Positions 1 to 64,000 of a stretch of 64,000 bases of DNA are shown in pieces (within the stretch, counting starts at the first letter, position 1; every line of letters starts with the position of its first letter). Under the pieces are notes generated by a model that saw nothing but the letters and a program-made list of their open reading frames with translations, did not search any database and was not told the DNA's origin. This DNA is from Mycolicibacterium pulveris. Its GTDB lineage: Bacteria; Actinomycetota; Actinomycetes; Mycobacteriales; Mycobacteriaceae. The position numbers and the translations under genes were made by a program. The stretch covers positions 4,526,001 to 4,590,000 of the forward strand of contig NZ_AP022599.1 in assembly GCF_010725725.1 (NCBI RefSeq). Direction: 5' to 3'.

Positions 1-1218
1 GTGTTGGCGGGCACAGACGGGTCGATCACCTACGACCGCGGCTCCGACGGTGTGGTGATTCCCGGCAGCTACCGCAACCGCCACGACGCGGTCGACGGCT
101 CCACGGTCGTGCTGACCATCGACGACGACATCCAGTTCTACGTACAACAGCAGGTGCAGCAGGCCAAGAACCTGTCGGGGGCCAAGAACCTGTCGGCCGT
201 GGTGCTGGACGCCAAGACCGGCGAGGTCCTCGCGATGGCCAACGACAACACCTTCGATCCGTCTCAGGACATCGGGCGGCAGGAGAATCGCGAACTCGGC
301 AACCCCTCGGTGTCCGCACCGTTCGAGCCGGGCTCGGTCAACAAGATCGTCACCGCCGCGGGCGTCATCGAATACGGCCTGTCCCAACCCGACGAGGTGC
401 TGCAGGTGCCCGGCTCCATCCACATGGGCGGGGTCACCGTCGGCGACGCCTGGGAACACGGCGTCATGCCCTACACCACCACCGGGGTGTTCGGGAAGTC
501 GTCCAACGTCGGCACGCTGATGCTCGCGCAGCGGCTCGGCCCGGAACGGTTCGCAGAACTGTTGCGCCGCTTCGGTCTCGGTCAACGCACCGGCGTCGGC
601 CTGCCCGGCGAAAGCGCAGGCATCGTTCCGCCGATAGACCAGTGGTCGGGCAGCACGTTCTCCAACCTGCCCATCGGACAGGGTCTTTCGATGACCCTGC
701 TACAGATGACGGCGATGTACCAGACCATCGCCAACGACGGCATGCGGGTCCCCCCGCGCATCGTCAAGACCACGATCGCCCCGGATGGCACCCGCACCGA
801 GGAACCCCGTCCCGAAGGCGTGCGGGTGGTATCGGCGCAGACCGCCAAGACCGTGCGCGAGATGCTGCGCGCCCCCGTGCAACGCGACCCGCGCGGCGTG
901 CAGCAGGGCACCGGCCCGCACGCCGCCATCGAGGGCTATCAGGTGTCGGGCAAGACCGGTACCGCGCAGAAGATCAACCCGGCCTGCGGCTGCTACTACA
1001 GCGACGTCTATTGGATTACCTTCGCCGGCATGGCGCCCACGGAGGACCCGCGCTACGTCGTGGGCGTCATGGCCGACGACCCGGACCGCACCGCCGACGG
1101 CGAGCCCGGCAGCTCGATGGCGCCGCTCTTCCACAACATCATGTCTTGGCTGCTGCGCAGCCAGAACGTGCCGCTGTCCAAGGATCCGGGCCCGCCGCTG
1201 GTGCTGGTCGCCGACTGA
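1..1218 (+). CDS. pbpB: Penicillin-binding protein PbpB (FtsI), C-terminal part; 5' end lies before the window
   Basis: Septal peptidoglycan transpeptidase that works with FtsW at the divisome in the plasma membrane. Only the C-terminal 405 residues are here; the frame is already open at base 1, so the N-terminal membrane anchor and dimerisation domain are off the window and the apparent first codon is not the start. All three penicillin-binding motifs are visible: SVNK (fragment residues 112-115, the acylated serine), SSN (167-169) and KTG (318-320). A CGC cysteine pair follows KTG in the segment [10 protein letters not shown], which I read as a lineage insert. It is followed at 59 bp by murE, as in the mycobacterial dcw cluster. 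Assignment is very secure; only the missing end limits it. Confidence 0.96.
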
Positions 1219-1276
1219 GCCCGGCGGCCCTGCTTGCGGCGGGGCGCCCCAGCCAGGCCGGTACTGTGTGAGCGCC

Positions 1277-2812
1277 ATGAACCTGCGTCCCAGCCATCCT
1301 GCCGGCGCCGCGCTCGGGCAGCTTGCCGAGCAGGTGGCGGCGGTGCCGGCGACCCCGCCGGCCACACCTGACCTGCGGGTCACCGGGGTGACGCTGCGCA
1401 GCAAGGACGTGCGGGCCGGCGACCTGTTCGCCGCGCTGCCCGGCGCGGCGTCGCACGGCGGGCGCCACGTCGGCGAGGCGCTGGAGCGCGGTGCGGTCGC
1501 GGTGCTCACCGACCCCGAGGGCATGGCGCACATCGGCGCGGATGCCGCGGTGCCCGTCCTGGTGCATCCGGCGCCACGCACGGTGCTCGGGCAGCTGGCC
1601 GCCGCCGTGTACGGACACCCGTCGGAGAAGCTGCGGGTGATAGGTGTGACGGGGACGTCGGGCAAGACCACGACCACCTACCTGGTCGAAGCCGGGCTGC
1701 GGGCGGCCGGCCGGGTGGCGGGCCTGATCGGCACCGTCGGCATCCGGATCGGCGGACGCGACCAGCCCAGCGTGCTGACCACCCCGGAGGCCCCCGACCT
1801 GCAGGCGTTGTTGGCGGTGATGGCCGAAGCCGGTGTCGACACCGTCGTCATGGAGGTGTCCAGCCACGCGCTGTCGCTGGGGCGGGTCGACGGCGTGCAC
1901 TTCGCGGTCGGCGGGTTCACCAACCTGTCGCGTGACCACCTCGACTTCCACCCGACGATGCGGGACTACTTCGAAGCCAAGGCACGGCTGTTCGATCCCG
2001 AATCACCCACGTGCGCAGACGTTTCCGTCGTGTGCATCGACGACGACGCGGGACGCGAGATGGCGGATCGGGTGCGTCGGCCGGTGACGGTGAGCAGCAC
2101 CGGTGTCGGCGCCGACTGGCGCGTCGAAGACATCCGCGCGGTCGATGCGGGCTCCGCGGCGGCCGCGCAGGAGTTCACCGCCGTCGACCCCGCAGGCGGG
2201 CATCACCGGCTGGCCATCGGCCTGCCCGGCCGCTACAACGTGGCCAACTGTCTGCTGGCCGTGGCGCTGCTGGACGCGGTCGGGGCGGCCCCCGAGCAGG
2301 CGGCGTCCGGGCTGCGCACGGCCACGGTGCCCGGACGGCTCGAGGTCATCGACCGCGGCCAGGACTTCCTCGCGCTGGTCGACTACGCGCACAAACCCGG
2401 CGCGTTGCAGGCCGTCCTCGAAACGTTGCGTGAGCAGGGCACCGGCCGGTTGGCCGTGGTGTTCGGTGCGGGCGGCAACCGGGACGCCGGCAAGCGCGCC
2501 CCGATGGGCCGCGTATCCGCCGAGCTGGCCGACCTGGTCGTGGTCACCGACGACAACCCGCGTGACGAGGATCCCGCCGAGATCCGCGCGGCGATCATGG
2601 CGGGCACCACAGGCGGCACCGCCGAGGTGGTCGAGATCGGCGATCGCCGCAAGGCCATCGAGCACGCGGTGGCCTGGGCACGACCAGGCGACATCGTGCT
2701 GGTGGCGGGCAAAGGCCACGAGGCCGGACAGACCAGCCGCGGCCACACCCGCCCGTTCGACGACCGCGATGTGCTGGCCGACGCGTTGGAAGCATTGGAG
2801 CAGGGCACGTGA
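1277..2812 (+). CDS. murE: UDP-MurNAc-L-Ala-D-Glu:meso-diaminopimelate ligase MurE
   Basis: Cytoplasmic ATP-dependent ligase adding the third amino acid (meso-diaminopimelate) to the peptidoglycan stem. The P-loop TGTSGKTTT is near residue 123, VMEVSSHAL marks the Mur central domain, and DNPRDEDP near residue 425 carries the DNPR motif typical of diaminopimelate-specific MurE. Length of 511 aa is normal. I chose the ATG at 1277; an in-frame GTG at 1268 adds three residues and is equally possible. TACTGT at 1262-1267 resembles a mycobacterial -10 box, so an internal promoter may exist. The stop overlaps the murF start by 4 bp (GTGA), indicating translational coupling. Confidence 0.96.
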
Positions 2813-4302
2813 TCGCCCTGTCGCTGGCCCGGATCGCCGACATCGTCGGGGGCCGCCTCGTCGACATCAGCGCGGAGGAGGCCGCGACCACTCGCGTCAC
2901 CGGAACCGTCGAATTCGACTCGCGCGCGGTCACACCCGGCGGGTTGTTCCTCGCGCTTCCCGGCGCGCGCTCCGACGGGCACGACCACGCCGCGGCCGCC
3001 GTCGCCGCGGGTGCGGTCGGGGTGCTGGCCGCCCGGCCGGTCGGGGTACCCGCCATCGTCGTGACGCCGACGCCCGCGACGACCGACCGCGGCGGTTTGG
3101 TGTTCGAACACGACGCCGACGGCTCGGGGGTGGCGGTGCTGGGGGCGCTGGCCAAGCTGGCCGCCGCGGTGGCCGCCGAACTCGTCCACGGCGGGCTGAA
3201 AGTCATTGGGATCACCGGCTCCTCGGGCAAGACCTCCACCAAGGACCTGGTGGCGGCGGTGCTGGCCCCGCTCGGGGAGGTGGTCGCGCCGCCGGGCTCG
3301 TTCAACAACGAGCTCGGCCATCCCTGGACGGTGTTGCGCGCCACCGAGGCCACCGACTTCCTGGTGCTGGAGATGTCCGCGCGGCATCGGGGCAACGTCG
3401 CCGCGCTGGCCGAGATCGCCGTCCCGTCGATCGCGGTCGTGCTCAACGTCGGCACCGCACACCTCGGCGAGTTCGGTTCGCGCGAGGCCATCGCGGAGAC
3501 CAAAGCCGAACTGCCCCAAGCCGTTCCGCCCGACGGCGTGGTGATCCTCAACGTCGACGACACCGCTGTGGCGGCGATGGCCGAGCGGACCCGTGCCCGG
3601 GTGATCCGGGTCAGCCGCGAGCCGGGCGCCCGCGCGGACGTGTGGGCGGAGGCGGTCACGCTGGATGCGTTGGCGCGCCCGCGCTTTCGCCTTCACTCCG
3701 GCGGTCGGCACGTCGATGTCGCGCTGGCGGTGCACGGCGATCACCAGGTGTCCAACGCGCTGTGCGCGGCGGCCGTCGCGCTCGAATGCGGCGCCACCCT
3801 CGAGCAGGTGGCCACCGCGCTGGCCGCGGCAGGACCGGTGTCCAAGCACCGCATGGCGGTCGTCACCCGCGACGACGGCGTCACGATCGTCAACGACGCC
3901 TACAACGCCAACCCGGACTCGATGCGGGCCGGGTTGAAGGCGCTGGCCTGGATGGCCCGCGTGGGCGGCGGGCGCCGCAGCTGGGCGGTGCTCGGCGAGA
4001 TGGCCGAGTTGGGCGACGACGCGATATCCGAGCATGACAACATCGGGCGGCTGGCCGTGCGATTAGATGTCTCACGACTCGTCGTCGTAGGAACCGGGAG
4101 GGCTATGAGCGCCATGCACCACGGGGCGGTCATGGAGGGATCGTGGGGCTCTGAGGCCACCATGGTCCCCGACGCCGACGCCGCGCTGGCGTTGCTGCGG
4201 GCCGAACTGCGGCCCGGCGACGTGGTGCTGGTGAAGGCGTCCAACGCGGCAGGCCTCGGGCCGCTGGCCGACGCGCTGGCCACCGATGGGACCACCGGAT
4301 GA
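2809..4302 (+). CDS. murF: UDP-MurNAc-tripeptide:D-alanyl-D-alanine ligase MurF
   Basis: Cytoplasmic ligase that adds the D-Ala-D-Ala dipeptide, giving the pentapeptide precursor. It starts with GTG inside the murE stop (4-bp overlap) and ends in an ATGA overlap with mraY. P-loop [11 protein letters not shown] lies near residue 136, and [10 protein letters not shown] plus the [12 protein letters not shown] segment match the MurF central and C-terminal domains. 497 aa is a usual length. No oddities. Confidence 0.96.
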
Positions 4303-5378
4303 GGCAGATCCTCATCGCCGTCGGTATCGCGCTGACGGTGTCGATCCTGCTCACCCCGGTGCTGATCCGGCTGTTCACCCTGCAGGGCTTCGGCCACGAG
4401 ATCCGCGAGGACGGACCACCCAGCCACCACAAGAAGCGGGGCACCCCGTCGATGGGTGGGGTGGCGATCGTCGCCGGCATCTGGGCCAGCTACCTGGGCA
4501 CCCACCTGGTCGGCATCGTCATCGACGGCAAGGGCCCGTCGGCGTCGGGCCTGCTGGTGCTCAGCCTGGCCACCGCGCTCGGCCTCGTCGGCTTCCTCGA
4601 CGACCTGATCAAGATCCGGCGGGCCCGCAACCTCGGCCTGAACAAGACCGCCAAGTCCGTGGGCATCCTGGCCGCCGCGGTGATCTTCGGGGTGTTGGCG
4701 CTGCAGTTCCCCAACGCCGACGGCCTGACGCCCGGCAGCCCCGAACTGTCCTACGTCCGCGAAATCGCCACGGTCACGCTGCCGCCCGCGATTTTCGTGC
4801 TGTTCTGCGTCCTGATCGTCAGCGCCTGGTCGAACGCCGTGAACCTCACCGACGGCCTGGACGGGCTGGCGGCCGGCGCGATGGCCATGGTGTGTGCGGC
4901 ATACGTGCTGATCACGTTCTGGCAGTTCCGCAACGCCTGCGCAACCACCCCCGGGCTCGGCTGCTACAACGTGCGCGACCCGTTGGACCTGGCGATCGTC
5001 GCGGCCGCCACCGCGGGCGCCTGCATCGGCTTTCTGTGGTGGAACGCGGCGCCGGCCAAGATCTTCATGGGCGACACCGGGTCGCTGGCGCTCGGCGGCA
5101 TCATCGCCGGGCTGTCGGTCTCCAGCCGCACCGAGATGCTGGCGGTGGTGCTCGGCGCGCTGTTCGTCGCCGAGGTGGTCTCGGTGGTCGTGCAGATCAT
5201 GGCGTTCCGGACCACCGGACGCCGGGTGTTTCGGATGGCGCCCTTCCACCACCACTTCGAGCTGGTGGGCTGGGCGGAGACGACGGTGATCATCCGGTTC
5301 TGGCTGTTGACGGCGATCGCCTGCGGGCTGGGGGTGGCGCTCTTCTACAGCGAATGGCTGACCACCGTCGGGGCCTGA
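4299..5378 (+). CDS. mraY: Phospho-MurNAc-pentapeptide transferase MraY
   Basis: Integral membrane enzyme that transfers phospho-MurNAc-pentapeptide to undecaprenyl phosphate to form lipid I. The family signatures are all present in order: a DD pair in [28 protein letters not shown] and the cytoplasmic histidine motif FHHHFE. Hydrophobic segments are spread along the 359 residues, consistent with about ten transmembrane helices. It begins in an ATGA overlap with murF, and murD starts one base after its stop. Confidence 0.97.
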
Positions 5379-5379
5379 C

Positions 5380-6798
5380 GTGACCGAGCTCGCCCCGCTG
5401 GTGCGCGGCGCCCGGGTCCTGGTCACCGGCGCCGGGCTCACCGGCCGCTCGGTCAGCGCCGTGCTCGAACCGACCGGCGTGCGGCTGACGATCTGCGACG
5501 ACGACCCGCTGGCCCTGCAACGCCTGATCACCCCCGCCGCCGTGGTGACCACCGCGCAGGCCGAGGCCGATATCGGCGATTACGCGCTGGTGGTCACCAG
5601 CCCCGGCTTCTCGCCCGACACCCCGGTGCTGGCCGCGGCGGCGCGCGCCGGGGTGCCGATCTGGGGCGACGTCGAACTGGCGTGGCGGCTGGATCGCGCG
5701 GGTGAATTCGGTCCGCCGCGCCGCTGGCTCGTGGTGACCGGCACCAACGGTAAGACCACCACCACCTCGATGCTGCACGCCATGCTGATCGCGGCGGGCC
5801 GACGCGCCGCGCTGTGCGGCAACATCGGCAACCCGGTGCTCGACGTGCTCGCCGAACCGTCGGACATCTTGGCCGTCGAGCTGTCCAGCTTCCAACTGCA
5901 CTGGGCGCCGTCGCTGCGACCCGACGCCGGCGCGGTGCTCAACGTCGCCGAGGACCACCTGGACTGGCACGGCTCGCTGGCGGCGTACGCCCGCGACAAG
6001 GCCCGGGTGCTCGACGGCCGGGTCGCCGTCGTCGGGCTCGACGACCCGCTGGCGTCGACCCTGCTCGAGACCGCCGCGGCGCCGGTGCGCACCGGGTTCC
6101 GGCTCGGGGCGCCGGGCCCGGGCGAGCTCGGCGTGCGCGACGGGATGTTGATCGACAACGCGTTCGGCGACCAGGTTCGGCTGGCCGAGGCGGCCGCGAT
6201 CCCGCTCGCCGGTCCGATCGGTGTGCTCGACGCGCTCGGCGCGGCCGCGCTGGCCCGCGCCGTCGACGTGCCCGCCGAGGCCATCGCCGCCGCCATGAGC
6301 CGCTTCCAGGTCGGCAGGCACCGCGCCGAGGTCGTCGCGACAGTCGACGGCGTCACCTACGTCGACGACTCCAAGGCCACCAACCCCCACGCCGCGCAGG
6401 CCTCGATCGCCGCCTATCCGCGGGTGGTGTGGATCGCCGGGGGGCTGCTCAAGGGCGCCTCGGTCGATGAACTGGTGGCATCGGTGGCGGACCGGCTGGT
6501 CGGCGCCGTGCTGATCGGGCGCGACCGCGAGGTCATTGCCAATGCGTTATCGCGACACGCACCGAATGTCCCCGTCGTTACGCCTGTGACGGGGGAGGAT
6601 TTTGGGATGCTTGGGGCAAATGGGACAGATGAGACAGGGCGGATGGTGATGTCAGCCGTCGTGGCCGCCGCCCAGGACCTGGCCGAACCCGGCGACACCG
6701 TGCTGTTGGCGCCCGCCGGGGCATCCTTCGACCAGTTCAGCAGCTACGGGCACCGCGGCGATGCGTTCGCCGAGGCCGTCCGCGCCCTGTCCCGGTAG
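5380..6798 (+). CDS. murD: UDP-MurNAc-L-alanine:D-glutamate ligase MurD
   Basis: Cytoplasmic ATP-dependent ligase adding D-glutamate, the second residue of the stem peptide. GTG start one base after mraY. P-loop [11 protein letters not shown] near residue 121, NIGNP and ELSSFQL motifs, and [11 protein letters not shown] in the C-terminal domain are typical of MurD. 472 aa. The segment around 6530-6640 is somewhat poorer in GC than the rest and encodes the linker between the last conserved motifs; the frame stays open. Confidence 0.96.
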
Positions 6799-6803
6799 CG
6801 CCG

Positions 6804-8324
6804 ATGAGCAACATCCTCACCCGGTTGCGGAATCGCAGGTCCGGCGCCTCCCCTAACGGTGCCGAGCAATCGTCCGACGCGCGGGTGCCGCGCACCCGGT
6901 TCGGCAACTGGCTGGGCCGACCGATGACGTCGTTTCACCTCATCATCGCCGTCGCGGCCCTGCTCACCCTGCTCGGCCTGACGATGGTGCTCTCGGCCTC
7001 CGGGGTGTACTCCTACGACCAGGACGGCTCGCCGTGGGCGGTGTTCGGCAAGCAGGTGCTGTGGACCGTCGTCGGCCTGGTCGGCTGCTACATCGCGTTG
7101 CGGATGCCGGTGCAGATGATGCGCAGCCTGGCGTTCACCGGGTTCGCCATCACGATCGTGCTGCTGATCCTGGTGCTGATCCCCGGAATCGGCAAGGTGG
7201 CCAACGGATCCCGCGGCTGGTTCGTGGTCGGCGGCTTCTCCATGCAGCCGTCGGAGCTGGCGAAGATCGCGTTCGCGATCTGGGGTGCCCACCTGTTGGC
7301 GGCGCGCCGGATGGAGCGGGCCTCGCTACGCGAGATGCTGATCCCGCTGGTGCCCGCCGCCGTCGTCGCGCTGGCGCTCATCGTCGCCCAGCCGGACCTG
7401 GGACAGACGGTGTCGCTGGGCATCATCCTGCTGGCACTGCTGTGGTATGCCGGGTTGCCGCTGCGGGTGTTCGTGTCCTCGCTGTTCGCCGTCATCGCGT
7501 CGGCCGCCGCGCTGGCCATGGTGGAGGGGTACCGCTCCGAGCGGGTGATGTCCTGGCTGAACCCCACCCTGGACACACAGGGCTCGGGATACCAGGCCAA
7601 GCAGGCGAGGTTCGCGCTGGCCAACGGCGGGTTCTTCGGGGACGGGCTGGGCCAGGGGGCGGCCAAGTGGAACTACCTGCCCAATGCGCACAACGACTTC
7701 ATCTTCGCGATCATCGGCGAGGAACTCGGCTTCATCGGGGCCGCCGGGCTGCTGTGTCTGTTCGGGCTGTTCGCCTATACCGGGATGCGGATCGCGCGGC
7801 GCTCGGCCGATCCCTTCCTGCGGTTGGTGACCGCGACCGCGACGCTGTGGATCATGGGCCAGGTCTTCATCAACGTCGGATACGTGGTCGGCCTACTGCC
7901 GGTCACCGGACTGCAGTTGCCGCTCATCTCCGCCGGTGGAACCTCAACGGCGACAACGCTGTTCATCATCGGCATCATGGCCAACGCGGCGCGGCACGAA
8001 CCCGAGGCGGTGGCCGCCCTGCGCGCCGGGCGCGACGACCGGATGAACCGGCTGTTGCGGCTGCCCCTGCCCGCGCCCTATGTGCCCAGCCGCACCGAAG
8101 CGCTGCGCGACCGACTGCACGCGCAGAAGGCGAACCAGAAACAGCGCGCCCGGGCGGCCAAACCCGCGAGACCCGCCGCGAAACCCGCGCGCAAACCGGC
8201 CTCCGACAACCGGCGCAAAGCCCACGCGGCTGCTCGGCCGGTGCGGGCCTCAAGGCATCATGGAGGCGGCCGAACGGAGAAGGGCCGACGATCGCGCACA
8301 TTGGAAGGTCAGCGTTACGGGTGA
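6804..8324 (+). CDS. ftsW: Lipid II polymerase / division protein FtsW (SEDS family)
   Basis: SEDS-family membrane protein, glycosyltransferase partner of PbpB at the septum. The N-terminal ~35 residues are hydrophilic, then about ten hydrophobic segments follow between residues ~45 and 400, including the SEDS motifs QPSELAK and [16 protein letters not shown]. The last ~100 residues form a basic, Ala/Pro/Lys-rich cytoplasmic tail, a mycobacterial trait. It starts five bases after murD and ends in a GTGA overlap with murG. Confidence 0.96.
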
Positions 8325-9484
8325 AGGACACGGTGTCGGTCCCTCGGGGGCAGGGGGACGACCGGGGGGTCTCTGTGGTGCTCGCGGGCGGTGGAACCGC
8401 GGGACACGTCGAACCGGCGATGGCGGTCGCCGACGCCCTGACCGCGCTCGATCCCACTGTGCGGATCACCGCGCTGGGCACCGAGCGCGGGTTGGAAACC
8501 ACGCTGGTCCCCGAACGCGGATATCACCTTGAGCTGATCACGCCCGTGCCGCTGCCGCGCAAACTGTCGGGTGATCTGCTGCGGCTGCCCCTGCGGGTGC
8601 GCCGCGCGGTGCGGCAGACCCGCGCGGTGCTCGACGACGTCGGCGCCGACGTCGTCGTCGGGTTCGGCGGATACGTCGCATTGCCCGCGTACCTGGCGGC
8701 GCGAGGCGGGCTGGCCCGCCGCCGCGTGCCCGTGGTGGTGCACGAAGCCAACGCCAGTGCGGGCTGGGCCAACCGGGTGGGCGCCCGCACGGCGCGCCGC
8801 GTGCTCTCGGCGGTTCCGGACCCCGGATTGCGCGACGAGGTCGAGGTGGTGGGGGTGCCGGTGCGCGCGGCCATCACCACGCTGGACCGGATGGCGTTAC
8901 GGGCCGAGGCGCGAGCACATTTCGGGTTCGCCGACGACGCGAAGGTGCTGCTGGTCTTCGGCGGCTCCCAAGGTGCCCAGTCGCTCAACCGCGCCGTCGC
9001 TGCGGCAGCCAAAGACCTTGCCGCCGCGGGGGTCTCGGTCCTGCATGCGCACGGTAAGAAGAACACCCTCGATCTTCGCGAGCCCGCTGACGGCGACCCG
9101 CCCTACGTCGCCGTTCCCTACCTGAACCGGATGGACCTCGCCTACGCCGCAGCGGATCTGGCGATCTGCCGCTCGGGGGCGATGACGGTCGCCGAGGTGA
9201 CCGCGGTCGGCCTGCCCGCCGTCTATGTGCCGTTGCCCATCGGCAACGGCGAACAACGGCTCAACGCGCTGCCCGTCGTCAACGCGGGGGGCGGGCTGAT
9301 CGTCGACGACGCCGAGTTGTCACCGGGTTTCGTCGCCGACACGGTGGCCGGCCTGCTCACCGACACCGGCAGGTTGCAGTCGATGACCGCGGCAGCCGCC
9401 CTCGCCGGGCACCGCGACGCCGCGCGGCGCGTCGCGCAGATCGCCATCGACGTCGCCAAAGCCGATCGTGAGGGTGTGCGGTGA
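8321..9484 (+). CDS. murG: UDP-GlcNAc:undecaprenyl-PP-MurNAc-pentapeptide GlcNAc transferase MurG
   Basis: Membrane-associated GT-B glycosyltransferase converting lipid I to lipid II. The frame is open far upstream inside ftsW, but the GTG at 8321 gives the VKDTVS start familiar from mycobacterial MurG and overlaps the ftsW stop by 4 bp, so I use it (387 aa). The glycine-rich GGGTAGH motif is near residue 22, and FGGSQGA plus the PLPIGNGEQ donor-binding segment are in the C-terminal half. Ends in a GTGA overlap with murC. Confidence 0.95.
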
Positions 9485-10935
9485 ACCTGCCCGAAGATCT
9501 GCAGCGGGTGCACATGGTCGGCATCGGGGGAGCGGGCATGTCGGGCATCGCGCGCATCCTGCTGGACCGTGGCGGCATGGTGTCGGGTTCCGACGCGAAG
9601 GAATCCCGCGGTGTCGTCGCGTTGCGCGCACGCGGGGCGGCGATCCGCATCGGTCACGACGAGTCCTCGCTGGACCTGCTGCCCGGCGGCCCGACGGCGG
9701 TGGTGACCACGCACGCCGCGATACCCAAGACCAACCCCGAGCTCGTCGAGGCCCGCAGGCGGGGAATCCCGGTGGTGCTGCGCCCGGTGGTGCTGGCCAA
9801 GCTGATGGCGGGGCACACCACGTTGATGGTGACCGGCACCCACGGCAAGACGACCACCACATCGATGCTCATAGTGGGGTTGCAGCACAGCGGTTTTGAT
9901 CCGTCGTTCGCCGTCGGCGGCGATCTGGGGGAAGCGGGCACCAACGCGCACAACGGCAGCGGCGACTGTTTCGTCGCCGAGGCCGACGAGAGCGACGGAT
10001 CGCTGCTGGAGTACACCCCCGACGTCGCGGTCGTGACCAACATCGAGGCCGATCATCTGGACTACTTCGGCAGCGTGGACGCCTACGGGGCGGTGTTCGA
10101 CGATTTCGTCGAGCGGCTCAAACCCGGTGGAGCGCTTGTTATCTGCGCCGACGACCCCGGCGCGGCCGCGCTCGGCGAGCGCACCGCGGCGCTGGGCATC
10201 AGGGTGCTGCGCTACGGCGGCGACCCAACTCAGTCCCTCGCGGCCACGCTTTTGAGCTGGGAGCAGCACGACACCGGCGCGGTGGCCCACGTCCAGTTGG
10301 CCGATGAGCCGCGCCCACGGGTGATGCGGCTTTCGGTGCCCGGTCGACACATGGCGCTCAACGCGCTCGGTGCGCTGCTGGCGGCGATGCAGGTCGGCGC
10401 CCCGGTCGACGCGGTCCTGGACGGTCTGGCCGGCTTCGAAGGCGTCCGCAGGCGTTTCGAGTTGGTGGGAACAGCCGGTGGGGTCCGCGTCTTCGACGAC
10501 TACGCGCATCACCCGACGGAGGTCCGTGCGACGCTGAGCGCGGTGCGCACGGTGACCGAGCAGGCCGGGGGAGGCCGCTCGATCGTCGTGTTCCAGCCGC
10601 ACTTGTATTCGCGCACAGAGACTTTCGCCCGCGAGTTCGGAAGAGCCCTCGACGGCGCAGACCAGGTGGTGGTGCTCGACGTGTACGCGGCGCGCGAGCA
10701 GCCGATCGCCGGGGTGAGCGGGGTCAGCGTCGCCGAACACGTCAGCGTGCCGGTGCGATACGTCCCGGACTTCTCCGCCGTCGCCGAACAGGTCGCCGAA
10801 ATCGCCGAGCCCGCCGACATCGTCGTCACCATGGGCGCCGGCGACGTGACCATGCTGGGCACCGAAATCCTGGCCGCGCTGCAGGCCAAGGCCAACCGCA
10901 GCGCGCCGGGCCGATCCGGAACCGCGCTGCGATGA
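9481..10935 (+). CDS. murC: UDP-N-acetylmuramate:L-alanine ligase MurC
   Basis: Cytoplasmic ligase adding L-alanine to UDP-MurNAc, the first committed stem-peptide step. The N-terminal nucleotide-binding motif GIGGAGMSG is at residues ~13-21, and the P-loop [11 protein letters not shown] begins near residue 119. EADESDGS and [10 protein letters not shown] are characteristic MurC motifs. 484 aa. Translationally coupled to murG upstream and ftsQ downstream by 4-bp overlaps. Confidence 0.96.
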
Positions 10936-11870
10936 CCGAGCCGGCCGACACCAACACCGGTGACGATGCCGCCACCGATGCCGCCACCGATGCCGACGGC
11001 GCGACGGCACCGGACACGGGCGCCGCGCCGACCCTGCCCGCGGCCGCCCCGGACTACGAGGGCCCCCGCCGGCGGGCGCGGCGGGAACGCGAAGAACGCC
11101 GTGCGGCCCAGGCCCGCGCCATGGCGATCGAGAAGGCCAGGCGCGAGGCCAAGCGCCGCGCCATGGGGCAGCCGGCCGGCGAGGCGAAAAAGCTTGGCAG
11201 GGGCACGGTTCGGGGCCTGAAGGCGTTGATGTGGTCGGCGCTGATCAGCGTCATCGTCGTCGGTCTGGGCCTGCTGCTGTACTTCACCCCGCTGATGTCG
11301 GTGCGCAACATCGCGGTCATCGGACTGGACCTGATTCCCCAGGAGGAGGTCGTCGGCGCGGCCGCCGTCGCCCCCGGGACGCCGCTGCTGCAGGTGAGCA
11401 CCGACGCGGTCGCCGAGCGTGTCGCGACGATCCGCCGGGTGGCCAGCGCGCGTGTGCAGCGCCAGTACCCGTCGACGCTGCGGATCACCGTCGAGGAGCG
11501 CGTGCCCGTCGTCGTCAAGGACTACCCGGACGGCCCGCACCTCTTCGACCGCGACGGGGTGGACTTCGCGACCGAAGTGCCGCCGCCCGGGGTGCCCTAC
11601 CTCGACACCGAGATGCCCGGGCCCAACGACCCGCCCACCAAGGCCGCGCTGCAGGTGATGACCTCGCTTCCACCCGAGGTGGCCGCCCAGATCGCGCGGG
11701 TCTCGGCGCCGTCGGTCGCCGCGATCACGCTGCAACTGGTCGACGGCCGGGAAGTGGTGTGGGGCACCACCGATCGCACGGAGGAGAAGGCGGTCACGCT
11801 GGCGGCCCTGCTCACCCAGCCCGGACACATCTACGACGTGTCCAGCCCGGATTTGCCTACGGTCAAGTAG
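10932..11870 (+). CDS. ftsQ: Division protein FtsQ (POTRA domain)
   Basis: Single-pass divisome protein linking early and late division proteins. An extended cytoplasmic tail of ~95 residues, first acidic/Ala-rich then strongly basic, precedes one transmembrane helix (residues ~97-117, [15 protein letters not shown]). The extracellular part starts with a POTRA-like segment ([18 protein letters not shown]) followed by the FtsQ beta domain ending near KAVTLAALL. 312 aa. ATGA overlap with murC; a 209-bp gap with promoter-like sequence separates it from ftsZ. Confidence 0.93.
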
Positions 11871-11968
11871 GCGCCCGGCGAACCGGTGGCGCGACGCTCC
11901 ACAAAAAACCCGACACGCGCATCGGCGCGCCTGCCTGGATCCCTCGCGACCACGTCCTACCGTTCTGG

Positions 11969-11998
11969 TTGCGCGGAACAACTTGACATAACTATAAC
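11969..11998 (+). promoter_or_regulatory. Promoter-like region upstream of ftsZ
   Basis: This sits in the 209-bp ftsQ-ftsZ gap, which has a clearly AT-richer core. TTGCGC at 11969-11974 and TATAAC at 11993-11998 are separated by 18 bp, an acceptable -35/-10 pair. A second -35-like box TTGACA is at 11983-11988 but has no good -10 at the usual distance. Tandem GGTTGA repeats follow at 12005-12016. Mycobacterial ftsZ is known to use several promoters here; which box is used is inference. Confidence 0.5.
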
Positions 11999-12079
11999 CC
12001 TCTGGTTGAGGTTGAGAGTTTACTGGATGTGTTCAAGCCGTTCGGCGTCCGCACCGGCAACCAGGGAGGAAGGCGATCG

Positions 12080-13231
12080 ATGACCCCCCCGCACAACTAC
12101 CTCGCCGTGATCAAGGTCGTCGGCATCGGCGGTGGCGGCGTCAATGCCGTCAACCGGATGATCGAGCAGGGCCTCAAAGGCGTCGAGTTCATCGCCATCA
12201 ACACCGACGCGCAGGCGCTGTTGATGAGCGACGCCGACGTCAAGCTCGACGTCGGCCGTGACTCCACCCGGGGCCTGGGCGCCGGCGCCGACCCCGAAGT
12301 GGGGCGCAAGGCGGCCGAGGACGCCAAGGACGACATCGAGGAACTGCTGCGCGGCGCCGACATGGTCTTCGTCACCGCCGGTGAGGGCGGTGGCACCGGC
12401 ACCGGAGGCGCACCGGTCGTCGCCAACATCGCCCGCAAGCTGGGTGCGCTGACCGTCGGCGTGGTGACGCGGCCGTTCTCGTTCGAGGGCAAGCGCCGCA
12501 GCCAGCAGGCCGAGGCCGGCATCACCGCGCTGCGGGAGAGCTGCGACACCCTGATCGTGATCCCCAACGACCGGCTGCTGCAGATGGGCGACGCCGCCGT
12601 GTCGCTGATGGACGCGTTCCGCAGCGCCGACGAGGTGCTGCTCAACGGCGTGCAGGGCATCACCGACCTGATCACCACCCCGGGCCTGATCAACGTCGAC
12701 TTCGCCGACGTCAAGGGCGTGATGAGCGGGGCGGGCACGGCGCTGATGGGCATCGGCTCCGCCCGCGGCGACGGGCGCGCGCTCAAGGCCGCCGAGATCG
12801 CGATCAACTCACCGCTGCTGGAAGCCTCGATGGAAGGCGCCCAGGGTGTGCTGCTGTCGGTGGCGGGCGGCAGCGATCTGGGGCTGTTCGAGATCAACGA
12901 GGCCGCCTCGCTGGTCCAGGACGCCGCGCACCAGGACGCCAACATCATCTTCGGCACCGTCATCGACGACTCGCTGGGCGACGAGGTCCGCGTCACCGTG
13001 ATCGCCGCCGGGTTCGACTCCAGCGGGCCGGGACGCAAGCCGGTGGTGAGTACGTCGGAGACCTCGCCCATCGAACCGGGCAAGGCGGGCAAGGTGAGCA
13101 CCTCGCTGTTCGAACCCGCCGACGCGGCCAGCGTGCCGGCCCACACCAACGGCGCGACGGTCAGTATCGGCGGCGACGACGGCGGCATCGCCGACGACGA
13201 CGTCGACGTGCCACCCTTCATGCGCCGCTGA
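12080..13231 (+). CDS. ftsZ: Cell division GTPase FtsZ
   Basis: Tubulin homologue that forms the Z-ring at midcell. The frame is open from 12029, but the ATG at 12080 follows a strong ribosome-binding site (AGGGAGGA, 12063-12070) and gives the canonical [13 protein letters not shown] start, so I use it (383 aa). The tubulin signature [12 protein letters not shown] is at residues ~103-114, preceded by the VVGIGGGG nucleotide-binding loop. The extreme C-terminus [10 protein letters not shown] is the conserved tail that in mycobacteria contacts partners such as SepF and FtsW. Confidence 0.98.
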
Positions 13232-13253
13232 GCGCGGGACAATACTGGCGACC

Positions 13254-13967
13254 GTGACGGTTCGCATTCGGCGCGTGATCACCACCCGCGCCGGCGGCGT
13301 GTCCGCGCCGCCGTTCGACACCTTCAACCTGGGTGACCACGTCGGCGACGACCCCGCCGCGGTGGCGCAGAACCGCAAGCGTCTGGCCGCCACGATCGGC
13401 CTCGGTGAAAACGGCGTGGTCTGGATGAACCAGGTGCACGGTGATCACGTCGAGGTGGTCGACGGCCCGCCGAAGCCCCCCGCCGCCGTCGACGACACCG
13501 ACGCCTTGGTCACCGCGACGCCGCGGTTGGCGTTGGCGGTGGTGACCGCCGATTGCGTGCCGGTGCTGATGGCCGACGCGCGCGCGGGCGTGGTGGCCGC
13601 CGTTCACGCCGGACGGGTCGGCGCGCAGAAGGGCGTCGTGGCGCGAGCGGTGGAGGCGATGCTCGGCCTGGGCGCCCACACCGAGGACATTTCGGTGCTG
13701 TTGGGCCCCGCGGTCAGCGGACGCAACTATGAGGTGCCCGCGGCCATGGCCGACGAGGTGGAGGTCGCGCTCCCCGGTAGTCGCACCGTCACGGCGAAGA
13801 ACACCCCGGGTCTGGATCTACGGGCCGGAATCGCCAGGCAACTCACCGATTTGGGGGTCACCGCGATCGATGTCGATCCGCGGTGCACCGTGGAGGACGC
13901 CAGCCTGTTCAGCCATCGACGCGACGCCCCAACCGGTCGGCTGGCGTCGCTGGTGTGGATGGAATGA
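13254..13967 (+). CDS. pgeF: Multicopper-polyphenol-oxidase-fold protein (YfiH/PgeF family)
   Basis: Family members include purine nucleoside phosphorylase/laccase-like proteins and the peptidoglycan-editing factor PgeF; a role in removing wrongly amidated or serine-containing muropeptide precursors would fit its location beside the mur genes. Metal-ligand motifs NQVHGDHV, VTADCVPVL and VHAG are present, but the usual HAGWRG is HAGRVG here. 237 aa, GTG start. AATACT at 13241-13246, seven bases before the GTG, may be a -10 box of a leaderless transcript. It overlaps the next gene by 4 bp. Confidence 0.85.
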   Translation: MTVRIRRVITTRAGGVSAPPFDTFNLGDHVGDDPAAVAQNRKRLAATIGLGENGVVWMNQVHGDHVEVVDGPPKPPAAVDDTDALVTATPRLALAVVTADCVPVLMADARAGVVAAVHAGRVGAQKGVVARAVEAMLGLGAHTEDISVLLGPAVSGRNYEVPAAMADEVEVALPGSRTVTAKNTPGLDLRAGIARQLTDLGVTAIDVDPRCTVEDASLFSHRRDAPTGRLASLVWME

Positions 13968-14716
13968 CGGCGACCGTGGCGACGACGCGCGAACTCGAAT
14001 TGGCCGAGGCGCTCAACGCCGTGCGGGCACGGATCGCCGGTGCCGCCCGGGCGGCCGGACGCAATGCCGACGAAATTGAATTGCTTCCGATCACGAAATT
14101 CTTTCCGGCCTCCGATGTTCTGATATTGGCCCGATTGGGGTGTCGTGCTTTCGGCGAATCCCGGGAACAAGAGGCGTCGAGAAAAGTCGCGGAATTGAAC
14201 GAAATGGCGGACGCCTCACCGATTCGCTGGCACATGGTGGGCCGGATTCAACGCAACAAAGCGCGCTCGATCGCCGGGTGGGCGTACGCGGCGCACGCCG
14301 TCGACACCCGCAAGGTGCTCGACGCGCTCGACCGCGCTGCCGGGGAGGCCCTGGCGGCCGGGCGGCGCGACGCACCGTTGCGCGTCTACATCCAGCTCAG
14401 CCTCGACGGCGACGAACAGCGTGGCGGCATCGATGTGGAAAGGCCCGATCTCGTGGACGAACTGTGTGCGGCAGCCGACGCCGCGGAGGCGCTCGAGTTC
14501 GCCGGGCTGATGGCGATCCCGCCGCTCGGCGCCGATCCCGATACCGCGTTCGCTCGGTTACACCGTGAGCATCAGCGGGTGCAAAACCGCTATCACCAGC
14601 GGCTCGAGCTGTCGTCAGGAATGTCCGGCGACCTCGAGGCGGCGATCAAACACGGCTCAACGTGTGTGCGTGTCGGTACCGCGCTATTGGGGCACCGTCC
14701 TCTAACGTCTCCCTGA
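13964..14716 (+). CDS. Pyridoxal phosphate homeostasis protein (YggS/PROSC family)
   Basis: PLP-binding TIM-barrel protein thought to buffer cellular vitamin B6. The ATG at 13964 overlaps the preceding stop by 4 bp. LLPITKFF contains the PLP lysine (about residue 44), MVGRIQRNK matches the family's HxxGxLQxNK motif, and GSTCVRVGTALLG matches the phosphate-binding C-terminal motif. 250 aa. Conserved between ftsZ and sepF in many Gram-positive and actinobacterial genomes, which supports the call. Codons 14061-14180 are AT-richer than the neighbours, without disrupting the frame. Confidence 0.92.
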   Translation: MTATVATTRELELAEALNAVRARIAGAARAAGRNADEIELLPITKFFPASDVLILARLGCRAFGESREQEASRKVAELNEMADASPIRWHMVGRIQRNKARSIAGWAYAAHAVDTRKVLDALDRAAGEALAAGRRDAPLRVYIQLSLDGDEQRGGIDVERPDLVDELCAAADAAEALEFAGLMAIPPLGADPDTAFARLHREHQRVQNRYHQRLELSSGMSGDLEAAIKHGSTCVRVGTALLGHRPLTSP

Positions 14717-14717
14717 G

Positions 14718-14733
14718 TAGTCACTCTAGTCAC
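14718..14733 (+). repeat. Tandem TAGTCAC repeats upstream of sepF
   Basis: TAGTCAC occurs at 14718-14724 and again at 14727-14733, and a related AGTCACC lies at about 14760, within the 64-bp space between yggS-like and sepF. The first repeat begins two bases after the upstream stop codon. Direct repeats nine bases apart could be a regulator site, but I recognise no known consensus. Confidence 0.35.
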
Positions 14734-14780
14734 ATATTCATCACAGACACCAGAGCCTGAGTCACCAGAAGGGTCGAGCG

Positions 14781-15419
14781 ATGAGCACACTGCACAAGGT
14801 CAAGGCTTACTTCGGCATGGCGCCGATGGATGACTACGACGATGAGTACTACGACGACGAGGACCGCGGTCCCGCCAGGGGCTATTCGCGTCGTACCCGC
14901 GACGACCGGTTCGACGACGACTACGACCCCGCGCCCCGGGGCTACGACGACCGCGACTACGACGAGCCCGGCGGTTACCGCCGTGGATACGCCGACGAGG
15001 GCAGGTTCGAGCGGCTGCGCAGCCCGCGTGAATTCGACCGGCCGGCACCGCGGTTCGGCGGCCTGATGCGCGGTTCGACCCGTGGTGCGCTGGCGATGGA
15101 CCCCCGCGGGATGGCCGAGCTGTTCGACGCCGGCAGCCCGCTGTCGAAGATCACCACGCTGCGGCCCAAGGACTACAGCGAGGCACGGACCATCGGCGAG
15201 CGGTTCCGTGACGGCACCCCGGTGATCATGGACCTGGTGACGATGGACAACGCGGACGCCAAGCGGCTGGTGGACTTCGCCGCGGGCCTGGCCTTCGCGC
15301 TGCGCGGCTCGTTCGACAAGGTCGCGACCAAGGTGTTCCTGCTGTCCCCGGCAGACATCGACGTCACCGCCGAGGAGCGCCGCCGCATCGCGGAGGCGGG
15401 CTTCTACGCCTATCAATAG
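14781..15419 (+). CDS. sepF: Division protein SepF
   Basis: FtsZ-binding protein that anchors the Z-ring to the membrane in organisms lacking FtsA. The N-terminal [13 protein letters not shown] forms the predicted amphipathic membrane helix, followed by an acidic/tyrosine-rich disordered linker (residues ~15-95, DDEYYDDED) and the globular SepF/DUF552 domain (~110-205, including [19 protein letters not shown] and VIMDLVTM). 212 aa, ATG start. Confidence 0.95.
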
Positions 15420-15523
15420 GCCCCGCCCGTCGTACAGGTAGGCTGGCGTCGCGCTCGAAGCTGTGACCAGCCGAGGGCACCAGTTCCTGCCAAACGTCAC
15501 ACGTCCGTAGCGAGGTCGCTCCG

Positions 15524-15814
15524 TTGTCGCAGTTCTTCCAGATCCTTGGCTTCGCGCTGTTCGTGTTCTGGCTGCTGCTCATCGCCCGGGTGGTCGTCGA
15601 GTTCATCCGCTCGTTCTCCCGCGACTGGCATCCCAAGGGCCTGACGGTGGTGATCCTCGAGTTGATCATGACCGTGACCGACCCGCCGGTGCGACTGCTG
15701 CGTCGGCTGATTCCGCAGCTCACGATAGGTGCGGTGCGGTTCGACCTGTCGATCATGGTGCTGTTGCTGCTGGCGTTCATCGGAATGCAGCTCGCGTTCG
15801 GCGCCGCCGCCTGA
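15524..15814 (+). CDS. YggT-family membrane protein
   Basis: Small protein (96 aa) with two hydrophobic helices, residues ~5-28 and ~70-94, separated by a cytoplasmic segment; the family sits beside sepF and divIVA in many genomes and is linked to division or osmotic tolerance, though its activity is unknown. Start is TTG at 15524 (SQFFQILGFALFVFW); there is no in-frame ATG or GTG early enough to leave the first helix intact. The 104 bp before it hold no gene. Confidence 0.88.
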   Translation: MSQFFQILGFALFVFWLLLIARVVVEFIRSFSRDWHPKGLTVVILELIMTVTDPPVRLLRRLIPQLTIGAVRFDLSIMVLLLLAFIGMQLAFGAAA

Positions 15815-15874
15815 GGGCGGATTTGCCCGGCCGATTCCCGGCGGAGAAATGCCGTTGCGACGATCCTGGATGTC

Positions 15875-15895
15875 TGAAATTCGTTCTTAATTTCA
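15875..15895 (+). other. AT-rich stem-loop in the yggT-wag31 gap
   Basis: TGAAATT (15875-15881) pairs perfectly with AATTTCA (15889-15895) over a 7-base loop. It is isolated in very GC-rich surroundings, 60 bp after the yggT-like stop and 120 bp before wag31. It lacks a T-tract, so it is not a textbook terminator; an operator or transcript-processing site is possible. Confidence 0.4.
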
Positions 15896-15967
15896 ACCTC
15901 ACCCGCAACCGCCGGGTCTGGTGTGACAGGATGGACGCCAGTTACGTCCAGTGCTAAACCAAGGCTC

Positions 15968-15973
15968 TACACT
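15968..15973 (+). promoter_or_regulatory. Possible -10 box for wag31
   Basis: TACACT matches the mycobacterial -10 consensus TANNNT and would start transcription near 15980, leaving a ~34-nt leader that carries the ribosome-binding site. No convincing -35 is seen; TTACGT at 15942-15947 is 20 bp away. Confidence 0.4.
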
Positions 15974-16013
15974 TTGAGATCGGTTGACGGTCCAGACTCC
16001 AAGGGGGCAGACG

Positions 16014-16790
16014 ATGCCGCTCACACCAGCCGACGTCCACAACGTCGCGTTCAGTAAGCCACCGATTGGCAAGCGCGGCTACAACGAGGACGAGGTCGAC
16101 GCCTTTCTAGACCTGGTCGAGGCTGAGCTGGCCCGGCTCATCGAAGAGAACACCGATCTGCGTCAGCGCAACGCCGAGCTGGAACAGGAGCTGGCCGCCG
16201 CCCGCTCCGGACAACCCGCACCGGCCTTCGAGCCTGCCCCCGAGCCCGCGGCCCAGCCCGCATACGAGGCGCCGGCGGCCGCCCCCACCGAGGACCAGCA
16301 TCTCAAGGCGGCCAAGGTGCTCAGCCTGGCACAGGACACCGCCGACCGGCTGACGAGCAGCGCCAAGGCCGAGGCCGAGAAGATGCTCGCCGACGCCCGG
16401 GCCCAGGCCGACGCCATGGTCAGCGAAGCCCGGCAGACGGCGGAGACCACCGTCGCCGAGGCGCGCCAGCGGGCCGACGCGATGCTGGCCGACGCGCAGG
16501 CCCGCTCGGAGGCCCAGCTGCGTCAGGCCCAGGAGAAGGCCGATGCGCTGCAGGCCGACGCCGAGCGCAAGCACTCCGAGATCATGGGGACCATCAACCA
16601 GCAACGCACCGTGTTGGAGGGCCGCCTCGAACAGCTGCGGACCTTCGAGCGCGAGTACCGCACCCGGTTGAAGACCTACCTGGAATCGCAGCTCGAAGAG
16701 CTCGGCCAGCGCGGTTCGGCCGCGCCGGTCGACTCCGGCGCCAACAGCGAGAGTGCCGGCTACAACCAATTCAATCGGGGCAATAACTAA
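16014..16790 (+). CDS. wag31: Polar growth scaffold Wag31 (DivIVA)
   Basis: Coiled-coil protein that marks the cell poles and directs polar cell-wall synthesis in mycobacteria. The ATG at 16014 follows a strong ribosome-binding site (AAGGGGGC, 16001-16008) and gives the usual [13 protein letters not shown] start, although the frame is open 30 bp upstream. The DivIVA N-terminal domain covers residues 1-60 ([20 protein letters not shown]), then a Pro/Ala-rich linker (~65-95) and a long alanine-rich coiled coil (~100-235). 258 aa. Confidence 0.97.
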
Positions 16791-16811
16791 AGCGCCGAGG
16801 GTCCTTCCGCT

Positions 16812-16817
16812 TAGGGT
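16812..16817 (+). promoter_or_regulatory. -10 box of a predicted leaderless transcript
   Basis: TAGGGT stands six bases before the ATG at 16824, the spacing typical of leaderless mycobacterial mRNAs; there is no ribosome-binding site. Confidence 0.5.
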
Positions 16818-16823
16818 TGATCA

Positions 16824-17129
16824 ATGCTGATCGTTGCGCTCGTGCTTGCCGTCATCGGCCTGGCCGCACTGGTAACCGCCGTCGTCACGAGCAATGAGCT
16901 GATCGCCTGGGTGTGTATCGCGGCCAGCGCCGTCGGCGTCCTTCTCCTGATCGTCGACGCGGTGCGGGAACGGTCACGGGGTCGCGCCGGTGGCGCCGAG
17001 GAGGAGGCCTCGGCCGAGCCCGCCGAGCCGGCGGAGTTCGATGCGGAATATCTGCAGGACGAGGACGCCGAGACCACGGTTGTCGAACAGACCGAGGACG
17101 AGTACAGCGGCGGGGAGAACAAGCCCTAA
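16824..17129 (+). CDS. Small two-helix membrane protein, Rv2144c-like
   Basis: Function unknown. Two adjacent hydrophobic helices (residues ~2-24 and ~28-47) are followed by a basic stretch (RERSRGR) and a strongly acidic cytoplasmic tail rich in Glu/Asp (~55-101). It follows wag31 by 33 bp on the same strand, as in M. tuberculosis, and its tail converges on the phosphoribosyltransferase gene with a 4-bp overlap of stop regions. Confidence 0.75.
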
Positions 17130-17803
17130 ACCGTTGGGGTGGCGAGTAATTCGCGAACCTCGTCATCGCTGACCTGACGGAAGTCGTCGAACACCTGCCC
17201 GACCGCCTCGAACCCCGGCGGCATCGTCACGCACACCACCTCGTCGGCTTCGGCGCCCAGCTCGCGGCACGCCGACGGCGGCCCCACGGGGACCGCGACC
17301 ACAATCCGGTCCGGTCCGCAGGCGCGCACCGCGCGGACGGCCGCGAGCATGCTGGCGCCGGTGGCGATTCCGTCGTCGACGAGGATCACGATGCGCCCGG
17401 CGAGGTCGACCGGTGGACGGTCGCCGCGGTAGGCGCGTTCGCGTCGGCGCAGTTCCTCGGTCTCGCGTTCGATGACCTCCTGCAGCTGCTCGTCACTGAT
17501 GCCCAGGCTGCGCACCACGCTGTCGTTGATCACCACACCGCCGCCGCTCGCGATCGCCCCCATCGCCAGTTCTCGCCAGTGCGGCACCCCGAGCTTGCGG
17601 ACCAGAAACACGTCCAGCGGCGCCCGCAACGCCGAGGCCACATGCCATCCGACCGGAACCCCACCGCGCGCGAGGCCGAGGACCAGCACGTTGTCCCTGT
17701 CGCGGTAGGACGTCAACTCCTCGGCGAGGACCTCGCCGGCTTCCTGCCGATTCGAAAAGACCCGCCCGGAGTTCCGCCGGGACAGCCCGTGCCATCCGCT
17801 CAT
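17126..17803 (-). CDS. Phosphoribosyltransferase-domain protein
   Basis: Type I phosphoribosyltransferase fold of about 225 aa; the true substrate is unknown. The PRPP-binding motif [13 protein letters not shown] is around residues 137-149, and [14 protein letters not shown] matches the N-terminal loop of this subfamily, which is often found near dormancy or stress genes. I place the start at the ATG ending at 17803; a GTG three codons upstream is an alternative, and the open frame continues further without a better start. Divergent from the PLD-family gene across a gap carrying a palindrome. Confidence 0.85.
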
Positions 17804-17866
17804 CGCCGTCACTTCGCTATCGGGGACTCTTGTCAGCCTACGACGATTCTCGCCCTCGTCCGCGAA

Positions 17867-17931
17867 ACCGACGCAATGGTCGATTCGACGGCGCCTAAAC
17901 CAGCCAAAGCGTCGGTCTGGGCGCCTGGTTT
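17867..17931 (+). repeat. Intergenic palindrome, family A copy 1
   Basis: ACCGACGC-AA-TGGTCG (17867-17882) is mirrored by GCGTCGGT at 17909-17916, preceded by CCAAA as in copy 2 at 54092-54150. A second, mutually exclusive stem joins AAACCAG (17897-17903) with CTGGTTT (17925-17931). It lies in the divergent gap between the phosphoribosyltransferase and PLD-like genes, so it is not simply a terminator. Confidence 0.7.
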
Positions 17932-17960
17932 GTGTGGGAGTCAATTGGGCATCCTCCGAC

Positions 17961-19499
17961 GTGTCGGACCTGTCGCAGTGGACCGACGCGGAACGCGGAA
18001 ACCCCGATACGCGCCTGCCCGCGTGGTGCGACGGCAACCGCGCCGAGCCGCTGATCCACGGTGCGACGTACTTCGACCACTTGGTCACCGTGGTGGAGGC
18101 GCTGCGCGCCGGAGACCACTTGTTCTTCACCGACTGGCGCGGCGACCCCGACCAGAGGATGCGTGACGGCGGCCCGACGGTCAGCGAATTGCTCTGTCGC
18201 GCAGCGCAACGCGGCGTCATCGTCAAGGGCCTGATGTGGCGGTCACATCTCGACCGTTTCCACTACAGCGAAGAGGAGAACCAGCACCTCGGCGAGGCGA
18301 TCGAACGGGCGGGCGGCGAAGTGCTGCTCGACCAGCGGGTGCGCATCGGCGGGTCCCACCACCAGAAGATGGTGGTCATCCGCCACCCCGGCGCGCCCGA
18401 GCGCGACGTCGCGTTCGCAGGCGGCATCGACCTGTGCCACTCCCGTCGCGACGACGCCATGCACCACGGCGACCCGCAGGCGATGCGGATGGCGACGCGG
18501 TACAGCGACCACCCGCCGTGGCACGACGTGCAGCTGCGGGTGCAAGGCCCCGTCGTGGGCGCGCTCGACACGACGTTTCGCGAGCGCTGGAACGATCCCG
18601 CGTCGCTGGACATGCTCAACCCGCTGGCCTGGCTTCGCGACAGGTTTCGCGGCGCCGACATGAACGCCGACCGATTGCCCGCCCAGCCGCCCGATCCACC
18701 GCCATGCGGCCCGCACGCGGTGCAGGTGCTGCGCACCTATCCCGACGCGCACTTCGCGTACCAGTTCGCGCGGCGCGGCGAGCGCAGCATCGCCCGCGCG
18801 TACCGAAAGGTGATTCCGCGGGCGCGCACGCTGATCTATGTGGAGGACCAGTATCTGTGGTCCAAGGCCGTCGCCGCGTTGTTCGCGCGTGCGCTGCGCG
18901 ACAGCCCGCAGCTGCATCTGGTCGCGGTGATCCCGCGCTATCCCGACGTCGACGGGCCACTCGAGCTGCCGCCGAACCTGGTGGGGCGCTGGCAGGCGCT
19001 AGCGGCCTGCCGGCGTGCGAGCCCGGATCGGGTGCACGTGTTCGACCTGGAGAACCACGACGGCGTTCCGGTCTATGTGCACGCGAAAGTGTGTGTCGTC
19101 GACGATGTTTGGTCGTGTGTCGGCAGCGACAACCTCAACCGGCGCTCCTGGACCCACGACAGCGAACTGACCTGCGCGGTGCTCGACGCGGACGGGATGT
19201 TCGCCCGTGACCTGAGGTTGCGGCTACTGCGTGAGCATCTGGACCGCGCCGACGACGGCAGCGAGGACGGCGGGCTGGCGGAACCGACGGCGGCAGTCCG
19301 CGAAATCAACGAAGCGGCAGACGCTTTGGAGCACTGGCATGTCGATGGGCGGAAAGGTCCGCGGCCGCCGGGCCGTCTGCGTCCGCACCGACCCGAGCGC
19401 CTGGGCTTGCCGACGTGGCTGTGGGCGTCGCCGGCCTACCGGCTGCTCTACGACCCCGACGGACGGGCCTGGCGTGACCGGATCAGGCGCAGGCTGTGA
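17961..19499 (+). CDS. Phospholipase D-family protein
   Basis: Two-HKD-domain phosphodiesterase/transphosphatidylase family; substrate could be phospholipid, but this cannot be told from sequence. The C-terminal HKD is intact (HAKVCVVD followed by GSDNLNRRS). The N-terminal one reads HQKMVVIR, so the Asp of HxKx4D is replaced by Arg, and GGIDLCHSR follows. No signal peptide or clear membrane helix. I take the GTG at 17961; GTG at 17934 is in frame and adds nine residues, but overlaps the palindrome region. About 512 aa. Confidence 0.85.
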
Positions 19500-19528
19500 T
19501 CTTCATCAACGTGACCCAGCTCGCAATT

Positions 19529-19544
19529 GTTTCGGGCGGGTTTC
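19529..19544 (+). promoter_or_regulatory. GlnR-box-like repeat upstream of the nitrate genes
   Basis: GTTTC-N6-GTTTC, which on the other strand reads GAAAC-N6-GAAAC and satisfies the AC-N9-AC spacing known for actinobacterial GlnR sites. It lies 100 bp before the NarK-type transporter. GlnR activates nitrate assimilation in mycobacteria, so the context fits; the match is partial and the assignment is inference. Confidence 0.45.
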
Positions 19545-19644
19545 ATCGACCGCGCACCTGCTGCCGTCAAAAGTGAGCCGGTTTTGATGTTGGCGACATG
19601 ATGGTGCAACGGTCGCGGAATGGGGTCGCGTCAGCCTTTTCCTC

Positions 19645-21078
19645 GTGAAGACGTTGAGCCGCGCGCGCACCATCGAGCACTGGGACGCTGAGGATGTCGA
19701 GGCCTGGGAGCACGGTTCACCGCCGGGCAAGCACATCGCCAAACGCAACCTGATCTGGTCGATCTTCGCCGAGCACGTCGGGTTCTCGGTGTGGTCGATC
19801 TGGTCGGTGATGGTGCTGTTCATGCCGCAGGACGTGTATCGCATCGACGCGGCGGGCAAGTTCTATCTCGTCGCGATACCCACGCTGATCGGCGCGGTGA
19901 TGCGCATCCCGTACACCGTCGCGCCCGCCAAGTTCGGTGGCCGCAACTGGACGATCGTCAGCGCTCTGCTGCTGCTCATCCCGACCCTGCTGACCCTGTG
20001 GGTGATGAGGCACCCCGACACCTCATACACCACGTTCATGGTCGTCGCGGCGTTCGCCGGTCTGGGCGGAGGCAACTTCGCCTCGTCGATGACCAACATC
20101 AACGCCTTCTACCCGCAGCGGCTCAAGGGCTGGGCGCTCGGCCTCAACGCCGGCGGCGGCAACATCGGCGTCCCGGTGATCCAGCTCGTCGGTCTCCTGG
20201 TGATCGCCACCGTCAGCAACACCGCACCCGAAATCGTCTGCGCCATCTACCTTGTCCTCATCGCGTTGGCCACCGCCGGCGCCGCGCTGTTCATGGACAA
20301 CCTCGGCAACCAGCGGTCTGACCTGAGCGCGATGGCAGAGGCGTTGCGGTTCAAGCACTCCTGGGTGATGAGCTTCCTCTACATCGGCACCTTCGGGTCG
20401 TTCATCGGGTTCTCGTTCGCGTTCGGACAGGTCTTGCAGATCAATTTCCTCGCCGGCGGCGACAGCCCGGCCCAGGCGTCACTGCACGCGGCGCAGATCG
20501 CGTTCATCGGCCCGCTGCTGGGTTCGATCTCGCGGCCGTTCGGCGGCAAGCTGTCCGACCGGATGGGCGGCGGCCGGGTGACGCTGTACACGTTCGTGGC
20601 GATGATCTTCGCCGCCGGAATCCTCGTCACCGCAGGCATGCTCGACGACCGCACCGCCGGGGCGGCCACCGGCGCGCAGATGACCGCCTACGTCGCGGGC
20701 TTCATCCTGCTGTTCATCCTGTCCGGCATCGGCAACGGGTCCACCTACAAGATGATCCCGTCGATCTTCGAGGCCAAGGCCCAGGGCCGCGACGACTGGA
20801 GCCGAGAGCAGAAGGCGGCGTGGTCGCGCAGCATGTCCGGGGCGCTGATCGGGTTCGCAGGCGCGGTCGGGGCGCTCGGCGGGGTGTTCATCAACGTCGT
20901 GCTGCGCGCGTCCTACGTCAGCGACGCGAAGTCGGCCACCAACGCCTTCTGGGTGTTCCTCGGCTTCTACGTGGTCTGCGCAATCGTCACCTGGTTCGTG
21001 TTCCTGCGCATCCACACCGCGCGCGCCAGCGCAGGTGAGCACATCGGCCAGAACCCGGCGCGGGTGCCCGCGACTTGA
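19645..21078 (+). CDS. narK: Nitrate/nitrite transporter, NarK family (MFS)
   Basis: Major-facilitator transporter expected to import nitrate. About twelve hydrophobic segments; the nitrate-transporter signature regions are visible as GLGGGNFASSMTNINAFYP and GNGSTYKMIPSIF. The N-terminal ~40 residues are hydrophilic. GTG start at 19645 (477 aa). It overlaps the nitrate reductase frame by 4 bases if that gene starts at its TTG, or is 8 bp upstream of the ATG, so the two form one operon: uptake and reduction of nitrate. Confidence 0.92.
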   Translation: MKTLSRARTIEHWDAEDVEAWEHGSPPGKHIAKRNLIWSIFAEHVGFSVWSIWSVMVLFMPQDVYRIDAAGKFYLVAIPTLIGAVMRIPYTVAPAKFGGRNWTIVSALLLLIPTLLTLWVMRHPDTSYTTFMVVAAFAGLGGGNFASSMTNINAFYPQRLKGWALGLNAGGGNIGVPVIQLVGLLVIATVSNTAPEIVCAIYLVLIALATAGAALFMDNLGNQRSDLSAMAEALRFKHSWVMSFLYIGTFGSFIGFSFAFGQVLQINFLAGGDSPAQASLHAAQIAFIGPLLGSISRPFGGKLSDRMGGGRVTLYTFVAMIFAAGILVTAGMLDDRTAGAATGAQMTAYVAGFILLFILSGIGNGSTYKMIPSIFEAKAQGRDDWSREQKAAWSRSMSGALIGFAGAVGALGGVFINVVLRASYVSDAKSATNAFWVFLGFYVVCAIVTWFVFLRIHTARASAGEHIGQNPARVPAT

Positions 21079-21086
21079 CGCCACCC

Positions 21087-24000
21087 ATGACGGACACGGT
21101 GACTCGGAGCGCGTGCTCCTACTGCGGCGTCGGCTGCGGCGTCGAGGTGCACACCCGCACCGACGGCGACGGCGGCCGACCCGTCATCGCCCGAATCGCC
21201 GGCGATAGACTGCATCCCACCAACACCGGCCGGCTGTGCACCAAAGGCGCCACGCACGCGGAGATGATGCGCGCCGACGACGACCGGTTGACCTGCGCGC
21301 TGATGCGCCGCTACCGCGACGACGAACTCGCGCCCACGTCCGTCGACGAGGCGGTCGCCGAGGCCGGGCGACGGTTGCGCGCCGTCGTCGACGAGCACGG
21401 CCCGGACGCGGTGGCGTTGTACGTGTCGGGCCAGATGTCCATCGAGGCCCAGTATCTGGCGAACAAGCTGGCGAAGGGCTTCCTGCGCACCGTCCACATC
21501 GAGTCGAACTCGCGGCTCTGCATGGCCAGCGCAGGCACCGGGTTCAAACAGTCCTTGGGCGCCGACGGCCCACCCGGGTCCTACGCCGACTTCGACTGCA
21601 CCGACCTGTTCTTTGTCATCGGCTCGAACATGGCCGACTGTCATCCGATCCTGTACCTGCGGATGGTCGACCGGATCAAGGCCGGAGCCAAGCTGATCGT
21701 CGTCGACCCGCGCCGCACCGCCACCGCGGAACGCGCGGACCTGTTCCTACAGATCAAACCGGGAACCGACCTGGCACTGCTCAACGGGCTTCTGCACCTT
21801 CTTGTCCAAAACGGCGACATCGACGAACAATTCATCGCCAAGCACACCGAGGGCTGGCACGACATGCCCGGCTTACTCGCCGACTATCCGCCCGCCGTCG
21901 TCGCCGAGATCACCGGGCTGGCCGAGTCCGACATCCGCACCGCCGCCCGCATGATCGCCGACGCGGGGGAGTGGATGAGCTGCTGGACCATGGGGCTCAA
22001 CCAGAGCACCCACGGCACCGCGAACACCAACGCCATCTGCAACCTGCACCTGGCCACCGGGGCGATCTGTCGCCCGGGAAGCGGTCCGATGTCGCTGACC
22101 GGGCAGCCCAACGCCATGGGCGGTCGCGAAATGGGTTACATGGGACCGGGTTTGCCCGGGCAGCGCGCGGTGACCTCGGCGACCGACCGCGCTTACGTCG
22201 AAAACCAGTGGGGCCTGCCGCCCGGCACGCTGAGGTCAGACGTCGGGCCCGGCACCATCGACATGTTCCGCAGGACCGCTGACGGCGAGATCAAAGCCTG
22301 CTGGATCATCTGCACGAATCCCGTTGCCTCCGTGGCGAACCGAGACACCGTCATCGCTGCCCTACGGCGCGCCGAGCTCGTCGTCACCCAGGACACCTAC
22401 CGCAGCACCGCGACCAACCGCTACGCCGACATCGTGCTGCCCGCCGCGATGTGGGCCGAATCCGACGGGGTGATGGTCAACTCCGAGCGCACCATGACCC
22501 TGCTGCAGCGGTCGATCCCACCGCCGGGACAGGCCCGCCCGGACTGGCAGTTGATCTGTCAGGTCGCCGCGCATCTGGGCTTCGCCGAACACTTCCGCTA
22601 CGAGTCCAGCGAGCAGATCTTCGACGAGATCCGCGGGTTCACCAATCTCGACACCGGATACGACCTGCGCGGCGTCAGCTACGGGCGGCTGCGGCACACC
22701 CCGCTGCAGTGGCCGTGCCCGCCCGACGGCGACGCCCGAAACCCGATCCGCTACATCGAGGGCGGAACACCGCGGTTCCCGACACCGTCGGGACGCGCGC
22801 GGTTCGTCGCGCGCCCGCACGTCGACCCGGTCGAATCCGCTGACGCCGACTTTTCTTTCGTGCTCAACACCGGCCGGCTGCAGCACCAGTGGCACACCAT
22901 GACCAAGACCGGCCGGGTCGCCGCACTCAACAAGCTCGACAGCGGACCGTTCGTCGAGATCCACCCCGCCGACGCGGCCGACCGTGGCATCGCCGAAGGC
23001 CAACCCGTCGAGCTGATCTCGCGACGTGGCCGCGCGGTGCTCCCCGCGGTGCTCACCGACCGGGTGCGGCCGGGCACCTGCTTCGCGCCGTTTCACTGGA
23101 ACGACGAACACGGTGAGCTGCTCACCGTCAACGCGCTGACGAGCGACGCCGTCGACCCCGAGTCGCTGCAGCCGGAGTTCAAGGTGTGCGCGGTCGACCT
23201 TCGTCCGGTGGCCCCGCCGCCCACCGCCCGCCCGGCCGAGGGGCCGCCGCGCCCGCACGCCGGGGACGGGCCGCTGGTGTTGTGGGCATCGCAGACCGGC
23301 ACCGCCGAGGGCGTCGCCGCCCGGTTGGCCGGCCGGCTCGGCGACGCGCACCTGGTCAACATGAACGACGCGCAGCTGTCCGATCTCGCGGCCGGGCGCG
23401 ACGTGCTCGTCGTCACCAGCACGTTCGGTGACGGTGAGGCACCCGACAACGGCGCCGGCTTCTGGGAACGACTGGACGCACCGGACGCCCCGGCGCTGGA
23501 CGGCATCCGGTATGCGGTGCTGGGCATCGGGGACCGCTCCTACTCGAACTTCTGTGGGCACGCCAAGTCGATCGACACGAGGTTTGCCGCGCTCGGGGCG
23601 ACCCGGCTGCTCGAGCGCGCCGAATGCGAAGCCCACGACGACGAGCCGATGCGGCGGTGGGCCGACCAGGTCGGGGCGCTGCTTGGCCGCTCGGCCGCGC
23701 CGTCGACGGTGGTCGCCGAACCGTTCACCCGCGCCCATCCCATCGTCGTCCCGCTGGTCCGCAACACCCTGCTGACCGCGCCGACCTCACGAAAAGAAGT
23801 GCGCCAGTTCGGCTTTGACATCTCGGCGCACGACGTCACCTACGCCACCGGCGACTCGCTGGGGGTGTTCGCCGAGAACGATCCGGCCGTGGTGGAGGCC
23901 TGGCTGACCGCCACCGGCCTGCGGGGCGAACAGGTCGTCGAGGTCGACGGCGCCGAGATGACGCTGCGCGAGGCGTTGACCGCGCACTACGACATCTGCC

Positions 24001-24821
24001 GGGTCACCCCCGATCTGCTGCGGTTCATCGCCGACCACAGCCGCGACGCCAAACCGCTGCGCGCATCGGGGGACAAGCGCGACAAGTGGCTGGTGGGCCG
24101 CAACGGGCTGGATTTAGTGCAGCGGTTCGTCGTGCACGCCGACCCGGTCGAATGGCAGCGGGTGCTGGTGCGGCTGACCCCGCGCAGCTACTCGATCTCG
24201 TCGAGCCCGCTGGTCAGCCCGCACGAGGTGCAGCTGACGGTGTCGGTGGTGCGCTACCGTGGCGCCGGCGGCGGCCCGCGCGGCGGGGTGTGCTCGACGT
24301 TTCTGGCCGACCGGGCGGCCTCGGCGCCGGTGTTCCTGCAACGCTCGCCGCACTTCCGGCCCCCCGAGGACGGCGCGACGCCGATGATCATGATCGGTCC
24401 GGGCACCGGGGTGGCGCCGTTTCGCGGGTTCCTGCAGGAACGACGCGCCCGCGGGCACACCGGCCGCAACTGGCTGTTCTTCGGCGAGCGGCATCGCCGC
24501 GAGAACTTCTACTACCGCGACGATTTCGAGGACATGGCCCGCGACGGCCTGCTCAACCGGCTCGACCTGGCGTTCTCCCGCGACCAGGCCAAACCGGTGT
24601 ATGTCCAGCACAAGATGCTCGACTACGGCGCCGACGTGTGGCGGTGGATGGACGACGGGGCGCATCTGTACGTCTGCGGGGATGCCGCCCGGATGGCCAA
24701 GGACGTCGACGCCGCGTTGACCACGATCATCGAGCGCCACGGGCGCATGTCCCACGAGCAGGCCCACGACTACAAACGCGAGCTGGTGGTCGCCAAACGC
24801 TACGTGCGTGACGTGTACTGA
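21087..24821 (+). CDS. nasN: Diflavin assimilatory nitrate reductase (molybdopterin oxidoreductase fused to CysJ-like reductase)
   Basis: One chain of 1244 aa that should reduce nitrate to nitrite using NAD(P)H. Residues ~10-50 hold the [4Fe-4S] motif CSYCGVGC plus a later Cys in RLCTKG; the molybdopterin domain extends to ~690. A flavodoxin domain (~725-865; SQTGTAEGVA, TSTFGDGEAPDNG) follows, then a CysJ-like FAD domain (RSYSISSS) and NAD(P)H domain (GPGTGVAPFRGF) ending in VRDVY. This matches the monomeric diflavin NasN described in M. smegmatis. I chose the ATG at 21087; a TTG at 21075 overlaps the transporter stop. The transporter upstream supports an assimilatory role. Confidence 0.93.
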   Translation: MTDTVTRSACSYCGVGCGVEVHTRTDGDGGRPVIARIAGDRLHPTNTGRLCTKGATHAEMMRADDDRLTCALMRRYRDDELAPTSVDEAVAEAGRRLRAVVDEHGPDAVALYVSGQMSIEAQYLANKLAKGFLRTVHIESNSRLCMASAGTGFKQSLGADGPPGSYADFDCTDLFFVIGSNMADCHPILYLRMVDRIKAGAKLIVVDPRRTATAERADLFLQIKPGTDLALLNGLLHLLVQNGDIDEQFIAKHTEGWHDMPGLLADYPPAVVAEITGLAESDIRTAARMIADAGEWMSCWTMGLNQSTHGTANTNAICNLHLATGAICRPGSGPMSLTGQPNAMGGREMGYMGPGLPGQRAVTSATDRAYVENQWGLPPGTLRSDVGPGTIDMFRRTADGEIKACWIICTNPVASVANRDTVIAALRRAELVVTQDTYRSTATNRYADIVLPAAMWAESDGVMVNSERTMTLLQRSIPPPGQARPDWQLICQVAAHLGFAEHFRYESSEQIFDEIRGFTNLDTGYDLRGVSYGRLRHTPLQWPCPPDGDARNPIRYIEGGTPRFPTPSGRARFVARPHVDPVESADADFSFVLNTGRLQHQWHTMTKTGRVAALNKLDSGPFVEIHPADAADRGIAEGQPVELISRRGRAVLPAVLTDRVRPGTCFAPFHWNDEHGELLTVNALTSDAVDPESLQPEFKVCAVDLRPVAPPPTARPAEGPPRPHAGDGPLVLWASQTGTAEGVAARLAGRLGDAHLVNMNDAQLSDLAAGRDVLVVTSTFGDGEAPDNGAGFWERLDAPDAPALDGIRYAVLGIGDRSYSNFCGHAKSIDTRFAALGATRLLERAECEAHDDEPMRRWADQVGALLGRSAAPSTVVAEPFTRAHPIVVPLVRNTLLTAPTSRKEVRQFGFDISAHDVTYATGDSLGVFAENDPAVVEAWLTATGLRGEQVVEVDGAEMTLREALTAHYDICRVTPDLLRFIADHSRDAKPLRASGDKRDKWLVGRNGLDLVQRFVVHADPVEWQRVLVRLTPRSYSISSSPLVSPHEVQLTVSVVRYRGAGGGPRGGVCSTFLADRAASAPVFLQRSPHFRPPEDGATPMIMIGPGTGVAPFRGFLQERRARGHTGRNWLFFGERHRRENFYYRDDFEDMARDGLLNRLDLAFSRDQAKPVYVQHKMLDYGADVWRWMDDGAHLYVCGDAARMAKDVDAALTTIIERHGRMSHEQAHDYKRELVVAKRYVRDVY

Positions 24822-24879
24822 GGTTCAGGTCACGTCGCGGACGGGTCCAGCAAGATGAGCCTGATGGCGGTTGTCGTCT

Positions 24880-25620
24880 TCAGATCGCCGCGGTGCCGCC
24901 GTCGGCAACCAGCTCCATCCCGTTCACATAGCTCGAGTCATCGGAGGCGAGGAACAGTGCGACCGAGGCGATTTCGTCAGGCTGGCCCATTTCTCCGCGC
25001 GGGATCAGGGATTCGAATTGCCGCTTCGTCTCTTCGTCGAACAGTTCTTCTTGCTTGGCGGTCGCGACCTGGCCGGGGCTCAATACATTCACCCGGATCC
25101 GCCTGTCCTTCAACTCGGCCAGCCATACGCGGGCCCAGGCCTGCTGCACGGCCTTGCTCCCGGCGTAAACGCTCCAGCCGGGATAACCCTTGAGCGAGGC
25201 GTTCGAACCGGTCATGAGAATCGAGCCACCGTCGTTGAACAGCGGCAATGCCTTCTGCACGGTGAACAACATGCCGCGCGCGTTCAGCCAGAAGGTGGCG
25301 TCGAACTGTTCCTCGGTGATCTCGCCGAGTTTTCCGTACTCGGCGTCCCCGGCGCTGGCCCACAGCACGTCGATCGCGCCCTTTTCCCGCCTGACCGTGT
25401 CATACAACCTATCGAGGTCGTCGAGGTCGGCTGCATCGCCCTGCACGGCGGTGACATTCCGACCGATCGCCTTGACCGCGTCATCCAGCGCTTCCTGCCG
25501 TCGGCCCGTGATGAAGACATGAGCTCCTTCGGCTACGAACAGCTTGGCGCCGGCGAGCGCCAATCCCGTTGAAGCGCCGGTGATTACCGCTACCTTGCCA
25601 TCGAGCTTTCCCACGATCAC
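24880..25620 (-). CDS. Short-chain dehydrogenase/reductase (SDR)
   Basis: Classical SDR of 246 aa; substrate unknown. The cofactor motif is TGASTGL (residues ~14-20), the conserved WASAG replaces the more usual NNAG, and the catalytic Ser/YxxxK is present as GSNAS with YAGSK. GTG start at 25620. It is divergent from a TetR regulator with two matching operator-like sites between them, so it is the likely regulated target, as is common for TetR-SDR pairs acting on xenobiotic carbonyls. Confidence 0.87.
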   Translation of the reverse strand: MIVGKLDGKVAVITGASTGLALAGAKLFVAEGAHVFITGRRQEALDDAVKAIGRNVTAVQGDAADLDDLDRLYDTVRREKGAIDVLWASAGDAEYGKLGEITEEQFDATFWLNARGMLFTVQKALPLFNDGGSILMTGSNASLKGYPGWSVYAGSKAVQQAWARVWLAELKDRRIRVNVLSPGQVATAKQEELFDEETKRQFESLIPRGEMGQPDEIASVALFLASDDSSYVNGMELVADGGTAAI

Positions 25621-25640
25621 TCCAATGCGTAGATGTCACT

Positions 25641-25660
25641 ATGTAAACCGGTCGGTTTGC
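25641..25660 (+). promoter_or_regulatory. Operator 1 in the SDR-tetR intergenic region
   Basis: Contains the perfect inverted repeat AAACCG-GT-CGGTTT (25645-25658). Its 20-bp frame ATGTAAACCG... aligns with operator 2 at 25695-25714. It lies just upstream of the SDR gene, where the SDR promoter should be. Confidence 0.7.
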
Positions 25661-25694
25661 TTAATGTAACTCCCGCAACGCCGGAGCGCAAGCT

Positions 25695-25714
25695 ATGTAC
25701 ACCGATCGTTACCA
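25695..25714 (+). promoter_or_regulatory. Operator 2 in the SDR-tetR intergenic region
   Basis: ATGTACACCGATCGTTACCA-type site that shares about two thirds of its positions, including ATGTA, ACCG and TCG, with operator 1. It covers the expected -35 region of the TATACT -10 box at 25722-25727, suited to autorepression of tetR. Confidence 0.62.
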
Positions 25715-25721
25715 TTCGCTC

Positions 25722-25727
25722 TATACT
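25722..25727 (+). promoter_or_regulatory. -10 box of predicted leaderless tetR transcript
   Basis: TATACT, close to the ideal -10 hexamer, stands six bases before the ATG at 25734. No ribosome-binding site is present, which fits a leaderless mRNA and decides the start. Confidence 0.6.
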
Positions 25728-25733
25728 GGTCCC

Positions 25734-26318
25734 ATGACGGAGCTGGAGAAGGGGCCGCAGCGCTTGCGTCGGGGGCGGGGCGCACGGGAGCGAATCCTGC
25801 GGGCGTCCCAACAGCTGTTCCGCGAACAGGGCATCAACCGCACCGGCATGGATCAGCTGTGCGCGGTGGCCCAGGTGTCCAAGCGCACGGCCTACCAGCA
25901 CTTCGCCGGCAAGGACGAACTGGTCGCCGAATACCTGCGACGGTTCGATCCGAACGTCATGGGCGACGTGTTCGATCGCACCGACCTCACCCCCCGCGAA
26001 AAACTCCTCGCAGCGTTCGAGGTGCCCAAGTCGGGAACAGAGGACGTCACGCCCCTGTGCCCCTTCATCGCAGCGGCCGTGGAAATCCCCGACCCGCAGC
26101 ACCCGGCAGCCGAATGCGTACGCGAGTACAAGATCACCGTCGCCGCGCGGTTCGCCGAAACCGCCCGCGAAGCCGGCGCCACCAACCCCGAGGAGCTCGG
26201 CGAGCAACTGGCGCTGCTCCTCGACGGCGCCTCGACCCGCACGCGGGTGCTCAACACCGAATCGTTCCCGACGGCCGCCGCCATCGCCGCCGTCCTCATC
26301 GACAACGCCATTCCATGA
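25734..26318 (+). CDS. TetR-family transcriptional regulator
   Basis: Likely repressor of the divergent SDR gene and of itself. The helix-turn-helix is in residues ~20-65 (RILRASQQLFREQGINR, then MDQLCAVAQVSKRTAYQHFAGKDEL). The C-terminal ligand domain has no recognisable ligand signature. The frame is open from 25695, but the ATG at 25734 sits right after the -10 box, giving 194 aa. Inducer unknown. Confidence 0.88.
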   Translation: MTELEKGPQRLRRGRGARERILRASQQLFREQGINRTGMDQLCAVAQVSKRTAYQHFAGKDELVAEYLRRFDPNVMGDVFDRTDLTPREKLLAAFEVPKSGTEDVTPLCPFIAAAVEIPDPQHPAAECVREYKITVAARFAETAREAGATNPEELGEQLALLLDGASTRTRVLNTESFPTAAAIAAVLIDNAIP

Positions 26319-26396
26319 CGATCCGGCGGTGAACAACGAGAAGATCCGGCCCGAACGTGCGCGGATGTACGCAGGCGACCTGAGTTGTGTCGCCGG

Positions 26397-26485
26397 TGGT
26401 GTCCGAGGGGGGACTTGAACCCCCACGCCCGTTAATAGGGCACTAGCACCTCAAGCTAGCGCGTCTGCCATTCCGCCACTCGGAC
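26397..26485 (-). tRNA. tRNA-Leu, anticodon GAG
   Basis: The minus strand folds into a class II cloverleaf: acceptor GTCCGAG/CTCGGAC, D-arm with GGCGGAATGGCAGACGCG, anticodon stem CTAGC/GCTAG with loop TTGAGGT (anticodon GAG, reading CUC and CUU), a long variable arm (GCCC...GGGC) and T-arm GGGGG-TTCAAGT-CCCCC. Discriminator A is at 26400 and CCA is encoded (26397-26399). The long variable arm confirms leucine. It stands alone between tetR and the M20 peptidase. Confidence 0.97.
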
Positions 26486-26566
26486 CAGTTCTGGGCAGCT
26501 AAGGCTATCGGATCACCGAGGCCGGACCCAAACCGAACCCACCACCTCAATGGTACGAATGGTGGC

Positions 26567-27901
26567 GTGTCCTCGCCGTCGCACGCCGAAGCCGAAGTGG
26601 TCGACATCGTCAGCACCCTCATCCGGTTCGACACCACCAACACCGGTGAACCGGAAACCACCAAGGGCGAGGCCGAGTGCGCCCACTGGGTGGCCGAGCA
26701 GCTGCAGGAGGTCGGCTACCAGACCGAATACATCGAGGCAGGGGCGCCGGGGCGAGGCAACGTGTTCGCCCGGCTCGAGGGCGCCGACCGCGGTCGCGGG
26801 GCCCTGATGCTGCACGGCCACCTCGACGTGGTGCCCGCCGACCCCGCGGAGTGGAGCGTGCACCCATTCTCCGGCGCGGTCGAGAACGGCTACGTGTGGG
26901 GCCGCGGCGCGGTCGACATGAAGGACATGTGCGGGATGATGATCGCCGTCGCCCGCCACTTCAAACGCGCGGGCATCGTGCCGCCCCGCGACATGGTGTT
27001 CGGGTTCGTGTCCGACGAGGAGGCGGGCGGCAACTACGGCTGCAAGTGGCTCGTCGACAACCGGCCCGACCTCTTCGAGGGGGTGACCGAGGCGATCGGC
27101 GAGGTCGGCGGCTTCTCGCTGACCATCCCGCACCGCGACGGCGGCGAACGCACGCTGTACCTGATCGAGACCGCCGAGAAGGCGATGATGTGGATGCGGT
27201 TGACCGCGCACGGCCGCGCCGGTCACGGCTCGATGATCAACGACGACAACGCCGTCACCGCCATCGCCGACGCCGTCGCCAAGCTGGGCCGCCACCAGTT
27301 CCCGATCGTGCTGACCGACTCCGTCGAACAGTTCCTGGCCGCCGTCGCCGAGGAATCCGGCTACACCTTCGACTTCGACTCGCCCGACATCGAGGGCGCG
27401 ATCGCCAAGCTCGGCCCGATCGCCAAGATCGTCGGTGCCACGCTGCGCGACACCGCCAACCCCACCATGCTCAAGGCCGGCTACAAGGCCAACGTCATTC
27501 CCGGCGCGGCCGAAGCGGTGGTGGACTGCCGCGTGCTGCCGGGGCGGCAGGCCGCCTTCGAACGCGAGGTCGACGAACTCATCGGCCCCGACGTCACCCG
27601 GGAGTGGATCACCAACCTGCCGTCGTATGAGACCACCTTCGACGGCGAGCTGCTGGACGCGATGAACGCCGCGATCCTGTCCGCCGACCCCGACGCCCGC
27701 ACCGTGCCCTACATGCTGTCCGGGGGCACCGACGCAAAACACTTCGCGCGGTTGGGAATTCGATGCTTCGGGTTCGCGCCGCTGAAGCTGCCGCCGGACC
27801 TGGATTTCGCGTCGCTGTTCCACGGCGTCGACGAGCGGGTACCCGTTGACGCGTTGAAGTTCGGCACCAAGGTTCTCGAGCATTTCCTGCTGCACTGTTG
27901 A
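26567..27901 (+). CDS. M20-family metallopeptidase/deacylase (Rv2141c-like)
   Basis: Zinc-dependent amidohydrolase fold related to dipeptidases, carboxypeptidases and acetylornithine/succinyl-DAP deacylases; the substrate is not predictable. Metal ligands are in HGHLDVVP (~residues 85-92), GAVDMKD and SDEEAGGN, and the dimerisation domain contains the AHGRAGHGS motif. A final ligand His lies in LFHGVDERV. 444 aa, GTG start. No signal peptide, so cytoplasmic. Confidence 0.9.
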
Positions 27902-27926
27902 TCACGATCGAAGAAAGGGTTCCACC

Positions 27927-28457
27927 GTGGCATTTCCGTACAACCCGTACGACTTCCTGCCCAAGCTGCCGTCGTTCACGCTGACGTCCGACTCGGTCAC
28001 CGACGGCCAGCCGCTGGCCAACGACCAGGTCAGCGGCATCATGGGGGCCGGCGGATCCGACATCTCACCCCAGCTGAGCTGGTCGGGCTTTCCTGAGGAG
28101 ACCCGCAGCTTCGCCGTGACCGTCTTCGACCCCGACGCGCCCACGGCCTCGGGGTTCTGGCACTGGGCGGTGGCCAACCTGCCCGCCACCGTCACCGAAC
28201 TGCCCGCCGGCGCCGGTGACGGCAGCGAGCTGCCGGGCAGCGCGCTGACGCTGGCCAACGACGCCGGGCTCAAGCGCTACATCGGCGCGGCCCCGCCCGC
28301 CGGACACGGCGTGCACCGCTATTTCATCGCCGTGCACGCGGTCAAGGTCGAGAAGCTCGAACTCGACGGCGACGCCAGCCCCGCATACCTGGGGTTCAAC
28401 CTGTTCATGAACGCGATCGCCCGCGCGGTCATCCACGGCACCTACGAGCAGAAGTAG
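27927..28457 (+). CDS. PEBP/YbhB-YbcL family protein (Rv2140c-like)
   Basis: Phosphatidylethanolamine-binding-protein fold, 176 aa, cytoplasmic; members bind anionic phospholipid heads or kinases, but the bacterial role is uncertain. The ligand-site motif [19 protein letters not shown] is intact, as is the later [11 protein letters not shown] start at 27927 after a GAAAGG ribosome-binding site, 25 bp after the peptidase, so the two may be cotranscribed. Converges on pyrD across a long palindrome. Confidence 0.93.
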
Positions 28458-28468
28458 CGCGTTACCTT

Positions 28469-28534
28469 CCCGCGAGCAGACGTGAAAACCCCCAAAATCA
28501 CCCGAATGTAGGGGAATTCACGCCTGCTCGCGGG
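28469..28534 (+). repeat. Long intergenic palindrome (family B) overlapping the end of pyrD
   Basis: CCCGCGAGCAG (28469-28479) pairs perfectly with CTGCTCGCGGG (28524-28534); inner stems GTGAA/TTCAC and CCCC/GGGG extend it. It lies between convergent genes and can serve as a bidirectional terminator-like hairpin. The 3' arm contains the pyrD stop codon and the codons for its last residues. The element resembles, but is not the same as, the GCGAGCGTGCG family at 57496 and 58223. Confidence 0.75.
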
Positions 28535-29591
28535 GGAGCGCCGAGCCGATCGCGTCGGCCAGCGAACTGAACCCGCCGTCGTGTAGTCGGCGGGCGATGC
28601 CGTCATGAATCTGCTTGGCCCACAGCCCGCCGCCGTACACGAACCCGGTGTAGCCCTGCAGCAGCGAGGCGCCCGAGATGATTCGCTCCCACGCGTCGTC
28701 GGCGGTCTCGATGCCGCCGACGCTGATCAGCACCAGCCGGTCACCCACCCGCCGGTAGAGCCTGCGCAGGATCTGCAGCGATCGCGCCGCCACCGGCGCC
28801 CCCGAGATCCCGCCGGGCCCCAGTTCCTCCACACCGGCGGTGCGCAACCCATCCCGCGACACCGTGGTGTTGGTGGCGACGATGCCGGCCAGCCCCAATT
28901 CGACTGCCAGGTCGGCGATTTCGTCCACATCCTGATCGGACAGATCGGGTGCGATCTTCACCAGCACCGGCGTCGACGTCTGCGCCTGCACCGCCTCCAG
29001 GATCGGCCGCAGCGAGGCCACCGCCTGCAGGTCCCGCAGCCCGGGCGTGTTCGGTGAGCTGACATTGACCACCAGGAACGACGCCAACGGCCCGAGCAAC
29101 CGCGCGCTTTCGGCATAGTCGTCGACCGCGTCCTCGGCCGGAGTGGCCTTGGTCTTGCCGATGTTCACCCCGATCGGCACGTCGGGCACGTGCCGGGCCA
29201 GTCGAAGCGCCAGCTCGCCGGCGCCGTGGTTGTTGAACCCCATCCGGTTGAGCAGGGCGCGGTCGTCGGGCAGCCGGAACAACCGCGGCGCCGGGTTGCC
29301 GGGCTGGGCCTGCGCCGTGACCGTGCCGACCTCGGCGTAGCCGAACCCCAACGCTCCCCAGACGTGCAGGCCGCTGCCGTTCTTGTCGAATCCCGCCGCC
29401 AGCCCGAGCGGGCCCGCGAAGCGCACCCCGAACACGGTGCTGGCCAGCACCGGATCGCGCGGTGCCAGCCACCGCATCAGCGCCCGGCGCGCCGGGCGCG
29501 GAAAGGTGAGCCCCCGCAGCACCGCGAACACCCAGGTGTGAATGCGTTCGGGCGCGACCAGAAACAGCGCCCGGCGCAGCGCGCCGTACAT
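28518..29591 (-). CDS. pyrD: Dihydroorotate dehydrogenase, class 2 (quinone)
   Basis: Membrane-associated flavoenzyme of pyrimidine synthesis, oxidising dihydroorotate with quinone. The N-terminal ~40 residues form the amphipathic quinone-channel segment typical of class 2. FMN and substrate motifs are [22 protein letters not shown] (with the catalytic serine) and [16 protein letters not shown]-like [14 protein letters not shown] is near the C-terminus. 357 aa. The last residues REQA are encoded by the palindrome arm. Confidence 0.96.
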
Positions 29592-29598
29592 CAGCGCC

Positions 29599-29856
29599 TC
29601 ACAGCGCGGGCTGCTCGGCGATACCCGCCCGGTCGGCCGGTGTCTTCTTCCGGCGCAGCAGCACCCGCCGGGAGCCGTCGTTGTAGAGCCGGACCCGCGT
29701 CAGCTCCCACCCGCGGTACTCGGCCTCGATCGACAGCCGGATCGAGGCGCTGATGCGGGTCAGATCCGGCGGCAACCGCAGCGGAATCCACTCGTAGTCG
29801 TCGGACAGATCCTTGTCCCAGCCAGGTGGCATCCTGCCGCGGTGCATGGCGCTCAC
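29599..29856 (-). CDS. DUF5703-type small protein
   Basis: Conserved actinobacterial protein of unknown function, up to 85 aa, with a [11 protein letters not shown] motif and a basic C-terminal half ([10 protein letters not shown]). GTG start overlaps the lppL stop by 4 bp; an internal ATG at 29847 would shorten it by three residues. It lies 7 bp upstream of pyrD, so lppL, this gene and pyrD appear to be one operon. Small size but typical codon use and coupling make it real. Confidence 0.72.
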
Positions 29857-30887
29857 CCGGGCACCGCCGCGTCGGAGATCACTTGCACACCCGCTCCCGA
29901 GGCCGACACCACATACAGGGTGCCAGACCGTTCGTCATAGGCCAGGGAGTTCGGTTGATGCACGGTTCGATATCGCGCCTTCTCGACGGGTATGCCGGTG
30001 GCCAGATCGTAGCCAACGACGGTGTTGCTTGCGGTTTGCGACACCCAGGCCAGCGCGGCGGAGCCGGCCAGCCCGTAGGGCGCGTCGGGCACCGGATAGC
30101 GCTGGCGCAGCATCAGCGGATCGACACCGAACACCAGCAGCTCGCCGCCGCGGGTGTCGGCGACCAGCACGCGCCCGACCGGGTCGGCGATGATCGTGGT
30201 CGCCCCGTCACCGGCCCGCAGCGCCTGCCCGGCCCGGGTGCCGTCGTCGGACAGCGTGGTCACCGAGGTTTGTCCGCGGTCGAGGACGACGACCGTGTCG
30301 CCCTGGGTGACCAGCGCGTCGACCCTGGCGAACATTTTGAGCTCGGCGGCGACGGCGGCGTCCGGCCCCAGGGTGTACACCGCGCCGTCGGCGCTGCCGA
30401 GCACGATGCGGCCGTCGCCGCGGCGGGTGATGGCGGTGAAGTCGGTGTCCTGCTGTCCGTCCACGCCGACCGGGGTGCTCTCGCCGGTCGCGAGGTCGAC
30501 CACGAGGTAGCCGCCCCGGGTGGCCAGATAGACCCGGCCCTCGTCGTCGCCGGTCATCGCGGTCGCCGCGCCGGGCAGCGGAATCTCGCGGGTGGCGCCC
30601 GTCGGCGACACCACCGACAGCACCGAGGTCTCGGCCGGGCCCGGGCTCAGCACCGCCAACGAGTCGGTGCCCGCATCGAAATTTGCGGAAATCGCGTGAC
30701 CGCGCAGCGGATACACCGCACCCGCGGGCTCGGCTGTGACCGGCGGAGAGTCGGCGGCCTGTGCCGGGGGAATCGTCGGTGGCGGCGCGTCCACCGGGTT
30801 CGACGAACATCCAGAAAACGAAAAGATAGCCACCACGAACACACACGCGCGAAGGACCTGCGCTGGCAGTTTGACGGAAGGCGGCAA
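29853..30887 (-). CDS. lppL: Lipoprotein LppL, beta-propeller-like
   Basis: Secreted lipoprotein: hydrophobic signal LRACVFVVAIFSFSGC with a lipobox ending at Cys ~26, then a Pro-rich linker and repeated beta-rich segments (VLSPGP, VYLATRGGYLVVDLATG, VVGYDLATGIPV) consistent with a WD40/YVTN-like propeller; function unknown. The apparent start is TTG at 30887; a GTG at 30857 would leave a shorter signal peptide, so the start is uncertain. First gene of the operon with DUF5703 and pyrD. Confidence 0.85.
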   Translation of the reverse strand: MPPSVKLPAQVLRACVFVVAIFSFSGCSSNPVDAPPPTIPPAQAADSPPVTAEPAGAVYPLRGHAISANFDAGTDSLAVLSPGPAETSVLSVVSPTGATREIPLPGAATAMTGDDEGRVYLATRGGYLVVDLATGESTPVGVDGQQDTDFTAITRRGDGRIVLGSADGAVYTLGPDAAVAAELKMFARVDALVTQGDTVVVLDRGQTSVTTLSDDGTRAGQALRAGDGATTIIADPVGRVLVADTRGGELLVFGVDPLMLRQRYPVPDAPYGLAGSAALAWVSQTASNTVVGYDLATGIPVEKARYRTVHQPNSLAYDERSGTLYVVSASGAGVQVISDAAVPG

Positions 30888-31005
30888 GGGGTAGCTCTCG
30901 TTCGTGCGGTTGGAATTCCCAATCGAAAGTTCAGTTTATGCAGACGTTTCATAGCAACTTGCCGAGCACCCGGCGGGGGTGCGCACAACTTGGATTCATT
31001 CGCGG

Positions 31006-31011
31006 TATGGT
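31006..31011 (+). promoter_or_regulatory. -10 box of predicted leaderless transcript
   Basis: TATGGT lies six bases before the ATG at 31018 of the Rv2137c-like gene; no ribosome-binding site follows. Confidence 0.5.
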
Positions 31012-31017
31012 GCGGTC

Positions 31018-31329
31018 ATGACCCTCGCGGTGGACCGGGAACTGGATCATCAAAAGTTTGCTATCGAGGACATCTCGACTGGTGTGCACGCCAGCGGATT
31101 TGGCCAAGTCGGCGACGGACGGAGTTTTTCCTTCCACATCGAACGGCAGCAACTCGTCGTGGAGGTCTATCGCCCGCGGCTGACCGCGCTGGTGCCGCAG
31201 GAAGAAGATGTCGTCGCGGTGGGCACCCACAAACTGACCGACATCGACCTCACCGACAAGCGCAGCCTGTCGGCCGCCGTGCGCGACGCGGTCGCCGCCG
31301 CCCAACCGGTGTCGCGCACCAACCGCTGA
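31018..31329 (+). CDS. Conserved hypothetical protein, Rv2137c-like
   Basis: Unrecognised fold, 103 aa, soluble, with a slightly acidic N-terminus (TLAVDRELDHQKF) and a beta-rich middle (FSFHIERQQLVVEVYRP). The frame is open from 30979, but the ATG at 31018 directly follows a -10 box, so I use it. Divergent from lppL and 26 bp upstream of uppP on the same strand; the same neighbours occur in M. tuberculosis. Function cannot be inferred. Confidence 0.72.
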   Translation: MTLAVDRELDHQKFAIEDISTGVHASGFGQVGDGRSFSFHIERQQLVVEVYRPRLTALVPQEEDVVAVGTHKLTDIDLTDKRSLSAAVRDAVAAAQPVSRTNR

Positions 31330-31342
31330 TCTGACCCCACGG

Positions 31343-31348
31343 TACGGT
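31343..31348 (+). promoter_or_regulatory. -10 box of predicted leaderless uppP transcript
   Basis: TACGGT is seven bases before the GTG at 31356, suggesting that uppP has its own leaderless promoter in addition to read-through. Confidence 0.45.
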
Positions 31349-31355
31349 CGTCGTC

Positions 31356-32204
31356 GTGACAGACGTGGCGGCGATGTCGTGGCTGCAGGTGGTCGTTCTC
31401 GCGATATTGCAGGGCCTGACCGAATTCCTGCCGGTGTCGTCGTCGGGTCACCTGGCGATCGCGTCGCGGCTGTTCTTCGCCGACGACGCCGGGGCGTCCT
31501 TCACCGCGGTCACTCAGCTGGGCACCGAGTTCGCGGTGCTGCTCTACTTCGCCAGGGACATCGGCCGCATCGTCAAGGCGTGGTTCACCGGCTTGTTCGC
31601 ACGTGAGCAGCGCACCCCCGACTACTGGCTGGGCTGGTACGTCATCGTCGGCACCATCCCGATCGGGGTGATCGGCCTGCTGTTCAAGGACGAAATCCGC
31701 ACGGGCGCACGCAATCTGTGGGCGATCGCGACCGCGCTGATCGTGTTCTCCTTCGTCATCGCCGCCGCCGAGTACTTCGGCCGCCAAACCCGCCGGATCG
31801 AACAGCTCACGTGGAAAGACGGCATCATCGTCGGGCTGGCGCAGTGCCTGGCCCTGCTGCCTGGCACATCGCGTTCGGGGGCGACGATCAGCGCCGGATT
31901 GTTCCTCGGGCAGAACCGTGAGGTCGCGGCCCGCTTCGGGTTCCTGCTCGCGATCCCGGCCGTGTTCGCCTCCGGCCTGTTCTCCCTGCCGGACGCGTTC
32001 GCGCCCGTCGGCAAGGGGATGAGCGCCAGCGGACCCCAGCTGCTGGTCGCGACATTGATCGCGTTCGTCGTCGGGTTCGCCGCGGTGGCGTGGTTTCTGC
32101 GGTTTCTGGTCCGCCACAGCATGTACTGGTTCGTCGGCTACCGGATCGCACTCGGCACCGTGGTGCTGGTCCTGCTCGGCACGGGGGTGATGGCTGCGAC
32201 ATGA
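31356..32204 (+). CDS. uppP: Undecaprenyl-diphosphatase UppP (BacA)
   Basis: Polytopic membrane phosphatase that recycles undecaprenyl pyrophosphate to the monophosphate carrier used by MraY; it confers basal bacitracin resistance. The two active-site motifs are [15 protein letters not shown] near the N-terminus and [11 protein letters not shown] near residue 170. About eight hydrophobic segments, 282 aa. GTG 31356 is used because of the adjacent -10 box; ATG at 31374 is an alternative. ATGA overlap with the phosphomutase-like gene. Confidence 0.95.
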
Positions 32205-32911
32205 CGGTGATCCTGCTGCGGCACGGGCGGTCCACCTCGAACACCGCCCACACCCTGGCCGGCCGCTCCGACGGAGTCGACCTCGACGACCGCGGCCGCG
32301 AACAGGCCCGGGCGCTGGTGACGCGCGTCGGTGAGTTGCCGATCCGGGCGATCGTGCGCTCACCGCTGCTGCGCTGCGAACGCACGATCGAACCGCTGGC
32401 CGCGGCGCTCGGCCTGGAGCCGATCGTCGACGAACGGATCAGCGAGGTCGACTACGGCGCATGGACCGGCCGCAAGATCGGTGAGTTGGTCAAGGACCCG
32501 CTGTGGAGCGTCGTCCAGCAGCAGCCCAGCGCCGCGGTGTTCCCCGACGGTGAAGCCCTGGCCGCCGTGCAGGCACGTGCGGTGGCCGCGGTGCGTGAGC
32601 ACGACCGCCGGCTGGCCGAGCTGCACGACGGCGACGCGCTGTGGGTGGCCTGCACGCACGGCGACGTGATCAAGGCCGTCGTGGCCGACGCGCTCGGCAC
32701 CCACCTGGACAGCTTTCAGCGCATCACCGCCGATCCGGCGTCGATGAGCGTGATCCGTTACACGGCGGTGCGGCCCTTTGTTATCCACGTCAACCACACT
32801 GGCGCGCAGTTGACTTCCGCACTGCTTGCCAAACCGCCAAGGGCCGAAGGTGAGAACGACGATGAGGTGCCGCCGGACGACGCCGTTGTCGGGGGATCCA
32901 CCGGCTCGTAG
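32201..32911 (+). CDS. Histidine-phosphatase superfamily protein (MSMEG_4193-type phosphomutase)
   Basis: Histidine phosphatase/phosphoglycerate-mutase fold. The RHG motif LLRHGRST is at residues 5-12 with the phospho-accepting His, the second histidine is in CTHGD, and Glu is in ISEVDYGAW. The first of three coupled genes with DUF3090 and the kinase-like protein, a cassette conserved in actinobacteria whose joint function is unknown. Last ~25 residues are acidic and probably disordered. 236 aa; ATG overlaps the uppP stop. Confidence 0.88.
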
Positions 32912-32954
32912 CGATTACGGCTGGCGAACCGTTGCCGGTATTTTGGGAGATGCC

Positions 32955-33542
32955 ATGGCCCGCGCAATACACGTATTCCGCACACCCGACCGATTCGTGG
33001 CCGGAACGGTTGGGCAGCCGGGCAACCGGACCTTTTACCTGCAGGCCGTTCACGACAAGCGGGTGGTGTCGGTGGTGTTGGAGAAGCAGCAGGTGGCGGT
33101 GCTCGCGGAGCGGATCGCCGCGCTACTGGTCGAGATCAACCGACGCTTCGGCACCCCGATCCCGCCCGACACCGACGAGGTGGAGGACCTCAGCCCGTTG
33201 ATCACGCCGGTCGACGCCGAGTTCCGGGTCGGGACGATGGGGCTGGGCTGGGACTCCGAGGCCCAGACCGTCGTCGTCGAGCTGCTCGCGGTCTCCGAAA
33301 CCGAGTTCGACGCCTCGGTGGTGCTCGACGACGCCGAGGACGGGCCCGACGCCGTGCGCGTGTTCCTGACGCCGGAGTCCGCGCGCCAGTTCGCGGCGCG
33401 CTCCAACCGTGTCATCTCGGCCGGCCGGCCGCCGTGTCCGCTGTGCGACGAACCGCTGGACCCCGAAGGCCACCTCTGCGTGCGCACCAACGGTTACCGG
33501 CGCGGCGCCTTCGCAGAGTCCGACGATGACGTCGAAACCTGA
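32955..33542 (+). CDS. DUF3090 protein with a cysteine cluster
   Basis: Function unknown. Residues 1-150 are beta-rich (MARAIHVFRTPDRFVAG, TFYLQAV); the C-terminus carries PPCPLCDEPLDPEGHLC, a CxxC...HxC arrangement that could bind zinc. ATG at 32955 has a good ribosome-binding site (GGGAGA, 32945-32950); an open frame further upstream overlaps the phosphatase and is rejected. 195 aa. It overlaps the next gene's start by 17 bp. Confidence 0.88.
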   Translation: MARAIHVFRTPDRFVAGTVGQPGNRTFYLQAVHDKRVVSVVLEKQQVAVLAERIAALLVEINRRFGTPIPPDTDEVEDLSPLITPVDAEFRVGTMGLGWDSEAQTVVVELLAVSETEFDASVVLDDAEDGPDAVRVFLTPESARQFAARSNRVISAGRPPCPLCDEPLDPEGHLCVRTNGYRRGAFAESDDDVET

Positions 33543-34341
33543 CGCCGAAGAGGTGCTGCGGCGCGGCGAGTTGACGGTCATCGGCCGCATCCGCTCGGCC
33601 AGCAACGCCACGTTCCTGTGCGAGGCACATCTCGGTGAGCGCCAAGCGCATTGCGTGTACAAGCCGATCAAAGGTGAGGCACCGCTGTGGGACTTCCCGG
33701 ACGGCACGCTGGCGGGCCGCGAGCGCGGCGCATACCTGATCTCCGCAGCGCTGGGCTGGAACATCGTGCCCTACACCATTATTCGCGACGGGCCCGCGGG
33801 GCGCGGCATGCTGCAGCTGTGGGTGGACCAGCCCGGTGACGACCCCGACGACCAACCGGTGTCCGGTCCTGACCTCGTCGATCTGCTGCCCGCCGGACGT
33901 ATTCCGCCCGGATACCTACCGGTGTTGCAGGCCTACAACTACGCCGGCGACGAGGTGACCCTGGTACACGCCGACGACGTGCGGTTGCGCCGGATGGCCG
34001 TCTTCGACGTGCTGATCAACAACGCCGACCGCAAAGGCGGCCATATCCTGTGCGGTGTCGACGGGCACGTGTACGGCGTGGACCACGGGGTGAGCCTGCA
34101 TGTGGACGACAAGCTGCGCACCGTGCTGTGGGGGTGGGCCGGTAAACCCGTCGACGAGCCGATGCTCGAGGCCGTCACCCGGCTCCGTGAAGGGCTGCGA
34201 AACGGGTTGCGGGAGCAGCTCTTCGAGCTCATCACCCGCAGGGAGATCGTTGCGCTGGAAGCCAGAGCCGTTGAGCTGCTGGCCAATCCCGTGATGCCGA
34301 CGCCCGACCGGCACCGCCCGATCCCGTGGCCGGCCTTCTAG
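33526..34341 (+). CDS. SCO1664-family protein, PI3/PI4-kinase-like
   Basis: About 271 aa, resembling the phosphatidylinositol 3/4-kinase-like catalytic core: CVYKPIKGEAPLWDFPDG contains the Lys of an ATP site, VFDVLINNADRKGGHIL resembles a catalytic loop with DxxxxN, and VYGVDHGVSLH resembles the metal-binding D-x-G. Substrate unknown; a protein kinase or small-molecule kinase are both possible. Translationally overlaps the DUF3090 gene. Gene context places it beside cysQ and mshC. Confidence 0.82.
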   Translation: MTSKPDAEEVLRRGELTVIGRIRSASNATFLCEAHLGERQAHCVYKPIKGEAPLWDFPDGTLAGRERGAYLISAALGWNIVPYTIIRDGPAGRGMLQLWVDQPGDDPDDQPVSGPDLVDLLPAGRIPPGYLPVLQAYNYAGDEVTLVHADDVRLRRMAVFDVLINNADRKGGHILCGVDGHVYGVDHGVSLHVDDKLRTVLWGWAGKPVDEPMLEAVTRLREGLRNGLREQLFELITRREIVALEARAVELLANPVMPTPDRHRPIPWPAF

Positions 34342-34390
34342 GCGAGGTGCACGGGATCGGTTGCCGCCGGCCTCATGATCTACTGGGCCG

Positions 34391-35188
34391 GTGAGCCTGA
34401 CGGATGCGGCGGTGGCGGCCGAGGTGGCCGCCGCCGCCGGCGAGATGCTGCTGAGCGTCCGTGACGAGATCGGCTTCCTCGACCCGTACGGCCTCGGCGA
34501 CCTCGCTGACAGGCGAGCCAACGTGTTGATCCTGGACCTGCTGCGGCGGGCCCGGCCGAACGACGCGGTGCTGTCCGAGGAAGCCGTCGACGACCTGTCG
34601 CGGGTGCACGCCGACCGGGTGTGGATCGTCGACCCCGTCGACGGCACCCGCGAGTTCTCCATGCCGGGCCGAACCGACTGGGCCGTGCACATCGCGCTAT
34701 GGCGCCGCGACGGCGGCCCGAACGGGGCCATCACCGACGCGGCCGTCGCGCTGCCGGCGCGCGGGGAGGTCTATCGCACCGACACGGTCACCCCGCCGCC
34801 GCCGCGCGGCGACGGCCCCATTCTCATCACCGCCAGCGCCACCCGGCCGCCTGCGGTGCTGTGGTGGCTGCGCGAGCTGATGGACATCCAGCTGGTGCGT
34901 ATCGGCTCCGCGGGCGCCAAGGCGATGGCCGTGGTCCGCGGCGACGTCGACGCCTATCTACATGCCGGCGGCCAGTGGGAATGGGACTCCGCCGCGCCCG
35001 CCGGGGTGGTGCAGGCGGCCGGCCTGCATGCCTCCCGCATCGACGGCTCCGAGCTGATCTACAACCGGCCCGACCCCTACCTGCCCGACCTGCTGATGTG
35101 TCGCCCGGAACTGCGCGACGTGCTGCTCGAGGGCATCTGGTCGGCCTACGGCAGCCGGTTCGGGATCGGCGGGAATGACCGGGAATGA
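34391..35188 (+). CDS. cysQ: 3'(2'),5'-bisphosphate nucleotidase CysQ
   Basis: Mg-dependent, lithium-sensitive-type phosphatase that removes 3'-phosphoadenosine 5'-phosphate made during sulfation and sulfate assimilation; some homologues also hydrolyse inositol or fructose bisphosphates. The signature DPVDGTREF starts at residue 81, an acidic SEEAVDD precedes it, and the second metal site [13 protein letters not shown] is near residue 195. 265 aa, GTG start. Followed at 47 bp by mshC: both act on sulfur metabolism. Confidence 0.92.
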
Positions 35189-35222
35189 ATCGGCCCCCTC
35201 CGTTGTCGGTCACACCGATGCC

Positions 35223-35228
35223 TAGAGT
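35223..35228 (+). promoter_or_regulatory. -10 box of predicted leaderless mshC transcript
   Basis: TAGAGT is seven bases before the ATG at 35236. The position settles the mshC start against the earlier open frame at 35185. Confidence 0.5.
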
Positions 35229-35235
35229 CGAGCTC

Positions 35236-36474
35236 ATGAAATCGTGGTCGGCGCCCGAGGTCCCGGCGCTTCCGGGGCGGGGCCCGCAACTGCGGCTCTA
35301 CGACAGCGCCGACCGGCAGATCCGCCCGGTCGGCGCCGGTGAAAAGGCCACCATGTACGTGTGCGGAATCACCCCGTACGACGCCACCCACCTGGGCCAT
35401 GCGGCCACCTATCTCGCGTTCGACCTGGTGTATCGGGTGTGGCTGGACGGGGGACACCAGGTGCACTACGTGCAGAACGTCACCGATGTCGACGATCCGC
35501 TCTTCGAGCGCGCCGAGCGCGACGGCGTCGACTGGCGCGAGCTCGCCGAGCGGGAGACCCAACTGTTCCGCGACGACATGGCGGCGCTGCGGGTGCTACC
35601 CCCACACGACTACGTGGCGGCCACCGACGCCATCGCCGAGGTCATCGAGCTGGTCGAGAAGATGCTGGCCTCCGGCGCGGCCTACGTCGTCGACGATCCC
35701 GACCACCCCGACATCTACTTCCGCGCCGACGCCACCCGGCAGTTCGGCTACGAGTCGGGCTATGACCGCGACACCATGCTGGCGCTGTTCGCCGAGCGCG
35801 GCGGCGACCCCGACCGGCCCGGCAAGCACGACCCGCTCGACGCGCTGATGTGGCGCGCGGCACGGCCGGGTGAACCCAGCTGGCCGTCGCCGTTCGGACC
35901 GGGACGGCCCGGCTGGCACGTCGAATGCACCGCGATCGCGCTCAGCCGCATCGGCACCGGGCTCGACATCCAGGGCGGCGGCAGCGACCTGATCTTCCCG
36001 CACCACGAGTTCTCGGCGGCCCACGCCGAATCCGTCACGGGGGAGCGGCGATTCGCGCGTCAGTACGTGCACGCGGGCATGATCGGCTGGGACGGTCACA
36101 AGATGAGCAAGAGCCGCGGCAACCTCGTGCTGGTGTCGCGGCTGCGCGCCGACGGTGTCGACCCGTCCGCCATTCGGCTGGGCCTGTTCGCCGGGCACTA
36201 CCGCGCCGACAGGTACTGGAGCGACGCCCTGCTCGCCGAGGCCAACGAGCGGCTGCACCGCTGGCGCACGGCGACCGCGCTGCCCGCCGGGCCCGACGCC
36301 ACCGACGTCGTCGCGCGCGTTCGCCGGTACCTGGCCGACGACCTGGACACCCCGAAGGCGCTTGCCGCGCTCGACGGCTGGACGACCGACGCCCTGGAGT
36401 ACGGCGGCCACGACGCCGAGGCCCCCCGCGCCGTGACGACCGCGGTGGACGCGCTACTGGGAGTCGCGCTGTAG
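35236..36474 (+). CDS. mshC: Cysteine:GlcN-Ins ligase MshC (mycothiol synthesis)
   Basis: ATP-dependent ligase joining cysteine to glucosaminyl-inositol, the penultimate step of mycothiol. Derived from cysteinyl-tRNA synthetase: HLGH at residues 52-55, KMSKS at 289-293, zinc ligands C43, C231 and the HHEF histidine near 256. The anticodon-binding domain of CysRS is missing, and length (412 aa) fits MshC rather than CysRS (about 470). ATG at 35236 gives the expected [22 protein letters not shown] start. Confidence 0.96.
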
Positions 36475-36478
36475 CCGG

Positions 36479-36484
36479 TAACTT
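36479..36484 (+). promoter_or_regulatory. -10 box of predicted leaderless SDR transcript
   Basis: TAACTT stands six bases before the ATG at 36491. Confidence 0.45.
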
Positions 36485-36490
36485 GACCCC

Positions 36491-37369
36491 ATGAGTTCTG
36501 TGACCGGCAAAGTCGTGTTGATCACCGGTGCCGCCAACGGCATCGGGGCCGAGGTGGCGCAGCGCCTGCACGCCAAGGGCGCCAGCCTGGTGCTGACCGA
36601 TCTGGATGGCGAGCAACTGCATCGGGTGGCCGCGCAGCTGGGTGGTGACCGGGTGCTGACGGTGGTCGCCGATGTCCGTGACCTGGACGCGATGCAAGCC
36701 GCGGTGGAGGGGGGAGTCCAGCGGTTCGGCGGCATCGACATCGTGATCGCCAATGCGGGCATCGCCACCACGGGGTCGGTGCTCGGCGTCGACCCGGAGG
36801 CGTTCAAGACCCTGGTCGACGTCAACGTGGTGGGGGTGTTCAACACGGTGCGCGCCGCGCTGCCGTCGGTCATCGACAGGCGCGGATACGTGCTGGTCGT
36901 GTCGTCGGCGGCCGCCTACGCGGCCTCGGCGGGCATGGCGCCGTACGACGCGTCCAAGGCCGCCGTCGAGCACTTCGCCAACGCGCTGCGCCTGGAGGTC
37001 GCACACCGCGGCGTCGATGTCGGCTCGGCGCACATGCTGTGGATCGACACCCCAATGGTGCGGGAGGGCAAGGCCGACTCGGCGGCCTTCCGCGAGATGC
37101 TGCGCAGGCTGCCGGGCCCGCTGGCCAAGACCACGTCGGTGCAGGAGTGCGGCGAGATCTTCGTCAAGGGCATCGAGGAACGCAAACGCCAGATCAACTG
37201 TCCGCGCTGGGTCGGGTTGATGCGGTGGCTCAAGCCTGTGCTGTCGACGCGGTTTGTCGAGAAGGCCACGGCCACGTCGGTTCCCGAACTCCTGCCGCAG
37301 ATGGACGCCGAGGTGGCCGCGCTGGGCCGGTCGATGAGCGCGCGCACCGAAGCGCTGAAAAAGCGGTGA
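36491..37369 (+). CDS. Short-chain dehydrogenase/reductase (Rv2129c-like)
   Basis: Classical SDR of 292 aa, substrate unknown. Cofactor motif TGAANGIG (residues ~13-20), VIANAG replaces NNAG, and the catalytic Ser-Tyr-Lys is VVSSAAAY with YDASK. The ~50-residue C-terminal extension (RWVGLMRWLKPVLSTRFVEKA) suggests peripheral membrane contact. Overlaps the following lipoprotein start by 4 bp (GTGA), so they are coupled. Confidence 0.88.
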   Translation: MSSVTGKVVLITGAANGIGAEVAQRLHAKGASLVLTDLDGEQLHRVAAQLGGDRVLTVVADVRDLDAMQAAVEGGVQRFGGIDIVIANAGIATTGSVLGVDPEAFKTLVDVNVVGVFNTVRAALPSVIDRRGYVLVVSSAAAYAASAGMAPYDASKAAVEHFANALRLEVAHRGVDVGSAHMLWIDTPMVREGKADSAAFREMLRRLPGPLAKTTSVQECGEIFVKGIEERKRQINCPRWVGLMRWLKPVLSTRFVEKATATSVPELLPQMDAEVAALGRSMSARTEALKKR

Positions 37370-38799
37370 TCCGCCGGCTCGCGGTAACGGCCTTGGCCGC
37401 AGCGCTTTTCGCGGCGTGCAGTACCTCCGGATCCGAGCAGGTCACGACGTCGCCGCCGCCCCCGAGCGCCGAGCCGGTGAGCCTGCAGGAGGCGCGGGCG
37501 ATCGCCAAGGAGGCCTATATCTACGGCTTTCCGCTGGTCGACAGCTACCGGATTCAGTACTCGTATTTCGTCGACAAGCATGATCCCGACTACCGCGGTG
37601 GCTTCAACGAAGTCCACAGCGAGGCAAGGCTTTTCACTCCTGAGGACAAGGCGGTGCAGACGCCGAACGCGGACACGCCGTATTCGATGCTGGGTGTCGA
37701 CCTGCGTACCGAACCGCTGGTGCTGACCGTCCCGCCGATCGAGCAAGACCGCTACTACTCCTTGCAATTCATCGACGGTTACACCTACAACGTCGCCTAC
37801 GTCGGTAGCCGCACCACCGGCAATGGTGGAAGCAGATACCTGCTGGCCGGGCCGAACTGGGACGGTGCGAAACCCGAAGGCATCGACGAGGTCCTCCGGT
37901 TCGACACCGAACTGGGGTCGGTGATCTATCGCACCCAGTTGTTCGGGCCGTCGGATCTGGAGAACGTCAAGAAGATTCAGGAGGGCTATCAGGCGACGCC
38001 GCTTTCGGTGTACCTGAACCAACCGTCACCGCCCGCGGCCCCTCCGATCGACTTCATGCCCCCGCTCAGCCCGGAGCAAGAGCGGACGTCACCGCAGTTC
38101 TTCGAGATTCTCGGTTTCACGCTGCGGACCATGCCAGTGCTGCCCCGGGAAAAGCAGATGCGCGAGCGGTTCGCGTCCATCGGAATCGGGCCCGACGGCG
38201 ACTTCGAAGCCGACAAGCTCTCACCCGAGATGCGCGCGGCCGTCGAGGGCGGCATGGCCGACGCCTGGGCCGAACTCGACAAGCTGACCAAGGACAAGAT
38301 CGAGACCGGTGAGGTCACCTCGGCGGACTTCTTCGGCACCGCAACGGATCTCGGCGGCAACTACCTCTACCGGATGGCGGGGGCGGTGTTCGGCATCTTC
38401 GGCAACACCGCGGCCGAAGCGCTGTACCCGGGCCTGGCCGTCGACTCCACGGGGGCGCCGCTGACCGGCGCCGACAACTACATCGTGAAGCTGCCGGCCG
38501 GCCAGCTGCCGCCGGTCAACGCCTTCTGGTCGGTGACGATGTATGAGATGCCGCAGAGCCTGCTGGTGCAAAATCCGATCCAGCGCTACCTGATCAACTC
38601 GACGATGCTGCCCAGCCTGACGCCCGACCCCGACGGCGGCTACACCATCTATGTGCAGAACCAGTCACCAGGACCGGACAAGGAGGCCAACTGGCTTCCG
38701 GCCCCGAAGGGCCCGTTCCAGATGATCATGCGGCTGTACTGGCCCAAGCCCGACGCGCTGAACGGCACCTGGAAGCCGCCGCACGTGGTCAAGACGTAG
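37366..38799 (+). CDS. DUF1254/DUF1214 lipoprotein
   Basis: Exported lipoprotein of 477 aa with signal RRLAVTALAAALFAAC and lipidated Cys ~17. The DUF1254 domain spans ~50-190 (EAYIYGFPLVDSYR, TPNADTPYSMLGVDL, and the RYYSLQFIDGYTYNVAYVG strand) and DUF1214 the C-terminal ~110 residues (FWSVTMYEMPQSLL, YTIYVQNQSPG). Function of the family is not established. GTG start overlaps the SDR stop. Its stop codon abuts the PAC2 stop on the other strand with no base between. Confidence 0.88.
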   Translation: MIRRLAVTALAAALFAACSTSGSEQVTTSPPPPSAEPVSLQEARAIAKEAYIYGFPLVDSYRIQYSYFVDKHDPDYRGGFNEVHSEARLFTPEDKAVQTPNADTPYSMLGVDLRTEPLVLTVPPIEQDRYYSLQFIDGYTYNVAYVGSRTTGNGGSRYLLAGPNWDGAKPEGIDEVLRFDTELGSVIYRTQLFGPSDLENVKKIQEGYQATPLSVYLNQPSPPAAPPIDFMPPLSPEQERTSPQFFEILGFTLRTMPVLPREKQMRERFASIGIGPDGDFEADKLSPEMRAAVEGGMADAWAELDKLTKDKIETGEVTSADFFGTATDLGGNYLYRMAGAVFGIFGNTAAEALYPGLAVDSTGAPLTGADNYIVKLPAGQLPPVNAFWSVTMYEMPQSLLVQNPIQRYLINSTMLPSLTPDPDGGYTIYVQNQSPGPDKEANWLPAPKGPFQMIMRLYWPKPDALNGTWKPPHVVKT

Positions 38800-39690
38800 C
38801 TAGCCGCGAAACCCCGGGCCGCGGCGGCGCAGGTAGCGCTCGAACTCGGCGGCCAGCGCGTCGCCGTCGATCTTGCCAAGCACCTCGTGCAGGTCGACCT
38901 CGGCGTCGCCGCGCTGCTCGAGCGACTGCACGTACTCGGCGATCTCGTCGTCGTCGGCCGTCATCTCGGAGACGAGCTGTTCCCACTCCTCGGCCTGCGC
39001 GGGCAGGTCGCCCAGCGGCACCTCGATGTCGAGCACGTCCTCCACGCGGCGCAGCAGGGCCACCGTCGCCTTGGGGCACGGCGGCTGCGACACGTAGTGC
39101 GGCACCGCCGCCCAGAACGTCACCGCCGGGATGCCCGCCTGCACGCAGGCATCCTGAAACACCCCCGCGATACCGGTCGGGCCCTCGTAACGGGTCTCCT
39201 CCAGCCCGAACGTCTGCGCCGAGTCGGGCGAGTAGGCCGCCCCGGACACCGGCACCGGCCGGGTGTGGGGCGTGTCGGCCAGCAGCGCGCCCAGGATCAC
39301 CACGGTCTGCACGTGCAGCTTGTCGGCGATCGCCAACAACTCCGCGCAGAACGTCCGCCAGCGCATATTGGGTTCGACCCCGTTCATCAGCACGATGTCG
39401 CGGTCCGAACCCGGAGGCCGGCAGTGCGAGATGCGCATCGAGGGCCACACCAGCTCGCGGGTGACGCCGTCGACCTGGCGGATCACCGGACGGTTGACCT
39501 GGTAGTCGTAGTACGACTCGTCGTCGATCTCCAGGATCGGTTCCGCCTCCCAGACCGCCTCGAGGTGCTCCAGGGCGTCGCTGGCGGCATCACCGGCGTC
39601 GTTCCAGCCTTCGAAGGCGGCAACGACGATCGTGTCGTTGAGTTCGGGCAGGCCAGGCTGTCCGTGGCCGCCCGCTTGCGACGAGGTCAC
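38800..39690 (-). CDS. PAC2-family protein (proteasome assembly chaperone 2-like)
   Basis: ATP-grasp-neighbour/PAC2 superfamily protein of 296 aa conserved in actinobacteria. Motifs include VVAAFEGWNDAGDAASDAL at the N-terminus, LLADTPHTRPVPVSG, and FWAAVPHYVSQPPCPKATVALLRRVE in the middle; the C-terminal ~50 residues are acidic and helical. A role in proteasome assembly is a family-name inference and not established in mycobacteria, although proteasome genes lie 16 kb away. GTG at 39690 follows a -10 box at leaderless spacing. Confidence 0.85.
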   Translation of the reverse strand: MTSSQAGGHGQPGLPELNDTIVVAAFEGWNDAGDAASDALEHLEAVWEAEPILEIDDESYYDYQVNRPVIRQVDGVTRELVWPSMRISHCRPPGSDRDIVLMNGVEPNMRWRTFCAELLAIADKLHVQTVVILGALLADTPHTRPVPVSGAAYSPDSAQTFGLEETRYEGPTGIAGVFQDACVQAGIPAVTFWAAVPHYVSQPPCPKATVALLRRVEDVLDIEVPLGDLPAQAEEWEQLVSEMTADDDEIAEYVQSLEQRGDAEVDLHEVLGKIDGDALAAEFERYLRRRGPGFRG

Positions 39691-39696
39691 ACCGCC

Positions 39697-39702
39697 AGCG
39701 TA
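39697..39702 (-). promoter_or_regulatory. -10 box of predicted leaderless PAC2 transcript
   Basis: Read on the minus strand, TACGCT is six bases before the GTG at 39690. Confidence 0.45.
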
Positions 39703-39741
39703 AGGCTTGTCGCCGGATGGGGAGGACCATCACCTCACAAG

Positions 39742-39758
39742 CCTGCTTGCACAGCAGG
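39742..39758 (+). other. Small hairpin in the PAC2-metH gap
   Basis: CCTGCT (39742-39747) and AGCAGG (39753-39758) form a perfect 6-bp stem over a 5-base loop, directly before TACCCT at 39761-39766. It could be an operator between the divergent promoters. Confidence 0.35.
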
Positions 39759-39772
39759 ACTACCCTGTCGAT

Positions 39773-39877
39773 GTGGCTGATGGGAAACAGCGCGCGTTCG
39801 GCGCCCAGCCGCACCCGGTCAGACGTCATCGCGACGAAATACGTTCGGCGGTAATCGGGTTAACCAAGGGTGGTTAG
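39773..39877 (+). CDS. Possible leaderless small ORF (34 aa) upstream of metH
   Basis: GTG at 39773 follows TACCCT (39761-39766) by six bases, the leaderless arrangement seen for many genes here. The peptide VADGKQRAFGAQPH... is basic, has no cysteine run, and ends at TAG 39875. A one-base frame change near 39868 would continue it as WLGVAHDLADEIYELSRTGTAG..., ending at TAG just before the riboswitch with strongly coding-like third positions. So it is either a short upstream ORF or the remnant of a ~66-aa gene. I recognise no family. Confidence 0.35.
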   Translation: MADGKQRAFGAQPHPVRRHRDEIRSAVIGLTKGG

Positions 39878-39972
39878 GAGTTGCCCACGATCTTGCCGAC
39901 GAGATCTACGAGCTGTCGCGCACCGGTACGGCGGGGGTCGAGACGTTTGATCGGGAGACGACGTAGACTCTT

Positions 39973-40070
39973 CCCCGCCGAGAGGCGTTGCAACGGATAC
40001 CTGGGGACAGGGTCCCCGCTCGGTATCCGCCACGCTCGGCGAAGTCAAGGACGCCTTCCGCTAAGGAAGG
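39973..40070 (+). ncRNA. S-adenosylhomocysteine (SAH) riboswitch upstream of metH
   Basis: P1 pairs GCCGAG (39977-39982) with CTCGGC (40035-40040). The core AGGCGTTGCAAC aligns with the SAH consensus GAGCGCUGCAAC. P2 is GGATACC/GGTATCC (39995-40001, 40022-40028), P2b GGGGAC/GTCCCC (40003-40008, 40012-40017). Pseudoknot P4 pairs AGGCGT (39983-39988) with ACGCCT (40051-40056). CCTTCC (40054-40059) can instead mask the ribosome-binding site GGAAGG (40065-40070), and this excludes P4. Binding should therefore expose the site and switch MetH on. SAH elements are mainly known before ahcY and related methyl-cycle genes; mapping to this class is by my alignment. Confidence 0.85.
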
Positions 40071-40077
40071 AGTGCAC

Positions 40078-43800
<3,723 letters not shown>

Positions 43801-43801
43801 G

Positions 43802-44605
43802 TCAGCGGAACGAGTCGGCGTTGGCGCCGGCCCACTCGGCCACCGATTGAGCTGGTGTGCCGGTGAGTTCGGCGACCAGCTGGTTGGCGTGTTGCGGCGC
43901 GTCGAGGCCGGTTTCGATCTGCTCGAGGTACCAGTGCGCGTACTGACCCATCGCGGGCCGCAACGCCGTCTCGGCTTCGGCACGGCCGCAGTGCTCGACC
44001 GTCACGTCGATGCCGACACCCACACCGACCTGCTGCGCGATCTCGGCGCGGGTGAGCGCCGCCGGGCCGGTGATCGGGTAGGACTGCCCGTAGTGTGCGG
44101 GGTCGGGCCTGGCCAACAGCGTCGCGGCGACGCGGGCGATGTCGTCCATGGTGATCGGTGCCTCGACCACCGACGGATACGCCTCGAGGACGGTGCGGGT
44201 CGCCTTGATCTGCTCTGACCAGATCGTGAAGTTGTCGGTGAACTCGCCCGGCCCGAGTTGCGTATTGACGAGCCCGGACGCCGTGATCCTGTCGGCGTGC
44301 TCCTGCCAGTCCCCACTACCCGACAACGCGACGACGTAGCCGACACCGGCCTGTTTGACCAACTCGAGGGTGGCGTCCAGTGTCGCCGGAAGCGGGGCGA
44401 GGTACATCGCCTCCACGCCCTGCAGTGCCGCGGGCAGGGTCGCCGGTTTGCCGAGGTAACCGGTGGCGGCGGACACGCCGTCGGGCAGGTTCGCCTTCGC
44501 CGGGTTTGTGGTCAGCGCGCGGATGTCGTTGCAGCCCAAGTCGATCAGCTGGTCCACGATGCGGCGGCCGATGTTTCCGGTTGCGCCCGTCACGAGAATG
44601 GTCAT
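43802..44605 (-). CDS. NmrA-like NAD(P)-binding protein
   Basis: Atypical SDR of the NmrA/NAD(P)H-azoreductase-like group, 267 aa. Rossmann motif VTGATGNIGRRIV at the N-terminus; the Tyr/Lys pair of classical SDRs is not evident, in line with redox-sensing members, though small reductases are also possible. ATG at 44605 follows a -10 box; a longer frame runs into the divergent HAD gene and is rejected. Divergent from the HAD hydrolase by 40 bp. Confidence 0.85.
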   Translation of the reverse strand: MTILVTGATGNIGRRIVDQLIDLGCNDIRALTTNPAKANLPDGVSAATGYLGKPATLPAALQGVEAMYLAPLPATLDATLELVKQAGVGYVVALSGSGDWQEHADRITASGLVNTQLGPGEFTDNFTIWSEQIKATRTVLEAYPSVVEAPITMDDIARVAATLLARPDPAHYGQSYPITGPAALTRAEIAQQVGVGVGIDVTVEHCGRAEAETALRPAMGQYAHWYLEQIETGLDAPQHANQLVAELTGTPAQSVAEWAGANADSFR

Positions 44606-44612
44606 GGATTTC

Positions 44613-44618
44613 ACGCTA
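44613..44618 (-). promoter_or_regulatory. -10 box of predicted leaderless NmrA-like transcript
   Basis: On the minus strand TAGCGT stands seven bases before the ATG at 44605. Confidence 0.45.
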
Positions 44619-44645
44619 CGCGCCGGCCATGACACAATCGCGAAC

Positions 44646-45329
44646 ATGCAGGCCGTGCTGTTCGATATGGATGGCACCCTCGTCGACTCCGAAAAACTCT
44701 GGGACATCTCGCTGGCCGCGCTCTACACCGAACTCGGTGGCGAGTTGACCGCGGAGGTCAGGGCGTCGCTGGTGGGCAGTTCGGCCGAAGACACCATCCG
44801 CGCCGTGTACGCCGACCTGGCGCTCGACCCCGACCCGGCCGCGATGGCCGAGTCCGACCGCTGGCTGCACGCCTACACCGCCGACCTGTTCGAGGACGGG
44901 CTGCCGTGGTGCGACGGCGCGCGTGAGTTGCTGGAAGCCCTTGCCGCCGAAGAAATTCCGGTGGCCCTGGTCACCAACACCCAACGCATGCTGACCGAAC
45001 GGGCGCTGCACAGCATTGGCAGGCATTACTTTTCGGCAACCGTCTGCGGAGACGAAGTTCGCCGTGGCAAGCCCGCTCCCGACGCATATCAGCGCGCGGC
45101 CACGCTGCTCGGGCTGGCACCGCCGGAGTGCCTTGCGGTCGAGGACTCCGTGACCGGCGCCGCGGCGGCCGAAAGCGCGGGCTGCCCGGTGTTGGTGGTG
45201 CCCAACGACGTCGCGGTGCCCGGCGGGTCAGGGCGCCGACATGCCGGCTCCCTTGCGGGCCTGGACGCCGCGTCGCTGCGAAACGTCTACGCGCAGCTGA
45301 CGGCAGAACTGGGCGAACGCAGCGCCTGA
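44646..45329 (+). CDS. HAD-superfamily hydrolase (beta-phosphoglucomutase/phosphatase-like)
   Basis: Small-molecule phosphatase or phosphomutase of 227 aa, substrate unknown. Motif I DMDGTLVDSE is at residues 7-16, motif II VTNT, motif III Lys in RRGKPAPDAY, motif IV VEDSVTGAAAAESAG. The helical cap between ~17 and 85 is of the C1 type. ATG at 44646; an upstream open frame runs over the NmrA-like gene and is rejected. CACAAT at 44633-44638 may be its -10 box. Confidence 0.9.
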   Translation: MQAVLFDMDGTLVDSEKLWDISLAALYTELGGELTAEVRASLVGSSAEDTIRAVYADLALDPDPAAMAESDRWLHAYTADLFEDGLPWCDGARELLEALAAEEIPVALVTNTQRMLTERALHSIGRHYFSATVCGDEVRRGKPAPDAYQRAATLLGLAPPECLAVEDSVTGAAAAESAGCPVLVVPNDVAVPGGSGRRHAGSLAGLDAASLRNVYAQLTAELGERSA

Positions 45330-45387
45330 CGTACGCCGGAATGATTCAATGTGACTCTCGTCACGCATTCTGCGGAAAGGCGCCCAC

Positions 45388-46902
45388 ATGACCCACGCAC
45401 CCGCCGGCGGAGCCGAATCCGGGGTGGACTACGAGGAAACCGAGCATGCCGGCCGTGTCGTGCGGATCGCCGCGGTGGCAGCGTTGGGCGGGTTGCTGTT
45501 CGGATACGACAGTGCCGTGATCAACGGCGCTGTCGCCGCGATCGAAGACGAGTTCGTCATCGGGGGTCTGGGGCTGGGGTTCGCGGTGGCGTCGGCGTTG
45601 CTCGGCGCGGCGCTCGGCGCGATGACCGCCGGCGGGCTCGCCGACAAGATCGGCCGCTTGGCGGTCATGAAGCTGGCGGCGCTGCTGTTTCTGATCAGTG
45701 CGTTCGGCACCGGTTTGGCGTTCAATTTCATCGGCGGAAACGACGATCACTACCTCGGGCTGCCCAGCGGGGTGTGGATGCTGGTGCTGTTTCGCATCGT
45801 CGGGGGCATCGGGGTCGGCGTCGCCTCGGTGATCGCCCCCATGTACATCGCCGAGACGTCGCCGCCGCGGATCCGGGGCCGGCTCGGCTCCCTGCAGCAG
45901 TTGGCGATCGTCACGGGCATCTTTCTGTCGTTGGCGATCGACTACCTGCTGGCCCATCTGGCAGGCGGGTCCGGGGAAGTGCTGTGGCTCGGCATGGAGG
46001 CCTGGCGCTGGATGTTCCTCATGATGGCGATCCCGGCCGTCGTGTACGGGACGCTGGCGTTCACCATTCCCGAGTCACCGCGTTATCTCGTTGCCAAATA
46101 CCGGATTCCGGAGGCTCGCCGGGTCCTGACCAAGCTGCTCGGGGAGAAGAACCTGGAGCTGACGATCACCCGCATCCAGGAGTCGCTGAAAGCCGACAAA
46201 CCGCCGTCATGGCGAGACCTGCGCAAGCCGACCGGAGGCATCTACGGCATCGTGTGGGTCGGCCTGGCGTTGTCGGTCTTTCAGCAGTTCGTCGGCATCA
46301 ACGTCATCTTCTATTACTCCAACATCCTGTGGGAGGCCGTCGGGTTCGACGAGAGCCAGGCGTTCCTGATCACGGTGATCACGTCGGTCACCAACATCGT
46401 CACCACGCTGATCGCGATCGCGCTCATCGACAGGGTCGGGCGCAGGCCGCTGCTGCTGGTCGGCTCGACGGGCATGGCGCTGACTTTGGGCACGATGGCG
46501 GTGATCTTCGCGACCGCGGGCAGCGAGATCGTCGACGGCAAGGAACAGCCCGTGCTCTCCGGTGCGTCCGGGCCGATCGCGCTGATCGCGGCGAACCTGT
46601 TCGTGGTCTCGTTCGGCATGTCGTGGGGCCCGGTGGTGTGGGTGCTGCTCGGCGAGATGTTCCCGAACCGGATCCGCGCCGCGGCACTCGGGCTGGCCGC
46701 GGCCGGGCAGTGGGTGGCGAACTGGCTGATCACCGTGACGTTCCCGGGCCTGCGCGACGTGTTGGGCGCGGCCTACGGCTTTTACGCGGTGTGCGCCGTG
46801 TTGTCGTTGGTGTTCGTCTTGCGCTGGGTGAAGGAGACCAAGGGGATGCACTTGGAGGACATGCAACGTGACACCCGGCCCCATGAACAGCCCGCCGGCT
46901 AA
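45388..46902 (+). CDS. MFS sugar porter
   Basis: Sugar/H+ symporter, 504 aa, twelve predicted helices with a large central loop. Sugar-porter signatures: [15 protein letters not shown] in helix 1, the R-x-G-G sequence [27 protein letters not shown] before the loop, and [13 protein letters not shown] after it. Substrate (glucose, xylose or similar) cannot be settled. ATG at 45388 follows GGAAAGG. The N-terminal 25 residues are hydrophilic. Stands alone upstream of hisE on the same strand. Confidence 0.92.
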
Positions 46903-46928
46903 ACCCGCGTGACCGCCGCCGCGCCGGC

Positions 46929-47210
46929 GTGGAACAATCGCGTGCCGTGAAGACCTTCGAAGCCCTGTTCGCCGAACTGTCCGAGCGGGCGCGGACCCGG
47001 CCCGCAGGCAGCGCAACCGTCGCAGCGCTCGACGGCGGCGTACACGGGCTGGGTAAGAAGATCCTCGAAGAGGCCGGCGAGGTGTGGTTGGCCGCCGAAC
47101 ACGAGAGCGACGAGGCCCTGGCCGAGGAGATCAGCCAATTGCTGTATTGGACGCAGGTGTTGATGATCGCGCGTGGGCTCACGCTCGACGACGTCTACGC
47201 GAAGCTGTGA
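46929..47210 (+). CDS. hisE: Phosphoribosyl-ATP pyrophosphatase HisE
   Basis: Second enzyme of histidine synthesis, hydrolysing phosphoribosyl-ATP to phosphoribosyl-AMP. All-alpha MazG-like fold with [18 protein letters not shown] and the [12 protein letters not shown] metal-binding helix. 93 aa from GTG 46929, matching the usual mycobacterial length; a GTG at 46947 is an alternative. Five bases before hisG, or overlapping it if hisG uses its GTG. Confidence 0.93.
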
Positions 47211-47215
47211 CCGAC

Positions 47216-48067
47216 ATGCTGCGCGTCGCGGTACCCAACAAGGGCACGCTTTCAGAACCGGCGTCCGAGATCCTGTCGGAAGCCGGATACCGCCGTCGCA
47301 CCGACTCGAAGGACCTGACCGTCGTCGATCCCGCCAACAATGTCGAGTTCTTCTTCCTTCGGCCCAAGGACATCGCCATCTACGTCGGGTCCGGGGAGCT
47401 GGATTTCGGCATCACCGGGCGCGATCTGGCGGCCGAGTCCGAGGCGCCGGTGCACGAACGCCTGGCGCTGGGTTTCGGGTACTCGACATTCCGCTACGCC
47501 GCACCGGCCGGGCGCACCTGGCGGGTCGAGGATCTCGCGGGCAAGCGGATCGCCACCGCGTTCCCGAATCTGGTCCGAAAAGACTTGGCGGCCAGGGGGA
47601 TTGATGCGACCGTGATCCGGCTGGACGGGGCGGTGGAGATCTCGGTGCAACTCGGGGTCGCCGACGCGATCGCCGACGTGGTGGGTTCGGGCCGGACCCT
47701 GGGCCTGCACAACCTGGTGGCGTTCGGCGAATCGCTGTGCGACTCAGAGGCGGTGCTCATCGAACGCATCGACGCCTCCGACGACAACCGCTCGGCGCGT
47801 GACCAATTGGCCGGGCGCGTGCAGGGCGTGGTGTTCGGCCAGCAGTACCTGATGCTGGACTACGACTGTCCGCGCAGTGCGCTCGACGACGCGATCGCCG
47901 TCACGCCCGGGCTGGAGTCGCCCACCATCGCCCCGCTGGCCGACACCGCGTGGGTGGCCGTGCGGGCACTGGTGCCGCGTCGCGATGTCAACGCCATCAT
48001 GGACGAACTGGGTTCCATCGGCGCGAAGGCGATTCTGGCCTCTGACATCCGGTTCTGCCGCATCTGA
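47216..48067 (+). CDS. hisG: ATP phosphoribosyltransferase HisG (long form)
   Basis: First, feedback-regulated step of histidine synthesis. 283 aa from ATG 47216 ([10 protein letters not shown]), as in M. tuberculosis; GTG 47207 in frame would overlap his[15 protein letters not shown] and the PRPP-binding [20 protein letters not shown] are in the catalytic domains; the final ~75 residues ([14 protein letters not shown]...) form the ACT-like histidine-binding regulatory domain that defines the long form, so no HisZ is needed. Confidence 0.95.
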
Positions 48068-48134
48068 TCACCCTGACGGCGCACGTCGGCCGTGTTAGCG
48101 TCCGAATGTCGCTATCACCGGTCGGAGGTCCGAC

Positions 48135-48617
48135 ATGACGCACGCCCTCGTACTCTTGCTCGCCCTGCTGATCGGTGTGATCGCCGGCCTGCGGGCGTTC
48201 ACGGCGCCCGCGATCGTCTCATGGGGCGCCCTGCTGGGCTGGATCGACGTGGGCGACAAGTGGTCTGAGTGGATGGCACATCCGGTCACCGTCACGGTGT
48301 TGACGATCTTCCTTCTGGTGGAGTTGGTGACCGACCAACTGCCGCAGACGCCGAGTCGTAAGACGACACTTCAGTTCCTCACCCGGCTACTCATGGGCGG
48401 CTTCGCCGGCGCGGTCGTCGGCAGCGCGTTCTTCCACACGTTCAGCTCGCTGGGCGCCGGAATCATCGGCGCGGTGCTGGGCACCCTGGCAGGCGCGGCG
48501 GCGCGGGAGCGGTTGGCGTCGCTGCGCAGCGGGCAGGACCGGCCCGGCGCCATCCTCGAGGACGTCGTCGCCGTCGGCGGCGGATTTCTCATCGCCTTCC
48601 TCGTCAGCCTGATCTGA
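48135..48617 (+). CDS. DUF4126 membrane protein (Rv2120c-like)
   Basis: Function unknown; 160 aa with about four hydrophobic segments (LVLLLALLIGVIAGLRAF, VTVLTIFLLVELV, LLMGGFAGAVVGSAFF, VVAVGGGFLIAFLVSLI). ATG at 48135 has ribosome-binding site GGAGG. Lies between hisG and the reductase as in M. tuberculosis. Confidence 0.85.
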   Translation: MTHALVLLLALLIGVIAGLRAFTAPAIVSWGALLGWIDVGDKWSEWMAHPVTVTVLTIFLLVELVTDQLPQTPSRKTTLQFLTRLLMGGFAGAVVGSAFFHTFSSLGAGIIGAVLGTLAGAAARERLASLRSGQDRPGAILEDVVAVGGGFLIAFLVSLI

Positions 48618-48626
48618 GCGCCGGCC

Positions 48627-49997
48627 GTGACAGAGAAGTTCGACGCGATCATCGTCGGTGCCGGTCAAGCGGGGCCGCCGCTGGCGGGCCGGCTGACCGA
48701 GGCCGGGCAGCAGGTCGCGGTGATCGAGCGCAAACTGTTCGGCGGCACCTGCGTCAACTACGGCTGCATCCCCACCAAGACGTTGGTGGCCAGCGCGCAC
48801 GCGGCACACCTGGCGCGGCGCGGGGCGGAATACGGTGTCAGCACAGGCGATGTCACCGTCGACATGCGAAAGGTCAAGGCCCGCAAGGACGCCATCGTCG
48901 ATGATGACCGCCGCGGCGTCGAGGGCTGGCTGGACGGCATGCCCGGATGCACGGTGATCCGGGGCCATGCCCGGTTCGAGAGCCCGCACACCATCCGGGT
49001 CGACGACCGGGTGTTGAAGGCCGACCGGATCTTCCTCAACGTCGGTGGCAGGGCGGTGGCTCCCGACATGCCCGGCCTCTCCGAAATCGACTACATGACC
49101 AACGTCGGCATCCTCGAACTCGCCACCGTGCCGGAACATCTGGTCATCATCGGCGGCAGCTACATCGCGCTGGAGTTCGCGCAGATGTACCGGCGGTTCG
49201 GCGCCGAGGTCACGGTGATCGAGAAGGGACCACGGCTGACCTCACGGGAAGACGAGGACGTCTCGGCCGCCATCAAGGAGATCCTGGAAGCCGAGGGCAT
49301 CGAGGTGGTCGTCGATGCGAACGCGATCCGGTTCACCAAGCACGACAACGGTTTCGAGGTGATACCCCGCGACGGTGCGCAGCCCGTCGCCGGCACCCAC
49401 CTGCTGATGGCGGTGGGTCGGCAGCCCAACACCGACGACCTCGGTCTGGACAGGGCCGGCGTCGAAACCGACGAGCGGGGCTACATCGTGGTCGACGATC
49501 AGCTGCGCACCAACGTCGCCCACATCTGGGCGATGGGGGACTGCAACGGCCGGGGCGCCTTCACGCACACGTCGTACAACGACTTCGAGATCGTGGCGGC
49601 CAACCTGCTCGACGACGATCCGCGCCGGGTCAGCGATCGCGTGCTGACCTATGCGCTCTACATCGATCCGCCGCTGGGCCGGGCCGGTATGACGGTCGAC
49701 CAGGTGCGCCGGTCAGGACGAAAGGCGTTGGTGAGCAAGCGGCCGATGACTCGGGTGGGGCGCGCCGTCGAGAAGGGGGAGACGCAGGGTTTCATGAAGG
49801 TGGTGGTCGACGCCGAAACCGAGAAGATCCTCGGCGCGGCGATCCTGGGCGTCGGCGGCGACGAGGTCATCCACGCGATCCTCGACATCATGACCGCCGA
49901 CGAGCCCTACACCGCGATCTCGCGCACCATGCACATCCACCCCACGGTCAGCGAGTTGGTGCCGACGATGCTGCAGGAGATGACTCCGCTGACGTAG
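48627..49997 (+). CDS. FAD-dependent pyridine nucleotide-disulfide oxidoreductase (mercuric-reductase-like)
   Basis: 456-aa flavoprotein with the redox-active disulfide GGTCVNYGCIPTK (~residues 40-52), an N-terminal FAD Rossmann motif VGAGQAGPPLAG, an NAD(P) motif IIGGSYIALEFAQMYRRFG and the C-terminal dimerisation domain with MHIHPTVSE. Substrate could be mercury(II), a low-molecular disulfide or dihydrolipoyl; the terminal cysteine pair of MerA is missing, so mercury is unlikely. GTG start, nine bases after DUF4126. Its last 50 bp overlap the convergent gene. Confidence 0.9.
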   Translation: MTEKFDAIIVGAGQAGPPLAGRLTEAGQQVAVIERKLFGGTCVNYGCIPTKTLVASAHAAHLARRGAEYGVSTGDVTVDMRKVKARKDAIVDDDRRGVEGWLDGMPGCTVIRGHARFESPHTIRVDDRVLKADRIFLNVGGRAVAPDMPGLSEIDYMTNVGILELATVPEHLVIIGGSYIALEFAQMYRRFGAEVTVIEKGPRLTSREDEDVSAAIKEILEAEGIEVVVDANAIRFTKHDNGFEVIPRDGAQPVAGTHLLMAVGRQPNTDDLGLDRAGVETDERGYIVVDDQLRTNVAHIWAMGDCNGRGAFTHTSYNDFEIVAANLLDDDPRRVSDRVLTYALYIDPPLGRAGMTVDQVRRSGRKALVSKRPMTRVGRAVEKGETQGFMKVVVDAETEKILGAAILGVGGDEVIHAILDIMTADEPYTAISRTMHIHPTVSELVPTMLQEMTPLT

Positions 49998-50595
49998 CCG
50001 AACGTCCGATGTTGAGCTGCCGGGTCACCAGCGCTACCCGCGCCCCGAGGTGACGGCAGGTCTGGATATCGGCGGCGTGAACCCGGTCGGTTCCGGCGTC
50101 CACGTCGGTCTGCGCGCCCGCGCCCAGCCAGAAGCCCAACCGGTTGAGATCGCTTTCGCTGCCGCGTGAACTGTTCCATCCCGGGGGCAGTCCCAGGTTG
50201 ACCCAGTGCATGTGGTGTTGCGCCGCGAACACGGCCAATGACATCAGCGTGCCGAGCTTGTCGCCGGACTTGGCGCCCGAGTTGGTGAAGCCGGCGGCGG
50301 TCTTGTCCCGCCAGGTGCCCTCGACGCAGCGTCGGCCGGTCTTCTCGGCGAACGCCTGGAAACCCGCCGAGACGTTGCCCATGTAGGTCGCGCTGCCGAA
50401 CACGATGCCGTCGGCGCCGTCCAGGACGTCCCAGTCGGTCTCGGTCATCCGGTCGACGGCGATCACCGTGACGTCCGCGCCGACCTCCCGCGCGCCCGCG
50501 GCGACAGCGTCGGCGAGCACCGCGGTGTGCCCGAACCCGGATTGGTAGGCGACCGCCAGCGCGGGCGCTGCGATGTCAGAACCGTTGTGCGTCAT
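49948..50595 (-). CDS. Flavodoxin-fold NAD(P)H:quinone/FMN reductase-like protein
   Basis: 215-aa protein with the flavodoxin phosphate loop YQSGFGHTAVLADAV, GSATYMGNVS (second FMN loop) and KTAAGFTNSGAKSGDK (third loop), as in WrbA-type proteins. Residues ~195-215 (SATSAESSPAASSAP) are low complexity and are encoded by sequence that overlaps the end of the disulfide reductase gene in reverse, so conserved function ends near 195. ATG at 50595, one base from the SRPBCC gene's stop. Confidence 0.88.
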   Translation of the reverse strand: MTHNGSDIAAPALAVAYQSGFGHTAVLADAVAAGAREVGADVTVIAVDRMTETDWDVLDGADGIVFGSATYMGNVSAGFQAFAEKTGRRCVEGTWRDKTAAGFTNSGAKSGDKLGTLMSLAVFAAQHHMHWVNLGLPPGWNSSRGSESDLNRLGFWLGAGAQTDVDAGTDRVHAADIQTCRHLGARVALVTRQLNIGRSATSAESSPAASSAPTR

Positions 50596-50596
50596 G

Positions 50597-51100
50597 TCAG
50601 TCGAACTCCAATCGTGTTGATCCGGTGATCTCTTGACGGCGCGTCATCCAATCCGGCAACGCGTCGCCCGCGAGGTAGGCTTCGAGCCGATCGAGAAACG
50701 CGTGGGTGCCGCTGCGAAATCCCTTGGCATTGCCCACACCCAGGCCGCGGTGGGTGAACCGCAGCAGCGTGCCGTCGCCGTCGGGGATCAGTTCGTAGCG
50801 CACCACGCCGTCCTCGACGATCGGCTGTTTCCATTCGTGCTCGAGGACTCTCGGCGGATCCCACACCAGGATGCGGCCGGTCATCCGCTTACGTTCGGGG
50901 GGTAGCGGCGGGCCGGTGGCGACCATCTCGATCGAGCCGCCTTCGCGTGCATCGATCGTCGTCTCACCGAACCACTGGCGACGCTCGGCCGGGTCGGTGA
51001 TCGCCGACCACACCGCCTCCACCGGGTACGGCAGGCGACGCTCGAACATGAGCACCGCACGGTCGCCGTCGACGGTGAGTTTGCCTTCGCGCGCGGTCAT
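50597..51100 (-). CDS. SRPBCC (AHSA1-type) domain protein
   Basis: START/Bet v 1-like ligand-binding fold, 167 aa (RLPYPVEAVWSAITDPAERRQWFGE, WDPPRVLEHEW, HRGLG). Paired with an ArsR regulator by a 4-bp overlap, a common arrangement in actinobacteria where the SRPBCC protein's ligand is unknown. I use the ATG ending at 51100 rather than an upstream GTG because of the overlap. Confidence 0.88.
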   Translation of the reverse strand: MTAREGKLTVDGDRAVLMFERRLPYPVEAVWSAITDPAERRQWFGETTIDAREGGSIEMVATGPPLPPERKRMTGRILVWDPPRVLEHEWKQPIVEDGVVRYELIPDGDGTLLRFTHRGLGVGNAKGFRSGTHAFLDRLEAYLAGDALPDWMTRRQEITGSTRLEFD

Positions 51101-51414
51101 TTCCGGTCCCCGTGCTTGTCGTGCAGGTGACGCTCCAGGGCATCCAGATGATCGGCCCAGTAGTGCCGATAGCGCTCGATCCACTTGTCGATCGCGACCA
51201 GACCGTCGGCGCGCAGCGCGTAGATCCGGCGCTGCGCGTCGGGGCGAACCTCGACCAACCCGACCTCGCGCAGCACCCGCAGATGCCGGGACACCGTCGG
51301 CTGGGTCAGCTCGGGCAGCGTGGCCACCAGTTCGCCCGCGGTGCGCTCGCCGTCGATGAGCGCATCGAGCAGGGCGCGCCGACTCGGTTCGGCGACCGCT
51401 TCGAAGACGTCCAT
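51097..51414 (-). CDS. ArsR-family transcriptional regulator
   Basis: Winged-helix repressor, 105 aa, no metal-binding cysteines, so probably not a metal sensor. HTH segment TAGELVATLPELTQPTVSRHLRVLREVGLV, wing VRPDAQRRIYAL, and a C-terminal helix (WIERYRHYWADHLDALERHL). Coupled to the SRPBCC gene downstream and preceded by an operator palindrome, which suggests autorepression of this two-gene operon. Confidence 0.93.
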   Translation of the reverse strand: MDVFEAVAEPSRRALLDALIDGERTAGELVATLPELTQPTVSRHLRVLREVGLVEVRPDAQRRIYALRADGLVAIDKWIERYRHYWADHLDALERHLHDKHGDRK

Positions 51415-51425
51415 GCCCGCAAATA

Positions 51426-51462
51426 TTGCATCTTATCTATATAGATGCAAGCGCATATATGC
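51426..51462 (-). promoter_or_regulatory. AT-rich operator region of the arsR-SRPBCC operon
   Basis: TTGCATCT (51426-51433) and AGATGCAA (51443-51450) form perfect 8-bp arms around a 9-base spacer; a second palindrome GCATATATGC lies at 51453-51462. The block is the most AT-rich stretch in this region and covers the position of the arsR promoter, ending at the stop of the thioesterase gene. Confidence 0.65.
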
Positions 51463-52257
51463 TCAGCGGCGCTGCACCAGCAGCGTCTGCGCCGACGTGC
51501 CGATAAAGCCCTGGCGGTCAAAGATTTCCGCGGTGGTCACCCCGATGCTGTCGGGCCCGATCGAGCCGCGGCCACGCAACGCGAAGTCGGTGCCTACCGG
51601 TAACCGGTGCAGATGCACAGCGGTGTCGGTGTTCATGAACACGAACCGTTCGGGGTCGAGCGCCGCCCCGGCCCCGTTGGCCGAATCGACCACCATTGCA
51701 AGCGCCTGCAGATCCGTCATCGGTTCGGAATCCACCAGCGAGACAAGCGGGCTCAGCCAGATCACGCTTCCGGTATCGCCGGTGCCGGGCTGCCTGCGCC
51801 AGCTCACCGTCTCGAGGTAGCCCGGTGCGCCGTGCCAGCCGTGCGGTACGGCCAACGCCTCGCCCTCGACCAGCGGGGGATAGCGGTCGGTGGCAACGTC
51901 GGCGGTGTCGCTGGTGGCCAGCAGCCACGCCGTGACGCGCGCAACCACCCGATAGTCGCCGTCGGGCCGCTGCGCGGACATCTCGGCGACCATCAACGAG
52001 ATCCGCTTACCCGGGCGGTCCACCCAGGCCCGCACCCGCACCCGGGCCACCGGGATCGCACCGAGGATGTCCAGCGTCAGCCGCCCGATGCGCAACCCGG
52101 AATCGCCTGCGAGCGCCTCGATGTGCTTGGTCATCAGCGCCAACGGCGGTGAGCCGTGCTGGATCTCGGCGTCCCAGTTGCTGCGGGTGCCGTCGGTGGA
52201 ATCGAAGATCGCGAACTCGCCGTCGGAGCCGACCCGGCGGTAGTGGCAGTCGATCAC
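51463..52257 (-). CDS. TesB-like acyl-CoA thioesterase family protein
   Basis: 264-aa double hot-dog fold protein (WDAEIQHGSPPLALMTKHIEA in the first, VSLVDSEPMTDLQALAMVVDSANG and HLHRLPVGTDFALRGRGS in the second) expected to hydrolyse acyl-CoA; chain length unknown. GTG at 52257 overlaps the stop of the RecB-like gene by 4 bp, so I choose it over an earlier open frame. Confidence 0.85.
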   Translation of the reverse strand: MIDCHYRRVGSDGEFAIFDSTDGTRSNWDAEIQHGSPPLALMTKHIEALAGDSGLRIGRLTLDILGAIPVARVRVRAWVDRPGKRISLMVAEMSAQRPDGDYRVVARVTAWLLATSDTADVATDRYPPLVEGEALAVPHGWHGAPGYLETVSWRRQPGTGDTGSVIWLSPLVSLVDSEPMTDLQALAMVVDSANGAGAALDPERFVFMNTDTAVHLHRLPVGTDFALRGRGSIGPDSIGVTTAEIFDRQGFIGTSAQTLLVQRR

Positions 52258-53153
52258 GCAGCCGGCTCCGCGCCGCGCAGCACCACTTCGGTTGCTGGGC
52301 CCGCACCTTCGTCCGGCACGCGCGGCCAGCCGGGATACGGCGGCGGCGTGCCGCCGAACACCGGGCAGTGCGCATGGTGGGCGCACCAGTCACACAGCCG
52401 CGACGGGCTGGGCCGGAAATCGCCGCTGGCCCCGGCGGCTTGGATGGCCCGCCAGATCGCCATCAGCGTCTTCTCGAACCGCAGCAGCTCGTCGGTGTCG
52501 GGGGTGTAGTCCAGGATCTGGCCGTCGGCCAGGTACAGCAGCCGCAGTCGGGTGGGCACCACGCCACGTGAGCGCAGCAGCGCCACCGCGTAGAACTTCA
52601 TCTGGAACATGGCCTTGAACTCGGCGGCTGCCCGTGCCTCCGGCGGCGCCTTGCCGGTCTTGTAATCGACCACGCGCAGCTCCCCGGTGGGCGCGACGTC
52701 GATGCGGTCGACGAAACCCCGCAGCAGCGTGCCGTCCTCGAGCTCGACCTCGACTCGCAGTTCGCAGCTCTGCGGGTCGAACCGCCTCGGATCCTCGAGG
52801 CGGTAATAGCCCGACAACAACGCCCGCGCCTCGTCCAGCAGGGTGGGGTCTATCTGCGCGGCCAGCCCGGGCTCGGCCGCCACCAGCTGTTCGGCGGCCG
52901 GGACGACCAGCGTCAGCGCCGTCTCGCGGCCCCGTTCGGCGGCGGGCAGCGCGTAGAGCCGCTCCAGGGCCGCATGCACCACCGAGCCGCGCACCTGCGC
53001 GGGCGAAGGCGGCTCAGGCAACCGGTCGATCGCGCGGAACCGGTACAGCAGCGGGCACTGCTTGAAGTCGGCCGCACGCGACGGTGACAACGCCGGACGC
53101 CGGGCCGTCTGATCCGGCTCGTCCGGCAGGCTGCGCGCCGGCACGTCGGTCAT
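52254..53153 (-). CDS. RecB-family nuclease with iron-sulfur cysteines
   Basis: PD-(D/E)xK nuclease of 299 aa (Rv2119-like). Motifs: QVRGSVVHAAL (H60), GFVDRID (D149), and VVDYKTGK (D163, K165). Four cysteines C33 and C254, C257, C263 (CDWCAHHAHC) follow the AddB/Cas4 pattern of a [4Fe-4S] clasp. A role in DNA repair is inferred from family; no helicase is adjacent. ATG at 53153 follows a -10 box on the minus strand. Confidence 0.9.
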   Translation of the reverse strand: MTDVPARSLPDEPDQTARRPALSPSRAADFKQCPLLYRFRAIDRLPEPPSPAQVRGSVVHAALERLYALPAAERGRETALTLVVPAAEQLVAAEPGLAAQIDPTLLDEARALLSGYYRLEDPRRFDPQSCELRVEVELEDGTLLRGFVDRIDVAPTGELRVVDYKTGKAPPEARAAAEFKAMFQMKFYAVALLRSRGVVPTRLRLLYLADGQILDYTPDTDELLRFEKTLMAIWRAIQAAGASGDFRPSPSRLCDWCAHHAHCPVFGGTPPPYPGWPRVPDEGAGPATEVVLRGAEPAA

Positions 53154-53159
53154 GAGAGC

Positions 53160-53165
53160 AGCCTA
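53160..53165 (-). promoter_or_regulatory. -10 box of predicted leaderless RecB-like transcript
   Basis: On the minus strand TAGGCT stands six bases before the ATG at 53153. Confidence 0.45.
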
Positions 53166-53222
53166 TGACCCGGCTCTGACAACCCCCGGGCACCCGTGGC
53201 GGCGAGTCGACTGGCACGCTGA

Positions 53223-54077
<855 letters not shown>

Positions 54078-54091
54078 TCCGATTTTGATCG

Positions 54092-54150
54092 CCGAGACCG
54101 ACGCAATGGTCGAAATCCGGGCCGCGAAACGACCAAAGCGTCGGTTTCGG
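54092..54150 (+). repeat. Intergenic palindrome, family A copy 2
   Basis: CCGAGACCGACGC (54092-54104), AA, TGGTCG (54107-54112) pairs with CGACCA (54130-54135), AA, GCGTCGGTTTCGG (54138-54150), leaving one wobble pair and matched AA/AA interruptions. It shares the core ACCGACGCAATGGTCGA and CCAAAGCGTCGGT with copy 1 at 17867. Between convergent trmI and DUF503, so a bidirectional terminator role is possible here. Confidence 0.75.
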
Positions 54151-54157
54151 CGGAAAC

Positions 54158-54454
54158 CTAGTTATCCGTGTCGCGCAGCAGGCCCCGCTGCGCCGACAAC
54201 AGCTCCATCTCCGGGCGTGCCGCCACCAACCGCTCGGCGGCGTCGAGCACCTCGACCACATGGTCGCGATCCGCGGACACCACCGCGACGCCGATGTTCG
54301 CGCGGCGGTACAGGTCCTGGGCGCCGGTCTCGGCGGCCGACACGGAGAACCGGCGTCGCAACTCGGCGATGACGGGCCGGATCACCGACCGCTTCTGCTT
54401 GAGCGACCGCACGTCGCCGAGCAGGAGATCGAATTGCAGCCAGCCGATCCACAT
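54158..54454 (-). CDS. DUF503 protein (Rv2117-like)
   Basis: 98-aa protein of a family with a ferredoxin-like fold, sometimes placed near ribosome-associated genes; function unknown. Characteristic MWIGWLQFDLLLGDVRSLKQKRSV at the start. ATG at 54454, five bases after lppK stops, so the two are cotranscribed. Confidence 0.88.
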   Translation of the reverse strand: MWIGWLQFDLLLGDVRSLKQKRSVIRPVIAELRRRFSVSAAETGAQDLYRRANIGVAVVSADRDHVVEVLDAAERLVAARPEMELLSAQRGLLRDTDN

Positions 54455-54459
54455 CGGGA

Positions 54460-55002
54460 TCAGCGCGTCGGTGTCGGTGACGGGTCCTTGTCCGCATACA
54501 GCAGCACGTCGGCAGTCTGACGGGTCAACTGCCAGCTGTCTTGGGCGGGGCTGAACTCCATCGGGAAGGCGAACTCGCCGGCTTGCGGATCGGCGGGCTT
54601 GATGACGATGCGTGCCACGATGCCGCCCGGCTCGCCCTGCGACCAGCTCATGTCGTGTGCCTCCACGGTCAGCGGGGCGAAGCCGCCGTCGGCGAGCGCG
54701 CGGGCGAACTTGTCGAGCGCGGCAGCGTCGTCGGGGGTGGCGTGCTGCACCAGGTTGAGCTTCTCGACGCCGGGCACGGCCGGATCGGCGAGCCGGTAGA
54801 TCACGTCGGTCAGTGCGGTGTCGGGGGGAAGCGGGGCCGCGGCGGGGTCGGGCTCAGATGGCACCGTGGGGGGTTTGGTGATGGGCGGCAGCGTCTCGCT
54901 GGCCGCGGGTGGGGACGGGTCGTCCGCGCCACACGCGCCAAGCCCGAGCGCCGCCGCGATCGCGACGGCGCCCAGGACGAGGAATCGCGCGGTGCGGTGC
55001 AC
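54460..55002 (-). CDS. lppK: Lipoprotein LppK
   Basis: Exported lipoprotein, 180 aa: signal RFLVLGAVAIAAALGLGAC with the lipid-accepting Cys ~24, then a Pro/Ser-rich linker (~25-60) and a small globular domain (DVIYRLADPAVPGVEKLNLVQ, VIKPADPQAGEFAFPMEF). No known function. GTG start. Same position relative to mpa as in M. tuberculosis. It ends five bases before DUF503. Confidence 0.88.
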   Translation of the reverse strand: MHRTARFLVLGAVAIAAALGLGACGADDPSPPAASETLPPITKPPTVPSEPDPAAAPLPPDTALTDVIYRLADPAVPGVEKLNLVQHATPDDAAALDKFARALADGGFAPLTVEAHDMSWSQGEPGGIVARIVIKPADPQAGEFAFPMEFSPAQDSWQLTRQTADVLLYADKDPSPTPTR

Positions 55003-55010
55003 CGGACCGA

Positions 55011-55505
55011 TCAGCCGGCTGCCGACAGCAGGGCCAAGGCCGACGCCTTCGAGATCTGCCAGCCGGTCGGACTCGGACCCGCGACGAAGAGGACGTTCTG
55101 GGTGGCCACCGAGCCGTTGGCGGCCGCGGCGGTGACGTTCGCGGTCGCGGACGGGCCGTTCTGCTCAATTCCGGAGAGCGTGAAGGACAGCGGGAATACG
55201 CCCCGCTCCGCGGCGTTGTTGAACGCACGGTCCGCGGTGAGGGCCTCGATTCGCCCGATGCCGCCCTGAATGTAGGCCTCCTTGGCGCCGCCGAAGGAGC
55301 CTCCACCGGCAAGCGCGTTGAGCGTCGTCAGCAGCGGGCCCTCGAGCTCCGGTGCCGGCGCCTGCGGTAGGGGGATGTCCCATACCACCGGTTGCACGGC
55401 CGGCGCGGCAGAATTCACAGTGGATGCAACGGAAGTCACACCCGCCGCCGCGCCGCCTACGACAGCAGCCGCTGCCACGCCGGTAACGAGGGTTTTCAGG
55501 GTCAC
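55011..55505 (-). CDS. Secreted MTB12/CFP2-like protein
   Basis: 164-aa exported protein resembling the low-molecular-weight antigen MTB12: signal TLKTLVTGVAAAAVVGGAAAG, no lipobox, then PLPQAPAPELEGPLLTTLNALA, EAYIQGGIGRIEALTAD and QNVLFVAGPSPTGWQISKASALALL, which align with MTB12 segments of the same spacing. Function unknown. Divergent from mpa; ends 8 bp before lppK. In M. tuberculosis the MTB12 gene is elsewhere, so this is a separate copy or paralogue. Confidence 0.85.
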   Translation of the reverse strand: MTLKTLVTGVAAAAVVGGAAAGVTSVASTVNSAAPAVQPVVWDIPLPQAPAPELEGPLLTTLNALAGGGSFGGAKEAYIQGGIGRIEALTADRAFNNAAERGVFPLSFTLSGIEQNGPSATANVTAAAANGSVATQNVLFVAGPSPTGWQISKASALALLSAAG

Positions 55506-55651
55506 GATTGTCCTTTCGGTCGGCCCGACTGAGCAGAGAGGTTAACAAGTAGTGGTGGTGTGTCGAATTGCTACACCGCACACAATGCGTGAATCGCCGG
55601 TAGCGTTGATGTTGTTACTGCACCAACTTCCGGTGCGGGAAGGGGCGCAAC

Positions 55652-57487
55652 ATGAGTGAATCCGAGCGTTCCGAACCCTACCCAGAGGGTTTCGGCAGCC
55701 GCGAATCAGGCATGTCCAGCGACGATGCCGCTGAGCTCGAGGAGCTGCGCCGGGAGGCCGCGCTTCTGCGAGAGCAGTTGGAGAACTCGGTGGGCGCGCA
55801 GAGCGGGCTGCGCAGCGCGCGTGATGTGCATCAGCTCGAGGCGCGCATCGATTCGCTTGCGGCCCGAAACGCCAAATTGATGGAAACTCTTAAAGAGGCT
55901 CGCCAGCAGCTGCTCGCCTTGCGCGAAGAGGTCGATCGCCTCGGCCAGCCGCCGAGCGGATACGGCGTGCTGCTCGGAGTGCAGGACGACGACACCGTCG
56001 ACGTGTTCACCTCCGGCCGCAAGATGCGCCTGACGTGCTCGCCGAACATTGACACCAAGACGCTCAAGCAGGGCCAGACGGTCCGGCTCAACGAAGCGCT
56101 GACGGTCGTGGAGGCCGGCAACTTCGAGGCGGTCGGTGAGATCAGCACGCTGCGTGAGATTCTCGCCGACGGTCATCGGGCACTCGTCGTGGGTCACGCC
56201 GACGAGGAACGCATCGTCTGGCTGGCCGAGCCGCTGGTCTCGGCGGGCGACCTGCCCGATGACGACGACGCACCCGACGACGGCCGGCCCCGCCGGCTGC
56301 GGCCGGGCGACTCGCTGCTCGTCGACACAAAGGCCGGATACGCCTTCGAGCGGATTCCCAAGGCCGAGGTCGAGGACCTGGTGCTCGAGGAAGTTCCCGA
56401 TGTCAGCTACAACGACATCGGCGGGCTGGGTCGCCAGATCGAGCAGATCCGCGACGCGGTCGAGCTGCCGTTCCTGCACAAGGAGCTCTACCGGGAGTAC
56501 TCGCTGCGTCCGCCCAAGGGTGTGCTGCTCTACGGCCCGCCCGGCTGCGGTAAGACGCTGATCGCCAAGGCGGTCGCCAACTCGCTGGCCAAGAAGATGG
56601 CTGAGGTGCGCGGCGACGACGCCCGCGAGGCCAAGAGCTACTTCCTCAACATCAAGGGCCCGGAGCTGCTGAACAAGTTCGTCGGCGAGACCGAGCGCCA
56701 CATCCGGCTGATCTTCCAGCGGGCGCGCGAGAAGGCGTCCGAGGGCACCCCGGTGATCGTGTTCTTCGACGAGATGGACTCGATCTTCCGCACCCGCGGC
56801 ACGGGCGTGAGCTCGGATGTGGAGACCACGGTCGTGCCACAGCTGCTGTCGGAGATCGACGGTGTCGAGGGGCTGGAGAACGTCATCGTCATCGGCGCCT
56901 CCAACCGCGAGGACATGATCGACCCGGCGATCCTGCGGCCCGGCCGCCTGGACGTCAAGATCAAGATCGAGCGGCCGGATGCCGAAGCGGCGCAGGACAT
57001 CTTCAGCAAGTACCTGACCGAGGACCTGCCGGTGCACGCCGACGACCTCGCCGAGTTCAACGGCGACCGGTCGCTGACCATCAAGGCGATGATCGAGAAG
57101 GTCGTCGACCGGATGTACGCCGAGATCGACGACAACCGGTTCCTCGAGGTGACCTACGCCAACGGCGACAAAGAGGTCATGTACTTCAAGGACTTCAACT
57201 CCGGCGCGATGATCCAGAACGTCGTCGACCGGGCCAAGAAGTACGCGATCAAGTCGGTGCTGGAGACCGGTCAGCCCGGTCTGCGCATCCAGCATCTGCT
57301 CGACTCGATCGTCGACGAGTTCGCCGAGAACGAGGACCTGCCCAACACCACCAATCCCGATGACTGGGCGCGGATCTCGGGCAAGAAGGGCGAGCGCATC
57401 GTCTACATCCGCACGCTGGTCACCGGCAAGACGTCGTCGGCCAGCCGGGCGATCGACACCGAGAGCAACCTGGGCCAATACCTGTAG
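55652..57487 (+). CDS. mpa: Proteasome-associated ATPase Mpa (ARC)
   Basis: Hexameric AAA unfoldase that recognises Pup-tagged proteins and feeds them into the 20S proteasome. Coiled coil ~20-95 ([18 protein letters not shown]) that binds Pup, two OB domains (~100-240), then AAA with Walker A GPPGCGKT (295-302), Walker B FFDEMD (371-376) and sensor/arginine region. It ends in GQYL; the penultimate Tyr610 is the residue that docks into the proteasome alpha ring. 611 aa. No promoter is obvious in the 146-bp divergent gap. Confidence 0.97.
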
Positions 57488-57495
57488 CGCTATCA

Positions 57496-57559
57496 CCGCG
57501 AGCGTGCGTGTCAGAGGGCGACACGCCGCTCAGGCGCAAGAGTTTGCGCACGCTCGCGG
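57496..57559 (+). repeat. Intergenic palindrome, family C copy 1
   Basis: CCGCGAGCGTGCG (57496-57508) pairs perfectly with CGCACGCTCGCGG (57547-57559); inner GTGTC/GACAC arms add a second stem. Lies between the convergent ends of mpa and the 207-aa gene. Its sequence aligns, in opposite orientation, with copy 2 at 58223-58286. Confidence 0.8.
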
Positions 57560-57575
57560 CGCGGCGTCGGGTCGG

Positions 57576-58199
57576 TCAGGTCTGCAGCGAGTAGCTGTTG
57601 GCCAGGTCGTCCTGGGTCACGCAGGCGTCCTCGGTCGCGGTGTCGACCACCAACGGCGACGTCAGCGCCCGCGCTCGGAAGGTCCAGCCCGCAGGTAGCG
57701 ACAGCCGGGCCGCCAACCCGGGCAGGTCGGCCAGCGACAACGACGGATCGACCGTCTGACTCCAGGTCTGCATCACCCAGGCTCGGCCGTCGGGGTCGAC
57801 GAGCTCGTAGACCTCGCGGCCGGCGTCGAAGGTGAACACCGCCTTGCGGTCCACGCGGTTGACGTTGTAGGGCCCGGGGTTCATCGAAGCCATCTGCACG
57901 GTCGCCTGGCAGATCATTTCGATACCGCCGAAGGTCTTGCGCTCCAGTGTTTCTCGACCGCGTTTGCCGATGCTGTTCATCAGCCAATAGCGGGGCCCGT
58001 TGAGCAGAGCGGCGACGGCGCCGTTGTCGGCGGCGATGGCCTCCGCGTCGAGCTTCTCCCACAGCTCGGCGGGGCAGTCGTTGAGGGGAAAGGTGTTGTA
58101 GACGGTGGCTTCCGGACCGCTCGGGCCGTTGCGCACCAGCAGGACCTCGCCGTAGCGCTTTCCGAAGACGTCGGTCGTCGTGGTCATGTCGTCGGACAT
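57576..58199 (-). CDS. Conserved protein of unknown function, Rv2114-like
   Basis: 207 aa, soluble, no signal or membrane segment. It has a beta-rich N-terminus (RYGEVLLVRNGPSGPEATVYNTFPLNDCP) and a C-terminal half ending in a helix-rich segment (LADLPGLAARLSLPAGWTFRARAL). I recognise no enzyme motif. The ATG at 58199 is preceded by a -10 box at leaderless spacing. The gene is bracketed by inverted copies of palindrome family C and lies within the Pup-proteasome locus between mpa and dop, as in M. tuberculosis. Confidence 0.85.
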   Translation of the reverse strand: MSDDMTTTTDVFGKRYGEVLLVRNGPSGPEATVYNTFPLNDCPAELWEKLDAEAIAADNGAVAALLNGPRYWLMNSIGKRGRETLERKTFGGIEMICQATVQMASMNPGPYNVNRVDRKAVFTFDAGREVYELVDPDGRAWVMQTWSQTVDPSLSLADLPGLAARLSLPAGWTFRARALTSPLVVDTATEDACVTQDDLANSYSLQT

Positions 58200-58205
58200 A
58201 CCGCG

Positions 58206-58211
58206 AACGTA
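58206..58211 (-). promoter_or_regulatory. -10 box of predicted leaderless transcript of the 207-aa gene
   Basis: On the minus strand TACGTT stands six bases before the ATG at 58199. Confidence 0.5.
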
Positions 58212-58222
58212 TCCGCGCCGGC

Positions 58223-58286
58223 GCGACGAGCGTGCGCGAAATCGTGAAAATTCTCGGCGTGTCGGGCTCAGACACGCACGCTCGCC
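58223..58286 (-). repeat. Intergenic palindrome, family C copy 2
   Basis: CGAGCGTGCG (58227-58236) pairs perfectly with CGCACGCTCG (58275-58284). Read on the minus strand it matches copy 1 over about 60 bp, including GCGAGCGTGCGTGTC, CGACACGCCG and GCGCACGCTCG. It sits between two minus-strand genes, after the 385-aa membrane gene and before the 207-aa gene. Confidence 0.78.
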
Positions 58287-58302
58287 CTCCTGGTGCAGGG
58301 GG

Positions 58303-59460
58303 TCAGCGGGTGGTTTCCATCTCCAGGTAGGCGTCTCGACCGGCGAGGCTGACGGCCACATCGGCGATCAGCGGTTCGAAGAACCGCTCCCGGTACAGGG
58401 GGTCGACGCTGGTGCTGACGGTGAAGTACAGCCCCGACAGCACAGCCACGAACAGCGACACGTGCACCACCGTCTGCGGGACCGGCACGGTGACGCCGAA
58501 CCACGTTCCCGGACATGGCGGTTGCCCCACGGCACAGGACTGCTCGGCCGACCACAGCACGGCCACGTCGTCGGGCACGGCGACGATGCCCAACGCCAGG
58601 AAGAACGCGAAGATCCCGACGGTGAAGAACACCACCTGGATCGCCTGCGACACCACCATCACCGCGACGACGTTGACCTGCTCGGCCAGCGACAGGGCAG
58701 TGCGCGCAGGCTCGCGTCCGGGCTGGACGGCCAGCGGGGTGCCAACCAGCAGCTTGGCGGGATCGTGCAGTTCGGCACGGTCCTCGCGCAGGGCCTGCAC
58801 CTCGTCGCGGATGGTGGTCACCACGAACAACAGCGCCACGATCGAGAGGAAACCGATTGTCTCCCAGAGTCGTTGACGGGACATCCGAGCCGCCAACTGC
58901 CACAGCTCACCGGTGAAATACACCACCACGGTGATCATCAACAGCGGCAGCGCCCGACTCATCAGCGTGCCGAGCGCTCCCAGCTGCACCGACGCGAACC
59001 GGAACGCCCACAGCGCGATCGAGCCGAACCCGATGTAGGTCAACCAGATCGCCATAAGCGCGATCAGCGCGAACACCAGCGCCTCGGCCGCGGCGATACC
59101 CGAAAATCCGCTGTCGGCGAACGGAAGCCCGAACACGAACAGGGCCATCACCAGCAGCGCCGCGGATCGTCGACCCGCTTCGGAGCGCGTCGTTCTCGCC
59201 CGGTGCAGCGCGTGCAGCGCGAACGGCGCCGCGATCAACACGAGGCTCAGCACCGCCAGGCGGGCCGCGAGGCCGTAGTCGGGATCGGCGCCGGTCAGCA
59301 CGGCCAGCGTCATCGTCAGCGCCACCACGGCGCCGATGCCGCTGACCATCGGCGCGGAGCGCTCCACCAGCGCACGCGAACGGACCCGGCGGGTCAGCAC
59401 CAGCGGCAGCCCGCGCTGCAGGAACCAGTCATGGACCTGCCGCATGTCGGACACCGCCAC
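58303..59460 (-). CDS. Membrane protein, Rv2113-like paralogue A
   Basis: About 385 aa with seven to eight hydrophobic segments; function unknown. It is clearly related to the next gene: both begin with WFLxxGLPxVL, carry RALPxLxxTxxVxF with RxRxW, and end with VPVPQ and a DxLxxRFxEPL-like segment. GTG at 59460 is the longest start; a GTG at 59454 lies six bases after CACAAT and may be the real one (383 aa). The two genes are probably a tandem duplication. Confidence 0.82.
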   Translation of the reverse strand: MAVSDMRQVHDWFLQRGLPLVLTRRVRSRALVERSAPMVSGIGAVVALTMTLAVLTGADPDYGLAARLAVLSLVLIAAPFALHALHRARTTRSEAGRRSAALLVMALFVFGLPFADSGFSGIAAAEALVFALIALMAIWLTYIGFGSIALWAFRFASVQLGALGTLMSRALPLLMITVVVYFTGELWQLAARMSRQRLWETIGFLSIVALLFVVTTIRDEVQALREDRAELHDPAKLLVGTPLAVQPGREPARTALSLAEQVNVVAVMVVSQAIQVVFFTVGIFAFFLALGIVAVPDDVAVLWSAEQSCAVGQPPCPGTWFGVTVPVPQTVVHVSLFVAVLSGLYFTVSTSVDPLYRERFFEPLIADVAVSLAGRDAYLEMETTR

Positions 59461-59490
59461 ATTGTGCGCGATGACGACGGCTCCCGCGGG

Positions 59491-60660
59491 TCAGCGCGCC
59501 GAGACGTAGGCCCGGTAGCGGTTGCGGGCCACCAACGTCAGCCGCAGATCGTCGGTCAGCGGATCGAGGAACTGCGTGCGGTAGTCACTGTCGCCGACCG
59601 ACCTGGCGCTGACGTACATGAACGTCAGCGCGCCCAGGAACATGGTCACGTGCAGCAGCGCCTGGGGCACCGGGATCGTCATGCCGAGAAGCGTTCCGTC
59701 GCTTGACCCGTTCTGCGTCCAGGCGGCCAACACGTCGGGGGACAGCACGATCAGCCCCAGCACAAGGAAGATCAGCGCCGTGACGACGGCCACGACGAGG
59801 ATGTGGGCGAGCTGGGAGACCACCAACACGAACATCACGTTGAGCTGCTCGGGCCTGCGCAGCGGGAGGGTGCCCGGTGGGTCGGGCATCGCCTCGAAAG
59901 GTGTTGCGTCCAAGTGTGCTTCACGGCCGTCGAGCAGGCCCTGGGTTTCCATCAGCGGCCGGAACCTGTCGCCCGTCACCGACACCAGGAAGGTCGCGGC
60001 GATCAGCCCGAGAAACACCACCGCCAGCCACATCCGCTCCCGTGAGATCTTGCCCGCCATCAACCACACCGGCGAGTTGAAGAACACCAGAATCGTCAGC
60101 AGCAGCACCGGCAACGCTCTGATCACCAGCGAGCCCGCGGCGGCCAGGTGCGACAACGTCATTCGCGCCGTCCAGCTCATGATCGACCCGGCGCCGCACG
60201 CGGTGGCCGCCAGAATGATGGCGACGACGATCGCCTCGAAGATCAGGTCGCCGATCACCCGTGGGCCCGGCCCACCGACGATGCCGCCCGCGACGGCGAC
60301 GGCCAGCGACGCCGTCGCCGCCACGGTGCGCCCCGACACCGTGGCGATGCGTGACACCAGCCAGCCGATCAACGCCGCGGCAGGCAGCACCAGGACCACC
60401 AGCGCCAGCACGAACCACTCGGTGCGGGTCGGCTGCCCGTCGATGTTGATGGTGTGCTTGCCGGTGACCTGCACCACGAGTGCGGAATTGGCCATGAACA
60501 CCGCGAACGCCGCCAGCGCCGGCGCAGACCGCGGCCACACGCGACGGACCAGGGCGCCCGGCCGCAGCACGGCGGGCAGTCCGTGGTCGAGGAACCAGGC
60601 ATCGGCGGCGCGGCGCAGCGCCACCTCATCGGCCTGTTTGGCCTGGCGATTGGACGGCAC
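59491..60660 (-). CDS. Membrane protein, Rv2113-like paralogue B
   Basis: 389-aa polytopic membrane protein, paralogous to the preceding reading frame (start 59460). N-terminal soluble region [13 protein letters not shown] and then about seven transmembrane segments; a C-terminal soluble region ends in [14 protein letters not shown] at 60660 follows a -10 box. Divergent from dop by 40 bp. Single Rv2113 in M. tuberculosis occupies this position; function is unknown, and any link to the proteasome is contextual only. Confidence 0.85.
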
Positions 60661-60666
60661 GGTGGC

Positions 60667-60672
60667 AGGCTA
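60667..60672 (-). promoter_or_regulatory. -10 box of predicted leaderless membrane-gene transcript
   Basis: On the minus strand TAGCCT is six bases before the GTG at 60660. Confidence 0.5.
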
Positions 60673-60687
60673 CTGTGCGGCGTCGCC

Positions 60688-60693
60688 TACGCT
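60688..60693 (+). promoter_or_regulatory. -10 box of predicted leaderless dop transcript
   Basis: TACGCT is seven bases before the ATG at 60701. It and the opposite box at 60667-60672 are only 15 bp apart, so two divergent polymerases would compete. Confidence 0.5.
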
Positions 60694-60700
60694 GGGCGAC

Positions 60701-62209
60701 ATGCAACGGATTATCGGGACCGAGGTCGAGTACGGCATTTCGTCGCCGTCCGATCCGACCGCGAATCCGATTCTGACGTCGACGCAGGCGGTGCTGGCCT
60801 ATGCGGCCGCCGCCGGGATCCAGCGTGCCAAGCGCACCCGCTGGGACTACGAGGTGGAATCGCCGCTGCGCGACGCCCGCGGATTCGATTTGAGCCGCTC
60901 GGCGGGGCCGCCGCCGATCGTGGACGCCGACGAGGTCGGCGCCGCCAACATGATCCTCACCAACGGCGCGCGGCTGTACGTCGACCATGCCCACCCGGAG
61001 TACTCGGCGCCGGAGACCACCGACCCGCTGGACGCGGTGATCTGGGACAAGGCCGGTGAGCGGGTGATGGAGGCCGCCGCGCGGCACGTCGCCAGCGTGC
61101 CGGGGGCCGTCAAACTGCAGCTCTACAAGAACAACGTGGACGGCAAGGGCGCCTCCTACGGTTCGCACGAGAACTACCTGATGTCGCGTCAGACGCCGTT
61201 CTCCGCGGTGATCGCCGGGCTGACGCCGTTCCTGGTGTCCCGCCAGGTGGTCACCGGTTCGGGACGGGTCGGCATCGGCCCGTCCGGTGACGAGCCGGGC
61301 TTCCAGCTCTCCCAGCGCGCCGACTACATCGAGGTCGAGGTCGGCCTGGAGACCACGCTCAAGCGCGGCATCATCAACACCCGCGACGAGCCGCACGCCG
61401 ACGCCGACAAGTACCGCCGGCTGCACGTGATCATCGGCGACGCCAACCTGTCGGAGACCTCGACCTACCTCAAGCTCGGCACCACCGCGCTGGTGCTCGA
61501 CCTGATCGAGGAGGGCCCACAATTCGGAGCCGACCTCTCCGACCTGGCTCTGGCCCGGCCGGTGCACGCGGTTCACGTCCTCAGCCGAGACCCGTCGCTT
61601 CGGGCCACTGTCGCGCTTGCCGACGGCCGTGAGCTGACCGGGCTTGCGTTGCAACGCATTTACCTCGACCGGGTGGCCAAGCTGGTCGACAGCCGCGACC
61701 CCGACCCGCGCGCCAACGACATCGTCGAGACGTGGGCGCACGTGCTGGATCTGCTCGAACGCGACCCGATGGAGTGCGCGGAGATCCTCGACTGGCCCGC
61801 CAAGCTGCGGCTGCTGGAGGGCTTCCGGCAGCGCGAGAACCTGGGGTGGTCGGCGCCGCGGCTGCACCTCGTCGACCTGCAGTACTCCGATGTGCGCCTC
61901 GACAAGGGCCTCTACAACCGGCTGGTGGCGCGCGGATCGATGAAACGGCTGGTCACCGAGCAGCAGGTGCTCGACGCGGTCGACAACCCGCCCACCGACA
62001 CCCGCGCGTACTTCCGCGGCGAGTGCCTGCGGCGGTTCGGGGCCGACATCGCGGCCGCCAGCTGGGACTCGGTCATCTTCGACCTGGGCGGGGATTCGCT
62101 CGTCCGGATTCCCACCCTGGAGCCGCTGCGCGGCAGCAAAGCGCACGTCGGCGCCCTGCTCGACTCGGTGGACAGCGCCGTCGAACTGGTCGAACAGCTC
62201 ACGACCTGA
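60701..62209 (+). CDS. dop: Pup deamidase/depupylase Dop
   Basis: Converts the C-terminal glutamine of Pup to glutamate, and removes Pup from proteins. Glutamine-synthetase-like fold: [10 protein letters not shown] at the N-terminus carries Mg/ATP-binding glutamates, an HENYLMSR segment around residue 155 and the acidic DLGG near the C-terminus follow. ATG at 60701 is chosen by the -10 box; the open frame upstream overlaps paralogue B on the other strand. 502 aa. Upstream of pup by 102 bp. Confidence 0.95.
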
Positions 62210-62257
62210 TCACACTAAGCACGGCATTTCGCGTGCCGACCGGTAGTGTGGAAGCAC

Positions 62258-62279
62258 GGCGGGCAGCAGTGGGCCCGCC
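62258..62279 (+). other. Hairpin in the dop-pup gap
   Basis: GGCGGGC (62258-62264) pairs with GCCCGCC (62273-62279) over an 8-base loop; a smaller stem CGGCA/TGCCG lies at 62222-62238. TAGTGT at 62244-62249 fits a -10 box, so a pup transcript would begin at the first hairpin. Whether it attenuates or protects the transcript is not visible. Confidence 0.4.
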
Positions 62280-62311
62280 CGCGACGGCTATAGACATAGC
62301 AGGAGGCAGCG

Positions 62312-62506
62312 ATGGCTCAGGAGCAGACCAAGCGTGGCGGTGGTGGCGGCGAGGACGACGACCTCACCGGCAGCACGGCCGCCGGGCAGGAGCGTCGCGA
62401 GAAGCTGGCGGAGGAAACCGACGATCTGCTGGACGAGATCGACGACGTTCTGGAGGAGAACGCCGAGGACTTCGTTCGCGCGTACGTCCAGAAAGGTGGA
62501 CAGTGA
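62312..62506 (+). CDS. pup: Prokaryotic ubiquitin-like protein Pup
   Basis: Intrinsically disordered 64-aa tag that is attached to lysines through its C-terminus. It ends in KGGQ, so the terminal Gln64 must be deamidated by Dop before ligation; Lys61 is available for ligation. The central [19 protein letters not shown] forms the helix that binds the Mpa coiled coil. Ribosome-binding site AGGAGG at 62301-62306. Overlaps prcB by 4 bp. Confidence 0.98.
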
Positions 62507-63408
62507 GCTGGCCTGACCGCGAAAAGCTGGCCCTGCCCACCTCCTCTTTCCCCTCCTTCCCGGTAGCACCGTCTGTATCCATGGACCTGTCGTCCTTTTC
62601 CGATTTGTTGCGCCGTCAGGCGCCGGAGCTCTTACCCGTGAACACCCAGGCCGCGGTCACCGATGCGGTGCCGCACGGCACCACGATCGTCGCGCTGAAG
62701 TTCCCCGGCGGCGTGGTGATGGCCGGCGACCGCCGGTCCACCCAAGGCAACATGATCGCCGGCCGCGACGTGCAGAAGGTGTACATCACCGACGACTACA
62801 CGGCGACCGGCATCGCGGGCACCGCGGCGATCGCGGTCGAGTTCGCCCGGCTCTACGCGGTCGAACTCGAGCACTACGAAAAGCTCGAAGGTGTGCCGTT
62901 GACGTTCGCCGGGAAGGTCAACCGACTGTCCACGATGGTGCGCGGCAACCTCGGCGCGGCCCTGCAGGGCTTCGTGGCCCTGCCGCTGCTCGCCGGATAT
63001 GACCTCGACGACCCCAACCCCGAAGCGGCCGGGCGCATCGTGTCCTTCGACGCGGCGGGCGGGTGGAACTTCGAGGAAGAGGGCTATCAGTCGGTGGGCT
63101 CGGGCTCGATCTTCGCCAAGTCGTCGATGAAGAAGCTGTACTCCCAAGTCCGCGACGGTGATTCGGCGCTGCGGGTGGCCGTCGAGGCGCTCTACGACGC
63201 TGCCGATGACGACTCGGCGACCGGTGGGCCGGACCTGGTGCGCGGGATCTATCCGACGGCGGTGATCATCACCGAGGACGGCGCCGAGGAGGTGCCCGAA
63301 CAACGGATCGCCGAGATCGCACGCGAAGTCATCGAAAACCGTTCGCGCGCCGACACGTTCGGCCCGGATGCCGTCCACCGGTCAACTGACGCGCGGGGAG
63401 ACTCGTGA
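62503..63408 (+). CDS. prcB: 20S proteasome beta subunit PrcB
   Basis: Catalytic subunit of the proteasome core. 301 aa from GTG 62503, which overlaps the pup stop; open frame further up is a shadow. A 59-residue propeptide is removed to expose the nucleophile Thr60 in [27 protein letters not shown] and the DDSATGGPD segment are typical. GTG overlaps prcA by 4 bp, so pup-prcB-prcA are translated as a unit. Confidence 0.97.
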
Positions 63409-64000
63409 GCTTTCCATATTTCATCTCGCCCGAACAGGCGATGCGCGAGCGTTCGGAGCTCGCACGTAAGGGCATTGCCAAGGGCCGCAGCGTGGTGGTG
63501 CTGGCCTACGCCGACGGGGTGTTGTTCGTCGCCGAGAACCCTTCGCGTTCACTGCAGAAGGTCAGCGAACTCTACGACCGTGTCGGGTTCGCCGCGGTCG
63601 GGCGGTTCAACGAGTTCGACAACCTGCGTCGCGGCGGCATCCAGTTCGCCGACACCCGCGGATACGCATATGCCCGCCGCGACGTCACCGGCCGTCAGCT
63701 GGCCAACGTCTACGCGCAGACGCTCGGCACCATCTTCACCGAGCAGGCCAAGCCGTACGAGGTCGAGCTGTGTGTTGCCGAGGTCGCGCATTACGGCGAG
63801 ACCAAACCGCCGGAGCTGTACCGCATCACCTACGACGGGTCGATCGCCGACGAGCCGCACTTCGTGGTCATGGGCGGCACCACGGATCCGATCACCGCGG
63901 CGCTCAATGAGTCCTACCGCGAGAACGCCAGCCTGGCCGATGCGGTGAAGATCGCGGTCGACGCGCTGAAGGTCGACGCCAACGGCGGCTCGGAACCGCG
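63405..64000 (+). CDS. prcA: 20S proteasome alpha subunit PrcA (3' end beyond the window)
   Basis: Alpha-ring subunit that gates substrate entry and binds Mpa. GTG at 63405 overlaps the prcB stop; residues 1-198 are present with no stop before the window ends. [47 protein letters not shown] is the conserved N-terminus. It continues in frame to the last base, with the acidic C-terminal tail missing. The assignment follows sequence and position. Confidence 0.95.

Follow-up and report, generated by a model that had tools for sequence, protein, structure and literature searches.

The leader of metH, the gene of a B12-dependent methionine synthase in the window (the whole 64,000-nucleotide stretch of Mycolicibacterium pulveris DNA that was analysed), very probably contains an aptamer of the S-adenosylhomocysteine (SAH) class, and from its sequence and modelled folding it is predicted to be a translational ON switch that frees the Shine-Dalgarno (SD) sequence by means of the P4 pseudoknot. 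By comparison of sequences, it qualifies as a well-supported further SAH riboswitch, of a kind that is already known. A broader reading is slightly favoured: Actinomycetes would possess an SAH riboswitch subtype of their own, the mycobacterial copies of which fall below the database cut-off; a single strand would serve both the pseudoknot and the anti-SD helix, yielding a minimal translational ON switch for SAH disposal; and in mycobacteria a riboswitch-metH cassette would have displaced a riboswitch-free metH at a fixed locus, splitting the genus into gated and ungated members.

Identity and architecture of the metH leader

The metH frame (40078..43800, + strand, GTG start, 1240 aa) is assigned by family scans to TIGR02082 with 1724.7 bits, together with PF02574, PF00809, PF02607, PF02310 and PF02965. 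When the segment 39850-40150 was scanned by cmscan without a cut-off, the leader was matched by the SAH riboswitch model RF01057 at 39974-40063, over the full length of the model (1-78), with 35.8 bits and an E-value of 2.7e-5. The gathering cut-off of this family is 37 bits, a database rule and not a biological trait, and the leader is 1.2 bits short of it, which is why a default Rfam scan of the window lists tRNA alone. In a search of the whole 5.48 Mb genome at E <=0.001, the metH leader is the one place found by RF01057 (E 1.2e-4). The fold of 39960-40090 is also better than that of shuffled sequences (z -3.2), with one of 200 shuffles equally good. An SAH-type riboswitch before metH had been proposed in the first-pass annotation, along with a covariance search as a check; the search bears the proposal out, with a match that is significant though sub-threshold.

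On the + strand, the aptamer region (39974..40063) comprises P1 (39976..39981 pairing with 40036..40041) and P2 (39994..39999 pairing with 40024..40029), both placed by the Rfam alignment and the sequence, the conserved TGCAAC core, and the P4 pseudoknot, the strands of which, AGGCGT (39983..39988) and ACGCCT (40051..40056), were placed by the sequence and by comparison with relatives. An extra hairpin, GGGGAC/GTCCCC, sits atop P2 at 40003..40017, inside an insertion relative to the Rfam model. On the same strand follow the anti-SD CCTTCC (40054..40059), the first three bases of which are also the end of P4, and the SD of metH, GGAAGGAG (40065..40072); the GGAAGG within it (40065-40070) pairs with CCTTCC and ends 7 bases ahead of the GTG start at 40078. 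The P4 strands, CCTTCC and GGAAGG had all been named in the first-pass annotation and lie where it had put them.

Eight positions in the conserved part of the leader (seven with an upper-case consensus letter, one with a lower-case letter) depart from the Rfam consensus. Each strand of P4 contains three of them, and the other two are 40033 and 40049. These eight positions form four pairs, all of which are still paired. In P4, G-C is replaced by A-U, A-U by G-C and C-G by U-A, while the predicted long-range pair between C40033 and G40049 (both + strand) replaces G-C by C-G. The earlier remark that both P4 strands differ from the usual bases and nevertheless pair is thus accurate for three of the six P4 pairs, which are altered on both sides. 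Together with a 19-base insertion on P2 and a linker that is 7 bases shorter, such clade-specific changes of the core plausibly account for the score below the cut-off. With R1, a covariance model built from 30 leaders, the window leader reaches 88.3 bits at 39973-40059, a score to be read in the light of its belonging to the R1 training set.

Covariation of the pseudoknot and of the anti-SD helix

To assess the P4 pairing more widely, public genomes were scanned with a pattern in which the P4 hexamer could be any sequence and parts of P1, the core and the P2-P1 joint were prescribed. The pattern matched at least 120 stretches; 80 loci were analysed, and they include some chance matches in coding DNA. 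A six-pair P4 partner following an AA[CG]N anchor occurs in 50 of these 80, whereas in 1000 hexamer shuffles the mean is 15.8 and the number never exceeds 25. Several versions of P4 are used: AGGCGT/ACGCCT in Mycobacterium and a few others, AGGCGC/GCGCCT in Frankia, Actinokineospora and Actinoplanes, GAGCGC or GAGCGT/GCGCTC in Proteobacteria, GGATGC/GCATCT in Acinetobacter, and also GGGCGC/GCGCCC. The predicted pair 40033/40049 alternates between C/G and G/C: in the 50 loci with a full P4, the equivalent positions are C/G in 30 and G/C in 20, and nothing else. Every one of the 193 parsed leaders from actinobacteria has the C/G form.

Inside Mycobacterium, P4 is almost invariant (among the leaders fetched first, the 5' core is identical in 130 of 130 and the 3' strand in 129 of 130), and the covariation of P4 is therefore one between clades and not within the genus. 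The pair that closes the loop of the anti-SD hairpin has no covariation within Mycobacterium either (75 of 96 standard pairs versus a shuffle mean of 75.9), and within-genus covariation was rejected as a proof on both counts. In a tree of 60 actinobacterial MetH sequences (FastTree, midpoint-rooted), no P4 pair has both sides changed on one branch; the sides of pair 6 change three and six times and those of pair 1 four and zero times, with G-U steps.

The anti-SD/SD helix consists of six Watson-Crick pairs in 131 of the 132 Mycobacterium leaders and of five plus a wobble in the remaining one; CCTTCC itself hardly varies within the genus. Among the 61 leaders from other actinobacteria, which represent 50 distinct segments, a helix of six Watson-Crick pairs is present in 49, in four versions: CCTCCC/GGGAGG (28), CCTTCC/GGAAGG (12), CCTCCG/CGGAGG (8) and CCTCCT/AGGAGG (1); the other 12 have a wobble or a mismatch, including L180, which lacks a convincing helix. 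When each anti-SD is scored with its own SD, 151 distinct segments attain 895.5, versus a mean of 840.6 and a maximum of 851.5 in 1000 shuffles that ignore kinship; for the 50 segments from outside Mycobacterium the score is 290, versus a mean of 262.9 and a maximum of 272 under the same procedure. For these distinct-segment tests only, leaders present in both a named and an unnamed record were counted once. On the MetH tree, anti-SD position 4 changes twice, each time together with its SD partner on the same branch and from T-A to C-G; the partner changes twice more by itself. Position 6 has four changes and its partner six. Two coincide on a branch, and one of the two results in a G-A non-pair, which may be a parsimony artefact. 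The covariation of the helix hence rests on few independent events, namely the two double changes at position 4.

The anti-SD and P4 share bases 40054-40056 in the sequence, which makes them mutually exclusive. This overlap and the covariation of anti-SD and SD across Actinomycetes agree with the earlier claim that CCTTCC can pair either within P4 or with the SD. The comparative evidence for the putative expression platform of the metH leader is good. One variant leader, L397 of genome G099, has an anti-SD hairpin in which both stem and loop are longer.

Proposed switch mechanism

In the SAH riboswitch class, ligand binding stabilises P4, which is part of the ligand-bound fold. For the metH leader, the ligand is presumably SAH and the action presumably on translation, with MetH increasing with SAH in the following manner: In the absence of ligand, CCTTCC would pair with GGAAGG and hide the ribosome-binding site of metH. 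Upon SAH binding, the P4 pseudoknot is likely to be stabilised and would take the first three bases of CCTTCC, freeing the site. A build-up of SAH would be a sign of homocysteine from SAH hydrolysis, and the additional MetH would remethylate this homocysteine.

Folding calculations are consistent with such a switch. In the window leader alone, the SD is buried (mean unpaired 0.00), and it opens to 0.56 when the P4 strands are withheld from other pairs, which serves as a stand-in for the pseudoknot, the energies of pseudoknot and ligand lying outside the calculation. With the P4 strands blocked in this way, the SD becomes more open in 129 of 132 Mycobacterium leaders and 59 of 61 others (medians 0.52 and 0.39); its openness exceeds 0.5 in 80 of the former and 18 of the latter, so that the site is about half open in the model. 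The P4 duplex amounts to -8.3 kcal/mol and the anti-SD hairpin (40054-40070) to -8.6 kcal/mol. Since blocking the P4 strands makes the fold of the window leader 15.6 kcal/mol worse, the leader would be off by default, and the energy difference would have to come from P4, the ligand and tertiary contacts. P4 is complete at position 40056, before the SD is transcribed, and would thus be favoured if SAH is present. Of the 132 Mycobacterium leaders, 127 have a TANACT motif 15-16 nt ahead of the GAG core; in the window it corresponds to a predicted -10 element, TAGACT (39964..39969, + strand). This conservation suggests that the RNA starts at P1, with a predicted start at about 39975-39977, the first P1 bases.

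Among the alternatives, a tentative one retains the aptamer and its ligand and assigns the control mainly to Rho-dependent termination in the leader or at the start of the gene, triggered by the hidden SD. By eye, no hairpin with a T run follows the anti-SD hairpin, which makes an intrinsic terminator unlikely, and premature termination is described for the metE and ppe2 riboswitch leaders of M. tuberculosis in the accessible passages of PMC11260477. The covarying element, however, is the SD itself, which suggests that the translational step comes first. It is much less probable that the hairpin hides the SD permanently, or answers to temperature or to a protein, and that the aptamer-like part is no longer an SAH sensor. 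The anti-SD hairpin is stable by itself, yet Proteobacteria and Actinomycetes alike have retained the core, P4 and the C40033-G40049 pair through compensating changes, and related leaders are located ahead of ahcY and of an adenosine deaminase gene.

Distribution in Actinomycetes and downstream genes

In the sample of 248 Mycobacterium genomes, R1 has a match in 223 at E <=0.01; subtraction of a noise match in G105 leaves 222, the weakest of which has an E-value of 7e-11. Both R1 and R2, a second model, were trained on some of the leaders that they later found. The G105 match scores 28 bits in a genome with another type of metH (see below) and was counted as noise. Comparison with relatives, which the first-pass annotation had also suggested, hence finds the element in 222 of 248 genomes of the genus, with P4 kept in several versions across phyla. 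None of the 248 genomes reaches the cut-off of RF01057, so that annotation based on this cut-off would miss the element, which a mycobacterial model such as R1 would catch.

RF01057 matches at E <=10 occur in 241 of 248 genomes; they were set aside as uninformative about carriage, as eight of 14 control genomes also score. Weak R1 matches, i.e. second places in 14 genomes and the one in G105, were dismissed as noise by their scores (<=33 bits, E 1e-4 or weaker). A second R1 place in G211 has 65.5 bits and is located at a contig end; it may be a second copy or an assembly duplicate. Two genomes with weaker R1 matches, G116 and G226, have the usual core and a longer P1-P4 linker, and the leaders L326 and L327 carry an insertion in this linker, with core and anti-SD hairpin as usual.

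Across the family, R1 matches 32 of 301 genomes (most of them Mycobacterium) in four of 31 genera. Across the class, RF01057 matches 42 of 394 genomes at E <=0.001, with 19 over the cut-off, including metH leaders of other Actinomycetes; R2, which was partly trained on these class matches, finds 74 of the 394 at E <=1e-5. For the set of parsed leaders, L388 was left out and L396 was kept despite an R1 score of 37 bits.

The genes that follow the 193 parsed leaders are metH (182), ahcY (3), an adenosine deaminase gene (1) and a methyltransferase gene (1); four leaders have too little flank (L071, L092, L109 and L192) and two are without an assigned gene (L382 and L386). In Mycobacterium, metH was confirmed downstream of 129 of 132 leaders, the flank being too short in three, and the first 30 loci all have metH. 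Family scans identified ahcY after L180 and L255, adenosine deaminase after L384 and a methyltransferase domain after L392; the gene after L259 was called ahcY by its likeness to that after L255. These five leaders may belong to a wider actinomycete SAH regulon. A genome of the same order, G856, has two copies of the element, L381 and L386, one before metH and one before a short frame.

SAH hydrolase converts SAH to adenosine and homocysteine, of which MetH uses the latter and adenosine deaminase the former; from these pathways, downstream genes for MetH, AhcY and adenosine deaminase point to SAH as the ligand. SAM and SAH are only one methyl group apart, and the aptamer might instead bind SAM, or SAM and SAH alike, and report methionine sufficiency, in which case the release of the SD would be a wasteful feed-forward. 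According to the accessible part of PMC2864571, a small SAM/SAH aptamer does bind both, whereas the SAM and SAH classes validated earlier discriminate by orders of magnitude. Moreover, the core of the metH leader is that of the SAH class except for paired changes, and metH, ahcY and adenosine deaminase make up a gene set for SAH disposal. All this renders a SAM sensor improbable, and SAH remains the preferred ligand.

Relation to known riboswitches

The actinomycete element resembles RF01057 of Proteobacteria in P1, P2, the TGCAAC core, the CAA before the 3' strand of P4, P4 itself and a gene of the SAM cycle downstream. It differs in several respects: (i) P4 is mostly AGGCGY/RCGCCT, as opposed to GAGCGY/GCGCTC in Proteobacteria; (ii) the positions equivalent to 40033 and 40049 are C and G instead of G and C; (iii) the element is located mostly before metH, and the 3' strand of P4 runs straight into the anti-SD, unlike in the proteobacterial representatives. 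For Proteobacteria, ahcY and metF are reported as core targets, with metH in Comamonadaceae (PMC4239095, in the passages accessible). SAM-II, SAM-III and SAM/SAH riboswitches are likewise small aptamers, mostly pseudoknots, that act on the ribosome-binding site; in these, however, the ligand hides the site (PMC10907184, accessible passages), whereas in the metH leader it is predicted to release it.

In 2013, Sun and others described SAH riboswitches in Mycobacteriaceae (PMC3766115); the accessible text passages concern the same RNA family and the same bacterial family and give no gene, structure or mechanism for Mycobacteriaceae, and the riboswitches described there probably include the window leader. 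A search of the literature on SAH riboswitches in mycobacteria and actinobacteria, with subscription journals mostly outside its range, found no study of the window leader by title or start of abstract. The accessible parts of two articles from 2022 (PMC9495176 and PMC9495366) contain nothing on mycobacterial SAH riboswitches, and in three articles of 2021-2025 on B12 and methionine in mycobacteria (PMC8088520, PMC12713380 and PMC11260477) the main text, as far as accessible, is without 'SAH' or 'S-adenosylhomocysteine'.

Two types of metH at one locus

A search for MetH was made in 21 of the genomes without a convincing R1 match, five further genomes without a match being left out. Fifteen of the 21 have only another MetH, which is 38-39% identical to the window MetH over about 830 residues; in one, the window type is truncated at a contig end, and in the remaining five no MetH was found. 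No loss of the riboswitch before a window-type metH was found among these 21. When 118 genomes of the genus were searched with the other MetH as well, 101 had the window type, 11 the other type, six no match, and none both. All 101 genomes with window-type metH are R1-positive; among the 11 of the other type, R1 gives the noise match of G105 and nothing more. Two of the six genomes without a match, G099 and G112, do carry the riboswitch: in G112 metH is cut by a contig end, and in G099 (leader L397) it extends over two frames, apparently split near residue 131, for which a sequencing error is a possible cause. A chance likeness in a GC-rich leader, to which the RF01057 score under the Rfam cut-off might point, is already contradicted by this linkage to one type of metH and by R1 matches with E 7e-11 or better in 222 of 248 genomes, and can practically be discarded.

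The two types occupy the same locus. An intact other metH is found there in 15 Mycobacterium genomes that lack the riboswitch, and the same PAC2-family neighbour adjoins these 15 loci, the first 30 riboswitch loci, L326 and L327; in the window, this is a divergent gene at 38800-39690 (PF09754). No known RNA family was matched before the other metH at 18 loci (Rfam, E <=0.5), in a scan that also missed the elements of L326 and L327, and R1 gave nothing convincing in the genomes from which these loci come.

Between the PAC2-family gene and the riboswitch of the window lie broken pieces of the other metH, both on the + strand. The first (39727..39800) stems from a different metH without a riboswitch, of which it represents the promoter region and the first codons; by blastn it is 77% identical to L340 over 74 nt (E 1e-10). 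The second (39817..39933) is a coding piece covering about residues 71-105, which matches the other MetH by blastx with 44% identity over 39 residues (E 4e-5) and has no match to the MetH of the window. At 30 of 32 riboswitch loci there is nucleotide similarity to the other metH or to the region upstream of it (E <=0.001), in some cases short and ahead of the start codon; coding fragments of the other metH are found at 18 of 33 loci (E <=0.01), none of which resembles the window's own MetH. The simplest reading of these sequences is that, in mycobacteria, a riboswitch-metH unit replaced a riboswitch-free metH in place. Outside Mycobacterium, relatives of the PAC2-family gene stand beside a riboswitch-bearing metH in five loci.

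Cobalamin riboswitches and the metE isozyme

The B12-free methionine synthase is encoded by metE. The same genome has two cobalamin riboswitches over the cut-off of RF00174, one before metE (L399; PF08267) and one before a FecCD-family transport permease gene (L398; PF01032). By its position, the former controls the other methionine synthase, and it differs from the metH leader in ligand and family (RF00174). Since metE is located behind a cobalamin riboswitch, each methionine synthase isozyme would have a sensor of its own. If the proposed switch holds, the B12-dependent methionine synthase of most of the sampled mycobacteria would be under direct control by SAH, beside the B12 riboswitch of metE, and this control would help to explain the balance of the metH and metE isozymes. 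A third cobalamin riboswitch place in the genome (L400) scores below the threshold.
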